Below are positions 1 to 64,000 of a DNA stretch of 64,000 bases, piece by piece (position 1 is the stretch's first letter; the number at the start of each line of letters is the position of its first letter). Both the position numbers and the translations under genes were made by a program. The DNA comes from Candidatus Phyllobacterium onerii (GTDB lineage Bacteria > Pseudomonadota > Alphaproteobacteria > Rhizobiales > Rhizobiaceae), in the NCBI RefSeq assembly GCF_028331445.1, contig NZ_JAQMHX010000005.1, positions 372,001 to 436,000 on the forward strand, read 5' to 3'. The notes below the pieces were generated by a model. The model searched no databases, was not told where the DNA came from, and worked only from the letters and a program-made list of their open reading frames with translations.

Positions 1-54
1 TTGCTTCGACTTGCGCTGATCCAGCGCAAAAGCATCTACCTCGAATGAGGCCAT
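1..54 (-). CDS. Possible start of a gene running off the left edge
   Basis: An ATG on the minus strand at 54-52 opens a frame with no stop to the window edge (18 codons, beginning MASFEVDAFALDQ). A weak purine-rich stretch precedes it. It would lie downstream of gltX on the same strand. Too little is visible to name a product. A perfect 8-bp inverted repeat at 11-29 falls inside it and is probably coincidental to coding. The stretch 55-131 between this frame and the gltX stop shows nothing else. Confidence 0.3.
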   Translation of the reverse strand, partial: MASFEVDAFALDQRKSKQ

Positions 55-131
55 AATCTTATCTTGTCAGGCACGACACCGTACTCGAAAGGTACGATGT
101 TGCAATGCAAAAATGCTCTCAAATTTGCGTG

Positions 132-1559
132 CTATTGCCCTTTTGCCTGATCCTCTATGCGCCCAAGGGATTCTTCCCTTCCCAAGACTGCCAATACATC
201 GAAAACACCCGGAGACGTTGCTCTTCCAGTCAAAGCTGCGCGCAAGGGTTGCGCGATTTTACCGAGTTTCAGCCCCGTTTTTTCCGCGTAAGCCCGCACT
301 GCAGCATCGAGCGGCTCAGCGCTCCATTCATCAACCGCAGTAAGGTCCGGAAGTACGCCGGAAAGAATGCTCCGGCCCTCCTCGTTAAGCAAGGCGTACG
401 CTTTTTCATCAAGTGCAAGCGGCCGCTTCGCGAAAAGATACTTTGCGCTATCTGCGAGCTCGACCAATGTCTTCGCGCGCTCCTTCAGACCCGGCATCGC
501 GGCAAGCAATTGCTTTTTCACGTTGTCATCCAAGCGCGATAGCATCTCCGGGCCACCCTCGATCTCCGGTAGTATATCGATCAGGGCTTTGACGAGGTCC
601 GCATCGTCCGAGATGCGCATGTAGTGGCCGTTGATCGCCTCGAGCTTCTGGAAATCGAAGCGCGATGCGCCCCGGTTGATATCCGAGATTTCAAACCACT
701 GGATCATCTGTTGATCGGACATAATCTCATCGTCGCCGTGGCTCCAGCCGAGACGAACGAGATAATTGCGCAGCGCCGCCGGCAGATAACCCATGGCGCG
801 ATAAGCCTCCACCCCAAGCGCACCATGCCGCTTCGACAATTTTGCGCCGTCTGCGCCATGAATGAGGGGAATGTGACCCATGACCGGCACATCCCAGCCC
901 ATCGCATCGTAGATAACCGTCTGTCGCGCGGCATTGGTCAAATGATCGTCGCCACGGATGATATGGGTGACGCCCATGTCATGATCATCGACTACGACCG
1001 CGTGCATATAGGTCGGATTGCCGTCGGAGCGCAGGATAATGAAATCGTCGAGATCCTTGTTTGGGAACCGAACATCGCCCTGAACCTGGTCGCGGACGAG
1101 TGTTTCACCCGTCTGTGGCGCCTTGATGCGGATGACCGGCTTGATACCTTCCGGTGCTTCCTTGGGATCGCGATCCCTCCAGCGCCCGTCATAACGTGGT
1201 GGGCGGCCTTCAGAGCGTGCTTTCTCGCGCATTTCCTCAAGCTCGGCCTGTGAAGCATAGCAATAATAGGCCTTACCCCTGGTGACGAGCTCCTGTGCAA
1301 CTTCGCGGTGACGTGGCGCGCGCTCATATTGCGACACGGCATCGCCATCCCAATCAAGACCCAGCCATTTCAAGCCGTCGAGAATGGCGGTTACGGCTGC
1401 TTCCGAAGAGCGTTCTCGATCTGTGTCTTCAATGCGTAGTAGCATCTTGCCGCCGGTATGCTTGGCATAAAGCCAATTGAACAGAGCGGTGCGGGCGCCG
1501 CCGATATGCAAATAACCGGTCGGGGAAGGTGCGAAACGGGTGACAACGGAAGATGACAT
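132..1559 (-). CDS. gltX: Glutamyl-tRNA synthetase
   Basis: Charges tRNA(Glu) with glutamate in the cytoplasm. It is a class I aminoacyl-tRNA synthetase of 475 residues, the usual length. The HIGH signature appears as [12 protein letters not shown] (about residues 16-27) and the KMSKS loop as KLSKRHG (240-246). The anticodon-binding alpha-helical domain follows. An open frame extends a further 105 codons upstream, but that part is low-complexity and lies over the start of the divergent comEC. The ATG at 1559 gives the conserved N-terminus [15 protein letters not shown], so I use it. The gene is divergent from comEC, with about 110 bp between the chosen starts. Confidence 0.97.
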
Positions 1560-1672
1560 AAGTTCTCCAGCAGATGCCCGGCGTATTAGCCGAACGTCCA
1601 ATCGAATTGATCTGGCGTTCATGTAGCATAGCACCGCTGCTGTGCAAGGGCACTGGCAGAACCGGAAAGCAA

Positions 1673-4150
1673 ATGGAAGGTCCTGCCACCAGAACAAAGA
1701 CCAGAGAACAGCAGTTTTTTCTCCGTCCCGACAGCGGCGGCTATGAAATCGCGACTCAAACGCGGACCATTGATTTAGTCGTTGAAAAGGAAAACTGGCC
1801 TGCGAGGCTACGTGGACTTTGCAATTCTGCGCGAACGCAACTTCAGTCTGTGCGTCTCGCAATTCCCAAGGCATTCAACTGCGAGGTCGATCGCGGTACG
1901 CTGTTTCTGTTCTTACCTGTCTTTGCGGGTATCGGTGCGATTTTTTATTTTAACGCGGCTGTCGAACCGAGACTCAGTGCCATTCTTTCAGGGATAACCT
2001 TCCTCGTCGGTTGCCATGCCTTGGCGCAGGCACGGCCCATGTTGCGGCTTGTTCTTCTATTCGCGATCGCCCTGGTGGCCGGTATGTTCTTTGGCAAAGT
2101 CGAAACGATCCGGGCCGGGACCCGAATGCTCGGCTCGGAAGTCACGACGCGGATGACGGGCCGTGTCAAAGCCATGTCGCGAGATGCCAAGGGTGGATGG
2201 CGTCTCACCATGGATGTGATTTCGACAGCGCGACCGGCATTAAAATACGGCCCGGACCGCGTTACTGTCTCGGCGAGATCAGTCCCCCGCAATCTCAAGG
2301 TTGGCGATGGTCTCAAAGGTCTCGTTCACCTGCGACCGCAGTCGGGCCCGATGCGGCCGGGTAATTATGATTTCGCCTTCTATAATTACTACAGAGGTGT
2401 CGGTGCCAGTGGATTTGTGCTGGGAAAGCTCGAAACAGTGCCTGTGGCTTCGGACACAGGACCAGTTGCTTCAATCTTGCTGGTGATTGCAAATATCAGA
2501 CAGCAACTCACCCAGCGCATCTTGCATAACATCAGAGGCGAACCGGGTGACATCGCTGCGTCGTTGATCACCGGCCAGCGCGATGGCATCAGCGATGACA
2601 CCAACAGCGCTTTTCGCTTGAGCGGACTTTCGCATATCCTGTCAATCTCCGGCTTCCACATGGCACTGGTAGCGGCAACGATCATCGGCTCGCTACGCGC
2701 GATCATGGCGTTCTTCCCCGGATTTTCTGCGCGGTTTCCCGTGAAGAAACTCTCGGCGGCGATCGCCTTGGTGGGCTCCGCATTCTATTTGCTGCTGTCG
2801 GGCTCCGACGTCGCGGCCCAGCGCAGCTTCGTCATGCTCGCTGTAATGCTCCTGGCCGTGACTGTTGACCGGGCGGCGATATCGATGCGCAATCTCGCTA
2901 TTGCGGCGTTGATCACCGCGGCGATCTCACCGCACGAAATCCTTGGGCCAAGCTTTCAGATGTCGTATTCGGCGACTGCCGCCTTGATTGCATTTTATAG
3001 CTGGTGGTCCCGGCGTCAGGGAAGGCTGGCCTTCCGGAAAGGTGCGTCCAGCCATTTGCTTTTGGCGCTGCCGATAAAGGCCGTGAACCATATCGGCGCG
3101 ATTGCCATGACATCCGTGGTAGCCGGGACTGCGAGCTCAATTTTTGCGGCTTATCATTTCAACAATACGGCACCATTCGGCCTTATCGGTAACGCTCTCG
3201 CGCTGCCGGTCATTTCAGTTGCTGTTATGCCGTTCGCAGTGCTCGGTTTGCTAGCCATGCCATTCGATCTTGATTGGCTACCGTTTACGGTCATGGGACA
3301 GGGCATCGAGGTCGTCATCGCTCTTGCAAAAATGGTCGCTGCGCGCTCTCCCAGCGGCAATCTCGGCCTTATGCCGCAAGGCACCTTGATTCTCATGAGC
3401 ATTGGTCTTGTGATGTTGCTGTTCCTGTCAACGCGTCTTCGGCTGTGCGGCATACCGTTATTGTTAGGCGCGGCCTTGCTGATGATGCGAGCGCAGGAGC
3501 CGCAGATCATTGTTTCAGAGGACGGAAAACTGGTCGCATTGCGCACTGATGATGGCAATCTAGCGGTCAATCGAACATCCGGCAGTGCATTCACTCTTAA
3601 CAATTGGCAGCAGGGCTATGGAATAAACGAGGTGGCAAAGCCGTTGAAGGCCGGTGCATTTTCCAAAGAAATGCAGTTTGAGTGTTTTGAAAAAGTGTGT
3701 ACCGCACGCGAGCCGGGCGGATTGATAATCGCCTATACGGACGAAGCTGCACAGAGGTCGTCTGCCTGCGACGAGGGCGATATCGTTATTCTGGCGTACT
3801 CGGCCGGAACCACGACTTGCGAGGACCCGAACATAGTCGTACTTACCAAGCGCGATCTCGCGCTGCATGGTACCGCAGAGATAACTTTGAAATCAGGAGA
3901 ACTTGTTCGGCTACCCTTCACAAATAGCGAAAATGGTTCACCAGAGGTAATCCTCGCCGAGGCAAACGCTTCGCGCGTGCGGCGTCTTCAGTCCGTCACC
4001 ATCAATTATGCTGTAGGACCACCGGTCCGGCCTTGGAACGCCTACCGAATGTATTCGCGTGCCGCGCACAATATCGAGGACTACAAATCCCGTAAGCGTG
4101 TGAATGCCGATAGCGGTGAGGCATCAGGCTGCGAAAAGCCGGGCTGCTAG
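1673..4150 (+). CDS. comEC: ComEC/Rec2-family DNA uptake channel protein
   Basis: Predicted inner-membrane protein of the ComEC/Rec2 family, which forms the DNA translocation channel in naturally competent bacteria. Many alphaproteobacteria carry it without known competence. Hydrophobic segments near residues 60-120 are followed by the soluble DUF4131-type region. The Competence core contains [16 protein letters not shown] and [17 protein letters not shown], typical of the family. A polytopic segment and a periplasmic-type C-terminal part follow. The frame is open from 1574, but the ATG at 1673 has a GGAAAG site just upstream and leaves room for the gltX promoter, giving 825 residues. Its stop overlaps the lexA stop by 3 bp in a convergent arrangement. 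The C-terminal region lacks an obvious intact HxHxDH metallo-beta-lactamase signature. Confidence 0.9.
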
Positions 4151-4866
4151 TATCGCCGTATCAGACCGACAAGCTTTCCTTGAACCTGAACGCGATCCGG
4201 GCCGAAAATCCGCGTCTCATAAGCTGGATTCGCTGCTTCGAGGGCAATCGACGCTCCCTTACGGCGAAAGCGCTTGAGCGTTGCCTCTTCGTCGTCGACC
4301 AGTGCGACAACGATCTCGCCCGGATTGGCAGTATCACCGCGCTTGATCACGACCGTATCGCCGTCGAAAATCCCAGCCTCGATCATCGAATCGCCTTTGA
4401 CTTCAAGCGCGTAGTGTTCGCCGCTCCCAATCATGTCCGGGGGCAGGCCGATCATATGGGTCTGGTTCTGGATTGCGGAAATCGGCACACCAGCGGCGAT
4501 GCGGCCCATGACCGGGATGCTGACGACCGTCGACGCGCTTATATCGTCGGACGAACGCGCTTGTGGCCGGGCGGGGGCGACATTTCGGCCAAGGCTTCCC
4601 TCGATGACACTCGGCGAGAATTTCCGTTGGGCGTTGAGGCCGGGAGCGATGGAGTCCGGCAGACGCAAAACCTCCAGCGCTCTCGCACGGTTTGCAAGCC
4701 GACGAATGAAGCCGCGCTCTTCGAGGGCAGTGATCAACCGGTGGATGCCGGATTTCGACGCAAGATCCAATGCATCCTTCATCTCGTCGAACGAAGGTGG
4801 GATGCCTGTCTCCTTCAAACGCTCGTGAATGAAGAGCAGAAGTTCATGTTGTTTACGCGTGAGCAT
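4147..4866 (-). CDS. lexA: LexA SOS repressor
   Basis: Self-cleaving repressor of the SOS regulon, 239 residues. The N-terminal winged helix-turn-helix begins [10 protein letters not shown] and includes [13 protein letters not shown]. The C-terminal S24 peptidase domain has the Ala125-Gly126 cleavage bond in [10 protein letters not shown], the nucleophile Ser160 in KGDSMIEAG, and the general base Lys198 in EATLKRF. The open frame continues 16 codons upstream, but the ATG at 4866 matches the family start. A LexA box lies 54 bp upstream of this start (4920-4934), so it is autoregulated. It is convergent with comEC, and the two stops share a CTAG. Confidence 0.97.
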
Positions 4867-4919
4867 CGGCGATCCTTTGCGTGGAATCGGAAAAAACAAA
4901 ACCAGAACAAACACTATCT

Positions 4920-4934
4920 GTTCCAGTTGTGTTC
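4920..4934 (-). promoter_or_regulatory. LexA box upstream of lexA
   Basis: The direct repeat GTTC-N7-GTTC is a perfect match to the alphaproteobacterial LexA operator. It reads on the plus strand and lies in the promoter region of minus-strand lexA. This is the expected position for negative autoregulation. A further GAAC half site sits at 4905-4908. Confidence 0.85.
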
Positions 4935-4984
4935 CACAAGGATTAATATGTGGTGTATGGAAGCCGAGAAACGCGGGTCAGCTG

Positions 4985-6013
4985 TTACTTAGCCGGAATA
5001 ACCGGCGGGCCGCTGGATTGGCGTAGAATAAGCTCAACCGGCCAAACTTCGTGGATGGTTTCCGGTGGTTCGCCATCGAGCAGGCGGACGAGCATTTCTG
5101 CGATCCTCGTACCGGCAGCTCTTATCGAAGAACGTGTCGTTGTCATCGCCGGAACCATGTTGCTGGCATTGAGGTAGGGAAAAACGTCATCATGGGCGAT
5201 GATCGAAACTTCCTTGCCAAGCTGGTAGCCCCTGGCGCGGATTGCCCGGGAAACGCCCAACGCTGTCATCATCGATCCAGCGAGAATGGCGGTTGGATGG
5301 GGCTTCAGGGACAGGAAACGTTGTGTTTCGCGGAAACCGATCTCGTCGGAAAAACAATCATGCACGATAAAATTGGGGTCGATCGAAATACCGCGTTCGT
5401 TAAGCGCATTACGATAACCTTCCTCACGGTGTTCCGAGAAGGTGAAACCCTTGAGACCATCGATCATGGCAATGTGCTTGTGGCCAAGATCGAGCAGATG
5501 CGACGTTGCTTGATAGAAGGCACCCTTATTGTCGATATCTAGCCAAGCGTGCGGTGTATCTATGTTAGTCCGCCCGTGAAGCACAAACGGAAATTGCGCT
5601 TCGGCAAGCATGGCAACGCGTTCATCGACAAGGGAAGGGTGCGAGACAATCATTGCGTCGACGCGCTTGCTGGAAATCAGGCGCCTATAGGCGGAAATCT
5701 CGTCATTGTTGATCAGGGGGGTGATCAGAAAATCGATTTCGTCACGCGAGACACGCTCCGCAAGGCCGGACAAGAACTCGCTGGTATGCGGGCCAAAACG
5801 CTCGCTGCTGTGAATAGGCACGACAATTCCAATCGCGCCGACGCGCCCCATCGCCAGGCGGCGCGCATTGGCGTTGGCGCTATAGCCAAACTTGAGGGCG
5901 GCCTTGTTAACCCGCTCCCTGGTTGCCTCGTTGACCTCCGGATAGCCATTGAGTGCGCGGCTGACCGTCGTTTGCGAGAGGCCAAGTCGTTCGGCCAGTT
6001 CCTTGAGTTTCAT
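4985..6013 (-). CDS. thuR: LacI-family regulator of the trehalose locus
   Basis: 342 residues, standard LacI/GalR length. The N-terminal helix-turn-helix (residues 1-22) reads LKELAERLGLSQTTVSRALN, followed by the hinge helix ANARRLAMGRVGAIGIV. The remainder is a periplasmic-binding-protein-like sugar sensor. It is divergent from thuEFGKAB across 322 bp that hold two matching palindromic operators, so local repression of the transporter with derepression by sugar is the natural inference. The order thuR-thuEFGKAB is the one described in Sinorhizobium meliloti. The effector could be trehalose, sucrose, maltose or a related disaccharide. Confidence 0.87.
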   Translation of the reverse strand: MKLKELAERLGLSQTTVSRALNGYPEVNEATRERVNKAALKFGYSANANARRLAMGRVGAIGIVVPIHSSERFGPHTSEFLSGLAERVSRDEIDFLITPLINNDEISAYRRLISSKRVDAMIVSHPSLVDERVAMLAEAQFPFVLHGRTNIDTPHAWLDIDNKGAFYQATSHLLDLGHKHIAMIDGLKGFTFSEHREEGYRNALNERGISIDPNFIVHDCFSDEIGFRETQRFLSLKPHPTAILAGSMMTALGVSRAIRARGYQLGKEVSIIAHDDVFPYLNASNMVPAMTTTRSSIRAAGTRIAEMLVRLLDGEPPETIHEVWPVELILRQSSGPPVIPAK

Positions 6014-6081
6014 ATCAAACGATCCAGGACTACTAATTTCAGTTTATCAGACGACATTTAGAACTTAACCATAGCGTAATT

Positions 6082-6095
6082 TCGAAGCGCTTTGG
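6082..6095. promoter_or_regulatory. LacI-family operator 1 (thuR proximal)
   Basis: TCGAAGCGCTTTGG is 12/14 identical to operator 2 and shares its AAGCGCTT core. It lies about 70 bp upstream of the thuR start, where it could mediate autorepression. Confidence 0.65.
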
Positions 6096-6212
6096 AAGTA
6101 ATTTCAACTCAAGATGGTTACGGGTAGAAATCAGACGCCCATTATCCGCTGGATTCTTACAGACCTCAGATATTCCAACTTGACAGCAGGGCCGGCCTTT
6201 GCCACCCTTTAC

Positions 6213-6226
6213 CCAAAGCGCTTTGG
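6213..6226. promoter_or_regulatory. LacI-family operator 2 (thuE proximal)
   Basis: CCAAAGCGCTTTGG is a perfect 14-bp palindrome with the central CG step typical of LacI/GalR operators. It lies 110 bp upstream of thuE. Confidence 0.75.
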
Positions 6227-6335
6227 ATTTGTATTTTACGTTAATGTTTCAAAGTGTTTGAGGAGGAGTTTTCATAAATTGGAACAGCCCACCGCCAACG
6301 CGCGTTGTTCCATCTTGGATTTACGGGAGGAAATC

Positions 6336-7598
6336 ATGAGAGCGAAATCAATCCTTGCGAGCCTTTTGGCTACAATGTTGATCTGTTCGGGCGCATTCGC
6401 CGCCGACCTTTCAATCGTCTCAGGTGATACGGGTAACGGGCGCGAGTTCCTGCGCAAACAGCTCGATCGTTTCGAAAAGGAAACAGGCAACAAAGTCAAA
6501 ATAGTCGCGATGCCTGCAAACAGCTCCGACCAGTTTGGCCAGTACAGGCTTTGGCTCGCCGCAGGGAATACGGACATCGATGTCTACCGCACGGATGTGA
6601 TCTGGGCGCCGCAATTGGCCAACCAGTTTCTCGATTTGACAGAGGCCATGAAGGACGTCGTCGATCAACACTTTCCATCGATGATCCAAAGCCAGACGGT
6701 TGATGGCAAACTCGTTGCCATGCCGATGTACACGGACGCGCCGGCCTTCTACTACCGCAAGGATCTTCTGGAGAAATACAAGAAGCCGGTTCCCAAAACC
6801 TGGGACGAGATGGCTGCGACCGCCAAGGAAATCCAGGAGGGCGAGCGCCAAGCTGGTAACAAGGCGATGTACGGCTTTGTTTTCCAGGGCAACGCCTATG
6901 AAGGCCTGACTTGCAACGCACTTGAATGGATCAAGTCTTCTGGTGGCGGCCAGATTATCGAGCCTGACGGTACGATCTCGATCAACAATCCAGAAGCAGT
7001 CGCGGCAATCGATAGGGCAAAGGGGTGGATCGATACGATCTCTCCAAAGGGTGTCCTTGCCTATACCGAAGAGGAGAGCCGCGGTGTTTGGCAGACGGGG
7101 AATGCCGTCTTCATGCGCAACTGGCCTTACGCCTATGCACTGGGCAACGGCCCGGACAGCGCGATCAAGGGCAAGTTCGATGTGACGACCCTGCCGAGCT
7201 CGAAAGAGGGGCAGAGTTCTGCAGCGACGTTGGGCGGCTGGAATCTCGCCATCTCGAAATATACAAAATCACCGGCGGAAGCGATCAAACTGGTCAAATT
7301 CCTGGCTGCGCCTGAACAACAGAAGGAACGGGCAATCGAAATCGCCAATTTGCCTACGCTGAAGGCTCTCTACGACGATAAGGATATTGCCGCGGCTCAA
7401 CCGGTAATCACGAACTGGAAGCCGGTATTCGAGACGGCAGTGCCTCGTCCATCCGCACCCACGAAGGTCAAATACAACGAAGTTTCGTCCATGTTCTGGA
7501 GCGCGGTCCATGACACGTTGTCCGGCAACGGAACTGCTGCAGATAATCTTGAGCTTCTGGAAGCCAAGCTGACGGAACTTCGGGGGGGTAGCTGGTAA
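6336..7598 (+). CDS. thuE: Sugar ABC transporter substrate-binding protein (trehalose/maltose type)
   Basis: Periplasmic binding protein of the CUT1 family (SBP_bac_1), 420 residues. It has a clear Sec signal peptide: MRAK, then the hydrophobic ILASLLATMLIC, then cleavage after AFA. The mature part has the family segment ADLSIVSGDTGNGREF and a long alpha/beta bilobed fold. The ATG at 6336 follows GGGAGG by 5 bp. It is first in a run of six same-strand genes (thuEFGKAB). By synteny the ligand is trehalose, perhaps also maltose or sucrose. Sequence alone does not settle the ligand. Confidence 0.92.
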   Translation: MRAKSILASLLATMLICSGAFAADLSIVSGDTGNGREFLRKQLDRFEKETGNKVKIVAMPANSSDQFGQYRLWLAAGNTDIDVYRTDVIWAPQLANQFLDLTEAMKDVVDQHFPSMIQSQTVDGKLVAMPMYTDAPAFYYRKDLLEKYKKPVPKTWDEMAATAKEIQEGERQAGNKAMYGFVFQGNAYEGLTCNALEWIKSSGGGQIIEPDGTISINNPEAVAAIDRAKGWIDTISPKGVLAYTEEESRGVWQTGNAVFMRNWPYAYALGNGPDSAIKGKFDVTTLPSSKEGQSSAATLGGWNLAISKYTKSPAEAIKLVKFLAAPEQQKERAIEIANLPTLKALYDDKDIAAAQPVITNWKPVFETAVPRPSAPTKVKYNEVSSMFWSAVHDTLSGNGTAADNLELLEAKLTELRGGSW

Positions 7599-7697
7599 CC
7601 TCTGCCAGTCGACGGCATGGTGCGATTGGACCTATCTTAGACCGTGTGCACCGATTTGCCTGATCAACCCTGAATGTAACCATCGGGCAGGAACTTG

Positions 7698-8648
7698 ATG
7701 ACAGCGTCTCCCTCTGTACGTTCGGAACTCTTGCGTCAGCGCTCGCGCTCAGCGCGATTGTTTCTTCTTCCCATGATTTTGGCTTTGGCGGTTGTTGCGG
7801 GCTGGCCGCTGCTCCGAACGATCTATTTTTCCTTCACTGACGCTTCGCTGACCAACATCGATGCGGCCAAGTGGGTAGGCTTCAAGAACTATCTCTCGTG
7901 GATACAGCTCAAAAGCGGGCGGACGATTTATTCCGGTCTGCTGGTCGATCCGGCGTGGTGGAATGCTGTCTGGAACACGGTTCGCTTCAGCGTAATTTCC
8001 GTCTCGCTGGAGGCCGTTTTTGGAATGGTCATAGCACTCGTCCTCAATGCGGAATTCAAGGGCAGGGGCATTGTGCGTGCGGCGATCCTTATTCCTTGGG
8101 CGATCCCGACCATCGTATCAGCGCGAATGTGGGGATGGATGCTGAATGATCAATTCGGCATCCTCAACGATCTCTTCATGCGCGTCGGCCTGATCGACCA
8201 TCCGATTGCCTGGACTGCAAGTTCCGATACCGCAATGATCGCTGTGCTGATCGTCGATGTGTGGAAAACCACGCCATTCATGGCGCTTTTGATCCTTGCG
8301 GGTCTACAGATGATTCCGGGTGACATTTATGAAGCGGCGCGCATCGATGGCGTTCATCCCGTCAAGCAGTTCTTTCGGATCACATTGCCGCTGGTGAAGC
8401 CAGCGCTGATGGTGGCGATCATTTTCCGGCTGCTCGATGCAATGCGAATCTTTGATCTGATCTATGTATTGACGCCTAACAGTGCCCAGACCAAAACGAT
8501 GTCGGTTCTGGCGCGCGAGAATCTGATCGACTTCGATAAATTCGCCTATGGTTCAGCGCAGTCGACCCTGTTATTTCTGATTATAGCGCTCATGACCATG
8601 CTGGCGATCTGGATTGGCCGTGTAAGGCTGGACGGAGGAGAGCGCTGA
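7698..8648 (+). CDS. thuF: Sugar ABC transporter permease
   Basis: Inner-membrane permease of the MalF type, 316 residues with about six transmembrane helices. The EAA loop that docks on the ATPase reads EAARIDGVHPVKQFF, near residue 215. A TTG lies directly before the ATG at 7698; I use the ATG, which follows a GCAGGAA site. The 99-bp gap after thuE shows no strong terminator. Its last codons overlap the ATG of thuG (ATGA-type junction at 8648), which indicates translational coupling. Confidence 0.93.
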   Translation: MTASPSVRSELLRQRSRSARLFLLPMILALAVVAGWPLLRTIYFSFTDASLTNIDAAKWVGFKNYLSWIQLKSGRTIYSGLLVDPAWWNAVWNTVRFSVISVSLEAVFGMVIALVLNAEFKGRGIVRAAILIPWAIPTIVSARMWGWMLNDQFGILNDLFMRVGLIDHPIAWTASSDTAMIAVLIVDVWKTTPFMALLILAGLQMIPGDIYEAARIDGVHPVKQFFRITLPLVKPALMVAIIFRLLDAMRIFDLIYVLTPNSAQTKTMSVLARENLIDFDKFAYGSAQSTLLFLIIALMTMLAIWIGRVRLDGGER

Positions 8649-9478
8649 TGCCGATGTCCATCATCAAGAACACGGCGTTCTATGCGCTTGTTGTTGTGAT
8701 CGTTGTTTGCGCGGTTTTCCCGTTTTACTACGCGATCATCACGAGTTTTAGGACCGGCAGTGCGATTTTCACAATCGAATATTGGCCGACGTCATTCTCC
8801 GTAGCGAATTATGTGAACGTTATCGCTTCGGGAAGTTTTGCCCGCAACCTCTTGAATTCCATCATTGTATCGGCATGCGTCGTGACCCTCTCCCTGCTGA
8901 TGGCGGTTACAGCAGCCTTTGCTTTATCCAGGGTTCGATTTCGCGGGCGGTCGTTATTGCTTTTGACGATTCTGTCAGTTTCCATGTTCCCGCAGATAGC
9001 CGTCCTGGCCGGGCTGTTTGAAGTCATCCGGCTTCTGGGTCTCTATAACACGCTCGGCGGTTTGGTTTTTTCCTACATGATCTTCACCTTGCCATTTACG
9101 GTATGGGTACTCACGACGTTCATGCGTGATCTGCCTGTGGAGATCGAAGAGGCTGCAATCGTCGATGGCGCCACGCCCTGGGTGATCATAACAAGGGTGT
9201 TCCTGCCTCTGATGTGGCCTGCACTGGTAACGACCGGATTGCTTGCTTTCATCGCGGCCTGGAACGAGTTCCTTTTCGCGTTGACCTTCACGTCTTCGAC
9301 GGAAACCCGCACGGTGCCGGTCACCATCGCGCTCTTTACGGGCTCAAGCGCGCACGAGGTACCTTGGGGGATCGTCATGGCAGCCTCGGTGATTGTCACA
9401 GTACCTTTGGTCGTCCTCGTCCTCATCTTTCAACGCAAGATTATTTCCGGCCTGACGGCTGGCGGTGTCAAAGGCTAA
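8648..9478 (+). CDS. thuG: Sugar ABC transporter permease
   Basis: Second permease, of the MalG type, 276 residues and about six transmembrane helices. The EAA motif reads EEAAIVDGATPWVIITRVF, near residue 165. It partners ThuF and ThuK in a CUT1 importer. It begins within the stop of thuF and is separated from thuK by 12 bp. Confidence 0.93.
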   Translation: MPMSIIKNTAFYALVVVIVVCAVFPFYYAIITSFRTGSAIFTIEYWPTSFSVANYVNVIASGSFARNLLNSIIVSACVVTLSLLMAVTAAFALSRVRFRGRSLLLLTILSVSMFPQIAVLAGLFEVIRLLGLYNTLGGLVFSYMIFTLPFTVWVLTTFMRDLPVEIEEAAIVDGATPWVIITRVFLPLMWPALVTTGLLAFIAAWNEFLFALTFTSSTETRTVPVTIALFTGSSAHEVPWGIVMAASVIVTVPLVVLVLIFQRKIISGLTAGGVKG

Positions 9479-9490
9479 GGAGCGCTTCAA

Positions 9491-10498
9491 ATGACAACTA
9501 TTCGAATGCAAGATCTCCGAAAATCCTTCGGCACGTTCGACGTCATCAAAGGTGTGGACCTTGAAATCGAGCCCGGCGAGTTCATGGTTTTCGTTGGCCC
9601 GTCGGGTTGCGGAAAATCGACGCTTCTGCGACTTATCGCGGGGCTTGAAGATATCACGTCCGGGACGCTCGCGTTCGATGAGAAGATCGTCAACAGTCTG
9701 ACGCCGTCCCAGCGCGGTATCGCCATGGTGTTTCAATCCTATGCGCTGTATCCGCATATGACCGTCTATGACAACATGGCGTTCGGCCTGAAACTAGCCA
9801 AGGGCAGCGCGGACGATGTCAAGCGGCGGGTGCACAAGGCAGCGGAAATGCTGCAGATTACGGATTATCTCGACCGGCTCCCCAAGCAGCTTTCCGGCGG
9901 CCAGCGCCAGCGGGTCGCCATCGGCCGGGCAATTGTTCGCGATCCCAAGGTCTTTCTCTTCGATGAGCCGCTGTCCAATCTCGATGCCGCGCTGCGGGTC
10001 GCGACCCGTCTTGAAATAGCCAAGCTCCACGCCAAGATGCATGAAACGACGATGATCTATGTAACGCATGATCAGGTGGAGGCCATGACGTTGGCAGACC
10101 GGATTTGTGTTCTGCGGGATGGCAATGTCGAGCAAGTTGGCACGCCATTGGAGCTTTATGAGAAGCCGCAATCGATTTTTGTTGCCGGTTTCATAGGCTC
10201 ACCCAAGATGAATTTCCTCACTGAGCAATTCGCGGATGCCTACAAGACCGACATATTGGGAGTGCGGCCGGAGCATCTGGAAATCAAGGACAAGGACGGT
10301 CTCTGGAAAGGCAAGCTTCTTTTGGCGGAAAATCTAGGATCCGAGAGCTTCCTCTATATCGATATCGGCGCCAAGGAACCCTTGGTGGTACGGCAGGACG
10401 GCTCGGCACACCAACAGCCGGGGGAACTGCTTTGCGTTGCGCCCGTTAACAACAACATCCACCGTTTCGACCAATCGGGCCGCCCGGCGGCAAATTGA
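9491..10498 (+). CDS. thuK: Sugar ABC transporter ATP-binding protein
   Basis: MalK-type ATPase, 335 residues. Walker A is GPSGCGKST (about 37-45), the signature is [14 protein letters not shown], and Walker B is [12 protein letters not shown]. The switch histidine sits in [16 protein letters not shown]-terminal TOBE-like regulatory domain follows ([11 protein letters not shown]) but is shorter than in E. coli MalK. It supplies ATP hydrolysis for ThuEFG import on the cytoplasmic face. Confidence 0.94.
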
Positions 10499-10530
10499 TA
10501 AATCTCCATACCAAAGATAAGGAAAGACCA

Positions 10531-11313
10531 ATGGCAATTCGCACGCTTATCTGGGGCGAGAACGTCCATGAACAGATCAATAAAACAGTTGCCGAGATCT
10601 ATCCGGAAGGCATGCACAACCAGATCGCCAAGCTTTTGAAGAGCGATACCAACCTCAGCGTCAAAACCACAACCCTGCAGGAGCCGGAGCATGGCCTGAC
10701 GGGCGAGGTGCTGGAAGAGACCGACGTCCTCGTCTGGTGGGGACACCGTGCTCACGGCGACGTTGCCGACGAAATAGTCGAGCGCGTGGCCCAGCGGGTC
10801 TGGGAGGGAATGGGACTGATCGTTCTGCATTCGGGGCATTTTTCGAAGATTTTCAAGAGATTGATGGGATCACCCTGCGCGTTGAACTGGCGCGAGGCGG
10901 GAGAGCGGGAACGTCTCTGGGTTGTTAACCCCGGCCACCCAATCGCCAAGGGATTGCCAGCATTTTTCGAGCTGGAAAACGAGGAAATGTACGGCGAACC
11001 ATTCTCTGTGCCGGAACCATTGGAAACGGTATTCATATCGTGGTTCCAGGGCGGCGAAGTCTTTCGCTCGGGGCTGACCTATCGCAAGGGCGCAGGCAAT
11101 GTTTTTTACTTCCGCCCGGGACATGAGACCTATCCGACCTATCATGATGAAACTGTCGGGCTCGTGCTGCGCAATGCGGTGAACTGGGCGTATAATCCAC
11201 TGCGCTTTCCGAATATTACAGAGGCGCCGAATGTGCCGGTTGAGAAAGCTTTGGAACCTATCACGGCACGCGGCGGCAGTTTGCACGAGTCTGGTGAGGA
11301 AGGCTTTCGTTGA
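10531..11313 (+). CDS. thuA: ThuA trehalose-utilization protein
   Basis: 260 residues of the ThuA family, which has a class I glutamine-amidotransferase-like fold. The N-terminus [15 protein letters not shown] and the segment [16 protein letters not shown] are family landmarks. ThuA and ThuB act together in rhizobia to oxidise trehalose and related disaccharides to 3-keto derivatives (established for S. meliloti and Agrobacterium). The frame is open from 10495, but the ATG at 10531 follows AAGGAAAG and gives the conserved start. Its stop overlaps the thuB ATG by one base. Confidence 0.93.
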
Positions 11314-12368
11314 TGCGTCTATTAATCCTGGGGACTGGCCACATGGCGAGCGCCCACGCCAGAAACTTCATCGATATTGAAGGCGTCGCGTTTGCCGGTG
11401 CGGTTGACGTCGACAAGGGCCGAGCGGAAGCGTTCCGTGACAAATACTCATTCGAACGGGCGTTCACGTCACTTGAGGATGCACTCGCCTGGGGGGAGTT
11501 CGATGCCGTCGCCAATGTAACCCCCGACAGCGCGCATCACTCCACGACAATGCAATGTCTTGCCGCCGGCAAGCACGTCTTTTGCGAAAAACCTCTGGCA
11601 ACTAACTATCATGACGCCATGGAAATGGCCGAGACGGCCGAAAACGCCAATCTGGTCGGCATGGTCAACCTGACCTATCGCAATGTCGCACAGCTGCAAA
11701 CTGCCCGCCGGCTGGTGACAAGCGGCCAGATCGGCAAGATCAGGCATGTCGAGGCGTCCTACCTCCAAAGCTGGCTCGTATCAAAAGTCTGGGGCGATTG
11801 GCGCACGGAAAGCCAGTGGCTGTGGCGCTTGTCGAAACAACATGGCTCCAACGGCACCCTCGGCGATGTGGGCGTCCACATTCTCGATTTCGTGGTCTAC
11901 GCTACCGACACGGAAATCGACGAGGTTTTCTGCCGTCTGAAAGCTTTTGACAAAGCCGACGGGAACAGGATCGGCGAATATCAACTTGATGCCAATGACA
12001 GTTTTACCATGACGGTGAGCTTCACCAATGGTGCCTTGGGCGTCGTGCATTCAAGTCGTTGGGCCACCGGACACGTCAATGAATTGCGTTTGCGTGTCTA
12101 TGGCGACAAGGGTTCATTTGAAATCCAGCATCGCCATGACGGATCCAAGCTCTTCGTTTGCCTTGGCGACGATATCGAGACGGCGATCTGGAAGGAAATC
12201 GATGTCGAGCCGGTGCCGACCAATTACCAACGCTTTGTCGAAGCCGTGGGGCAGGGACGAACGCTCGAACCGTCATTCCGTCACGCGGCCAAATTGCAGA
12301 AGGCAATCGACCTTGCTACCGTCACCGAAGTCGACCGCAAGGAACACCGTCTCGAAGGATCAGCCTAG
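11313..12368 (+). CDS. thuB: ThuB Gfo/Idh/MocA-family oxidoreductase
   Basis: NAD(P)-dependent dehydrogenase, 351 residues. The Rossmann motif is LILGTGHMASAHA at the N-terminus and the family EKP motif reads FCEKPLATNYHDA near residue 93. A C-terminal GFO/IDH/MocA substrate domain follows. It is the partner of ThuA in 3-keto-disaccharide formation. It closes the thu operon and is convergent with moeA, only 5 bp away, with no hairpin terminator between them. A TTG at 11310 is an alternative start; the ATG is preferred. Confidence 0.93.
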   Translation: MRLLILGTGHMASAHARNFIDIEGVAFAGAVDVDKGRAEAFRDKYSFERAFTSLEDALAWGEFDAVANVTPDSAHHSTTMQCLAAGKHVFCEKPLATNYHDAMEMAETAENANLVGMVNLTYRNVAQLQTARRLVTSGQIGKIRHVEASYLQSWLVSKVWGDWRTESQWLWRLSKQHGSNGTLGDVGVHILDFVVYATDTEIDEVFCRLKAFDKADGNRIGEYQLDANDSFTMTVSFTNGALGVVHSSRWATGHVNELRLRVYGDKGSFEIQHRHDGSKLFVCLGDDIETAIWKEIDVEPVPTNYQRFVEAVGQGRTLEPSFRHAAKLQKAIDLATVTEVDRKEHRLEGSA

Positions 12369-12373
12369 TAGCA

Positions 12374-13582
12374 TCAGCGTAACATCATCACGCTGCATGC
12401 CGATCCCGCCTTGATCGCGGGCGCATGCGGTTCACGGACAATCAGGCCGTTGGCGTCCGCCAAAAACTTCAGCATCGATGAATCCTGCATAACAAAGGGC
12501 GTCGCGATCAGTTGTCCGTTATCGTCTTTGGTGATGCGCGCGCGAACATAATCCTGACGCTGGTCATTGGTGCCCATGTCGGTTCCAAGAACTGCCGAAC
12601 GAAGATCGGGCGCATGGGGCAAGTCGAGCATGGCGTGGATCAGCGGGATGAGGAATATATGCGCGCAAATCAGGCTCGAGACCGGATTGCCGGGCAGGCC
12701 GAGAATTTTCATGTCCTGCAGACGGCCAAACATCAGCGGCTTGCCTGGGCGCAACGCAATTTTCCAGAAATCGAGTTCCATGCCCTTGGCAGCGAGCGCA
12801 GGCTGAACGAGGTCATGATCTCCGACCGAAGCACCGCCAAGCGTGACCAGAATATCTGCCTTGGCCGCCACGGCCTCATCGAGTGCATCGCTCAAGGCTT
12901 CGAGCCGGTCCTCGGCTATACCAAGATCGATCGGCACCCCGCCAGCCAGGCGCACGATCTCTGCCAGTCCATAGCTGTTGGAGGCAATGATCTGATCCGG
13001 CCGATAATTCTCACCTGGGGTGACCAATTCGTCGCCGGTAGCGAGAATGGCCACGCGAGGCAGCCGAACCACTTCAAGCGTTGGATGATTGGCTGCGGCG
13101 GCAAGGGCAAGCGCGGCTGAATCAAGAACGCGCCCCGCCTCAAGCAGCAGATCGCCTTCGTCGAAGTCCAGACCGGCTTTACGGATATTCCTGCCGAATG
13201 TGACGGTTTCTTTGATCTCGACCTGGCGATCTCCCGGAACCGTGTTTTCCTGAATCACGACACTGTCAGCACCCTCGGGAACCGGCGCTCCAGTGAAAAT
13301 GCGAACAGCTTCACCTGCTTTGATAGTGCCGGAAAACGCATGCCCTGCTGCCGATTGTCCCATCAGTTTCAACGTGACTGGAACTGTCGCCACGTCTGCG
13401 GCCTGAATCGCGTATCCGTCCATGGCGGAGGCCGCAAAGGGGGGCTGCTGCCGTTTGGCATGAACATCAGTAGCGAGAACACGGCCACCGGCGGCGGCAA
13501 GAGGGACAAGCTCTGCTTCGAGTTTCTCTGCGCTGGCGAGAATACGCCTCAGTGCCTCGTCAACTGGAAGAAGTCCTGACAT
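12374..13582 (-). CDS. moeA: Molybdopterin molybdenumtransferase
   Basis: Inserts molybdate into adenylylated molybdopterin in cofactor synthesis. The protein is about 402 residues. Family landmarks are PPFAASAMDGYAI, PVPEGADSVV, the glycine-rich VTLGGASVGDHDLV, and LPGNPVSSL. The ATG at 13582 follows GAGAGA and begins MSGLLPVDEAL. An ATG at 13594 would overlap moaC by 11 bp. It is last in the trpD-trpC-moaC-moeA run. Confidence 0.95.
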   Translation of the reverse strand: MSGLLPVDEALRRILASAEKLEAELVPLAAAGGRVLATDVHAKRQQPPFAASAMDGYAIQAADVATVPVTLKLMGQSAAGHAFSGTIKAGEAVRIFTGAPVPEGADSVVIQENTVPGDRQVEIKETVTFGRNIRKAGLDFDEGDLLLEAGRVLDSAALALAAAANHPTLEVVRLPRVAILATGDELVTPGENYRPDQIIASNSYGLAEIVRLAGGVPIDLGIAEDRLEALSDALDEAVAAKADILVTLGGASVGDHDLVQPALAAKGMELDFWKIALRPGKPLMFGRLQDMKILGLPGNPVSSLICAHIFLIPLIHAMLDLPHAPDLRSAVLGTDMGTNDQRQDYVRARITKDDNGQLIATPFVMQDSSMLKFLADANGLIVREPHAPAIKAGSACSVMMLR

Positions 13583-13583
13583 A

Positions 13584-14075
13584 TTATCTCTCATGTGCTG
13601 CTGACCATGCTCCGGACTTTCCGCCGGTCTTCTGCAGAAGGCGGATATCCTGGATGACCATCGCCTTGTCTGCAGCCTTTGCCATGTCGTAAATCGTCAG
13701 GCATGCCACAGAAACAGCGGTCAGCGCTTCCATCTCGACGCCGGTCTTGCCAGTCAATTTGACCGTTGCGACGACGTGCAGGCCCGGCAACGCTTCATCG
13801 GCATCGATATCGATGGATATCTTGCTCAACAGCAGCGGGTGACAAAGCGGGATCAGATCATGGGTCTTTTTCGCCGCCATGATCCCGGCGATCCGCGCCG
13901 TTCCAATTACGTCGCCCTTGGCGGCATTGCCGGATTTGATAAGCGCCAGCGTTTCCGCCCGCATTTTCACCGAGCCTTCGGCAACCGCCACCCGTTCCGT
14001 ATCAACCTTGGCGCCGACATCGACCATGTGGGCGGCGCCCGTCTCGTCGAGATGCGTAAGCTTGGGTGTTGTCAT
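13584..14075 (-). CDS. moaC: Cyclic pyranopterin monophosphate synthase
   Basis: Works after MoaA to form cPMP from the GTP-derived intermediate. It is 163 residues, the normal MoaC length. The active-site segments [15 protein letters not shown] and [15 protein letters not shown] are present. Its start overlaps the stop of trpC by 4 bp (ATGA), so the two are translationally coupled. Confidence 0.97.
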
Positions 14076-14890
14076 GCCGCGTCTGTCTGCTTGTCCGCAG
14101 TGCCCTGCAATAGTGCTCTCGTGGCCGCCGCCACGTCATCCTGGCGCATGAGGCTTTCGCCGACCAGAAATGTGCCGATGTTGGATTTGGCCAACCGCTG
14201 GCAGTCGGCATGCGTGAACACACCGCTCTCGCTGACCAGAAACTTGCTCGACGGTACCATTTTCGCCAAGCGTTCCGATACGGCCAGGTCCACGTTGAAC
14301 GTGCGCAGGTCACGATTATTGATGCCGAGCAATGGCGAATTCAATTTCAGCGCGCGCTCGAGTTCCGCCTCGTCGTGCACTTCGACAAGCACGTCCATAT
14401 CGAGCGCAACGGCCGTTTCTTCCAACGCACGGGCTACGTCGTCGGCAACGCTTGCCATAATGATGAGAATGCAATCGGCACCCCAGTTTCGCGCCTCATA
14501 GACCTGATAGGTATCGAACAGGAAATCCTTGCGCAGGGCGGGTAGCTTGGTTGCGGCACGAGCGGCTTGGAGAAACTCCGGAGCGCCCTGAAAGGATGGC
14601 GCGTCGGTGAGCACGGAGAGGCACGCGGCCCCACCGGCCTCATAGGCTTTCGCCAAGGCTGGTGGATCGAAATCCGGACGGATCAGGCCTTTCGATGGGC
14701 TCGCCTTCTTGATCTCGGCGATAAGTGCGAACTCTCCGGCGGCGCGTTTCTTCTGCAGGGCAGCGAGAAAACCACGCGGCGCATCCTGGTCTTTTATCTG
14801 CACCTTCAGTTCATCAAGCGTGACACGCACCTTGGCAGCAGCGATCTCCTCGCGCTTATAGGTTTCGATCTTGCGAAGAATATCAACCAT
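14072..14890 (-). CDS. trpC: Indole-3-glycerol phosphate synthase
   Basis: Tryptophan pathway step converting CdRP to indole-glycerol phosphate. It is a TIM barrel of 272 residues. [10 protein letters not shown] near residue 60, [10 protein letters not shown] and LLGINNRDL are characteristic. A TTG at 14896 lies two codons upstream; the ATG at 14890 gives the standard [12 protein letters not shown]. It starts 2 bp after the trpD stop. Confidence 0.97.
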
Positions 14891-14892
14891 GG

Positions 14893-15912
14893 TCAAAGTG
14901 CCTCGCTATTGGAAACATGAACCAGCTTTTTAAGCACATTTCGGGCAGCACCGCTGTCGATCGAATGTGCAGCCATTTCTAAGCCAACCTTGAGATCGGC
15001 CGCTACACCAGCAATTACAAGTCCCGCTCCCGCATTGAACAGGGTAATGTCACGATAAGCGCCGTGCGCACCGTCGAGTACCGAAAGAAGGGACACCGCA
15101 TTTTCATCGGCCGTACCACCCTTCAAATCCTGCGGATCCACCAGCCGCAAACCAAAGGACTCAGGATCGATCTCGAAAGTGCGAACTTTTCCGTTTTCGA
15201 GCGCCGCCACCTTGGTCACGCCGGCTGTGGTGATCTCGTCCAGACCATCGCCATGCACGACCCATACGGCTTCGGATCCGAGGTTTTTCAGAACATGCGC
15301 TATGGGCTCGACCCATTCAGGTGCGAATACGCCGACAAGTTGACGTTTTACGCCTGCCGGATTCGTCAAAGGACCAAGCAGATTGAAGATGGTGCGTGTG
15401 CCAAGCTCGACGCGTGCGGGGCCAACATGCTTCATGGCCGGATGATGCATCGGCGCGAACATGAAGCCGATCCCGGCCTGTTCAATGCAGGTGGCAATCA
15501 GTTCTGGGCCAATTTCGATGTTGATGCCAAGAGCAGCGAGTGTATCGGCGGCGCCGGAACGCGATGACAAGGCACGATTGCCGTGCTTGGCGACGGGAAC
15601 ACCAGCACCGGCGGCAACGAATGCGGCGCAGGTCGACACGTTATAGGAGCCCGACTGATCGCCACCTGTTCCGACAATATCGATGGCATTCGAAGAGGTA
15701 TTCACCTTCAGCATCTTGGAACGCATGGCGGAAACAGCGCCACTTATCTCGTCGATATTCTCACCACGCACCCGTAGCGCCATCAGCAGCGCACCGATCT
15801 GCGCAGGTGTTGCCTGTCCCGACATCATGATGTCGAATGCCTCGACGGCTTCCTCCTGCGAGAGCGCCTTGCCCGTAGCCGCTATGCCGATGAAACGCTT
15901 TAATTCAGCCAT
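14893..15912 (-). CDS. trpD: Anthranilate phosphoribosyltransferase
   Basis: Transfers phosphoribose from PRPP to anthranilate. It is 339 residues. The PRPP-binding loop is [17 protein letters not shown] (about 78-94), [15 protein letters not shown] follows, and LGPLTNPA is also present. It is preceded by the PpiD-like gene on the same strand, 12 bp upstream, so trp and mo genes may share a transcript with it. Confidence 0.97.
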
Positions 15913-15924
15913 TTTCTGTCTGAC

Positions 15925-17814
15925 CTAACGTGCAAGTGCCTGATTGATGACGGTCTGGTTGATGGACACTGGATATACAGTCTGCAATTGCGCGACGAGC
16001 TGGTCGAGCAGATCGTCGGCAATGCGAGAACCGAATGCGTCGCGTTCCACGGTCGTCAGGGTTTCCGGTCCGACATTCGCCGGTTCGATCGACTCTGCGA
16101 CCTTGAAGATGAGTTTCGAGCCGTCGGACGCCGATTCCGTCACACCAACAAGTCCTTCCGGACCATCGAAGACCGATGCAACGCCGCCTTCACCGAGATC
16201 CGTATCCTTGCTCTGGCGCGTAATGCCGCGTTTCGTATCCTTGGTGAATTTGAATTCTGCCGCGATATCGTCGAGCGATGTGCCGCCGGCGACGCGTTTA
16301 CGAACCTCCTCGGCTTTCTCGTTGAGACGCTTTTCGGCTTCAGCCGCCTTCCATGCAGCGACAACGCGCGGCTTTACTTCATCGAGCGGGCGCTCGCGGG
16401 CAGGTGTTACACTGTCGACGTCGTACCATAGATAGCTATTCGTGCCGAGATTGAACGGTTCATTGTCGAAACCGACGTCCGCCTGGAAGACTGCAGCCAA
16501 CTGGTTCTCGTCGAACGGCAGATTGGCAATTTCCTTTTCATCGGCACCATGGCCACTGGAATCGACTGCATCAATCGTTACGACCTTCAGGTTCTGCTTT
16601 GCTGCGGCCTCTGCCATGCTCGCACCGTCAGCCCGCGCATTCTCATAGGCATCATGCACGTCCGCGATCGCGGACGCCGCCTGCGTCAGAGCTATAGTCT
16701 CACGAATATCCTTCTCGACTTCGGTGAGAGGCTTGGTGACTTCCGGGTTGATAGCCGATACGCGAACGAGAACCGGCCCAAATGCACCCTTCAGCACATC
16801 GCTGACACCGTTTGCCTGAAGCGCGAAGATCGGATCGGCAATGGACTGGTCGGGCAGGCCGGTTTTCGGGAATGTGCCGAGGCGGACGTCATCCATGGTC
16901 TTGCCTTCCGACTTGACGATATTGTCGAAGCTGGTTCCGGCTGCGATCTTGTCATGTGCAGCTTTTGCTGCATCTTCATTTGCAAACGTCAACTGTTCGA
17001 TGGTGCGCGTTTCAGGCGTCGAATAGCGCGCAATGTTCTTATCATATTCAGTCTTGATCTCTTCGGGTGTCACCAAAGCCGGATTGGCGATATCCTTCGG
17101 CTCGAGCTTGACATAGCTTACCTTGCGGTATTGCGGCGCGCCGTAAACTTCCTTGTTTGCATCGAAATATGTCTTCAAATCCGCATCGCTGGGATCGGCA
17201 ATGTCGCTCACGAAGCTCTTCGGCATGGCGACGTAATCGATCGTGCGTGACTCGCCCTTATAAAGAGCAACCGCTTTAAGAAGGGTGTCAGGCGCCTTGA
17301 CGCCATCGGCAACGGCTTCGACGATCTGCTGACGGCGAGCGACCTGTGCGCGGTTGTCGAGATAGCTTTGCGGGCTCATACCGGCGTTGCGAAGCACCAT
17401 ATCAAACTGTGCTGGATTGAAGCGGCCATCGGCGCCCTGGAATGCCGGATCTTCAGCGGCGAGCTGTGCCAAACGATCCTTTGACAGGCCGAGCGACATG
17501 GTGCGCGCCTGTTCATCGAGAACCACGCCGGCAACCAACTGGCCCTGCACCTGATGACCAATTCCGATGGCATCCGCCTGCTCGCGCGTGAGGCGCTGAC
17601 CGAAGCGCTGCGATAGCGCAGCCAGTTGGCGGTCGTAGGCCAAGCGGTAATCAACTGGCGATACTTCGGAATGTCCGGCGCGAATGGCTGCACTGCCACC
17701 GATGGCGCCGAGGATCGTGTTGGAAACACCCCATCCGGCAAAGCTGATCACGAGAAGGCCCATGAGCACTTTGACCACCCAGGTCTGTGCAACATTGCGG
17801 AGAGAGTCGAGCAT
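15925..17814 (-). CDS. PpiD-like peptidyl-prolyl isomerase, membrane anchored
   Basis: 629 residues, the usual PpiD size. A single N-terminal membrane segment VLMGLLVISFAGWGV (about 15-29) anchors a periplasmic SurA_N-like chaperone domain (NPAQFDMVLRNAGMSPQSY). A parvulin-type rotamase region lies in the middle and a second parvulin-like region near the C-terminus. The parvulin consensus is weak, as in many PpiD proteins, so the role is probably that of a chaperone for newly exported proteins at the Sec exit. The gene is divergent from tpiA. In related genomes it sits upstream of trpDC, as here. Confidence 0.87.
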   Translation of the reverse strand: MLDSLRNVAQTWVVKVLMGLLVISFAGWGVSNTILGAIGGSAAIRAGHSEVSPVDYRLAYDRQLAALSQRFGQRLTREQADAIGIGHQVQGQLVAGVVLDEQARTMSLGLSKDRLAQLAAEDPAFQGADGRFNPAQFDMVLRNAGMSPQSYLDNRAQVARRQQIVEAVADGVKAPDTLLKAVALYKGESRTIDYVAMPKSFVSDIADPSDADLKTYFDANKEVYGAPQYRKVSYVKLEPKDIANPALVTPEEIKTEYDKNIARYSTPETRTIEQLTFANEDAAKAAHDKIAAGTSFDNIVKSEGKTMDDVRLGTFPKTGLPDQSIADPIFALQANGVSDVLKGAFGPVLVRVSAINPEVTKPLTEVEKDIRETIALTQAASAIADVHDAYENARADGASMAEAAAKQNLKVVTIDAVDSSGHGADEKEIANLPFDENQLAAVFQADVGFDNEPFNLGTNSYLWYDVDSVTPARERPLDEVKPRVVAAWKAAEAEKRLNEKAEEVRKRVAGGTSLDDIAAEFKFTKDTKRGITRQSKDTDLGEGGVASVFDGPEGLVGVTESASDGSKLIFKVAESIEPANVGPETLTTVERDAFGSRIADDLLDQLVAQLQTVYPVSINQTVINQALAR

Positions 17815-17966
17815 TAAAAGTCACCGTATCAGTCGAGAGGCTTAATTGAATCCATAGGGGAATAGCGTCATGGAAGGCTTGTGTCGATTGCTTTATCGAG
17901 TGAATTTGCTACTCAGACAGGCAAATGCCTGAGAAATTGCCAAAACAATCGCCTAAGGAACACTCA

Positions 17967-18731
17967 ATGACCCCAGATGTCCGTCCGCTCGTTGCTGGTA
18001 ACTGGAAAATGAATGGTACCGGAGAGTCGCTCGAGGAACTGCGTATCATCGTCAACAGGCCGAATTCCGCGATCGGCGAGAAGATCGACGCGTTGATCTG
18101 TGTGCCAGCAACGCTTGTCTTCCGTGCTGCTCATTCCGTCGAGGGCGAAGCGTTGAGTATCGGCGGAGAGGATTGCCACACAAAAAAGTCAGGTGCGTAT
18201 ACCGGCTGTATCTCGGCGGACATGTTGAAAGATGCCGGCGCATCCCATGTGATTGTCGGACATTCCGAACGCCGGGCGGACAATGGCGAAACGGACGAAA
18301 TGATCGATGCAAAGGCAAGGGCAGCGTGGGACGCGGGGCTTGTAGCGATTATCTGTATTGGCGAGACAGAAGCGCAGCGCCAGGCAGGCGCTACGCTCGA
18401 CGTGGTTGCTACACAACTTTCGGGTTCGGTTCCTGATGGTGCCAACGCCGACAACAGCATTATAGCCTATGAACCCGTATGGGCCATTGGGACGGGTCTG
18501 ACACCGACCGCCACGGATGTACACGAAGTGCATACCTTTATCCGTTCGGCGTTGAGCACGCGTTTCGGTGGTGAAGGCGCCAAGATGCGCATCCTCTATG
18601 GTGGATCAGTAAAGCCGGCCAACGCGGTGGAGCTTCTGGGGGTCGAAAATGTCGACGGCGCGCTTGTTGGTGGCGCGAGCTTGAAAGCAGCGGACTTCCT
18701 CGCCATCTGTGAGGCGTATCATTCTCTTTGA
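17967..18731 (+). CDS. tpiA: Triosephosphate isomerase
   Basis: Interconverts DHAP and glyceraldehyde-3-phosphate. It is 254 residues. Active-site residues are Lys14 in GNWKMNG, His99 in VIVGHSERR and Glu169 in [12 protein letters not shown]. The phosphate-binding [11 protein letters not shown] is near the end. The frame opens at 17925, but the ATG at 17967 follows TAAGGAAC and matches the family start. The 152-bp gap to the PpiD-like gene must hold both divergent promoters. Confidence 0.97.
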
Positions 18732-18843
18732 GCGACGGAAAAACCGCGAAAAGCGCAAGAAAACTGTCACCTGACGGGCTTGGTTTATTGGCCGATACGG
18801 TGTAAAGAGCCGCGTCCGACCCCTAGAAAGCAGAAAATACCCC

Positions 18844-19326
18844 ATGCAAACCGTCGTCATCGTGATTCATCTTCTGATTGTACTTGCCCTTGTCGGGGTC
18901 GTGCTCATGCAGCGCTCCGAGGGTGGCGGTCTTGGAATTGGTGGTGGCTCCGGCTTCATGACGGCCCGAGGCGCTGCAAACGTGCTGACACGGGCGACGG
19001 CGATCCTTGCAACGGGTTTCTTCATTACGTCCTTGGCGCTCGGCATCATGGCCCGCTACGGTGAAAATCCGACTGACATTCTCAACCGTATCCCCACGAC
19101 CACAGGTACTCAGCCCGCAGGCCAGCAGCCTCCGACGAGCGGTGGCATTCTCAACCAGCTGGGTGGCGCTTCGTCCAATAATGCGACGCCGCCTGCCTCC
19201 AATGCGCCGGCAGCCGGTTCGGCAGCGCCAAGTACCACTGCTCCGGCGCCCGAATCGACGCTACCTGCGCCGACAGCTCCGGTTACGCCCGCACAACCGG
19301 CAAATCCGGTCCCGAATTCGCAGTAA
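18844..19326 (+). CDS. secG: SecG subunit of the Sec translocase
   Basis: Inner-membrane accessory subunit of SecYEG. It is 160 residues. Two hydrophobic helices (about 4-22 and 53-72) flank the conserved loop LMQRSEGGGLGIGGG. After residue 80 it carries a long Pro/Ala/Ser/Thr-rich tail with no homology signal. Such tails occur in alphaproteobacterial SecG and roughly double its length. It is followed by a hairpin terminator. Confidence 0.93.
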   Translation: MQTVVIVIHLLIVLALVGVVLMQRSEGGGLGIGGGSGFMTARGAANVLTRATAILATGFFITSLALGIMARYGENPTDILNRIPTTTGTQPAGQQPPTSGGILNQLGGASSNNATPPASNAPAAGSAAPSTTAPAPESTLPAPTAPVTPAQPANPVPNSQ

Positions 19327-19352
19327 TTCGGACCGCTAAATCGTTTGATTGA

Positions 19353-19392
19353 CGGAAGCGCGTAAAATGTGTTGCGCTTCCGCAACCTTTTG
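19353..19392 (+). terminator. Terminator after secG
   Basis: A 9-bp perfect stem (CGGAAGCGC at 19353-19361 with GCGCTTCCG at 19374-19382) and a 12-nt loop, followed by CAACCTTTTG. It lies 27 bp after the secG stop. The T-run is short. Confidence 0.6.
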
Positions 19393-19538
19393 ATGCGAAC
19401 AATGAATCTGTGGTATTCTTCACAGCGATTTGCATTGAGAAGAAACTGGTCTTCGGATATCGCGATATCAGATTGGCCTTGGGGGCCTCGCAAACGCTGC
19501 TGATGGCGTTTTGCAATCTACGCGGGAACTTTAAAACT

Positions 19539-20219
19539 ATGCTGTCACGTCGCTCTCTGCTCATAGGAATGTCGCTCCTGGCCTTGTCGGGCCCGGCATC
19601 CGCAGAACCAATTATCAAAAAAATTCTGAATCCATTCGGGCTTGGCGGCAATGACAAGGCCGACGCTGATGCCCAAGCGGCTGCGCAGCCGATCGAGGTC
19701 GCCGAAGTTCGCAAGCCGGTGCAGTCTGCCAAAGCCAAGAACAAGTACGGGATCGACCCGAAATACATGCCGCAGGACGTCGAGTTCACGGGCTACAAGC
19801 CGGGCACGATCGTGATCGATCCGAAGGCAAAGTTCCTCTACCTCGTCGAAAGCTCGTACACGGCTCGCCGCTACGGTATTGCAGTCGGCAAGGAAGGCCT
19901 TGAATTCAAGGGTACAGCCGTGGTCCAGACGAAACGTGAATGGCCACGCTGGATTCCGACCAAAGAGATGATCGAACGGGAACCTGCCCACTACGCCAAA
20001 TATGAAAACGGAATGGATGGCGGCCCAGGCAATCCGCTCGGTGCGCGCGCACTTTACTTGTCGCAGGGCAACAAGGACACGCATATCCGCATTCATGGGA
20101 CGATCGTGCCGTCGAGCATTGGAAGTTCCGCATCGAACGGTTGCTTCCGTATGGTCAATGACCATGTGATCGATCTTTACAACCGCGTCAGCATTGGCAC
20201 GGAAGTTATTGTTCTGTAA
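19539..20219 (+). CDS. L,D-transpeptidase (YkuD/ErfK family)
   Basis: Exported peptidoglycan cross-linking enzyme, 226 residues. It has a Tat/Sec-type signal MLSRRSLLIGMSLLALSGPASA. The YkuD catalytic motif is present: HGTIVPSSIG with the His, and SASNGCFRM with the nucleophilic Cys. The ATG at 19539 follows CGGGAAC; the longer frame from 19410 would put a non-signal stretch in front. A role in 3-3 cross-links or lipoprotein attachment is inferred from the family. Confidence 0.9.
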   Translation: MLSRRSLLIGMSLLALSGPASAEPIIKKILNPFGLGGNDKADADAQAAAQPIEVAEVRKPVQSAKAKNKYGIDPKYMPQDVEFTGYKPGTIVIDPKAKFLYLVESSYTARRYGIAVGKEGLEFKGTAVVQTKREWPRWIPTKEMIEREPAHYAKYENGMDGGPGNPLGARALYLSQGNKDTHIRIHGTIVPSSIGSSASNGCFRMVNDHVIDLYNRVSIGTEVIVL

Positions 20220-20242
20220 GAACTATTGTTGAATTTGTTGGA

Positions 20243-20272
20243 ACGGCCAGACCTCGCGTCTGGCCGTTTCGT
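20243..20272 (+). terminator. Terminator after the L,D-transpeptidase gene
   Basis: A 9-bp perfect stem ACGGCCAGA/TCTGGCCGT with a 7-nt loop, then TTCGTTT. It lies 23 bp past the stop codon. Confidence 0.7.
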
Positions 20273-20353
20273 TTGGAATGGAAAATGATTGGGGCGGGGA
20301 AAACGGCTTTCGGGCCGAATTTTTTTGTGGCCAAATCACTTGCAAAGGACTAA

Positions 20354-21994
<1,641 letters not shown>

Positions 21995-22018
21995 CAAAAA
22001 TCGTGGGGGCGATTTGAC

Positions 22019-22915
22019 ATGACCATTTCATCTCCTCGTACCCCGCGTCCTGTCGACCATCTGGTTCTTCCTACTGCTGACCTTGACTTCGCTCGGGCAC
22101 GTATGGAGCAACTTGGCTTTGTCGTTGCCCCGGTCGGCAAGCATCCATTTGGCACCGAAAATGTTTGCGTTTTCTTTGGCGATGACTGCTTTCTCGAGTT
22201 TTTGGCGGTTGGCCAGCGAGAGACTTGCGAAGAAGAGGCGCGGAACGGCAATGTCTTTGTCGCTCGCGATCAGGCTTGGCGGTTCCGCAATGGCAATGAA
22301 GGCTTCTCTGCTCTGGTAATGGGTACGTACGACGCAATTGGCGATCACAAGGCTTTCATCAAAGCGGGCATTTCCGCCGGCGATATCCTCAATTTCTCGC
22401 GTCCGTTCGTAACGCCGGACGGGAAAGAGGACATCGCGGGATTCCGCTTGGCTTTTGCGGCTGACCTCCGCGCGCCAGACGCTTTCTTCTTCACTTGCGA
22501 GCGGGTGAACACGCCCAAGGTTGATCGCACGTCGCTGCAGACGCACCAGAACGGTGCGGTTGCACTACGCGAAGTCATCCTGTCGGAAGTCAATCCGACG
22601 GATTTCCAGTATCCGCTGCAGGAGATCATGAGCCAGCGCGACGTCAATGCGCATTCATTCGGTATGGATATGCGTGCCGCCAACGCCAACGTGACAGTGT
22701 TGACACCTCAGGGCTTGCGCTCATTCCTCGACATCGAGGCATCGGAAACCGAGCGCGGCTTGCGGCTTCAAGCCTTTGTATTGGCAGTGCGCGACTTCGC
22801 TGCGGTTGAAACTTTGCTGATCAGCAACGATATTCCTTTCGAAAAGCGCGGCTCCCGCCTGATTGTGCACAAGGCACCAGGACAGGGCGCAGCCATCGTA
22901 TTTGAGGCTTCCTGA
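22019..22915 (+). CDS. VOC/glyoxalase-like domain protein
   Basis: 298 residues with a vicinal-oxygen-chelate (Glyoxalase_3-like) region at the N-terminus: [19 protein letters not shown] and the [13 protein letters not shown] strand. A second VOC-like half lies around residues 170-295. Substrate is unknown. Candidate ligands in VOC folds include His13-type and Glu residues, but I cannot assign metal binding with confidence. The gene is one base overlapped with kdsA (TGATG), so it is probably cotranscribed with LPS sugar synthesis. Confidence 0.8.
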
Positions 22916-23745
22916 TGTCCCTGAATTCTACGGTTTCCGCCGGCAATGTTGCCTTTTCCAACACTGGCCAATTGTCTCTCATCGCGGGGCCTTGCCAGAT
23001 GGAAAGCCGTCAGCACGCATTCGACATGGCCGGAGCGTTGAAGGAACTGACAGGAAAACTCGGGATCGGCCTTGTCTACAAGTCTAGCTTCGACAAAGCG
23101 AACCGCACATCGCTAACCGGGAAGCGTGGATTCGGATTGGAGAACTCGCTGCCGGTATTCGCCGATATCCGTAGTGAGCTGGGTCTGCCGACGCTGACTG
23201 ACGTCCATACGGAAGAGCAATGTATTATCCTTGGCCAAGTGGTCGATGTCCTGCAAATCCCGGCTTTCCTTTGCCGGCAGACCGATCTTCTGGTCGCGGC
23301 TGCCAACACCGGCAAGATCGTCAACATCAAGAAGGGCCAGTTCCTCGCGCCATGGGACATGAAGAATGTCATTGCCAAGGTGACAGAGAGCGGCAATCCA
23401 AACGTGATGGTCACTGAGCGGGGAGCTTCCTTTGGCTACAACACGCTTGTCTCCGACATGCGCTCCCTACCCATCATGGCAGGTTTCGGGGCCCCGGTAA
23501 TTTTCGATGCGACCCATTCGGTGCAGCAGCCGGGCGGGCAGGGTGGCTCAACAGGCGGTCAGCGCGAGTTTGTCGAAACGCTGGCGCGCGCCGCTGTGGC
23601 TGTCGGTGTTGCAGGTGTATTCATCGAAACGCATCAGGATCCGGACAATGCGCCGTCAGATGGCCCGAATATGGTCCCACTCGACCAGATGCCGCGGCTT
23701 CTCGAAAAGCTCCTGGAATTTGACCGGATTGCCAAGAGGGCTTGA
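22915..23745 (+). CDS. kdsA: KDO-8-phosphate synthase
   Basis: Condenses PEP with arabinose-5-phosphate for lipid A inner core. It is 276 residues. Characteristic segments are [10 protein letters not shown] near residue 23, [11 protein letters not shown], and the [16 protein letters not shown] stretch. [15 protein letters not shown] and [17 protein letters not shown] complete the family pattern. Starts at the overlapping TGATG after the VOC gene. Confidence 0.97.
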
Positions 23746-23849
23746 GCCTGCAGCCTAAAAGTTCCTTCGCAGAAAATTAAGTTTTGATGCAACCGCGATG
23801 CGGCCTTGCTCATTATCCTCATAGGCAAAGCAAAAGAGGAGAAGAGCAA

Positions 23850-24209
23850 ATGCCAACCAGCTCAGGACATACGAAAGCTATTCGTGCGTCGCGCGTCATT
23901 GGTACCAATGTGTACAACAGCAGCGGCGACAAGATTGGTGAAATCGAAGATGTCATGCTCGACAAGACCACGGACGGTATCATGTTCGCAGTCGTCGGTT
24001 TTGGTGGCTTCCTTGGAATTGGCGAGAAATATCATGCCGTGCCGTGGAAGCTCCTCGACTTCGATGAAGCGACGGGTGGGTATGTTGTGCCATTCACCAA
24101 GGAACAGCTGGAACAAGCCCCAGCTCATGGCATAACCGAACTGACCGAAAATGATGGTCGTCAGGTCCGTGAGAGGTCGTTCACCTATTACAACGATGTA
24201 GCAGCTTAA
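23850..24209 (+). CDS. PRC-barrel domain protein
   Basis: 119 residues, cytoplasmic, no signal peptide. A single PRC-barrel occupies residues 10-85 (ASRVIGTNVYNSSGDKIGEI, then VPWKLLDFD). PRC-barrels occur in photosynthetic reaction centre H subunits and RNA-processing proteins. Stand-alone copies are common in rhizobia, often stress-inducible, with unknown role. The ATG at 23850 follows GAGGAGAAG. A strong terminator follows. Confidence 0.88.
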   Translation: MPTSSGHTKAIRASRVIGTNVYNSSGDKIGEIEDVMLDKTTDGIMFAVVGFGGFLGIGEKYHAVPWKLLDFDEATGGYVVPFTKEQLEQAPAHGITELTENDGRQVRERSFTYYNDVAA

Positions 24210-24226
24210 CAGGCACAATCTTATGA

Positions 24227-25636
<1,410 letters not shown>

Positions 25637-25658
25637 TAAACTGTCTATCTACGGCAAA

Positions 25659-25690
25659 ATGGCGGGCGTAATGCCCGCCATTTTCATTTT
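25659..25690 (+). terminator. Terminator after eno
   Basis: A perfect 9-bp stem ATGGCGGGC/GCCCGCCAT with a 5-nt loop (GTAAT), then TTTCATTTT. It lies 22 bp after the eno stop. Confidence 0.85.
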
Positions 25691-25788
25691 GTCCTGCGCC
25701 CTTGGTAATCGCCTGTTAAGCAAAACATTGTCTTATGGACTGGTGAAAAATCGGGCGATCGAGTCTGATACCTTGAGTTTGCGGGTCT

Positions 25789-26127
25789 ATGGAAATGTGG
25801 ACAAAACAGCGAAAAAAAACCAAACGGGGGCGGTTGATCGTTCCGTTGCTCTCTACTCTGTTTTTTGCCTATTTTGGTTTTCACGCATATCATGGCGAAT
25901 ATGGACTCTATTCGACTATCAAACTGCAAGAGCAGACCCAGTTGCTGCAGGCGCAACTCGACGCGGTCAAGGCAACGCGTTCCGAGCTTGAACGCCAGGT
26001 TCAACTTATGCATGATGGTACGATCGAGAAGGATATGCTAGACGAACAGGCCCGCAAGGGGTTGAATGTATCTCGGCCGGACGAAGTCACTATCATGCGT
26101 GGCTCCGGCGATTTATCTATTAACTGA
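25789..26127 (+). CDS. ftsB: FtsB/DivIC-family septum formation initiator
   Basis: 112 residues. A basic cytoplasmic N-terminus is followed by one membrane helix (about 16-32, LIVPLLSTLFFAYFGF). A periplasmic leucine-zipper coiled coil follows (about 44-75). This is the architecture of FtsB, which joins FtsL and FtsQ in the divisome. The Brucella/Rhizobium order eno-ftsB-pdhA supports the call. A second Met at residue 3 is an alternative start. Confidence 0.85.
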   Translation: MEMWTKQRKKTKRGRLIVPLLSTLFFAYFGFHAYHGEYGLYSTIKLQEQTQLLQAQLDAVKATRSELERQVQLMHDGTIEKDMLDEQARKGLNVSRPDEVTIMRGSGDLSIN

Positions 26128-26255
26128 ACTCTGGTTAATCGACGTTTTTCCCTGTATTTTGAACATCTTATTTGCATAGCACTTATTCGATTCTGCATAT
26201 TGTAAGTTCCGCCCCTGCTGCTATTCTCGTGCGACCAATTCACAGGGAGTGAGAT

Positions 26256-27287
26256 ATGGCCACGAGGGCGAAAAAAAGCCCTGCGCGTTCTGCGCAGACC
26301 TCCGCTATTAAAGCACCAAAACCGATCCAGTTTACCAAGGAACAAGAATTAGAAGCCTACCGGCACATGCTGCTGATCCGCCGCTTTGAAGAAAAGGCCG
26401 GTCAGCTCTACGGTATGGGTTTCATCGGTGGTTTCTGCCATCTCTACATCGGTCAGGAAGCTGTCGTCACCGGCATGCAAATGTCGCTGAAGGAAGGTGA
26501 TCAGGTTATCACCGGCTATCGCGACCATGGCCACATGTTGGCTTGCGGCATGAGTCCGCGCGGTGTCATGGCGGAGTTGACAGGACGGCGCGGCGGCCTT
26601 TCCAAGGGGAAGGGCGGTTCAATGCACATGTTCTCCAAGGAGAAGCATTTCTACGGCGGTCACGGCATCGTCGGTGCGCAGGTTTCGCTCGGTACCGGTC
26701 TCGCCTTCGCCAACCGCTATCGCGATAACGGCAATGTTTCGCTGGCTTACTTTGGCGATGGTGCTGCCAATCAGGGCCAGGTCTACGAAAGCTTCAACAT
26801 GGCTTCCCTGTGGAAGCTGCCGGTTATCTATATCATCGAGAACAATCGTTACGCGATGGGCACATCGGTTTCGCGCGCTTCGGCCGAGACCGATTTTTCC
26901 AAGCGCGGTATCTCATTCAATATTCCCGGAATTCAAGTCGACGGCATGGACGTGCGTGCGGTCAATGCCGCAGGTGAAGAGGCCGCAGCCTGGGCACGTT
27001 CCGGCAAGGGGCCGATGATTCTTGAAATGCAGACTTACCGGTATCGCGGCCATTCCATGTCGGATCCGGCCAAATACCGTTCCAAGGACGAAGTGCAGAA
27101 AATGCGCTCCGACCATGATCCCATAGAGCAGGTGAAGCACCGGTTGATCGAAAACGGATGGTCCACTGAGGACGACCTGAAGAAGATCGACAAGGACGTT
27201 CGCGATATCGTGGCCGATGCCGCCGATTTCGCCCAGTCCGATCCTGAGCCGGATCCATCCGAGCTTTACACCGACATTCTGCTCTAA
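26256..27287 (+). CDS. pdhA: Pyruvate dehydrogenase E1 alpha subunit
   Basis: Thiamine-diphosphate subunit of the E1 heterotetramer, 343 residues. The ThDP motif is [18 protein letters not shown] (about 165-182) and the phosphorylation-loop-like [14 protein letters not shown] is present. [15 protein letters not shown] is also typical. The first 25 residues are Ala/Lys/Ser-rich. It follows a 128-bp gap, which must carry the pdh promoter; TTGCAT and CATATT 18 bp apart at about 26170 are a possible -35/-10 pair. Confidence 0.97.
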
Positions 27288-27300
27288 GGGAGGCGCTATC

Positions 27301-28689
27301 ATGCCTGTAGAAATTCTGATGCCCGCGCTCTCGCCGACTATGGAAGAGGGCAAACTGTCGAAATGGCTGAAAAAAGAAGGCGACAAGGTCACTTCCGGTG
27401 ATGTGCTCGCTGAGATCGAGACCGACAAGGCGACGATGGAAGTCGAGGCTGTCGATGAAGGAACCCTGGGCAAGATCCTCGTTCCGGAAGGCACCGACAA
27501 CGTAAAAGTCAATGCGGTGATTGCCGTTTTGCTTGGTGAAGGCGAAAGTGCCGATGCCGTAAGCGCGCCCAAGGCGGCGAATGCTGAAGCGCCTGCGGAA
27601 GAAGCGCCGAAACAGGAAGGAGAGGCGGAAAAGCCTGCTGCGTCCGTTCCTGCAGCGCCAAAGGCCGAAGTGGCTGCTGACCCGGATATTCCCGAGGGTA
27701 CCGAGATGGTTTCCACCACTGTCCGCGAAGCGCTGCGCGACGCGATGGCGGAAGAAATGCGTCGCGACCCCAACGTCTTCGTTATGGGTGAGGAAGTTGC
27801 TGAATATCAGGGTGCCTACAAGATCACGCAGGGCTTGCTCGACGAGTTCGGCCCGCGCCGCGTTGTAGATACGCCAATCACAGAACACGGCTTTGCCGGT
27901 GTTGGTGTAGGTGCCGCGATGACGGGTCTGCGTCCGATCGTCGAGTTCATGACTTTCAACTTCGCCATGCAGGCAATTGACCAGATCATCAATTCCGCGG
28001 CCAAGACACTTTATATGTCTGGCGGCCAGATGGGCGCACCAATGGTGTTCCGTGGTCCAAGCGGCGCTGCCGCCCGTGTCGCTGCCCAGCACTCGCAATG
28101 TTACGCCGCCTGGTACAGCCATATTCCGGGTCTGAAGGTCGTGATGCCTTATTCGGCTGCCGATGCGAAGGGCCTGCTCAAGGCCGCCATCCGCGATCCA
28201 AATCCGGTGATCTTCCTCGAAAATGAAATACTGTACGGTCACTCGTTCGATGTGCCGAAGCTCGACGATTTTGTTCTCCCGATCGGCAAGGCCCGTATTC
28301 ACAAGAAGGGCAAGGACGTAACGCTCGTCTCCTTCGGCATCGGCATGAATTACACGGTAAAGGCGGAAGCCGAGCTTGCGAAGATGGGTATCGACGCGGA
28401 AATCATCGATTTGCGGACGATCCGGCCGATGGACATTCCAACAGTCATTGAATCGGTGAAGAAGACGGGACGTTGCGTCACGATTGAAGAGGGTTACCCG
28501 CAGTCTTCGGTTGGCACGGAAATCGCAACCCGCGTCATGCAGCAGGCCTTCGATTATCTCGATGCACCTATCCTGACAATCGCCGGCAAGGATGTGCCGA
28601 TGCCTTATGCGGCAAACCTTGAAAAGCTGGCTTTGCCCAATGTTCAGGAAATCATCGACGCCGTCAAAGCTGTGACCTACACCGCCTAA
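27301..28689 (+). CDS. pdhB: Pyruvate dehydrogenase E1 beta subunit with N-terminal lipoyl domain
   Basis: 462 residues. Residues 1-80 form a lipoyl domain with the acceptor Lys in [11 protein letters not shown]. An Ala/Pro/Glu-rich linker follows to about 135. Then comes the transketolase pyrimidine-binding and C-terminal region ([28 protein letters not shown]). A lipoyl domain on E1 beta is typical of alphaproteobacteria and is duplicated in E2. The ATG at 27301 follows AGGGAGG. Confidence 0.97.
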
Positions 28690-28704
28690 GGGGAGGAACT
28701 CGAT

Positions 28705-30066
28705 ATGCCGATAAATATCACCATGCCGGCGCTTTCTCCTACGATGGAAGAAGGCAATCTTGCCAAATGGCTGGTCAAGGAAGGCGATAAGGTCACGTCC
28801 GGTGATGTCATCGCCGAAATCGAGACCGACAAGGCGACGATGGAAGTGGAAGCGGTTGACGAAGGAACTGTGGCCAAGATAGTTGTTCCTGCCGGTACTG
28901 AAGGCGTCAAGGTTAACGCGCTGATCGCCATTCTGGCGGGCGAGGGCGAGGACGTCGCGGCAGCTGCCAAAGGCGGCGGCGACGCAGCGGCGCCAGCCAA
29001 AGCGGAAGCACCGAAAAAAGACGAGAAGGCTGCAGCTGCACCTGAAGCCGCGAAGGCTGAAGCACCGCAGGTGGCCGCTGCACCGGCGCCGGCGGCAGCT
29101 TCCGCACCTGCGAAGACTGGCGATCGTCCATTTTCGTCGCCGCTTGCACGGCGGATTGCCAAGGATGCAGGTATCGATCTTACCGCTGTGACAGGTTCGG
29201 GCCCGCATGGCCGCGTGATCAAGAAGGACGTCGAGGCGGCGATTTCCGGTGGTAGCGCCAAGGCTCCTGCTGCGGGAGCCGCCCCATCCCCCGCAGCGCC
29301 GGCGGCACCGAAGCCGATGTCTGACGATGCAGTGCTCAAGTTGTTCGAGCAAGGCTCTTACGAGCTCGTACCGCATGACGGCATGCGCAAAACCATCGCC
29401 AAGCGTCTGCTCGAAGCCAAGTCGACTGTTCCGCATTTCTATCTGACGGTGGATTGTGAGCTCGATGCGCTTTTGGCTCTTCGCGCGCAGATCAACGCCG
29501 CTTCACCAATGCGCAAAACGGAAAAGGGCGATGTTCCAGTCTACAAGCTCTCCGTCAACGACATGATCATCAAGGCGATGGCGTTGGCGCTGCGCGATGT
29601 TCCTGAGGCGAATGTCTCCTGGACGGAAGCTAACATGGTCAAGCACAAGCATTCGGATGTTGGCGTCGCTGTCTCCATTCCCGGAGGCCTGATCACGCCG
29701 ATCATTCGCAAGGCTGAAGAAAAGACGCTTTCCGCCATTTCAAATGAGATGAAGGACCTTGCCAAGCGCGCTCGCGACCGCAAGCTCAAGCCCGAGGAAT
29801 ATCAGGGCGGAACGACAGCCGTCTCTAACCTTGGCATGTTTGGCGTCAAGGACTTTGCGGCCATCATCAACCCACCGCACGCAACCATTCTTGCCATCGG
29901 CGCCGGCGAGGAGCGGGCGGTAGTCAAGAAGGGCGAGATCAAAGTTGCAACCGTTATGTCCGTAACGCTTTCGACCGATCACCGTGCTGTTGACGGCGCC
30001 TTGGGTGCAGAACTTGCTCAGGCCTTCAAGCGCCACATTGAAAACCCGATGGGCATGCTGGTTTGA
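28705..30066 (+). CDS. pdhC: Pyruvate dehydrogenase E2, dihydrolipoamide acetyltransferase
   Basis: 453 residues. One lipoyl domain (1-78, [11 protein letters not shown]) is followed by an Ala/Pro linker. The peripheral subunit-binding domain is at about 135-170 ([16 protein letters not shown]). The catalytic domain ends with [17 protein letters not shown], containing the HxxxD motif. It forms the core of the complex. It follows pdhB by 15 bp. Confidence 0.97.
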
Positions 30067-30074
30067 GGGGTACC

Positions 30075-30713
30075 ATGAAAACGGTCCTTTGCTATGGCGA
30101 CTCGCTGACCTGGGGATACGTTCCCGATGGATCGGGTCGCCATGCGCTCAAGGATCGCTGGCCGGAGGTCCTTCAAACTGAACTCGGGAACAGAGTTCAC
30201 GTCGTTACCGATGGTTTGAATGGCCGCACGACGGCTTTTGACGACCATTTGTCCGGTTTCGAGCGCAACGGCGCCAAGACGCTGACCACAGTACTCGGCG
30301 CGCATTTTCCGCTCGATCTCGTGATTATCATGCTCGGTAGCAATGACATGAAGAATTTCATTTGCGGCAACGCACAAGGCACCAAACGCGGCATGCAACG
30401 TTTGATCGAGATCGTTCGCACGGCGCCGTATCAAATGAACGCAAAGCCGCCGAAAATCTTGATCATGTCGCCTCCGGCCCTAACGGCGATTGACGAACTG
30501 GACTTCCAACGGACTTTCGAACAGGGCATCGAACAGTCACGCCTGCTCGCTGTCTTTTACAAGAATGCCGCTGAACTTGCCGATTGTGCGTTTTTCGATG
30601 CAGGCTCGGTCGCCAGAACATCGCCATTAGATGGCGTACATCTTGATGCAGAGAATACACGGGCAATCGGTAAAGCCATTGTACCCATCGTTCGAGATAT
30701 ACTCGAGCTTTAA
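30075..30713 (+). CDS. SGNH/GDSL-family esterase
   Basis: 212 residues of the SGNH hydrolase superfamily, arylesterase-like. Block I is CYGDSLTWGY with the nucleophilic Ser, block III is MLGSNDMK with the oxyanion Asn, and block V is DGVHLDAENT with the Asp-His pair. No signal peptide is seen, so it is probably cytoplasmic. It lies between pdhC and lpdA, 8 bp after pdhC and 17 bp before lpdA, and so is likely cotranscribed with the complex. Its substrate is unknown. Confidence 0.88.
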   Translation: MKTVLCYGDSLTWGYVPDGSGRHALKDRWPEVLQTELGNRVHVVTDGLNGRTTAFDDHLSGFERNGAKTLTTVLGAHFPLDLVIIMLGSNDMKNFICGNAQGTKRGMQRLIEIVRTAPYQMNAKPPKILIMSPPALTAIDELDFQRTFEQGIEQSRLLAVFYKNAAELADCAFFDAGSVARTSPLDGVHLDAENTRAIGKAIVPIVRDILEL

Positions 30714-30730
30714 GCAGGAGGACCAAGGTC

Positions 30731-32176
30731 TTGGCCAATAATTACGACGTGATCATCATTGGTTCGGGCCCGGGCGGCTACGTTACCGCCATTCGCTCCG
30801 CACAGCTCGGTTTCAAGACCGCAATCGTCGAGCGTGAACATCTTGGCGGCATCTGCCTGAACTGGGGTTGTATCCCGACCAAGGCCCTTTTGCGTTCGGC
30901 AGAGATTTTTCATTATGGCCAGCATGCCAAGGATTACGGCTTGACCATCGAGGGAAAGATTTCCGCCGATGTCAAAGCTGTCGTTCAGCGGTCACGCGGT
31001 GTTTCGGGTCGACTCAATGCCGGCGTGGGATTCCTGATGAAGAAGAACAAGGTTGATGTGATCTGGGGAGAGGCCAAGCTTTCAAAGCCAGGCGAGATCG
31101 TTGTCTCGAAGACCTCGAAAAAGCCGATGGAGCCACAGCCGCCACTCCCAAAGAATACGTTGGGAGAAGGTACTTACTCGGCTAATCATATTATTCTCGC
31201 CACTGGCGCTCGCCCGCGCGCACTGCCGGGCATTGAGCCAGACGGAAAGCTGATCTGGACCTATTTTGAAGCAATGGTGCCGCCGGAGATGCCGAAATCA
31301 CTCGTGGTCATGGGATCTGGTGCGATCGGGATCGAATTCGCGTCGTTCTACCGCTCCATGGGCGCAGAGGTGACTGTCGTGGAACTCCTGTCAAACGTTA
31401 TGCCTGTAGAGGATGCCGAAATCTCCGGGATCGCTCGCAAGCAGTTCGAAAAGCAGGGTATGAAGATCATTACCGACGCCAAGGTGACGAAGGTCGATAA
31501 AGCCGCGAATTCAATTACCGCGCATGTCGAGACCAAGGACGGCAAAATAGAGAAGATCACTGCGGACCGACTGATTTCGGCGGTTGGTGTTCAGGGAAAT
31601 ATCGAAAATCTCGGGCTCGAGGCTTTGGGCGTAAAGACCGATCGTGGTTGCATCGTCATCGACGGTTATGGCAAGACCAACGTGCCCGGCGTTTATGCTA
31701 TTGGCGACGTTGCCGGCCCACCGATGCTGGCGCACAAGGCGGAGCATGAAGGTGTGATCTGTATCGAGAAGATTGCAAACTTCCCCGGCGTTCATCCTAT
31801 TGAAAAGGACAAGATTCCTGGCTGTACCTATTGCCAGCCACAGGTTGCGTCCGTTGGCCTCACTGAAGCGAAGGCCAAGGAAAATGGCCGCGAGGTTCGC
31901 GTTGGGCGTTTCCCGTTTGCGGCAAACGGGAAGGCGATTGCGCTTGGCGAAGATCAGGGTCTGGTGAAGACGATCTTCGATAAGAAGACAGGCCAGCTGA
32001 TCGGCGCTCACATGGTCGGTGCGGAAGTCACAGAACTTATCCAGGGCTTCGTCGTCGCCATGAACCTCGAAACGACCGAAGAGGAATTAATGCACACTGT
32101 CTTCCCGCACCCGACTTTGTCGGAAATGATGAAGGAAAGCGTGCTGGATGCCTATGGCCGTGTGTTAAACGCGTAA
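30731..32176 (+). CDS. lpdA: Dihydrolipoamide dehydrogenase (E3)
   Basis: Reoxidises E2 lipoamide using FAD and NAD. It is 481 residues. FAD motif IIGSGPGGYV, redox-active disulfide GGICLNWGCIPTKALL, NAD motif VVMGSGAIGIEFASF and C-terminal base in HTVFPHPTLSEMM are all present. It uses a TTG start: the TTG at 30731 lies 8 bp after AGGAGG, and no ATG in frame lies near it. An insertion of about 20 residues near position 135 (KKPMEPQPPLPKN) is typical of this E3 subtype. Confidence 0.97.
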   Translation: MANNYDVIIIGSGPGGYVTAIRSAQLGFKTAIVEREHLGGICLNWGCIPTKALLRSAEIFHYGQHAKDYGLTIEGKISADVKAVVQRSRGVSGRLNAGVGFLMKKNKVDVIWGEAKLSKPGEIVVSKTSKKPMEPQPPLPKNTLGEGTYSANHIILATGARPRALPGIEPDGKLIWTYFEAMVPPEMPKSLVVMGSGAIGIEFASFYRSMGAEVTVVELLSNVMPVEDAEISGIARKQFEKQGMKIITDAKVTKVDKAANSITAHVETKDGKIEKITADRLISAVGVQGNIENLGLEALGVKTDRGCIVIDGYGKTNVPGVYAIGDVAGPPMLAHKAEHEGVICIEKIANFPGVHPIEKDKIPGCTYCQPQVASVGLTEAKAKENGREVRVGRFPFAANGKAIALGEDQGLVKTIFDKKTGQLIGAHMVGAEVTELIQGFVVAMNLETTEEELMHTVFPHPTLSEMMKESVLDAYGRVLNA

Positions 32177-32197
32177 GCAACGAAGGGAATTTGGCTT

Positions 32198-32461
32198 TTG
32201 GTCACCATCAAGGATAGCAGACCCTGGATCAACCTTTCATGGGCGATCCTCAAATGGTCGACCTTGATCGGCCTTGGGCTCGGGTTTGTGCCGTCCGCCT
32301 TGAGTCTGGTTTCAGGCAACACCATATCCATCAATGGAACGGCAATCGGCGGTTGGCTTGGTGTCTGGATTGTTACCTTTGCTTGCGGGTTGGGTGGTTT
32401 TCTTTTCGGTGCTATATGGGCTTTGGTGTTGCGCGCCATTGCCATTGCATCAGGGCGCTAA
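32198..32461 (+). CDS. Small two-helix membrane protein
   Basis: 87 residues with hydrophobic segments at about 18-38 and 50-80 and little else. No family recognised. A TTG start at 32198 lies about 10 bp after GAAGGG; there is no ATG at the beginning of the frame. It lies 21 bp after lpdA and before the GlsB-like gene on the same strand. Confidence 0.6.
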   Translation: MVTIKDSRPWINLSWAILKWSTLIGLGLGFVPSALSLVSGNTISINGTAIGGWLGVWIVTFACGLGGFLFGAIWALVLRAIAIASGR

Positions 32462-32533
32462 AGCAATTGCAGCAAAAGTGTGAAGCGGTTTTGCGTCCGC
32501 GATTGCGGCAAACAAGGGTGGGGAGAGAAGCAT

Positions 32534-32812
32534 ATGGATCAGCCAGTTGGTATCATGGGCATGCCCGGTGTCGGTTTCTTTGGAATGCTGCTTATCGGCT
32601 TCCTCGCCGGCTATATCGCGGAAAAGGCAACGAACCGTAATCATGGACTTTTGACCAATATCCTTGTCGGTATTGCCGGTTCTTTCGTTGGCGGCACGCT
32701 GGCAGGTCTGCTGGATTTCAATTTCTACGGCTTTTTTGGAAACCTGATCGTTGCGACACTTGGCGCAATTCTCATCCTGTGGGTCTTCGGCAAAGCCAGA
32801 CCCGCAAGCTAG
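32534..32812 (+). CDS. GlsB/YeaQ/YmgE-family membrane protein
   Basis: 92 residues with three hydrophobic segments and small-residue helices ([47 protein letters not shown]). This is the transglycosylase-associated (GlsB/YeaQ/YmgE) pattern. The function is unclear, often stress-induced. The ATG at 32534 follows GGGAGAGAAG. It is 10 bp upstream of lipA. Confidence 0.83.
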
Positions 32813-32822
32813 GACTTTTATA

Positions 32823-33788
32823 ATGGTAACGGTACTCGACACGATCGATCAAAAGCGGCGCCTGCGTCACCCGGAAAAGGCGCACCGCCCGGATTCGGAG
32901 ATTCTGAAGAAACCAGACTGGATCAGAGTCAAGGCGCCCGTGTCGAAAGGCTATTCGGAAACGCGTGATATTGTGCGCTCGCACAATCTCGTCACGGTGT
33001 GCGAAGAGGCAGGCTGCCCCAATATCGGCGAGTGCTGGGACAAGAAACACGCAACATTCATGATCATGGGCGAAATTTGCACACGTGCCTGTGCGTTCTG
33101 CAACGTCGCGACTGGTCTGCCAACCGCGCTTGATCCAAACGAGCCCGAGAATGTGGGTAAGGCCGTCTTGAAGATGGGCTTGCAGCATGTGGTTATCACC
33201 TCGGTCGATCGTGACGATCTTGCCGATGGTGGCGCTCAGCATTTTGCCGATGTGATCCATGCCATCCGCCGTATTTCGCCCGGCACGACCATCGAGATTC
33301 TAACACCGGATTTCCTGCGCAAGGAAGGCGCTTTGGAAATTGTCGTGGCAGCCCGTCCTGATGTCTTCAACCACAACCTTGAGACCGTTCCGTCCAATTA
33401 TCTCAAAGTTCGTCCGGGCGCGCGGTACTTCCACTCGATCCGCCTGTTGCAGCGGGTGAAGGAACTCGATCCGACGATCTTTACAAAATCCGGCATCATG
33501 GTGGGTCTTGGCGAAGAGCGTAACGAAGTGCTGCAGCTGATGGATGATCTGCGCTCGGCGGATGTGGATTTTATGACGATCGGCCAGTATCTGCAGCCAA
33601 CGCGCAAGCATCACGCCGTGCTGAACTATGTAACGCCGGACGAATTCAAATCCTATGCAACGATTGCCAAAACCAAGGGCTTCCTGGTGGTTGCGTCGAG
33701 CCCATTGACACGTTCATCGCATCATGCCGGTGAAGATTTTGCCAGGCTGAAGGCTGCACGCGAGGCGCTGCACGCAAACCGCGCGTGA
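32823..33788 (+). CDS. lipA: Lipoyl synthase
   Basis: Radical SAM enzyme inserting sulfur into octanoyl groups on E2 and other lipoyl domains, 321 residues. The SAM cluster motif is [10 protein letters not shown] and the auxiliary cluster cysteines are in [21 protein letters not shown] and [13 protein letters not shown] are also typical. Its position beside pdh and lpdA fits its role in maturing the E2 and E1-beta lipoyl domains. Starts at the ATG at 32823; the open frame begins earlier, inside the GlsB-like gene. Confidence 0.97.
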
Positions 33789-33791
33789 CCG

Positions 33792-34244
33792 ATGCCGAAA
33801 TTTGAAACGACCCGCCATGTGAAGCATCGCGCCGAACAGATGTTTGATCTGGTCGCCGATATTGAGACTTATCCGCAGTTTCTGCCGATGTGCGAGAGTC
33901 TGAAAGTGCGTTCACGCAAGGAAAGTCATGGAAAGACGTTACTGATTGCCGACATGACTGTCGGCTATAAGCTGATCCGTGAGACCTTCACCAGCCAGGT
34001 TCTTTTGAAGCCCGAAGAGAAAGTCATCATCACCAAATACATAGATGGGCCATTCCGCTATCTCGATAATCGCTGGCAATTCGTCCCGGATGAAAATCCG
34101 GAACATTCAGCGGTGAAATTCTATATCGATTATGAATTCAAGAGCCGCACGCTCGGTTTTCTCATGGGGTCGATGTTCGACATAGCCTTCAGGAAATTCA
34201 CCGAAGCTTTTGAAAAAAGGGCGGACTCAATCTACGGCAAGTGA
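33792..34244 (+). CDS. Coq10/RatA-type START-domain protein
   Basis: 150 residues, one polyketide-cyclase/START domain (MPKFETTRHVKHRAEQMFDL; CESLKVRSRKESHGKTL). The family includes yeast Coq10, needed for ubiquinone function, and RatA in E. coli. Ubiquinone binding is the more likely role next to lipA and pdh. It begins 3 bp after lipA stops. Confidence 0.88.
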   Translation: MPKFETTRHVKHRAEQMFDLVADIETYPQFLPMCESLKVRSRKESHGKTLLIADMTVGYKLIRETFTSQVLLKPEEKVIITKYIDGPFRYLDNRWQFVPDENPEHSAVKFYIDYEFKSRTLGFLMGSMFDIAFRKFTEAFEKRADSIYGK

Positions 34245-34320
34245 TCCGCTACGCTGCCCAGCCCGCACCGCAGGAACGAAACCGCAAGCTATCCGTTACG
34301 TTAATCGCAAGGAGGTTGTG

Positions 34321-34554
34321 ATGTTAACGACCAAACTGATCGGTGCGCTATTCGTCGTTTGCGGGCTTTTATATATGGCCGGAATTGCGGTTTATCGCGG
34401 TGAGATGAGTGAATCCCATTCGCGCAACAGTGATTCTGCTGGTCTTGAACCGCGCCATCGTGGTCTGCGTTTTCTTGGTTTGAAAGCGAATTGGCCCGGC
34501 CTTGTGGTTGCTGCAATAGGCGCGCTGATGCTGTTATTACCATCTGCTGCGTAA
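34321..34554 (+). CDS. Small membrane protein
   Basis: 77 residues with two hydrophobic helices (about 5-24 and 56-75) around a polar loop. No family recognised. The ATG at 34321 has a strong AAGGAGG site 6 bp upstream. It is convergent with cinA, whose stop is 9 bp away. Confidence 0.65.
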   Translation: MLTTKLIGALFVVCGLLYMAGIAVYRGEMSESHSRNSDSAGLEPRHRGLRFLGLKANWPGLVVAAIGALMLLLPSAA

Positions 34555-34563
34555 CCGATAGTC

Positions 34564-35055
34564 CTACCGTAGCGCCCGCAAAAGCATATCAAGCGCAGCA
34601 TTGACGGCCGCATCGCGGATTGATGCGCGACCGTGATCAACAAACAGATGGCGCGCGGTGATGGGCTGTTTTCCCTTCAGCGCCAATCCAAACCAGACAA
34701 GTCCTATGGGCTTGGCGTCGGAGCCGCCACCGGGACCTGCAATCCCCGTAACGGAGATGGCGATCCCGGCATTTGAATGGCCAAGGGCTCCCGAGGCCAT
34801 AGCCAAAGCGACTTCCTCAGATACCGCGCCGTGTTTGGCGAGCAATTCGGCCGGGACGCCAATCATCTCGTGCTTGGCTTCGTTGGAATAGGTGACGAAC
34901 CCGCGATCCACGACATCGGAGGAGCCACCGATATCTGTCAGCGACGCTGCGATCAAACCACCGGTACAGGATTCAGCTGTGGCCAGCAGAATGCCGTGGC
35001 GACGGCAGCCTTCAAGGACCGCAATTGCCTTGGCTTCTGCGATTAGCCCGCTCAT
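34564..35055 (-). CDS. CinA-like nicotinamide-nucleotide amidase domain protein
   Basis: 163 residues, the stand-alone C-terminal CinA (PncC-type) domain. Landmarks are [17 protein letters not shown], and [21 protein letters not shown]. It deamidates NMN in the pyridine nucleotide cycle in characterised members. The start overlaps the ispDF stop by 4 bp (ATGA), indicating coupling. The longer reading upstream is simply the ispDF region in another frame. Confidence 0.92.
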
Positions 35056-36272
35056 TCCGGCAGCCCTCCCGGGTAGATCACAGATGCCGTCGCAATGGCT
35101 GCAATGCCTTCCTTGCGGCCGATAAAGCCGAGCTTCTCGTTGGTCGTAGCCTTGATAGAAATGCGATCCGCGGAAATTCCCAGCATTTTCGACAATGCTG
35201 CGGTCATCGCCGCACGGTGCGGGCCTACTTTCGGCGCCTCGCAGATCAGTGTGACATCGGCGTTGGCAATCCGGCCGCCGGCCTCCTTGACGATTTTTAC
35301 CGCATGCTCCACGAAGATATGCGAGGCGGCGCCCTTCCACTGCGGATCGGACGGCGGAAAATGTGTGCCGATGTCGCCTGCGCCGCGTGTTGCGAGCAGA
35401 GCATCAGTTAAAGCGTGCAGGGCTACGTCGGCGTCCGAATGCCCGGACAGTTTTTGATCATGTTCGATGAATACGCCGGCAAGCATCACGCCATTGCCCG
35501 GCTCGAAAGCATGCACGTCATAGCCGTTTCCAGTGCGCACGTCCGGAAATGCGGAATACTTCTGCGACAGGCGATCATCGGCCATTTCGATATCCTTTGC
35601 CCAGGTCAATTTCGTGTTGTCGACTGATCCTTCAACGATCCGCACCGGCAGGCCATGCCATTCGGCGATGGCCGAATCGTCGGTGAAGTCGGATCGGCCG
35701 GCTGCAAATGCTGCGTTATGCGCATTGAGGATCGGCAAATAGGGAAAAGCTTGCGGAGTCTGCGCTGCATAGAGGCCTGCGCGCGGTACCGTTGCGCTGA
35801 CCATCGCGTCCGGTCCGGCAGCTTTCAACGTATCCGACACGGCAAGGACCGGCAGGACCCCAATATGCGGGGTAAGATTGAAAATGACCCGCTCCAGTAG
35901 ATCTGTCGAGATAAAGGGGCGAACACCGTCGTGAATCAACACGTGATCCGGTGTTTGCTCCTTGAGAGCCAGAAGCCCGAGACGTGTCGATTCCTGGCGG
36001 GTCGGCCCCCCTGTTACCGCAGTAACTCTTGCGGCATGATCTCCAAGAGCCAAGGCGAACAGCGCATTGTCTTCCTTGTGGATTACCACAACGACGTGGT
36101 CGATCAACGGGCAATCGAGAAATGCGCGCATCGTGTGCGCCAGAACGGCCTCTCCGCCAATCTTGCGGTATTGCTTTGGTCCTTCAACGCTTTGACCTGC
36201 GCGTTCACCGCGTCCGGCCGCTACAATGACCGCAGCTACCCGCATTTCCTTATTGTCAGACTGCCCCGGCAC
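35052..36272 (-). CDS. ispDF: Bifunctional IspDF enzyme of the MEP isoprenoid pathway
   Basis: 406 residues. The N-terminal IspD part (about 1-230) has [13 protein letters not shown] and [12 protein letters not shown]. The C-terminal IspF part (about 250-406) has the metal-binding DVHAF and [16 protein letters not shown]. Such fusions are typical of alphaproteobacteria. The gene uses GTG at 36272 (MPGQSDNKE after it), preceded by a GGAGAG site; the ATG at 36245 is an alternative. It is divergent from dusB. Confidence 0.96.
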
Positions 36273-36447
36273 GCTTCTCTCCGTTCGATGCAGACTGCGT
36301 TACCCTTTGCCAAACGGAAAGACCAGAACTTTAGCAACGCCCGGGTCGAAATCCGGCCATTCACGGTGCGCAATGCCTTGCGAAGAGGCAACGATCTGTC
36401 TAAAGGATAGGCTATTACGAAATTGCATACGAAACAGGCAGAATCGC

Positions 36448-37437
36448 GTGATCGAATTGGATCAACCACTGGATATCGGCGGGGTACATTTGCGGAACCG
36501 CGTGTTTCTGGCGCCAATGTCTGGCGTCTCTGACCTGCCGTTTCGCCAGTTGGCGTGGCAGGCCGGAGCCGGCATGGTCGTCTCGGAAATGGTTGCAAGT
36601 GCAGAGCTTTGCACGCGCGAACGCGGCAACCTATTGCGCCTCAGGGGTGATGGATTGGGCACGCACGTTGTGCAGATCGCAGGCCGTGAAACGCGATGGA
36701 TGGCTGAAGCAGCGCGGATCGCCGAAGGCGAGGGCGCTCATATCGTCGATATCAATATGGGTTGCCCCGCCAAAAAGGTAACAGGTGGCTTGTCGGGCTC
36801 GGCACTCATGCGCGATCTCGATCACGCTTTGACACTGATCGATGCAACGATCGGGGCTGTGCGGGTTCCAGTTACGTTGAAAATGCGGCTTGGCTGGGAT
36901 GACGCCAGCATCAATGCGCCGGAGCTGGCTGCGCGTGCAGAGCAGGCCGGTGTCAAGATGATCACCGTGCACGGCCGCACACGCTGCCAGTTCTATGAAG
37001 GCAGAGCCGACTGGTACGCTATTCGTGCCGTCAAGGACGCCATTTCGATCCCTCTCGTGGCCAATGGCGACGTCCAGAACCGCGCCGATGCAAAGGCAAT
37101 TCTCGAGGCCTCCGGAGCTGATGCTGTTATGGTAGGGCGCGGATCTTACGGCCAACCTTGGCTGCCAGGGACAATCGTTCACGGAAGCGGACCAGATGCC
37201 AGCCACATGATCGCCGATTATGCAGTCGCTCATTACGAAGCGATGCTCTCGCATTACGGCGAGGCCACGGGTATTCGCCATGCGCGCAAACATCTTGGCT
37301 GGTATCTCGACAAACACGGATTCGACGTAGGACCCCTTGTCCGCGCATCGATCATGACCGAAACCAATCCCCAACAGGTTGCACGACGTCTCCACGCTGC
37401 GCTCACAAATACAGAAGAAATGAGGAAGGTGGCCTGA
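36448..37437 (+). CDS. dusB: tRNA-dihydrouridine synthase (NifR3-like)
   Basis: Reduces uridines in tRNA using FMN, 329 residues. Family motifs are [32 protein letters not shown] with the catalytic Cys, [13 protein letters not shown] and [19 protein letters not shown] start at 36448 gives [12 protein letters not shown], matching the family, although the ribosome-binding site is weak. It precedes ntrB with overlapping stop and start (TGATG at 37435), the classic nifR3-ntrB-ntrC order. Confidence 0.94.
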
Positions 37438-38591
37438 TGACGGCATCGGATAAATCTATGCTGGGCGACCGGTTGGCGGGCATCGTTCTGAATTCGATCC
37501 GGCACCCGGTGATCATGCTCGATGATGCAGGTTATATTTCCTATGCCAACGCCGATGCTGAAGCGTTCTTCCGCTCAAGCGCCAACATTTTGAGCCGCAA
37601 CACGCTCGATATGCTCCTGCCGTTCGGCAGCCCACTGCTGGCGCTGGTCAAGCAAGTGCGCGACAGCCCATCACCCGTTAATGAGTACCGCGTCGATGTC
37701 TCGTCGCCACGGCTCGGCCAAGACCGGATTGTCGATCTCTATGTCACTCCTGTCAGTGAATCGCCGGGTTCGATCGTCATCCTTTTCAAGGAACGCTCGA
37801 TGGCGGAAAAACTCGATCGGCAGATGACGCATCGCGGCGCCGCGCGTTCCGTTACCGGCCTTGCATCCATGCTGGCGCATGAAATCAAGAACCCGCTCTC
37901 GGGCATCCGGGGGGCTGCGCAATTGCTTGAGACCGGCCTTTCCGACGATGACCGGGCGCTGACACGGTTGATCACCGACGAGACCGACCGGATCGTGTCA
38001 CTCGTCGATCGCATGGAAGTTTTTTCCGACGAACGCCCGATAGAGCGGGAAGCGGTGAATATTCACGTGGTGCTGGATCACGTCAAAGCCATCGCCAAGA
38101 ATGGTTTTGCCAGCCATATCAAGTTTCACGAGGACTATGATCCGTCGTTGCCTTACGTGTTCGCAAATCGCGATCAGCTCGTTCAAGTGTTCCTCAATCT
38201 CGTTAAAAATGCAGCTGAATCCATTGGCTCCAACGAGCCAGGTGAAATCACGCTCTCAACCGCGTTCCGTCCAGGTATCCGCCTGTCTGTTCCAGGTATG
38301 CGTACTCGGGTATCGCTGCCACTCGAATTTTGTGTTTCGGACACGGGTGCAGGTGTGACGCCCGATATCATGCCGCATCTCTTCGACCCATTCATAACCA
38401 CGAAGCCCAATGGTTCCGGACTTGGCCTTGCCCTGGTCGCCAAGATTGTCGGTGACCATGGCGGTGTTATCGAATGCGATTCCGTGCCGCGCAAGACGAC
38501 ATTCAGAATTCTCATGCCTGCGTGGCAGAGCGGTCCGCTCGATGACGACCATGCAGACGACAGTCCATATACGAAGAAAGCAGGGTCCTGA
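37437..38591 (+). CDS. ntrB: Nitrogen regulation sensor histidine kinase NtrB
   Basis: 384 residues, cytoplasmic. A PAS domain fills about 15-125 and His148 lies in [16 protein letters not shown]. The N box [10 protein letters not shown]1 SDTGAGV and G2 GSGLGLAL form the HATPase. It phosphorylates NtrC under control of PII signalling of glutamine status. ATG overlaps the dusB stop. NtrC follows 2 bp later. Confidence 0.97.
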
Positions 38592-38593
38592 TT

Positions 38594-40054
38594 ATGAGTT
38601 TGGGCAGTATTCTCGTCGCAGATGACGACGCAGCAATCAGAACGGTCCTCAATCAGGCGCTCTCCCGTGCAGGCTATGACGTCCGCATAACGTCGAATGC
38701 GGCTACCTTGTGGCGCTGGATATCGGCGGGTGATGGCGATCTTGTAATCACCGATGTGGTGATGCCCGATGAAAACGCTTTCGATCTTCTGCCACGCATC
38801 AAAAAATCGCGGCCTGATCTGCCCGTCATCGTCATGAGTGCGCAAAACACCTTCATGACCGCCATTCGAGCCTCTGAGGCGGGAGCCTACGAATATTTGC
38901 CCAAACCGTTCGATCTGACGGAACTGGTCAGCATCGTTGGTCGGGCACTTTCGGAACCGAAGAAAAAGCCGGAGAAGTGGGCTGCCGACGAGCAACCCGA
39001 TACAATGCCGCTGGTCGGCCGCTCGCCGGCGATGCAGGATATTTATCGGGTATTGGCGCGCATGATGCAGACCGACCTGACGGTGATGATTTCCGGTGAG
39101 TCCGGAACTGGCAAGGAGCTGGTGGCGAAGGCTCTGCATGAATATGGCCGCCGGCGCAAAGGTCCGTTTGTCGCTATCAATATGGCAGCGATTCCGCGTG
39201 ACCTTATCGAGTCGGAATTGTTCGGCCATGAGCGCGGGGCTTTCACTGGCGCGCAGAACCGGTCGAGCGGACGCTTTGAACAGGCGGACGGCGGCACATT
39301 ATTCCTCGACGAAATCGGCGATATGCCGATGGAAGCACAAACGCGGCTTTTGCGTGTTTTGCAGCAGGGCGAATACATGACCGTCGGCGGGCGCACACCG
39401 ATCAAGACCGACGTGCGCATTGTTGCTGCCACCAATAAGGATCTGCGCACCCTGATCAATCAAGGCCTTTTCCGCGAAGATTTGTACTATCGTCTCAATG
39501 TCGTGCCACTGCGTCTGCCACCCTTGCGCGAACGCGGCGAAGATATTCCGGATCTCGTACGGCACTTTTTCAAGATGGCGGCGAAAGACGGTCTGCCTGA
39601 AAAACGTATCATGGCCGATGGCCTCGATCTTATGCGACGTTACCCTTGGGCAGGTAACGTGCGCGAACTGGAAAACCTTGTCCGCCGTCTTGCCGCTCTC
39701 TACCCCCAGGAAGAGATTAATGCGGACGTCATTGAGGCAGAACTCAAGGCCGATCTGCGGCCGACCGAGCCATCTTCGAATTCGATGGCTGACCAGGATG
39801 TCACTATCGGCCAGGCGGTCGAACTGAACATGCAGCGCTACTTCCTTTCCTATGGGGACGACCTGCCACCCGTCGGTCTTTATCAACGCGTGTTGGAGGA
39901 GATGGAATATCCACTCATCCTTTCTTGCCTGACGGCTACACATGGGAATCAGATCAAGGCCGCCGAATTGCTGGGACTCAATCGCAATACATTGCGCAAG
40001 AAAATCCGCGAACTGGGCGTCAACATCTATAAGAGCACCAAGAGCGAACGCTGA
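38594..40054 (+). CDS. ntrC: Nitrogen regulation response regulator NtrC
   Basis: 486 residues. The receiver has phospho-acceptor Asp54 in [10 protein letters not shown] and Lys104. The AAA+ domain has Walker A GESGTGKE (168-175) and an intact GAFTGA loop (215-220), so it can act on sigma54. The C-terminal Fis-type helix-turn-helix is [19 protein letters not shown]. It activates nitrogen assimilation genes. Its usual neighbour ntrY lies 3.6 kb further on here. Confidence 0.97.
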
Positions 40055-40254
40055 ATAGGCAGTCTCTACTCTTTAAGAAATCGTTAAGTATTAGTAAATT
40101 ATTCACCAGTTCTAACAATATCAACGGAAGATAAAATTGTAACTACTGCAACAGAGCCTTTTTAAGGTGGGTATGTGCAGAGTAATCACCAGAAATCTCG
40201 TGAATTAAACGCAATCGGTTAGCGCCCAATTGCCATTGGATCATACGGAGGTGC

Positions 40255-40731
40255 ATGGTGTTCAGTTTTGCAGAACGATTGATGTTGTTCAATCAGTACG
40301 AAATCTTGAAGAAACTTGATCCTCAAAAATCGAGCCTCTACACGCGGCATCAGGAAGTCGTGGAGAAGGGTTTCGAGAGTCTTTATGAAGATCTCGGAAT
40401 TTCAACGAGGACACTGAGCAAGGAAGAAGCTCAGGAAATGGACGATATCCTTGCGCTGTTTCGCGCAATAAAGGCTTCGAGCGGGGGTGCGGCCAGCAAC
40501 ATGCCGGGCAAGACGGAGTTTGTTGGCTTTGGCTCCGGCCAGCCTGACGAGCGTTTCGCTTATGCCGACTTCCTCAGCAACATCCTGAAGTTCCCGCAGG
40601 AAGTCTCGAACAGCCCTGACAACCGGCCGGAATTGCAGCTCGAGAAATATCGCACCATGCTGAAGCGCTGGGACGAAATTGGCAGAAAGCGTGAGCTTTC
40701 CCCTGACCAGATCGAACATCTGGTCGCTTGA
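40255..40731 (+). CDS. YfbU-family protein
   Basis: 158 residues, all soluble. The N-terminal motif LMLFNQYEILKKLDP and the C-terminal LEKYRTMLKRWDEIG align well by eye with E. coli YfbU, an uncharacterised protein reported to affect cell death and persistence when overproduced. The ATG at 40255 follows GGAGG. It stands after a 200-bp gap from ntrC and before a bidirectional hairpin. It is the first of four genes separating ntrBC from ntrYX. Confidence 0.82.
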   Translation: MVFSFAERLMLFNQYEILKKLDPQKSSLYTRHQEVVEKGFESLYEDLGISTRTLSKEEAQEMDDILALFRAIKASSGGAASNMPGKTEFVGFGSGQPDERFAYADFLSNILKFPQEVSNSPDNRPELQLEKYRTMLKRWDEIGRKRELSPDQIEHLVA

Positions 40732-40751
40732 TCTACACAGATATAAATGAA

Positions 40752-40781
40752 GTGGCCGGCAATGCCGGCCACAATCATTCA
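40752..40781. terminator. Bidirectional terminator between yfbU-like and DUF1993 genes
   Basis: A perfect 9-bp stem GTGGCCGGC/GCCGGCCAC with a 3-nt AAT loop (40752-40772) lies in the 60 bp between two convergent genes. The downstream tail is only moderately T-rich on either strand. Confidence 0.6.
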
Positions 40782-40791
40782 GGCTTGACGC

Positions 40792-41301
40792 TCAACCCAA
40801 TGAGCCGATGTAGTCGAGTTTCCCGACAGGCACGCCGTTGTGGCGCAGAATGTTTTGAGCTGTCGTGACATGAAAATAGAAGTTCGGCAGGACGAATTTC
40901 AAAATGTAGTCTTCGCCACTCAACGTTACCCCCAACTTGCCGAATTTCAGCGTAACTTCCTTATCCGCAGTGCCATCAAGCGCTGAAGGATCGACGCTCT
41001 CCAAAAATGCAATTGTCTTGGCGATGCGTTCGCGCAGTTCGGCAAAATCAGCTTCCTCATCGGGGAATTTCGGAACTTCGACTGACGTCAGGCGGGCGAT
41101 TACGCCCTTCGATGTATCACTGGCCCGCTGGATTTGGCCGGCGAACGGCAGCATATCGGGCGCCAGACGTGCGTTGACGAGAATGGCCGGAGCAATTTTC
41201 TTCTCTTCTGCGAATGCCTCGGCCTTGTCGATCAGTGATGAAAGAACGGAGAAACCACGGACAAATGCCGGAACGGAAATCTTGTGCATGGATAGGGACA
41301 T
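40792..41301 (-). CDS. DUF1993 family protein
   Basis: 169 residues, alpha-helical, no signal. It matches DUF1993 as recalled (HKISVPAFVRGFSVLSSLIDKA; KFVLPNFYFHVTTAQNILR). This family resembles DinB-like four-helix metal-binding proteins, and no function is established. The ATG at 41301 follows AGGAGC. The frame extends to 41394, but without a site. Confidence 0.83.
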   Translation of the reverse strand: MSLSMHKISVPAFVRGFSVLSSLIDKAEAFAEEKKIAPAILVNARLAPDMLPFAGQIQRASDTSKGVIARLTSVEVPKFPDEEADFAELRERIAKTIAFLESVDPSALDGTADKEVTLKFGKLGVTLSGEDYILKFVLPNFYFHVTTAQNILRHNGVPVGKLDYIGSLG

Positions 41302-41432
41302 AGGCGTGCTCCTTTGAAGCATTTCAGAACTAGCAGAATCGATGATCGAGATGAATTGATTATCGTGTTGTGACATCGGTAGTGCCAAGCGCAAATACGT
41401 CGCAGGCTCTCTTTTTCAAGGCCACCCGGTCG

Positions 41433-42221
41433 CTAAATCTTGCGAAGCTTGGGTTCAAAAATTGTGGCGGGACTATCATCGGCATGAACTATACGGTTCC
41501 GCCCCTGGTTCTTCGCCGCATAGAGGCACTTGTCAGCAGCAACCAACGCCTCCTCCAGACCCTGTCCAGGTCGGTGGATTGATATCCCAACGCTTACCGT
41601 GACGTCGAGATCGTTTATCCGGAGATATTTTGAGATATCCCGAACACCCGTGAGAATCCGATGCGAGATCCAATCGGCCTTTCCAAGGTCCGCACCGGTC
41701 AGAAAAATGGCGAACTCTTCGCCGCCGAACCGCGCGGCGAAATCCCACTCGCCGATGGTGGACCGGATGAGAATTCCAATTTCCTGGAGCACCCCATCGC
41801 CAACGGCGTGGCCGTACCGGTCATTGATCGACTTGAAATGATCAGCATCGATATAGAGGACCGCGCCGGCACTTTGTTCCCGATCGCACAAGGCAATCTG
41901 TTTCTGCGCCTGCATGTAGAATTCGTTACGGTTCGAGAGGCCGGTGAGATCATCTTTGCGTAGGGCGAGGTCGAGCCTTAAGGCGGTTTGCTTCAGACGA
42001 TAATTGAGCCCGACGAGAAAAGCGCCGAGCGGGACGCTCACGATAATAACAATAATTGTCGTGACGGTGAGCGCCACATCGAGACGATCCAGTCTTACGA
42101 CCAGGAAGAAAAGAACCGTTAGCAAATCCGAGGCGGCAATCGCCATGCCGACCATGATCGCGACCTGTTTTAAAGGTGGCAAGTCGCCGAATTTTGTCAT
42201 CCATAAATCGTAGGTCGTCAT
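41433..42221 (-). CDS. Membrane-anchored GGDEF diguanylate cyclase
   Basis: 262 residues. Two membrane helices (about 19-42 and 48-72) are followed by one GGDEF domain with signature GGEEF at 166-170. Its catalytic motif is intact, so c-di-GMP synthesis is expected. The allosteric I-site is not: the RxxD position reads GEWD, with Gly in place of Arg, which predicts no product inhibition by this route. A short N-terminal region with no periplasmic sensory domain is present. It lies in the block between ntrC and ntrY. Confidence 0.9.
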   Translation of the reverse strand: MTTYDLWMTKFGDLPPLKQVAIMVGMAIAASDLLTVLFFLVVRLDRLDVALTVTTIIVIIVSVPLGAFLVGLNYRLKQTALRLDLALRKDDLTGLSNRNEFYMQAQKQIALCDREQSAGAVLYIDADHFKSINDRYGHAVGDGVLQEIGILIRSTIGEWDFAARFGGEEFAIFLTGADLGKADWISHRILTGVRDISKYLRINDLDVTVSVGISIHRPGQGLEEALVAADKCLYAAKNQGRNRIVHADDSPATIFEPKLRKI

Positions 42222-42411
42222 TGCCGTCCGCCGAGTGTGTTCTTATTCCATATATCGACAGGACCATAAGGAAAGCTCTTTACGAAGAGTGTAATTTTAA
42301 CTGTTGTTATTTTTTATCGGATGTTCAACTGAGGCAAACTATTTCAGCCACATGTTTTATAAACACGCCTGTGGCTCAAATTATCGCTTAAGCGTTAAAA
42401 ACTATTTCCTA

Positions 42412-43386
42412 TCAAACAAAGCCCATGACCCGATGCGGAATATAGGGCGCTTCCAGTGCAGAAATTTCGTCACCAGATAATTTTATTTGAAGAGATGCAA
42501 CAGCATCACCTAGATGTGATGCTTTTGTGGCGCCAACTATAGGCGAAGTAACCTTAGTCAAAACCCAGGCAAGTGCTATTTGCGCGCGGGGAAGTTTCCG
42601 TTGCTCCGCTATTTTTGCGACTGCACTTACAACCTTCTTGTCAGCATCTTCAGTACCGGCATAAAGCGTTTTGCCGAATTCATCGGTTTCAGAACGGGCG
42701 CTCGTTTCGTCCCAGTCACGTGTGAGCCGGCCGCGGGCGAGGGGGCTCCATGGAATGACAGCAATGCCCTCAGCCTTGCACAGCGGTAACATCTCCCGCT
42801 CTTCCTCCCGATAGAGCAGGTTCACGTAGTCTTGCATGGAAACAAAGCGTGTCCATCCTTTCTGGCTGGAGGTCGCAAGCATTTGAGCGAACTGCCAGGC
42901 ATACATGGAAGATGCCCCGATATACCTCGCCTTGCCGGATTTCACGACTTCATGAAGAGCTTCCAATGTCTCTTCGATAGGCGTTTCGTAGTCAAAGCGA
43001 TGGATCTGGTAGAGGTCGACATAGTCTGTACCGAGGCGCCGCAGGCTCGCATCGATTTCCGCGAAGATGGCTTTGCGGGAAAGGCCTGCGCCATTCGGCC
43101 CTTGGCGCATCCTGCTGTTCACTTTTGTGGCGATGACAACTTCTTCGCGCGTACTGAAATCGGTGAGCGCACGGCCAACAATCTCCTCGCTGGAGCCGTC
43201 TGAATAAACGTTTGCCGTATCGAAAAAATTGATACCAAGTTCCAGCGCTTGTTTGATGAATGGCCGGCTTTTTTCTTCTGAAAGCGTCCAAGCATGGTTG
43301 CCGCGATCGGGCTCGCCGTAACTCATGCACCCGAGACATATACGTGAGACTTCCAGGCCGGTGTTTCCGAAACGTACATATTCCAT
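42412..43386 (-). CDS. Aldo/keto reductase
   Basis: 324 residues, the standard AKR length. The (beta/alpha)8 landmarks are NFFDTANVYSDGSSEE with the catalytic Asp and Tyr, VIATKV with the Lys, and YQIHRFD with the His. The C-terminal NADPH-binding loop IVGATKASH is present. Substrate unknown; the yeast-aryl-alcohol-type subgroup is likeliest. It ends 190 bp before the GGDEF start; that gap is AT-rich and shows nothing clear. It is divergent from ntrY with 283 bp between them, again with no firm site. Confidence 0.9.
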   Translation of the reverse strand: MEYVRFGNTGLEVSRICLGCMSYGEPDRGNHAWTLSEEKSRPFIKQALELGINFFDTANVYSDGSSEEIVGRALTDFSTREEVVIATKVNSRMRQGPNGAGLSRKAIFAEIDASLRRLGTDYVDLYQIHRFDYETPIEETLEALHEVVKSGKARYIGASSMYAWQFAQMLATSSQKGWTRFVSMQDYVNLLYREEEREMLPLCKAEGIAVIPWSPLARGRLTRDWDETSARSETDEFGKTLYAGTEDADKKVVSAVAKIAEQRKLPRAQIALAWVLTKVTSPIVGATKASHLGDAVASLQIKLSGDEISALEAPYIPHRVMGFV

Positions 43387-43669
43387 CTCAGTTCTCCATT
43401 ATCTAGAAAGTCTAAGCACAAACATTAGAGCCTGTTGCTGGCGGCTCTTGCAAGGCGGCAAATGGATGATGTCTCCACAGTCGTAAGCCGTTTTGTCAAT
43501 TTTGAAATGCCGATATGAACCTGTAACAACAAATTGACGCGAGGTTGTCCCGCTACGGATCCTGTAATTGTGGGTGAGTGTCGAATATTCCGTGTTGTAC
43601 GGAGACAAAACGTTGCATTTCCGCCACAATGTGTTGCATGAGTGCCACGTGTTGGGAATCACGACAGCA

Positions 43670-45934
43670 ATGCTTTTATCGAATTCGGTCAATCTATCTG
43701 GAAATTCGGCAGCTGGCGCGACAAGCGGCGGCATACAGAAGTTTTATTCAAGGGCCGGAATTGCCACGGTTGTTCTCGCGCTCCTCACGACGGGCGTCAC
43801 TTTTCTGATCCTGACCGGAATGACGCCGATCCACCCGGACAGCCAGACCACGTTGCTGCTTACAAGTATCAATGCGGCTCTCATCGCGGCGCTCATGATG
43901 CTTATTGGACGCGAAGCCTACCGCATTGCGCGAGCCAGAACACGCGGGAAAGCCGCATCTCGCCTACACGTGCGTTTAATCGTGCTGTTTTCGCTCGTCG
44001 CCGCCGTGCCGGCAATGATCGTCGCTATTGTCGCGTCCATTACACTCGATCTTGGACTTGATCGCTGGTTCGAGATGCGAAGTACGACCATCGTGAATTC
44101 GTCGATCAGCCTTGCCAATTCCTACATTCAGGAAAGTGCCCGCAATTTGCAGGGCACAACGCTGGAAATGGTCAATGACCTTGATGGCCAGCGCACGCTT
44201 TATAATCTTGATCGCAGTGGCTTTACCCGTTTGCTCACGCAACAGGCGCTGGGGCGGGGGCTTCTTGGCGCGTCACTTGTCAGGTCAAATGGTGAAACCG
44301 CTGTACGCGCCGACATCAAGACCGACATCGCCATACCTGCAGTAGCAAGGTCGGTATTGGAGACCGCATCGGACGGCAAACCCGTGCTTATTCCGCCGGA
44401 ACAAACCAATCTTCTCAGTGCAGTCATCATGATGCGTGAAATACCGGGTCTGTTTCTCTATACCGTCAGGCCCGTCGATGCGGACATTCTCAGTTCGAGC
44501 CGACTGATGGAGAAACGAACCGCCGACGAACAAGCATCCGCCGGCGACGGGGTCACCACCCAGATCCTTTTTGCGCTGCTCTATTTCGGCCTGACCCTGA
44601 CGTTGCTCCTATCGGCGATCTGGACTGGCATCGCTGTTGCAGACAGGCTCGTGCGCCCCATCCGGCTTTTGATTGGTGCTGCTGATGACGTGGCCACGGG
44701 CAATCTCGATGTCTCGGTTCCCGTGCATCGCAACGACGGGGACATCGGTTCTCTGTCGCAGACGTTCAATACAATGGTTCGGCAGTTGGGGACGCAGCGC
44801 AGTGATCTCGTTGCCGCCAAAGATCAGATCGATGAGCGGCGACGGTTCTCCGAAGCGGTCCTTTCGGGTGTGACTGCTGGCGTTATCAGTGTGAATGGTG
44901 ATGGTGTCATAGGCATTGTCAACCGGTCTGCTGAAACGATGCTATCGCTCGACCCGGCAACCGCGATTGGCAAGAACCTGACAGCGCTCGTTCCGGAGAT
45001 CGGACTGGTTTTCGAAGTCGCGCATGCAACGGGCCGCTCCGTTTATCGCGAGCAGGTGACCATGTCGCGTCGCGGCAGCGCGCGGACCTTCAACGTCCAG
45101 ATTACCGTAGAAGATGCTGAATCGGTTGATCATTCCTACGTTGTGACCGTGGATGACATCACCGATCTGGTCGAGGCGCAGCGTTCGTCTGCATGGGCTG
45201 ACGTTGCAAGGCGCATCGCTCACGAGATCAAGAATCCACTGACGCCGATCCAACTTTCTGCCGAACGTCTGCGCCGCCGCTATAGTAAGGTGATTACCGA
45301 AGATCGGGAAGTTTTCGACCAATGTACCGAAACGATCATTCGGCAGGTCGGTGATATAGGTCGCATGGTCGATGAATTTTCTTCCTTCGCGCGTATGCCG
45401 AAGCCGGAGATCAAAACGATGGATTTGCGCGAGGCTCTGCGCGAGGCATCCTTCCTCGTGGAGGTCAGCCGCAGCGATATCCGTTTCGAGCGCGACTTTG
45501 GCAATACCCCGCTCATCGGCCAATTCGACAGTCGTTTGATGGGGCAGGCTTTCGGAAATGTCATCAAGAACGCTGCTGAATCCGTTGAATCCATTGCGAA
45601 AGAGACTCATGCGAACGGACACATTCTTGTCAGATCCAGACAGGATGATGCGGCGATCGTCGTAGAGATACTTGATAATGGTAAAGGCCTGCCGCGCGAA
45701 CATCGCCAGCGGCTGCTCGAGCCCTACATGACGACACGCGAAAAGGGTACCGGACTTGGTCTTGCTATCGTCAAAAAGATTGTCGAGGACCACGCTGGAC
45801 ATCTCGAATTGCATGACGCGCCGGAAGATTTTTACGGGGGCCGGGGCGCCATGATCCGCATGACTTTTCCAACCACACAGACCGTTACAACGGTCGAAGC
45901 AGAGACCGATAAATCGGCAAAACAGGTGAATTAA
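43670..45934 (+). CDS. ntrY: Sensor histidine kinase NtrY
   Basis: 754 residues. Three N-terminal hydrophobic helices (about 29-51, 60-80 and 101-125), a periplasmic loop and a fourth helix near 315 precede HAMP and PAS domains. The kinase has His518 in [16 protein letters not shown] box NVIKNAAES, and G2 GTGLGLAIVKK. It phosphorylates NtrX and senses nitrogen, redox or oxygen in related bacteria. The ATG at 43670 gives the proper membrane N-terminus, though the frame is open from 43568. It overlaps no other gene and is 1 bp from ntrX. Confidence 0.95.
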   Translation: MLLSNSVNLSGNSAAGATSGGIQKFYSRAGIATVVLALLTTGVTFLILTGMTPIHPDSQTTLLLTSINAALIAALMMLIGREAYRIARARTRGKAASRLHVRLIVLFSLVAAVPAMIVAIVASITLDLGLDRWFEMRSTTIVNSSISLANSYIQESARNLQGTTLEMVNDLDGQRTLYNLDRSGFTRLLTQQALGRGLLGASLVRSNGETAVRADIKTDIAIPAVARSVLETASDGKPVLIPPEQTNLLSAVIMMREIPGLFLYTVRPVDADILSSSRLMEKRTADEQASAGDGVTTQILFALLYFGLTLTLLLSAIWTGIAVADRLVRPIRLLIGAADDVATGNLDVSVPVHRNDGDIGSLSQTFNTMVRQLGTQRSDLVAAKDQIDERRRFSEAVLSGVTAGVISVNGDGVIGIVNRSAETMLSLDPATAIGKNLTALVPEIGLVFEVAHATGRSVYREQVTMSRRGSARTFNVQITVEDAESVDHSYVVTVDDITDLVEAQRSSAWADVARRIAHEIKNPLTPIQLSAERLRRRYSKVITEDREVFDQCTETIIRQVGDIGRMVDEFSSFARMPKPEIKTMDLREALREASFLVEVSRSDIRFERDFGNTPLIGQFDSRLMGQAFGNVIKNAAESVESIAKETHANGHILVRSRQDDAAIVVEILDNGKGLPREHRQRLLEPYMTTREKGTGLGLAIVKKIVEDHAGHLELHDAPEDFYGGRGAMIRMTFPTTQTVTTVEAETDKSAKQVN

Positions 45935-45935
45935 T

Positions 45936-47297
45936 ATGGCATCTGACATTCTTGTGGTCGACGATGAGGTCGACATCCGTGAACTTGTGGCTGGCATTCT
46001 CAGTGACGAAGGCTATGAGGCCCGCGTTGCGTCCGACGCGGATAGCGCGCTCGCTTCGATAGACGACCGCATACCTCGGTTGATTTTCCTCGACATCTGG
46101 ATGCAGGGCAGCCGCCTGGATGGCTTGGCGCTACTGGACGAGATCAAGCTGCGGCATCCGGAGATTCCGGTTGTTATGATTTCTGGCCACGGCAATATCG
46201 AAACAGCCGTTTCGGCCATTCGCCGCGGTGCCTATGATTTTATCGAGAAGCCTTTCAAGGCTGACCGTTTGATCCTGATTGCCGAGCGGGCATTGGAGAC
46301 ATCGAAGCTGCGCCGCGAGGTCTCCGACCTGCGCAAGCGCTCGAGCGAAAGCTTTGAACTTCTCGGTAGTTCGCTCTCCATGAACCATCTTCGCCAGACC
46401 ATTGAACGGGTTGCGCCAACCAACAGCCGCATCATGATCACAGGCCCTTCCGGTGCAGGCAAGGAACTGACCGCGCGTGCCATTCATGCCCTTTCGACAC
46501 GTTCCAAAGGACCCTTCGTCAATCTGAACGCGGCAACGATCACACCGGAACGAATGGAAGTCGAATTATTTGGCACCGAATCCGATGGTGGTGAGCGCAA
46601 GGTGGGCGCCCTGGAAGAAGCGCATGGCGGCATTCTCTATCTGAATGAGATAGCTGACATGCCGCGGGAGACCCAAAACAAGATCCTGCGCGTTTTGGTG
46701 GACCAGCAGTTCGAGCGGGTGGGAGGCACCAAGCGGATCAAGGTCGATGTTCGTATTCTTTCTTCGACCGCACAGAACCTCGAGGCAATGATTGCCGAGG
46801 GACGTTTCCGTGAAGATCTGTTTCATCGGCTCGCGGTCGTTCCAGTTATCGTCCCGCCATTGGCTGACCGGCGTGACGATATCCCTGCACTTGTCGAGTT
46901 CTTTATGGGGCAGATCGCCGATCAGGCCGGTATCAAGCCGCGAAAGATTGGCCCCGATGCAATGGCCGTGCTGCAGTCCCATTCATGGCCGGGCAACATT
47001 CGCCAGCTGCGCAACAATATCGAGCGCCTGATCATTCTTGCCCGGGGCGACGATCCTGAATCGGTGATTACCGCTGATCTGCTGCCCGCCGAGATTGGTG
47101 ATACACTGCCAAAACCACCTACGGAATCGGACCAGCACATCATGGCGCTGCCGTTGCGCGAAGCACGCGAGCGGTTTGAAAAAGAATATCTGATCGCCCA
47201 GATCAATCGCTTTGGTGGAAACATCTCACGCACGGCCGAATTCGTTGGTATGGAACGGTCAGCACTGCACCGCAAGCTCAAGTCCCTCGGTGTCTGA
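45936..47297 (+). CDS. ntrX: Response regulator NtrX
   Basis: 453 residues. The receiver has Asp53 in IFLDIWMQG. The AAA+ domain has Walker A GPSGAGKE (170-177), yet the place of the GAFTGA loop reads GTESDGGERKVG (213-224), so contact with sigma54 is not expected. This loss is known for NtrX of Brucella and Caulobacter. A Fis-type DNA-binding helix-turn-helix ends the protein (ISRTAEFVGMERSALHRK). Partner of NtrY in nitrogen and respiratory control. Confidence 0.95.
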   Translation: MASDILVVDDEVDIRELVAGILSDEGYEARVASDADSALASIDDRIPRLIFLDIWMQGSRLDGLALLDEIKLRHPEIPVVMISGHGNIETAVSAIRRGAYDFIEKPFKADRLILIAERALETSKLRREVSDLRKRSSESFELLGSSLSMNHLRQTIERVAPTNSRIMITGPSGAGKELTARAIHALSTRSKGPFVNLNAATITPERMEVELFGTESDGGERKVGALEEAHGGILYLNEIADMPRETQNKILRVLVDQQFERVGGTKRIKVDVRILSSTAQNLEAMIAEGRFREDLFHRLAVVPVIVPPLADRRDDIPALVEFFMGQIADQAGIKPRKIGPDAMAVLQSHSWPGNIRQLRNNIERLIILARGDDPESVITADLLPAEIGDTLPKPPTESDQHIMALPLREARERFEKEYLIAQINRFGGNISRTAEFVGMERSALHRKLKSLGV

Positions 47298-47408
47298 TCA
47301 AAGCATCCAGTTGTGGCGGCCCTTCGACGTCGGGCACATCCTTGCTCCCGATTTGCTTGAACGCCTTATGCTATGTCGTGGAACATCACCAGAAAGAGAA
47401 GCAACCCC

Positions 47409-48173
47409 ATGAAATTGCAACTCCTCCGCAACGCAACGCTGAAACTTGACTACGCCGGTACGACCATCCTGATTGATCCGGATTTCGGGTCGAAGCACAG
47501 CCGTCCGTCCTTCACCGGCCGCTCACCCAATCCAATGGTCGAACTTCCGGTATCGACGGATGAAATCCTTGCCGGAGTGGAACTCGTCATTGTTTCGCAT
47601 CTGCATGCGGATCATTTCGACAAGATCGCGCAGGAGCTGGTTCCCAAACATTTGCCTCTCGTTTGCCAACCAGGCGACGAGGAAAAGATCCGGTCATTCG
47701 GCTTCACCGACGTGACGCCACTGACTGAGAGATTGACATATGAGGGTATTCGTTTAATTCGCCGCGACGGCAATCACGGCTCTGGTCCTGTGCTCGAAAA
47801 GATGGGAAACGTCATTGGCCTCACGATCGAGGCAGACGGCGAACCATCGATCTATTGGGCTGGCGATACGATCCTCTATCCGCCCGTGCGCGAAACAATC
47901 GCTACATCTGCCCCAGACATCATCATCACCCATTCCTGCGGTGCCGAATGGGACGATCTGCTGATTGTCATGGATGCCGAACAGACTATCGAGATCTGCC
48001 GTATTGCTCCAGAAGATACGAGAATCATTGCGACGCATATGGAAGCGTTGGATCACGCGACCGTTTCCCGCGATGATCTGCAGGACTATGCGAACGCCCA
48101 CGACATCGCTAAGCATAAGCTGCTTATTCCCAGCGATGGAGAGGTTCTCCACCTCTCCGCCCCAAACGCATGA
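47409..48173 (+). CDS. Metallo-beta-lactamase-fold hydrolase (UlaG-like)
   Basis: 254 residues, cytoplasmic. The metal motif SHLHADHFD (residues about 68-76) is the HxHxDH of the fold. Further ligands are GNHGSGP, WAGDT and the late THMEALDH. The YP/UlaG-like arrangement suggests a lactonase or phosphodiesterase-like role. It is followed by a propeller lactonase with a 4-bp ATGA overlap, so the two probably act in one pathway. The ATG at 47409 is chosen over 47373. Confidence 0.85.
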   Translation: MKLQLLRNATLKLDYAGTTILIDPDFGSKHSRPSFTGRSPNPMVELPVSTDEILAGVELVIVSHLHADHFDKIAQELVPKHLPLVCQPGDEEKIRSFGFTDVTPLTERLTYEGIRLIRRDGNHGSGPVLEKMGNVIGLTIEADGEPSIYWAGDTILYPPVRETIATSAPDIIITHSCGAEWDDLLIVMDAEQTIEICRIAPEDTRIIATHMEALDHATVSRDDLQDYANAHDIAKHKLLIPSDGEVLHLSAPNA

Positions 48174-48181
48174 GATCAACA

Positions 48182-49285
48182 ATGCCAAAAACCTTTGCTT
48201 TTGTCGGTAACCTGAATCGCAATGCCTTGCCCGGTAAGGGAAAGGGAATCAGCGTCTTTCAATTCGATGGTGAGACGGGAGATATGACGCTTGCTAGCGA
48301 ATATCTGGCGATCGACAATCCAGGATATCTGGCGATTGATGAAAAGCGCAAGCGGCTCTACGCCGCTGCGGAAGTTCCGGCGTGGAACGAGAATCTCGCA
48401 GCAGCCTTCGATATCGATCCGTCGACCGGTGCGCTGTCCTATATCAATATGCAATCGACGTTGGGTAACACTACCTGCCATCTCGGTTTCGACCAGACCG
48501 GCGAAATGATCTTTGCGTCGAACTACACAGTCGCTGAATTGGGCGCGCGGCCAGGTAATGCGATTACTGCCTTTGCGCTACGAGCAGACGGCGGGTTGGA
48601 GCCTGCCTTTGCCGCTGCGATCCACGAAGGCCAAAACGCAATCTTGCCGACCGAGAAGCGCCAGCACGGCCATTGTGCGGTTGCAAGCCCCGACAATCAT
48701 ACTGTCTTTGTCTGCGACCTCGGGCTCGACCGGATCATGGCCTATATGTTGCCAAAGAAGGGCGAAAGCCTGTCACTTGCCGCAACACCATTTACGCAGA
48801 TGCCCGAAGGGGCGGGCCCGCGTCATATGATATTTCACCCAGATGGCAAAATTGCCTATGTCATCAACGAGTTGAATAGCACTGTTTCAGTTTTGGATTA
48901 CAATCCGGAAAACGCTGCGCTCACGATGATCCAGACATTGCCGGCACTGCCGGAGGGCTTCACGGGAACCAATACCTGCGCGGAAATCGCCGCGAGCCCC
49001 GATGGCCGGTTCCTCTACGGATCCAACCGTGGTCACAACAGCATTGTCAGCTATGCTATCGCCGCTTCGGGTGAAGTTGCATTGATCGGTTGGACACCAT
49101 CGCAAGGCATTGGCCCGCGCAATTTCGCAATTGACCCGTCCGGCAAGTTCATGCTGGTCGCCAATCAGAAGGGCGGCGGCATCGCCATTTTCAGACGCGA
49201 TATTCATACCGGTGCGCTTGAGGATACCGGTAAACGCGTTGCGCTGGAGACGCCCATGCGCATCGTATTCGGTACATTCCACTAA
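48182..49285 (+). CDS. Lactonase-family beta-propeller protein (Pgl/YbhE type)
   Basis: 367 residues, a seven-bladed propeller of the cycloisomerase-2/6-phosphogluconolactonase family. Landmarks are AVASPDNHTVFVCDLGLDRI, GAGPRHMIFHPDGK and NEFNSTV-like NELNSTVSVL. GPRNFAIDPSGKFMLVANQ closes the ring. The ATG at 48170 overlaps the upstream stop and would add four residues; I prefer 48182 (MPKTFAFVGN). Substrate unknown. Followed 12 bp later by the transaminase gene. Confidence 0.87.
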   Translation: MPKTFAFVGNLNRNALPGKGKGISVFQFDGETGDMTLASEYLAIDNPGYLAIDEKRKRLYAAAEVPAWNENLAAAFDIDPSTGALSYINMQSTLGNTTCHLGFDQTGEMIFASNYTVAELGARPGNAITAFALRADGGLEPAFAAAIHEGQNAILPTEKRQHGHCAVASPDNHTVFVCDLGLDRIMAYMLPKKGESLSLAATPFTQMPEGAGPRHMIFHPDGKIAYVINELNSTVSVLDYNPENAALTMIQTLPALPEGFTGTNTCAEIAASPDGRFLYGSNRGHNSIVSYAIAASGEVALIGWTPSQGIGPRNFAIDPSGKFMLVANQKGGGIAIFRRDIHTGALEDTGKRVALETPMRIVFGTFH

Positions 49286-49297
49286 AAAGGAGCCGCG

Positions 49298-50164
49298 ATG
49301 TCGCGCATTGCCTATGTAAACGGTCAATATGTCCAGCATTCCGAAGCTGGTATCCACATCGAGGACCGCGGCTATCAGTTCGCCGATGGTGTCTATGAAG
49401 TCTGCGAGATAGCACGCGGTAATATCATGGATATGACCCGCCACCTCGACAGGTTGAATCGTTCGCTTTCTGAATTGAAGATTTCCTGGCCAATGGCTCG
49501 CAAGGCACTCCAGGTCATTATCAAGGAGGTCGTCCGACGGAACCGGGTTAACGACGGTCTTGTCTACTTGCAGGTCACGCGCGGCGTTGCCAGGCGCGAT
49601 CACGTGTTTCCCTCGCTGGATACGCCGCCAGCTATTGTTGTCACTGCCAAGCGTACCAGCCCTACCGCATCGGCCGCTCGGGCAGCCAAAGGCATCAAGG
49701 TGATAACTACGCCAGAAAACCGCTGGGAGCGTGTCGACATCAAGTCCATCGGTTTGTTGCCAAATGTGCTGGCTCGCCAGCAGGCGAAGGACCAAGGCGC
49801 CCAGGAAGCATGGTTCATCGATGAGGATGGTATCGTGAAGGAAGGCGCTGCGACGAATGCCTGGATCGTCACCAAGGATGGTGTTCTGGTCACGCGTCCG
49901 GCCGAAAGCGGAATTTTGCGCGGTATCACTCGCACCACCATTTTCGACGTGGCAAAAAAGTTGGGGCTCAAGATCGAAGAGAGGGGCTTCTCGGTCGATG
50001 AAGCAAAGAAGGCCAAGGAAGTTTTCATGACCGCTGCGTCAACAGTTGTCATGCCAATCGTTGCGATTGACGGCGAATCGGTAGCAAATGGCCATCCTGG
50101 AACAACTACACTTTCCTTGCGGGAAGCGTTTTTTGACATTGCGGAAAAAACGCCATCCTGTTAA
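49298..50164 (+). CDS. dat: D-amino-acid transaminase
   Basis: PLP-dependent fold type IV aminotransferase, 288 residues. DRGYQFADGVYEVCEIARG near residue 23, the PLP lysine in RVDIKSIGLLPNVLA (about 145-150) and EGAATNAWIV are the family pattern. It makes D-glutamate or D-alanine for peptidoglycan in characterised members. A gene of this type precedes hfq in S. meliloti too. RBS AAGGAG lies 6 bp upstream. Confidence 0.92.
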   Translation: MSRIAYVNGQYVQHSEAGIHIEDRGYQFADGVYEVCEIARGNIMDMTRHLDRLNRSLSELKISWPMARKALQVIIKEVVRRNRVNDGLVYLQVTRGVARRDHVFPSLDTPPAIVVTAKRTSPTASAARAAKGIKVITTPENRWERVDIKSIGLLPNVLARQQAKDQGAQEAWFIDEDGIVKEGAATNAWIVTKDGVLVTRPAESGILRGITRTTIFDVAKKLGLKIEERGFSVDEAKKAKEVFMTAASTVVMPIVAIDGESVANGHPGTTTLSLREAFFDIAEKTPSC

Positions 50165-50286
50165 CCGGAGAGTGAGGGGACTAACAGAGCGCTATTTTTC
50201 ACCTCCTGCTGGAGCAAAGAAAGTTTGCTTCCGCCGCAGAATTTTGTATGAGACACGTTTGCTGATCGCATAAAAGGACAAAAACA

Positions 50287-50526
50287 ATGGCTGAACGATC
50301 GCAGAATCTTCAGGACCTTTTTCTGAATTCAGTCAGAAAACAGAAGATTTCTCTGACAATATTCCTCATTAATGGTGTAAAACTGACTGGAATTGTTACA
50401 TCTTTCGACAACTTCTGCGTTCTTTTGCGCCGCGACGGCCATTCACAGCTCGTCTATAAACATGCTATATCGACCATCATGCCGAGCCAGCCCGTGCAGA
50501 TGTTCGAAGTTGAAGAGAGCGACTGA
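50287..50526 (+). CDS. hfq: RNA chaperone Hfq
   Basis: 79 residues. Sm1 motif at about 23-45 and Sm2 around [10 protein letters not shown] form the Sm fold, assembling a hexamer for sRNA-mRNA pairing. The N-terminus [18 protein letters not shown] is the alphaproteobacterial form. A 122-bp gap from dat must hold its promoter. hflX follows 8 bp later. Confidence 0.98.
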
Positions 50527-50534
50527 TACCACAT

Positions 50535-51944
50535 TTGACCAAGGACTTTACGCGTAACGCACAGAAAACTGGTGGGATTGCTGATAACAGCGAAACCGCC
50601 AGGGAAGCTACGCGTGCGGTTGTCATCGTGCCAATTTTGCCACAACGCTTCAGTAATAGTGGCAATGGCGAGACCAATCGGTCGCAATTCCAGCATGAGT
50701 TCCAGCGCAGCGATGAAGCGAGGCTCGAAGAAGCCGAGGGGCTTGCGCGAGCGATCGACCTCAACATTGTCCATTCGGATATCGTGCAGGTTTCTGCGCC
50801 GCGCCCGGCTACATTGCTCGGGACCGGCAAGGTAGCGGCAATTGGCGAGATCATCGAGGCTTCACATGCGGAACTGGTTATAGTCGACCATTCCTTGACG
50901 CCCGTACAGCAACGCAATCTCGAAAAAGAATGGAATGCCAAGGTCCTGGACCGGACCGGGCTTATTCTCGAAATCTTCGGCCGCCGCGCCCAAACAAAGG
51001 AGGGTGCGCTGCAGGTGGAACTCGCGCACCTGACCTATCAGAAGGGCCGTCTGGTTCGTAGTTGGACCCACTTGGAGCGTCAGCGCGGTGGCGGCGGCTT
51101 CCTTGGTGGCCCGGGTGAAACGCAAATCGAGGCCGACAGACGCGCCCTGCAGGAAAAGATCCTGCGCATCAAGCGCGAGCTTGAGACGGTCGTTCGCACG
51201 CGTACGCTGCACCGGGCCAAACGCAAGAAGGTGCCGCATCCGGTGGTTGCCCTTGTTGGCTATACCAACGCCGGAAAATCCACGCTGTTCAATCGCCTGA
51301 CCGGAGCAGGGGTCGTTGCCGAAGACATGCTCTTCGCCACGCTGGATCCGACGCTGCGGCGCATCAAGCTCGAACATGGCGAAACGATCATTCTCTCGGA
51401 TACGGTTGGTTTCATTTCCAACCTGCCGACCCATCTGGTCGCCGCCTTCCGTGCGACACTGGAAGAGGTGGTCGAGGCGGATCTTATCCTGCATGTACGC
51501 GATATTTCCGATCCGGACACTGCAGCACAGGCCGAAGACGTTCATGCAATCATGACGAGCCTCGGCATCGAGCGTGGCGATACGAAGCGCATCATCGAAG
51601 TCTGGAACAAGATCGATCTGCTGGATGATGCCGGCCGCGAGACGGCGCAGCGCTTGAGCGCCGCGGCAGTTGGCAACGAACATCCGATCCCGGTCTCGGC
51701 GATCACGGGTGAGGGCGTGGACGACCTGCTCAAGGAAATCGAGGACCGGATCGCCGGCAAGCTCACCAAGGTCAAGGTTACTCTACAGCACAACCAGATG
51801 CGGCTCATGGACTGGATTTATCAGCACTCCAGCAATGTGAAGCGCAAGGATCTCGATGACGGTTCAATCGCCTTGACGATGGATATGACGGTCAACTCGC
51901 AAGCCATGCTCGACGAGAAGATGTTGAGCAGGAACAGCAGGTAA
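50535..51944 (+). CDS. hflX: Ribosome-splitting GTPase HflX
   Basis: 469 residues. The N-terminal HflX domain (ARLEEAEGLARAIDL; LGTGKVAAIGEII) precedes the GTPase. G1 is GYTNAGKST, G3 DTVGF, G4 NKID. HflX splits stalled 70S ribosomes under stress. The only start near the proper N-terminus is a TTG at 50535 with a poor ribosome-binding site; translational coupling to hfq may compensate. The gene is followed 1 bp later by a GGCGA/TCGCC hairpin that forms part of a mazG-derived repeat. Confidence 0.95.
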   Translation: MTKDFTRNAQKTGGIADNSETAREATRAVVIVPILPQRFSNSGNGETNRSQFQHEFQRSDEARLEEAEGLARAIDLNIVHSDIVQVSAPRPATLLGTGKVAAIGEIIEASHAELVIVDHSLTPVQQRNLEKEWNAKVLDRTGLILEIFGRRAQTKEGALQVELAHLTYQKGRLVRSWTHLERQRGGGGFLGGPGETQIEADRRALQEKILRIKRELETVVRTRTLHRAKRKKVPHPVVALVGYTNAGKSTLFNRLTGAGVVAEDMLFATLDPTLRRIKLEHGETIILSDTVGFISNLPTHLVAAFRATLEEVVEADLILHVRDISDPDTAAQAEDVHAIMTSLGIERGDTKRIIEVWNKIDLLDDAGRETAQRLSAAAVGNEHPIPVSAITGEGVDDLLKEIEDRIAGKLTKVKVTLQHNQMRLMDWIYQHSSNVKRKDLDDGSIALTMDMTVNSQAMLDEKMLSRNSR

Positions 51945-51991
51945 GGCGATTTTTTTCGCCGTCTTGGCTTCCTGCCACAACTTCCATTTCC
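51945..51991. repeat. Copy of the mazG 3' end beside hflX (direct repeat, left copy)
   Basis: A 47-bp segment matching 56125-56171, the last 43 bp of mazG plus 4 bp after it. The central 26 bp (51954-51979) are identical. A 2-bp deletion and several changes mean it no longer codes for the MazG C-terminus. Both copies lie in the same orientation and bracket the two lipoprotein genes. The T-run at 51950-51956 between GGCGA and TCGCC also makes it a weak hflX terminator. Confidence 0.8.
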
Positions 51992-52073
51992 ATAACTGGC
52001 TATTTCACATTGCGCCTGGCGAGGTGCAGCCAATGCTGCCCTCACCTGTTGGATGTTGATGGGCGATGCCGGT

Positions 52074-54011
52074 TTATTTTATGAACTGGATCGTCTTGTC
52101 AGCCACCGTTATTGGCACCGGATTGCTGGCAACGACTGTTTCGACCGGCTGTACCACGTCCAGCTGCCAGATGCTCACAAGGGCGGCATTCATTTTATCG
52201 AGGATATTGGGGATATCTTTCGTATCGGAACCCGCTGGTGCATCAAAAATTTCGCGTTGGTTGATGGCGATTTGGCTTTCAAGTGGCTGCGAGTCTTCCT
52301 TGGTCGCCTTGCTCGGGAATCTATCAATCCAGTCCATCCACTTTCCAAAGATGAGTCTTTTTTGGGTTACTGAGGGCTTCCCAGGCGTCCAGGTGAGTTT
52401 CCAGACTTCAACCAACCCAGCCTTTTCGCGCCCTATTCCGTCGTTGTGTATCGCATATTGGATATAGGGCGTATTGTCATAAGTGCTGACAAGTAGATCG
52501 ATGCCGGCGGAAAGCACAAAGTCCAGCTTGAAATTGCGCTCGTCGATCTGAGAGATGCGATGTTGGTTCTTTTGGACGCTGGCCTCATAATAGTCCATGC
52601 AAATATCAATTCCAAACGGCAAGCCATCGATGATATTATTCTGGAACTTTCCCGAGATTAACTTGTCATCAGAATCATATGAGCGACCAACTGAAGAGGT
52701 GACATAGCCGATTTTTACTTTAAGGTTATGCTTAACACTTATGATACATTCGTATATCGGGTTTTTCACATGCGCCATCATCGGATGTACCAGGTCAGGA
52801 CCAAGTGGATTGGGTTTTAACGTGCCCGCCATGGGATCACCACAACTAGAACCGGCTAATTCGTCATAGAAGTCGATATGCGACACCGTCCGTTTGGGCC
52901 AGATCATATAGGCGGGCCGTTTCGCACCATCGTTCAGCGGCAAATTATGCGTACACACGACGTGATTGAACGCCTCGTAGATCGTGCCGTCAATTTTCGT
53001 GTCATTCGGTTTGCGGGGATCAGCCATTGGTTTCAGCATGGCAATCGTGCCCGGCAACATGACGATATGCCCGTATTTCCATGCCGGAAATTTCTTGATC
53101 AATGTCTGGACGTGCTTCGTAACCGTGTTCAGACACAAATCAGCACCGAATTCCAGCTCCTCCTTGGTCCAGAAATCGCCAAAAGGCACATTCCAGTAGA
53201 ATTCCGGGGCCGTAACAAAGCTTACATCGAATTCTGTTGGCGACCGTTTTTCGAAGGCGGTTATCATGGCGCGATAGAGCAGCGCAAACCGGTTATCCAA
53301 TGAGCGTTTCAAATAGCTCTCGATCCCTTCGTAAGTCTTCGCCTCACTAGCCACTATGACCGCTCCCGGCGTTCCCGCCGCAACCTCCCGGCGTGCGGAA
53401 ACCTGCTTGTACGAATGATATTGCAGGCTGTAGATGCCAACTTTCTTCGGTTTGGAAGGCGCAGGGGCCGGAACCTGGATGACGTCACTCTGCTTCACCT
53501 GCTGGATGGCCGTTTCACGCGGCTCTTCCTCGATGGGAAGTGGCGCCTGGCCCGGAACCTGGATAATGTTATCCTGCTGCACCTGTTGGACGACCGGTTG
53601 GCGCGGCTCTTCCTGGACGGGAAGTAGCGCCTGGCCGGGAACCTGGATAATGTTACCCTGCTGCACCTGTTGGACGACTGGTTGGCGCGGTTCTTCCTCG
53701 ATGGGAAGTAGCAGGTTCTTGAACGTTTGGTTAGTTCCCTGATCCTGGTCACTGAAAGGCGGGATTTTGAGGTCCAGCTTCTCATATATGACGGTTTCCG
53801 TGACTGGAGGCTTCACCGGCGGCGCAACCGGTGGCGTGAATGTCGACGTGTCACTCGATGGGACGCTACTATCGCCATCGCAACCGCCCAGCATAGCCAG
53901 CAGCGGCGCCGTGGGCAAATAGGCGCAGGCCTGCAAAATTCTCCGTCGCATCGGGGAGGGCTGATCGGTATCGCGAGCCGGGTTGCGGCCCGTTCCAAAA
54001 ATGTCTTTCAT
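52074..54011 (-). CDS. Lipoprotein with diverged nitrilase-like domain, paralog 1
   Basis: 645 residues, no named family recognised. A twin-arginine-like MRRRILQACA is followed by a hydrophobic run and lipobox LGGC, with Cys44 as the predicted lipidated residue. A Pro/Gln-rich linker with three 28-residue repeats spans 101-184. The main domain (about 190-550) shows APEFYW (Glu270), WPKR (Lys373) and FGIDICMDY (Cys471). This is the Glu-Lys-Cys order of the nitrilase superfamily. The spacing from Lys to Cys is much longer than usual, so a large insert or a distant relative is implied. The C-terminus (550-645) has no known match. A paralog lies directly upstream. Confidence 0.6.
   Translation of the reverse strand: MKDIFGTGRNPARDTDQPSPMRRRILQACAYLPTAPLLAMLGGCDGDSSVPSSDTSTFTPPVAPPVKPPVTETVIYEKLDLKIPPFSDQDQGTNQTFKNLLLPIEEEPRQPVVQQVQQGNIIQVPGQALLPVQEEPRQPVVQQVQQDNIIQVPGQAPLPIEEEPRETAIQQVKQSDVIQVPAPAPSKPKKVGIYSLQYHSYKQVSARREVAAGTPGAVIVASEAKTYEGIESYLKRSLDNRFALLYRAMITAFEKRSPTEFDVSFVTAPEFYWNVPFGDFWTKEELEFGADLCLNTVTKHVQTLIKKFPAWKYGHIVMLPGTIAMLKPMADPRKPNDTKIDGTIYEAFNHVVCTHNLPLNDGAKRPAYMIWPKRTVSHIDFYDELAGSSCGDPMAGTLKPNPLGPDLVHPMMAHVKNPIYECIISVKHNLKVKIGYVTSSVGRSYDSDDKLISGKFQNNIIDGLPFGIDICMDYYEASVQKNQHRISQIDERNFKLDFVLSAGIDLLVSTYDNTPYIQYAIHNDGIGREKAGLVEVWKLTWTPGKPSVTQKRLIFGKWMDWIDRFPSKATKEDSQPLESQIAINQREIFDAPAGSDTKDIPNILDKMNAALVSIWQLDVVQPVETVVASNPVPITVADKTIQFIK
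53460..53711 (-). repeat. Three tandem 84-bp repeats in lipoprotein paralog 1
   Basis: In-frame units coding for residues 101-128, 129-156 and 157-184. Each has the pattern LPxEEPRQPVVQQVQQ followed by NIIQVPGQA. Units 1 and 2 are closest; unit 3 is more diverged. Paralog 2 has no such array at this place, only a short linker with SVEVTHVPDKAPAP. Confidence 0.9.
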
Positions 54012-54091
54012 CTATGTCTCCAGAGCAAAATTGCTGAAATATTGGCCGTAGCGTTTCGTGGTTTAATCGAACCACAAATTTGTCAGAGCAA
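54012..54091 (-). promoter_or_regulatory. Duplicated leader upstream of paralog 1
   Basis: Eighty bp nearly identical to 55845-55924 upstream of paralog 2. It includes a GGAG ribosome-binding site and the inverted repeat GTGGTT-N6-AACCAC at 54058-54075. The conservation suggests a shared promoter or operator. Beyond it the two upstream regions differ. Confidence 0.6.
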
Positions 54092-54114
54092 GGATCGTCG
54101 TTGAGCTTTGAAGC

Positions 54115-54130
54115 GGGGCGTCACCGCCCC
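54115..54130. terminator. GC-rich hairpin between the two lipoprotein genes
   Basis: GGGGCG/CGCCCC, 6-bp stem with a 4-nt loop, 31 bp past the paralog 2 remnant. No T-run follows on the minus strand, so termination is uncertain. Confidence 0.35.
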
Positions 54131-54160
54131 ACCTTTTGGCTACCTATGGCGCGATGCCCC

Positions 54161-54494
54161 TTATTTTATGAACTGGATGGTCTTGTCAGCGTTTTTTGTG
54201 GCCACGGGATTGCTGGCGACCAGGTCTTCCGCAGGCTTGTCAACATCCAGTGACCAGATTTTGACAGTGCCGGAGTTCATTTCATCCATAATTGTCGGGA
54301 TGTCTTTTGTGTCCGCATCCTTGGGGGCAACAAACGCATCTGTCTGATCGACGAGGATAACGCCCTTTTCCGGCCTTTCCGCATTCTGCTGATTTTGATT
54401 ATTGGCATTCTGCTGGTTTTGATTGGCCATATCCTGCTGGTTCTGACTAACGGAATCGAGCGCGGGGATATCAGTGTAGTCCATCGTTCCCAAA
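54161..54494 (-). pseudogene. Out-of-frame 3' end of lipoprotein paralog 2
   Basis: After the frameshift, this frame codes for the homologous C-terminus of paralog 1 (EAWKLNWTKG at the start; DTKDIPTIMDEMNSGTVKIW and ADKTIQFIK at the end). Between them is an Asn/Gln-rich stretch with QNQQNA-type repeats, absent from paralog 1. It has no start codon or ribosome-binding site of its own beyond a TTG at 54553. It is probably untranslated remains of the former full-length gene. Confidence 0.75.
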
Positions 54495-55844
54495 TCATTC
54501 CCGATTCCTTTGGTCCAATTCAATTTCCAGGCTTCCGCCCATCCGCCTATCAAGCTGACTTATGCGGACCGGATCTAGCTGGATGCTTGCGCTGGAATAA
54601 TCCAGACAAATATCGACGCCAAAGGGCAAATCCTCGACGATCTTGTTGTTGAACCTGTTGGAAAGCAATTTGCCATTCGCATCGAATGACTGTGCGCGGG
54701 ATGAAGAGACGTGTTCGATCATGATAGGCACCTGCTTTCCTTCGGTTGTTAGCGCACACGTTACGAACGGGTTATCCATACCCAAATGGGCCGGATTCGG
54801 CAGTAAGCCGTCCTCGCTATAGCCACAAAAGCCGAAATCTATATGTGACACCATCCGTTTAGGCCAAATCATATAGGCAGGCCGGGGATATTTTGTGTCA
54901 TCAAGCGGCAGGTTGTGGGTGCAGGTAAGATGATTGGAAGCAAGATAGGTGGTTTCGCCCACGGGGGTACCGTCTTGTTTCACGGCCTCCTTGGTCGGCT
55001 TCAGCGTCGCGATGGTGCCGGGCAGCAAGACGATAGTGCCGTACTGGCTTACCGGAAATTTGGCGATCAGCGTTCTGGCATTGCTCGTCACGGTTTTCTG
55101 GCACAAATCCGCTGCCGCCTGCAGTTCGTTCCCGTCGAGAAAATCATTGAAAGGCACGTTCCAGTAGAATTCCGGCGCGGTGAAGAAGCTGACATCGAAT
55201 TCCTTGGGGGGGTGCTTTTGAAAGGCCGTCACCATCGCCCGGTAGAGAAGCGCGAAGCGATTGTCCAGCGCGCGTTTCAGATAGGTCTCGATGTCTTCAA
55301 TGCTGATAGTATCGGGTAGCGAAATGCTACCAATTCCAAAGGCCGATTCGCCCAGTTTGGCGGCTTCCTCGACCAACGCAGCCTTCGCAGGATTGGTTAC
55401 CTTGACAGAGCCAGGCGTTCCTTCGGGCACTTCCCGCCGCGTGGATATCTGGGTGAATGAATCATACTCAAGGCAATATATGCCGACTTTCTTGGGCTTG
55501 GAGGGTGCGGGCGCTTTGTCCGGCACGTGGGTGACCTCGACGGAGCCAGTTGTCAGCGTGTCCAGTTTCTTCTCCGGTAATTTCACCGGATCAGTTGTGC
55601 TGAAGGGCGGAATTCTAAGGTTCAGGCGCCTGGTTATCTCTGCTTCAATCGTCTGTTCTTGTCCGGGCGTAAATGTGGATGTGTCGCCAACCAGCGCGCT
55701 GCTGTTGTCATCGCACCCGCCCAGCATCGCCAGCAGCGGCGCTGTCGGCAAATAGGCGCAGGCCTTCAAAATTCTCCGTCGCATCGGGGAGGGCTGATCG
55801 GCATCACGAGCCGGCTTGCGGCCCGTTTCAAAAATGTCTTTCAT
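54495..55844 (-). CDS. Lipoprotein with nitrilase-like domain, paralog 2, C-terminally truncated
   Basis: 449 residues. The first 45 residues are nearly identical to paralog 1 (twin-arginine-like MRRRILKACA, lipobox LGGC with Cys44). The domain keeps Glu225 in APEFYW, Lys329 in WPKR and Cys413 in FGVDICLDY. After ISQLD (432) about 43 codons found in paralog 1 are missing and the frame shifts, adding 17 foreign residues to a TGA at 54495. The deletion joins two GGCGGA hexamers, which suggests slippage. Whether the truncated protein folds is unknown; all three candidate catalytic residues remain. An extra segment at 155-185 (AALVEEAAKLGESAFGIGS) is absent from paralog 1. Confidence 0.6.
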   Translation of the reverse strand: MKDIFETGRKPARDADQPSPMRRRILKACAYLPTAPLLAMLGGCDDNSSALVGDTSTFTPGQEQTIEAEITRRLNLRIPPFSTTDPVKLPEKKLDTLTTGSVEVTHVPDKAPAPSKPKKVGIYCLEYDSFTQISTRREVPEGTPGSVKVTNPAKAALVEEAAKLGESAFGIGSISLPDTISIEDIETYLKRALDNRFALLYRAMVTAFQKHPPKEFDVSFFTAPEFYWNVPFNDFLDGNELQAAADLCQKTVTSNARTLIAKFPVSQYGTIVLLPGTIATLKPTKEAVKQDGTPVGETTYLASNHLTCTHNLPLDDTKYPRPAYMIWPKRMVSHIDFGFCGYSEDGLLPNPAHLGMDNPFVTCALTTEGKQVPIMIEHVSSSRAQSFDANGKLLSNRFNNKIVEDLPFGVDICLDYSSASIQLDPVRISQLDRRMGGSLEIELDQRNRE

Positions 55845-55924
55845 CTATGTCTCCAGAGCAAATTTGCTGAAATATTGGTCTTAGCGTTTCGTGGTTTAAT
55901 CGAACCACACGCTTTCAGAGCAAT
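55845..55924 (-). promoter_or_regulatory. Duplicated leader upstream of paralog 2
   Basis: Counterpart of 54012-54091, with the inverted repeat GTGGTT-N6-AACCAC at 55892-55909 unchanged. The remaining 200 bp to mazG (55925-56128) holds no clear gene or terminator. Confidence 0.6.
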
Positions 55925-56124
55925 TAACGTGCCAAGTGAACATACTGGGCCCGAATTTTGCTTCGCTCGAGCCGATTCGCAAATTCAAGCCAAGACGGGC
56001 CATTTGGACGCGTTAAATTCACGCTACCCGGCCAAAATCACCAAGCAACAGTTGTGATGGGATGCAGCGAATGCCCAATGTTTATTCGGCATTTCGAAAA
56101 TGCCTAACAATGATGCATGAGAAC

Positions 56125-56171
56125 GGCGCTATTTCGCCGTCTTGGCTTCCTGCCACAGCGCTTCCATCTCC
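56125..56171. repeat. Functional mazG 3' end (direct repeat, right copy)
   Basis: The right copy of the 47-bp repeat. It includes the last 14 codons and stop of intact mazG. See the left copy at 51945-51991; the distance between copies is 4180 bp. Confidence 0.8.
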
Positions 56172-56950
56172 TCTAGCGTCGCCGCGTCGAGAGACTGTTG
56201 CTGTTCGGCCAGTTTGCGTTCGATGTAATGGAAGCGTTTGCGGAATTTCTCGTTGGTGCCGCGCAGAGCGCTTTCAGGCTCGAGTTTGAGGTGGCGGCCG
56301 AGATTGACGAGGGCAAAGAGCAGGTCGCCATATTCTTCTTCGGTATCTTGTCGATCGCCGCTGGCGATTGCTTCCTTCAGTTCGCCGATCTCTTCCTCGA
56401 TCTTGTCAAGGATTGGCGCAGCCTCTGACCAGTCGAAACCGACTTTCGCGGCTTTCTGCTGCAGTTTCAAAGCCCGCATCAGCGCGGGGAAGCCATGGGG
56501 AATATCGTCGAGAAAACCATCGGCTTCGGCCAGACCTGGATTGAGCGCGGCACGGCGTTCGCGGCGCTCGGCTTTTTCCTCGGCCTTGATCTTGTCCCAC
56601 ATGCCTTTGGCCATACCTGCGCCGCGCGCGGCTTCTTCGCCGAATACGTGTGGATGACGACGGATCATCTTATGGGTGATGGCCTGAACCACATCGCCAA
56701 AATCGAACGCCTTGAGCTCCTCGGCCATGCGTGCATGGAAAACAACCTGCAGCAGCAGATCGCCCAGTTCCTCACGCAGATCGTCGATGTCATTGCGCTC
56801 GATCGCGTCGATGACTTCAAATGCCTCCTCGAGCGTATACGGCGCGATGGATTTGAAATCCTGCTCCAGATCCCAGGGGCAGCCCGTTACGGGCGTGCGC
56901 AAAGCAGCCATGATATCGAGCAAGCGGGTTATCTCGCGTGATGGTTTCAT
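56129..56950 (-). CDS. mazG: Nucleoside triphosphate pyrophosphohydrolase MazG
   Basis: 273 residues, two tandem MazG domains. The first has CPWDLEQDFKSIAPYTLEEAFE with EELGDLLLQVVFHA metal ligands near residue 60. The second has KIEEEIGELKEAI and EEYGDLLFALVNLGRHL. It hydrolyses NTPs to NMP and PPi and lowers ppGpp-related stress effects in E. coli. The ATG at 56950 gives the normal start MKPSREITRLL, though the frame is open to 57031. In relatives it is convergent with and adjacent to hflX. Confidence 0.96.
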   Translation of the reverse strand: MKPSREITRLLDIMAALRTPVTGCPWDLEQDFKSIAPYTLEEAFEVIDAIERNDIDDLREELGDLLLQVVFHARMAEELKAFDFGDVVQAITHKMIRRHPHVFGEEAARGAGMAKGMWDKIKAEEKAERRERRAALNPGLAEADGFLDDIPHGFPALMRALKLQQKAAKVGFDWSEAAPILDKIEEEIGELKEAIASGDRQDTEEEYGDLLFALVNLGRHLKLEPESALRGTNEKFRKRFHYIERKLAEQQQSLDAATLEEMEALWQEAKTAK

Positions 56951-57042
56951 GAACGTAGAATAGGCCAAGTCATTGGCGGCGAACATGACGAAGCGCTGCC
57001 GTCGATTGCTTGTCCACAACGTGCACGCCATGGGGTAGCGCT

Positions 57043-57381
57043 CTACAACGATCTTGGCGGAACATAGAGGCAGATCGATCGCCTTGCCTTGGGATCGGCG
57101 CCGACGGTACAGCGATGGAAAAACTGATCCTTCGACGGTTTGATACGGCTATCACCGTAGGCGATCAGTTCCCCGGTAGTGATAACACGGTAGCCATTTG
57201 GCGTTTCCAGGATGGCACCATCCTTCTCTTGCCAACAGTCGGTCATGCTGCAACATTCGGCACCATACGCCCAGCCAAGCGGAGCGTCGTGAGCGAACGC
57301 GGGAGCTGCGAAGAGCAGGGCAATGATTAGCACCTTGCGTATGGCTGACACCCTCCCGCTCTTGTAGCTTAACGGATTCAC
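57043..57381 (-). CDS. Small secreted cysteine-containing protein
   Basis: 112 residues, no family recognised. A signal peptide (VLIIALLFAAPAFA, cleaved before HDAPLGW) targets it to the periplasm. The mature part has five Cys (CC, C, C, C) and a motif WQEKDGAILETPNGYRVITTGE. It begins with GTG at 57381; a second GTG at 57351 would also give a signal peptide. It is downstream of sixA on the same strand. Confidence 0.65.
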   Translation of the reverse strand: MNPLSYKSGRVSAIRKVLIIALLFAAPAFAHDAPLGWAYGAECCSMTDCWQEKDGAILETPNGYRVITTGELIAYGDSRIKPSKDQFFHRCTVGADPKARRSICLYVPPRSL

Positions 57382-57404
57382 GCCGCCTGTAGCGATGACA
57401 CATA

Positions 57405-57941
57405 CTACACCAATCCGGATAATCCGCTGCTGATCGACTTCGGCGTCACGAACCGTTCGAGTTGACCGGTGCTTTCAGCTATGACGTTCCAATTTCTGGC
57501 ACCGAGGTCGATCACTACCAGCGCCGCAGTTGGGTATTTTTGTTGCAATCGGGATAGATTTTTCTGACTTCCCGTTCTGATCAGTTTGAGAGCAAGCTCA
57601 TGGAGTCCGGGATTATGTCCGACGACCAGCAACGCCTTAACGTCAGGTCTCGTTTGGTGGATGATGTCAAGGATCGCTTTGGCGGAAGCATCGAAGAGGC
57701 GCGGCTCGTCGATCTGCATTATGTCCTTCGGGAAAACAGCTCGGATAAGTTCCCATGTTTCCATGGTGCGTCGGGCTGTCGATATCATGGCAAGGTCGGG
57801 TAGAAGACCTTGCTCCACCATGTAAGCGCCCATCAACGGGCACGCCCGACGGCCGCGTTCCGCAAGAGGGCGCGCATGGTCGTCAACGTTGTCGGGCCTG
57901 TCCGACTTGGCATGACGAAGAAGCATTAGCCTGCGCATCAT
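57405..57941 (-). CDS. SixA-type histidine phosphatase
   Basis: 178 residues of the histidine phosphatase (phosphoglycerate-mutase-like) superfamily. The catalytic His is in LLRHAKSDRPD near the start and the second His in VVGHNPGLHEL near residue 108. SixA in E. coli dephosphorylates phosphohistidine of the nitrogen PTS. A role on a phosphotransfer protein here is inference only. Divergent from the CYTH-CHAD gene. Confidence 0.88.
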   Translation of the reverse strand: MMRRLMLLRHAKSDRPDNVDDHARPLAERGRRACPLMGAYMVEQGLLPDLAMISTARRTMETWELIRAVFPKDIMQIDEPRLFDASAKAILDIIHQTRPDVKALLVVGHNPGLHELALKLIRTGSQKNLSRLQQKYPTAALVVIDLGARNWNVIAESTGQLERFVTPKSISSGLSGLV

Positions 57942-58072
57942 CAGTCTTACCGTACTGGTTGAGATCGCGACTATCGGCCCAAATAGGAAACGCTAGACTC
58001 ATCTACCAATTTGGGTCCTACGGGATAGTATAGAATTGAGATGGGAAGGAAATAAGAAAGGCGTTTTACAGG

Positions 58073-59662
58073 ATGATCGCGGTGGATCGTGGTAAGGAGA
58101 AGCGAGCCAGCATCAAAGATGTCGATGTTGTTTCTCCACCGGCTCCGGTCGAAGTCGAATTGAAGCTGCGTGCCTCTCCAGGTTCGCTCGACCAGATTCG
58201 AACATCCCCTGTTATTCTGCAAGATTCCCGGAACAAGGGTACGATACGCCGGTTGGAAACAACGTATTACGATACGGCTGACCATAAGTTGTTTGGTGCC
58301 GGCATTTCCCTGCGAGTTCGGCGCAGCGGCAAGTACCTGGTGCAAACCATCAAGCGAGTATCCGTGGATGATCCACTGACACGCAATGAATGGGAGGCGC
58401 CGGTCGAGACACTGACCCCCGATCTCGGTGCGCTGCCAGTGTCGGAAATCGATGGGATTTTCGACAAAATCGCTGTCGATCAATTTGTGCCGATCTTTGT
58501 CACCAAAGTGCGCCGGCATCGGGTGACTGTGGATGTATCTGAGGGACAGATCGAGGTCGCGTTTGACGATGGCGTGATAGAAGCCGGATCGCAACAGGAG
58601 CCGCTATGCGAGGTCGAACTTGAACTGAAACAGGGCAGGGCAGCGGCACTCTACCAACTCGGCCTTGGTCTGATGGATATCTCGCCGCTGTGCCTTGAAA
58701 CACAGAGCAAATCCGCGCGTGGCTATGCGCTCGCTCTTGGTATTGATTCAGTGGCTGTGAAGGCGTCCTCGTCTAATCTCGGCTGCCAAAATACCGTGGA
58801 TGAAGGCATCGCCAAACTCCTGTCGAACTGCCAACAACAGATACAGGCGAATCTGTCTCCGGCAGAAAACGGCGGCGAAGGCGTCCATCAGTTGCGTGTG
58901 GCGTTACGACGTCTGCGAACGGCCTTGTATTTTTTGCGGCGCGAGTTTGAGACGCCATCACTGCTGGCGCTCGATGGCGAAGCGAGGCGGTTTGCACGAA
59001 CGTTGGGACCAGCACGCAACTGGGATGTTTTTATCGACTCAACGCTCGCCGATATCGAGAAGAGCAATCTGCCGGACATCGACTTCTCCAGCTTGCGCGC
59101 CGCGAGCGTGCCCTTCCGGAATGAGGGTTATGGCATTGTGCGCGATAACATCGCTGACTCGCAAACCAACCGTTTTCTTTTGTCACTGGGGCTCGTTATT
59201 CAGCGGAAAAGCTGGCGAAACGAGGTTGCCAGCGAGGATCTGCGGACACTTGCCGAGCCACTTACGAAATTTGCGTCCAAAGTTCTCACCCGTATCGAGC
59301 GAAAGGCACTCAAGAGCGGGCGGCATTTTCGCCATCTTCGGCCCGAAGCGCGGCACAGGCTGCGACTGACCTTGAAGAAACTGCGCTATGCTACAGAGTT
59401 CTTCTTGCCACTTTATGTAGACCGGGGACCGACAGGAAAATATCTCAAGCAGCTGTCCCGACTGCAGGATGTTCTGGGCGAAGCCAATGATATCAGAACT
59501 TCGCGGACCCTTCTGTCGAATATCCAGGAACGTGCGGAAAGTCCCGACCTGCATCGTGCCATTGGCGCCGTGGTCGGCTGGCAGGGACATCTCGAAATGA
59601 CGAGCGCCAGCCGGATGAACAACAGGTGGGGCAAGTTCAAACGAACCCCACAATTCTGGTAA
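58073..59662 (+). CDS. CYTH and CHAD domain protein
   Basis: 529 residues. The CYTH domain (about 25-225) has the ExExK signature as VEVELKLRA and acts on triphosphates or inorganic tripolyphosphate. The C-terminal CHAD domain (about 250-525) is helical, rich in conserved His and Arg (VHQLRVALRRLRTAL; HRLRLTLKKLRYATEFF), and binds polyphosphate in known members. The gene is divergent from sixA over 131 bp. In some genomes CHAD genes lie by polyphosphate enzymes; none is seen here. Confidence 0.9.
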   Translation: MIAVDRGKEKRASIKDVDVVSPPAPVEVELKLRASPGSLDQIRTSPVILQDSRNKGTIRRLETTYYDTADHKLFGAGISLRVRRSGKYLVQTIKRVSVDDPLTRNEWEAPVETLTPDLGALPVSEIDGIFDKIAVDQFVPIFVTKVRRHRVTVDVSEGQIEVAFDDGVIEAGSQQEPLCEVELELKQGRAAALYQLGLGLMDISPLCLETQSKSARGYALALGIDSVAVKASSSNLGCQNTVDEGIAKLLSNCQQQIQANLSPAENGGEGVHQLRVALRRLRTALYFLRREFETPSLLALDGEARRFARTLGPARNWDVFIDSTLADIEKSNLPDIDFSSLRAASVPFRNEGYGIVRDNIADSQTNRFLLSLGLVIQRKSWRNEVASEDLRTLAEPLTKFASKVLTRIERKALKSGRHFRHLRPEARHRLRLTLKKLRYATEFFLPLYVDRGPTGKYLKQLSRLQDVLGEANDIRTSRTLLSNIQERAESPDLHRAIGAVVGWQGHLEMTSASRMNNRWGKFKRTPQFW

Positions 59663-59687
59663 GCCCAGCGAACTAAAAGATTGATAT

Positions 59688-59711
59688 CTAATTATTCGTA
59701 TGCTAATTATT
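59688..59711. promoter_or_regulatory. Repeated motif upstream of the marR gene
   Basis: CTAATTATT occurs at 59688-59696 and 59703-59711, a direct repeat 15 bp apart just before the regulator start. It is a candidate autoregulatory operator. No ribosome-binding site is obvious. Confidence 0.4.
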
Positions 59712-59716
59712 TCTAT

Positions 59717-60196
59717 ATGAACGAGATTGATAATCTTCGTAGAGCGTTTACAGCGAGCCTGCTTCAGACAGGGCGGCAATGGCGGCGCATTACAGATCAG
59801 GCGCTTGTGGCTTCAAATATCTCTGAAGCCACGGCGGCGCCCCTGATCTGGATTGGGCGGCTAGGCGGCGGCGTGCGGCAGATTACCCTTGCATCATATG
59901 TTGGAATTGAGGGGCCGTCATTGGTCCGTCTGCTCGATCAGCTTGAGGCGGCGGAACTTGTTATCCGGAAAGAAGATAGTAGCGATCGCCGCGCCAAGAC
60001 GCTTTGGCTTACCGAAAAGGGTAAGCAGTTCACAGCAGAACTTGAGGATATCCTCGTTGGTTTGCGCGCCCAGATCCTTGCTGATGTCAGCAAGGAAGAC
60101 CTTGAAGCCGCGTTGCGAGTACTTGATGCATTTGATCGCGCCAGCAATTCAACCACGATAGGGCCTCCGGCGAGCGAGGCGGAGCTGACACCGTGA
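59717..60196 (+). CDS. MarR-family transcriptional regulator
   Basis: 159 residues. Winged helix region includes ITLASYVGIEGPSLVRLLDQL and the wing KEDSSDRRAKTLWLTEKG, which carries the conserved DxRxxK. It precedes FUSC-DUF1656-HlyD with a 4-bp overlap and so probably represses this efflux operon in the absence of an aromatic acid. Confidence 0.92.
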   Translation: MNEIDNLRRAFTASLLQTGRQWRRITDQALVASNISEATAAPLIWIGRLGGGVRQITLASYVGIEGPSLVRLLDQLEAAELVIRKEDSSDRRAKTLWLTEKGKQFTAELEDILVGLRAQILADVSKEDLEAALRVLDAFDRASNSTTIGPPASEAELTP

Positions 60197-62265
60197 CTTT
60201 TCCGTCCTGGCGGGAGTGGGTATTTTCGGCCAAAGCTTTTCTCGCATCAATGATGGCCCTCTATATCGCGCTGTGGTTCGATTTGCCTCGACCATACTGG
60301 GCCATGGCGGCTGTTTACGTGGTTGCAAATCCGCTTGCAGGCGCGACGAGTTCCAAAGGTCTTTATCGCGCACTTGGCACGATTATCGGGGCGAGCGCCG
60401 CGGTGTTTTTTGTGCCGCTCTTTGTTAATGCTCCAGAACTCTTATCGCTTGTCGTCGCGTTGTGGACCGGTTGTCTACTGTACATATCCATGCTCGACCG
60501 AACGCCGCGCAGTTATGTTTTCATGCTGGCAGGTTATTCACTACCGCTCATTGCGCTTCCAACAGTAATGACGCCGGAATTGATCTTCGATACAGCGCTT
60601 GCGCGAACTGAGGAGATCATTATCGGCATTACCTGCGCGACTGTCGTGGGCTTGCTTGTATTTCCCAGCAGCGTTGGAACACTTCTCGGCGCCAGAATTT
60701 CTGCATGGCTCGATGATGCCGCGGACTGGGCGGACGAGATATTGCGCGGGGAGGGTGCTGTTCCGGCTACGCCAGCACGACGTCAGAAGTTGGCATCGGA
60801 TATAGCCGGACTTGATCTCGTTATTAGCCAGCTGACCTATGATGCGGGCACCCGCGACGTTGCCCGGCATGCGAAAGAACTGCGTGGACGCCTCATGATG
60901 CTTCTGCCTCTGCTTTCGTCGTTGGCGGACAGGCTCCATGCCCTTAAGGCTGATGGCCGGCAATTGACTCCGGAACTCGGCGCGCTTCTTTGCGAGGTCG
61001 CCGGTTGGTTGACATCCGGAACATCAGCGTCAGAGAAAAGTCCGGATCATTTTGCGGCACAGATCAAACGGCTGGAATCGTCCGATGAGTCTGCGGAGTG
61101 GGGAAGGCTGATACTTTCGAGTGCACTTGCCCGATTGTTGGAAATTGTTAACCTCTGGCACGATTGCCTGACCCTTCGTGAAGAAATAGCCAAGGGTCAG
61201 TATTCCGGACGGTGGCGCCCAGCCTTCCGCCATCGCCAGGTCGTTGGACGTAACCGCTACTACGACTACGCCATGATGTTCTTTTCGTCGGGTTCCGTCG
61301 TCGCAGCAACCCTTGTTGCTGGTCTGATCTGGATACAGATTGGATGGCAGAGCGGAGCAAGCTTCGTGATGATGACGGCTGTTGCCTGTTCATTCTTTGC
61401 TGCCATGGACAGGCCGGCACCTTTCATATCAGCAATGTTCATGTGGTGCGGTGTCAGTCTCGTGGCATCCTTCGTCTATCTGTTTGCGATCCTTCCGGCG
61501 ATCAGTGGTTACGAAATGCTTGTGCTGGTCTTTGCACCAGCATTCCTCTTCATCGGGACGCTGATCCCGCGACCACATTTCAATATGCTCGCAATGCTCC
61601 TCACGGTGAACACCGCTTCCTTCGTCGCAATGCAGAACCGCCTCAGCGCTGATTTTATTACATTTGCCAGTGAAGGGATTGCTGCGATGGCCGGCATCGG
61701 TTTCGCTCTGGTCTGGACGCAACTTGCAAGGCCGTTTGGTGCCGAGATTGCTGCCCGTCGCCTGGTCCGTGCTGGCTGGTCTGATCTCGCTGAAACTGCC
61801 GCCGGATTGAAGCGAAGCGACTATGAAAAGCTCTCTGGGCGAATGCTGGACCGGATGGGGCAGCTCATACCAAGGTTGGCATCCCTGGACGATCGCTACC
61901 TGTCGGATATCGATGGCTTTGCAGAAGTGCGCATGGGCTTCAACATCCTCGCAATCCAGCGGGAGCGTAAACATTTGACCGGGGAGGAACAATCCCAAGT
62001 GAACGCAGTCCTTTCAGGGATTGCCGAGTTGTTCCGGCAGCGCGTGGCACGACGTGAGGCAGTGAGGCCGAGTGCAAAGTTGCAGGAGCAATTGGATAGC
62101 GCTCTCGTGTTCTCCAGCTTTCAAGAGAATGTTCGTGGACGCAAGGTATTGGACGCGCTCGTCGGCCTACGACGGGCATTATTTCCCTATGCGGCTGCGC
62201 CGTCCGCTCCTCCAGGCGCCGATATGAGACCATCCGCACGAGAAATGCTGATGGCCGCGGAGTAA
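60193..62265 (+). CDS. FUSC-family efflux permease (AaeB-like)
   Basis: 690 residues. Two blocks of transmembrane helices (about 15-165 and 355-510) are separated by and followed by soluble regions, the FUSC pattern. AaeB of E. coli exports aromatic carboxylic acids such as p-hydroxybenzoate. It starts with GTG overlapping the MarR stop (GTGA). It needs the adjacent membrane-fusion protein. Confidence 0.9.
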   Translation: MTFPSWREWVFSAKAFLASMMALYIALWFDLPRPYWAMAAVYVVANPLAGATSSKGLYRALGTIIGASAAVFFVPLFVNAPELLSLVVALWTGCLLYISMLDRTPRSYVFMLAGYSLPLIALPTVMTPELIFDTALARTEEIIIGITCATVVGLLVFPSSVGTLLGARISAWLDDAADWADEILRGEGAVPATPARRQKLASDIAGLDLVISQLTYDAGTRDVARHAKELRGRLMMLLPLLSSLADRLHALKADGRQLTPELGALLCEVAGWLTSGTSASEKSPDHFAAQIKRLESSDESAEWGRLILSSALARLLEIVNLWHDCLTLREEIAKGQYSGRWRPAFRHRQVVGRNRYYDYAMMFFSSGSVVAATLVAGLIWIQIGWQSGASFVMMTAVACSFFAAMDRPAPFISAMFMWCGVSLVASFVYLFAILPAISGYEMLVLVFAPAFLFIGTLIPRPHFNMLAMLLTVNTASFVAMQNRLSADFITFASEGIAAMAGIGFALVWTQLARPFGAEIAARRLVRAGWSDLAETAAGLKRSDYEKLSGRMLDRMGQLIPRLASLDDRYLSDIDGFAEVRMGFNILAIQRERKHLTGEEQSQVNAVLSGIAELFRQRVARREAVRPSAKLQEQLDSALVFSSFQENVRGRKVLDALVGLRRALFPYAAAPSAPPGADMRPSAREMLMAAE

Positions 62266-62272
62266 AAACAGA

Positions 62273-62482
62273 ATGTTAGCTGAGCTTGATATCTATGGCG
62301 TTTACGTACCCGGACTTCTCGGATTGATGCTTGTTACGCTTCTGTTCAACGTGGTTTTGCGCCGGGCGCTTTCATGGATCGGCCTTTATGCAATCGTCTG
62401 GCATCGGGGGTTGTTCGATGTTGCACTTTACGTCGTCACACTCGGCGCCATCACTTTCCTGACCCAACGGTTATTGTCATGA
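62273..62482 (+). CDS. DUF1656 small membrane protein (AaeX-like)
   Basis: 69 residues with two transmembrane helices (VPGLLGLMLVTLLFNVVL and LFDVALYVVTLGAITFL). DUF1656 genes accompany FUSC and HlyD partners in many efflux loci. It lies 7 bp after the FUSC gene and overlaps the next by 4 bp. Confidence 0.9.
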   Translation: MLAELDIYGVYVPGLLGLMLVTLLFNVVLRRALSWIGLYAIVWHRGLFDVALYVVTLGAITFLTQRLLS

Positions 62483-63342
62483 ATCAAAATTTGAAAACTG
62501 CAGGGCGCGTGCTCGTCACCCTGTCCTTGGTTGTTTGCGCCCTGTTCGTCGGCCGCGAGCTTTGGAATCATTATATGAATGACCCTTGGACGCGTGACGC
62601 GCGTGTCCGCGCCGACATTGTTGCGGTTGCACCAGACGTATCAGGGCTGGTGAGTGAAGTGCTTGTTAAAGACAATGACATCGTCAAGAAAGGCGACGTG
62701 TTGTTCAAGGTAGACGAGAAGCGTTTCCAGATTGCCGAAGAGCAGGCAGAAGCTGCAGTTGCAGGGGCCAAGGCGACGTTGGACCAAGCGACGCGTGACC
62801 GCAAGCGTCGCGAACAACTCGGCGGGGTGATATCGCAGCAACAGAAGGAAGAAGCCCAGGCCGCTGAAGCGCAAGCTCAAGCGAGTTTTCTCCAAGCGTC
62901 AGCTAATCTCGATCTTGCCCGCCTCAACAGGGAACGGTCGCAGGTGAGGGCGCCCGTCAACGGCACCATCAGCAATCTTTCCCTTCGCCCGGGCAATTAT
63001 GTCACGACAGGAAGTGCCGAAATCGCGCTCGTCGATACGGATTCACTCCGCGTGGAGGGCTATTTCGAAGAAACGAAGCTCTCGCGCATTCACATTGGCG
63101 ATCCGGTGAGGGTCAAACTGATGGGACGGCCTGGTACCATCGAAGGTCATGTCGATAGCATCGCGGCAGGGATCGAAGATCGCGAACGAACGGCAGGTTC
63201 CGGCCTTCTTGCCAACATCAATCCAACTTTCACATGGGTTCGTCTCGCTCAGCGTATTCCGGTCAGGATAGCGCTCAACGACCTACCTGAAAACACTCAA
63301 TTGGTGGCAGGTATGACTGCGACCGTTGCGGTAACACCTTGA
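62479..63342 (+). CDS. HlyD/AaeA-type membrane fusion protein
   Basis: 287 residues. An N-terminal signal anchor is followed by a barrel-sandwich lipoyl-like half (VAPDVSGLVSEVLVKDND), a short alpha-helical hairpin (about 90-150), the second half RAPVNGTISNLSL and a beta-barrel domain. It links the FUSC permease to an outer-membrane factor not encoded here. Starts within the DUF1656 stop (ATGA). Confidence 0.93.
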   Translation: MNQNLKTAGRVLVTLSLVVCALFVGRELWNHYMNDPWTRDARVRADIVAVAPDVSGLVSEVLVKDNDIVKKGDVLFKVDEKRFQIAEEQAEAAVAGAKATLDQATRDRKRREQLGGVISQQQKEEAQAAEAQAQASFLQASANLDLARLNRERSQVRAPVNGTISNLSLRPGNYVTTGSAEIALVDTDSLRVEGYFEETKLSRIHIGDPVRVKLMGRPGTIEGHVDSIAAGIEDRERTAGSGLLANINPTFTWVRLAQRIPVRIALNDLPENTQLVAGMTATVAVTP

Positions 63343-63360
63343 CTTGGACTTGGAGAGGAA

Positions 63361-63561
63361 ATGACGATGGAAAAACGCTCACGACCTGTGCTCTGGCTTC
63401 TGCTCATTCCGTATATCGGATTGCTTTGGGTGCCATTCTATAATTTCCACGACCCGGAGCTTTTCGGATTTCCGTTTTTCTATTGGTACCAGCTTGCCTG
63501 GGTGCCGATCACCGCATTTTTGACCTGGATTGCGTACCGGAGCACGCGCCATGACGACTAA
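63361..63561 (+). CDS. DUF3311 small membrane protein
   Basis: 66 residues with two hydrophobic helices (about 10-25 and 39-58). DUF3311 proteins are small partners encoded before sodium:solute symporters. Its end overlaps the start of the symporter by 11 bp. The ATG at 63361 is 18 bp after the HlyD stop, so cotranscription with the efflux genes is possible. Confidence 0.85.
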   Translation: MTMEKRSRPVLWLLLIPYIGLLWVPFYNFHDPELFGFPFFYWYQLAWVPITAFLTWIAYRSTRHDD

Positions 63562-64000
63562 TATTGATCCTGTCGCGCTGTCCGTATTCATTTTCTTCTT
63601 CGCCCTCGTCACAGTCCTCGGTTTTGTTGCGTCGCGCTGGCGCGCTCCGAAAAACATGGGACATCTGGACGAATGGGGGCTAGGGGGCCGCAACTTCGGA
63701 ACCTGGATCACCTGGTTCCTCGTTGGCGGTGACTTCTACACGGCTTACACCGTTATCGCCGTTCCGGCGCTTGTCTACGCAGTCGGTGCCTATGGCTTCT
63801 TTGCGTTACCCTACACAATCATCGTCTATCCATTCGTATTCATGGTGATGCCCATCCTTTGGAAGCGCGCCAAGGACAACGGTTATGTTACTGCCGGTGA
63901 TGTGGTTTACGGGCAATATGGATCACGTGCCCTGGAACTGGCCGTTGCTCTTACCGGTGTCATAGCCACGATGCCTTATATCGCCCTGCAGCTTGTCGGC
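63551..64000 (+). CDS. Sodium:solute symporter, MctP-like (partial, runs off right edge)
   Basis: The first 150 codons of a sodium:solute symporter family transporter. It begins MTTNIDPVALSVFIFFF, then shows EWGLGGRNFGTWITWFLVG and TAYTVIAVPALVYAVGAYG. This resembles MctP, the monocarboxylate (lactate, pyruvate, alanine) permease of rhizobia. A DUF3311 gene is normally found just upstream, as here. The C-terminus is outside the window. Confidence 0.88.
   Translation, partial: MTTNIDPVALSVFIFFFALVTVLGFVASRWRAPKNMGHLDEWGLGGRNFGTWITWFLVGGDFYTAYTVIAVPALVYAVGAYGFFALPYTIIVYPFVFMVMPILWKRAKDNGYVTAGDVVYGQYGSRALELAVALTGVIATMPYIALQLVG

Follow-up and report, generated by a model that had tools for sequence, protein, structure and literature searches.

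The window analysed here is a 64,000-nt stretch of the genome of Candidatus Phyllobacterium onerii in which the convergent genes hflX and mazG are separated by an insert of lipoprotein genes. The features of this junction are as follows (positions are those of the window).

50535–51944, plus strand: hflX, convergent with mazG, recognised by its Pfam HflX domains
51954–51991, minus strand: left repeat copy, putative remnant of an old mazG 3' end (26/26 identical plus a 12-nt extension)
52074–54011, minus strand: lipoprotein A, an intact ORF of 645 aa with no Pfam and no NCBIfam match
53459–53712, no strand assigned: an 86-nt unit repeated three times in tandem at 84-nt spacing, within the lipoprotein A linker (repeat search)
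53864–54076, minus strand: start and leader of A, a 213-nt segment 92% identical to 55697–55909 at B
54161–54553, minus strand: 3' tail of lipoprotein B, out of frame, with 83% identity to that of the orthologue in genome G009
54495–55844, minus strand: lipoprotein B, an ORF truncated at 449 aa by comparison with the G009 orthologue
55845–56128, minus strand: right end of the insert, a conserved non-coding promoter region (cross-carrier comparison)
55891–55908, no strand assigned: palindrome GTGGTTTAATCGAACCAC with 6-bp arms, between the sigma54 site and the B start, with a second copy at 54058–54075 before A
55919–55934, minus strand: predicted sigma54 (RpoN) -24/-12 promoter, TGGCACGTTAATTGCT, with 0 mismatches to TGGCACG-N4-TTGCW
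56070–56104, no strand assigned: overlapping inverted repeats AATGCC-N12-GGCATT (56070–56093) and GGCATTTCGAAAATGCC (56088–56104), candidate enhancer sites
56129–57031, minus strand: mazG (ORF; PF03819, E = 6.6e-41)
56132–56171, minus strand: right repeat copy, the functional mazG 3' end (repeat search and local alignment)

The MazG encoded here is 97% identical to that of P. trifolii, the nearest among the named records searched. At the start of the mazG reading (window 56986–57031), 5 of 22 sequences have stop codons among their first eleven codons, which makes a true start deeper in the ORF probable; searches were made with the 285-aa reading from 56986.

The sequence-only reading had described a 47-bp direct repeat, 26 bp of it identical, made of the last mazG codons and present both beside hflX and at the real mazG end, 4180 bp apart. 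Repeat search and alignment confirmed its derivation and both positions: TTTCGCCGTCTTGGCTTCCTGCCACA is an exact 26-bp direct repeat at 51954–51979 and 56132–56157, and the left copy starts 9 nt past the hflX stop codon. The length of 47 bp was slightly generous, since local alignment extends the repeat to 40 columns (51954–51991 versus 56132–56171; 36 identical, one 2-nt gap), and the start-to-start distance is 4178 bp. As had also been noticed, the left copy is degenerate, with TTT (plus strand) where the stop codon would be. When the last 63 nt of mazG were aligned to the hflX-mazG gap of the window, the score was 30.5, whereas 200 base-composition shuffles reached at most 19.5. With up to three mismatches allowed, TTTCGCCGTCTTGGCTTCCTGCCACA was found twice in the window and in none of 100 shuffles; the whole 6.0-Mb genome likewise yielded two matches. 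The repeat is thus specific to these two places, and the common intergenic element against which the sequence-only reading had cautioned was not encountered.

In the window insert, non-overlapping ORFs of at least 60 aa are limited to those of the two lipoproteins and the tail fragment of B. None matched Pfam at E 0.001; hence no integrase or transposase is recognisable, in agreement with the earlier claim. Across all seven inserts the non-lipoprotein ORFs are at most 112 aa long, and none could code for an integrase or recombinase. The window insert is a lipoprotein gene, tandemly duplicated. The pair looks half-decayed, because B has the predicted promoter but has lost its frame and 119 nt of the G009 orthologue near 54540, while A is intact but has no recognisable sigma54 site of its own; A could be read from the B promoter. 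In the orthologue of genome G013 the linker holds three different units spaced 105 nt (L133:5400-5751).

The right end was found in exactly the six insert carriers among 20 genus genomes and, apart from the copied leader before A, only at the hflX-mazG junction. It is 84–93% identical in the five carriers compared, even where synonymous divergence of hflX exceeds 1. Its predicted promoter is one of six perfect sigma54 sites in the window's genome (consensus as given in PMC3538637). Such sites, with 0–2 mismatches, precede the start by 75–124 nt in 10 of 12 upstream regions of the family and occur at all four kinds of chromosomal place that it occupies; their chance frequency is 0 to 0.02 (1000 Markov shuffles per region). 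The two regions in which no site was found are those of window copy A and of the Acinetobacter gene. From these sequences we infer that the lipoprotein gene is under sigma54 control. The overlapping inverted repeats, 160–170 bp upstream, may serve as enhancer sites; the first of them is not retained in P. endophyticum or KW56. A structured RNA was considered for the right end, but no Rfam match was obtained at E up to 1 and compensatory changes were found in 2 of 81 and 0 of 79 pairs, so a promoter region explains the conservation better. An integron-like attC site (GCCTAAC, noticed by eye) was also rejected, as no partner core in the appropriate order was seen. The GTGGTTTAATCGAACCAC palindrome stands before the start codon in 6/6 junction genes examined (as a variant in P. 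endophyticum) and in 0/6 genes examined elsewhere.

The lipoprotein family is present in 10 of the 20 genus genomes versus none of 79 others. Profile searches recovered it from only two of 297 genomes of the taxonomic family, both of the genus, and, among 398 genomes across the phylum, from the window's genome together with one weak N-terminal match (E 3.7e-4). Within the genus its members occupy four kinds of place: between hflX and mazG; on the upstream side of mazG, next to a trypsin-like gene (Phyllobacterium sp. 628 and P. calauticae, 2/20 genomes); near a manC-like gene (G006 and P. sophorae); and beside ilvC (P. sophorae). No transposase was seen beside the lipoprotein gene at these four kinds of place. 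The trypsin-like gene, where placed, lies upstream of mazG (L137:7806-8828, L138:2902-3933) and adjoins a lipoprotein gene in two genomes.

Evolution of the lipoproteins is fast yet constrained (dN 0.18–0.34, dS 0.7–1.8; 11 pairs). Judged by eye, R22 R23 and G43 C44 are invariant or nearly so in family alignments; we take the former to be a twin-arginine motif and the latter to hold the lipobox cysteine. The products are predicted to be surface lipoproteins of twin-arginine type, presumably exported by Tat. Neither Pfam (E 0.001) nor NCBIfam gave a match for them. Matches of one of 11 members to Pfam GldD_lipo (E 0.15) and of a solved-structure profile search to a single entry (E 1.3) were taken as chance, the two structure models were too poor for the fold to be judged (pLDDT 31.7 and 37.9), and a defence function was rejected for want of a PADLOC match. 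Residues E270, K373 and C471 are invariant in all 12 members compared, and might correspond to the Glu-Lys-Cys catalytic triad of the nitrilase superfamily. Nitrilase homology was rejected: in a comparison with 16 CN_hydrolase domains of relatives, hhalign gave a probability of 0.1 (of 30 loci, 14 were left out because of a stop in the translated stretch), and Pfam scans returned no CN_hydrolase match.

Outside the genus, relatives were found on 23 Acinetobacter plasmids and one Burkholderia replicon (24 of 72,556 records), the top records being about 41% identical across 68% of the query. The Acinetobacter proteins (e.g., WP_005130205.1) are homologous to the Phyllobacterium cargo and, by eye, share a twin-arginine-like signal and a lipobox. 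Unlike the cargo, their genes are plasmid-borne and upstream of tatABC, and the one examined has no canonical sigma54 site. In all three annotated records read, tatABC lies downstream with one short gene between, which suggests a dedicated export partner; the 41% identical relative is about 0.8 kb upstream of plasmid-borne tatABC (L159:9725-11332; L200, L201). The cargo matches PHROG family phrog_36740 (E 1.4e-97). Despite this match, spread on viruses was rejected, as nothing was found in 50,697 phage records or confirmed in viral contigs.

To compare the junction among relatives, hflX, mazG and the lipoproteins were placed by tblastn in loci picked by MazG similarity and by place. The 20 genus genomes comprise 11 empty junctions, six lipoprotein carriers, one remnant and two junctions with an unrelated HAD hydrolase gene (sp. 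628 and G011). At the empty sites mazG stands 13–32 bp from hflX, measured from alignment end to alignment end. The carriers are the window's genome, G009, G013, KW56 (G007), P. endophyticum (G005) and P. brassicacearum (G019, degraded). In P. sp. 2063 (G014) the remnant, identified by eye, amounts to only about 20 nt from the 3' end of a lipoprotein gene. Ten ORFs from filled junctions elsewhere were scanned against Pfam: one is the HAD gene of the genus, two had no match, and seven, from outside the genus, matched AraC, glutamate dehydrogenase, HlyD-type, FAD oxidoreductase, YdeI-type, GGDEF and MqsA families; none is a recombinase. The sequence-only reading had looked to relatives for empty sites and for different cargo at the same site, and both exist; with 11 of 20 junctions empty, the contrary case that it had named, an insert in all close relatives, did not occur. 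The hflX-mazG junction is a permissive place between convergent genes.

The stop codons of hflX and mazG are 6 nt apart at 6 of the 11 empty genus sites (P. trifolii, G006, P. calauticae, OV277, P. myrsinacearum AN3 and AFS091992), and also in P. myrsinacearum DSM 5892; spacings at the remaining five are 20, 5, 4 and 1 nt and an overlap of 4. In four of the six carriers (window, G009, G013 and P. brassicacearum) the former stop of the left copy is also 6 nt past the hflX stop; it is 8 nt past it in P. endophyticum and 5 nt in KW56, where most of the copy is lost and its outermost part alone survives. The left-copy score exceeded all 200 shuffles in the same four carriers and was not significant in KW56 (reached by 35 of 200) or P. 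endophyticum (7 of 200). The G009 and G013 left copies retain a TAA stop, like the P. myrsinacearum group, and the sp. 2063 remnant has no left copy. As left copies are spaced like the commonest empty sites, the left copy appears to be the original mazG end, and the copy now serving mazG would appear to be the added one, or its duplicate.

By the shuffle test, none of 29 non-carrier junctions holds a mazG-end repeat of carrier length. Two Mesorhizobium non-carriers with gaps of 67–68 bp have a mazG-end copy of about 13 nt (score reached by 0 and 2 of 200 shuffles), lying just past the mazG stop and without cargo (L039:10810-10865, L043:10805-10865); at the other 27 junctions at least 9 of 200 shuffles reached the score. 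The sequence-only reading had offered two accounts of the repeat, a segment arriving with its own replacement mazG terminus or a partial duplication. Empty sites, left-copy spacing and the different cargo elsewhere support an insertion with partial duplication of the mazG end. A replacement terminus brought in by the segment, as by an att-type element, is a possible alternative to duplication of the target; 27 of the 29 non-carrier junctions are unremarkable.

A tree built from hflX and mazG joins P. trifolii to the window and KW56 (support 100) and pairs G009 with G013; P. brassicacearum, sp. 2063 and P. endophyticum branch off further out, one after another. Supports of the deeper nodes for one clade of all carriers are weak (77, 78, 71 and 64). 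P. sophorae and G006, with empty junctions, lie outside the carrier group. P. trifolii has no insert and no family member anywhere in its genome, and TAAGCG(A/G)ATT at the hflX end is common to it and KW56. Being empty yet grouped with two carriers, it is likely to have lost the insert. A deletion between the mazG ends suits this case, with replacement from an empty-site donor and primary absence as possible alternatives; the repeat may have been used once to remove the insert.

The lipoprotein tree, from which the P. brassicacearum fragments were left out, unites the genes of the five carriers with usable sequence in one group (99). Within it are an A-type subclade (window A and G013; 100) and a B-type subclade (window B, KW56 and G009; 99): the window holds both types, G013 A only, and G009 and KW56 B only. 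The 92% identity of the A and B starts over 213 nt would favour copy loss by recombination. Synonymous divergence between window B and KW56 is 0.84 for the lipoprotein gene and 0.23 for hflX; between window A and G013 the values are 0.88 and 0.48. Such an excess between close carriers is not predicted by plain vertical descent of orthologues; it may stem from relaxed codon constraint, gene conversion or inter-lineage exchange.

The economical reading, towards which we lean, is a single insertion at the mazG 3' end, by a recombinase-free (illegitimate) mechanism with target duplication, followed by descent with decay. A self-contained unit, composed of a sigma54 promoter region and a gene for a twin-arginine-type lipoprotein, would have entered once, in an ancestor within Phyllobacterium, at the point where mazG and hflX meet tail to tail. 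Some 40–50 bp of the mazG end would have been duplicated in the process, the old end being left by hflX as a non-coding scar and the working copy staying with mazG on the other side. The unit would then have been inherited vertically and its gene tandemly duplicated into A and B; single-copy states would have arisen in different species as the scar decayed. In P. trifolii the whole insert would have gone, probably by recombination or slippage between the mazG ends, with a single end restored. Several points speak against this account: the weak support for one clade of all carriers, the loss or non-significance of the left copy in two of six carriers and its absence from the sp. 2063 remnant, the excess of lipoprotein synonymous divergence over that of hflX, and a duplication whose length and position would also suit an integrase att core. 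The family member on the other side of mazG in two of 20 genomes could hint at local rearrangement.

The most serious competitor, in our estimate possible but clearly the less probable reading, is an integrase-bearing element that used the mazG 3' end as attB, carried a matching end in attP and later eroded, so that the repeat represents attL and attR. It would account for a direct repeat of 40–50 bp at a conserved gene 3' end, which resembles an integrase att core in length and position, as well as for the restored gene end and the empty sites; repeats reported to flank S. meliloti tRNA-gene insertions (PMC11476347) span 12–98 bp, a range that includes this one. That most of the relatives found beyond the genus lie on Acinetobacter plasmids and that a phage protein family matches would also fit. 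Yet no ORF fit for an integrase is present in the seven inserts (loss by erosion is possible), no recombinase occurs among the 10 ORFs scanned at other filled junctions, the 29 non-carrier junctions offer only the two short Mesorhizobium copies, and the phage records gave no cargo match. The five family copies at other loci likewise have no gene-end repeat; the ilvC copy is spanned by one weak pair (20 nt, 85%), inside coding sequence and more than 1 kb away. Among the literature matches listed, no title or opening of an abstract names mazG as an integration site, and no paper on this locus was found by title in a search on Phyllobacterium, hflX and mazG.

We consider it unlikely that a block of lipoprotein, trypsin-like gene and mazG was duplicated in tandem and most of the second mazG deleted, leaving its end by hflX. 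This would explain the hflX spacing of the leftover end, and sp. 628 and P. calauticae have the three genes in the same strand order. However, a full-length trypsin-like gene exists in only 5 of 20 genus genomes (G003, G011, G012, G015 and G016), which form one clade with P. myrsinacearum, and in carriers no trace of a lipoprotein or trypsin-like gene was detected by tblastn upstream of mazG. In P. sophorae, P. pellucidum and others ybaK is upstream of mazG with neither gene detected between, so extra losses would be needed. About equally improbable, to our mind, is that the lipoprotein gene and its sigma54 promoter form a relocating unit which entered at mazG by circle insertion or by template switching with copying of the target-gene end, the repeat later providing its exit. 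Finally, that the repeat is a chance match or a common intergenic element unrelated to insertion is scarcely credible: in its favour, most carriers have a degenerate left copy and two a non-significant one, but only two copies exist in the genome, none of 200 shuffles reached the score in the window, G009, G013 or P. brassicacearum, and left-copy spacing matches the commonest empty sites. In our view these counts refute it.

The site provides a natural series (empty, two-gene, one-gene, degraded and apparently re-emptied) in which the arrival and departure of a single gene at a conserved junction can be followed, with no mobile element in evidence. A second point of interest is the uncharacterised lipoprotein family itself, which has a conserved sigma54 site and is common to Phyllobacterium chromosomes and Acinetobacter plasmids.

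Genomic islands integrate at tRNA gene 3' ends (PMC11476347), and trmE has been reported as another integration gene for such islands and prophages. As in those elements, a direct repeat of the target-gene 3' end flanks the Phyllobacterium insert, the gene end is restored and empty sites exist. In contrast to them, the insert has no recombinase gene and carries one kind of gene as cargo, appears to derive from a single ancestral event, and has no counterpart of the gene-end repeat at the other sites of the family; recurrent use of the same att site by different elements was not seen among the 29 non-carrier junctions and 10 scanned ORFs. For the insert, no parent site bearing the mazG-end repeat came to light. 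A further parallel is provided by Arabidopsis, where, according to PMC2869330, transposed single genes are flanked by direct repeats of a genic target and insertion of a circle has been proposed. Arabidopsis is a eukaryote and the circle mechanism a proposal made for it; in both cases a non-transposon gene occupies a new site and is bordered by a direct repeat with homology to its genic target.
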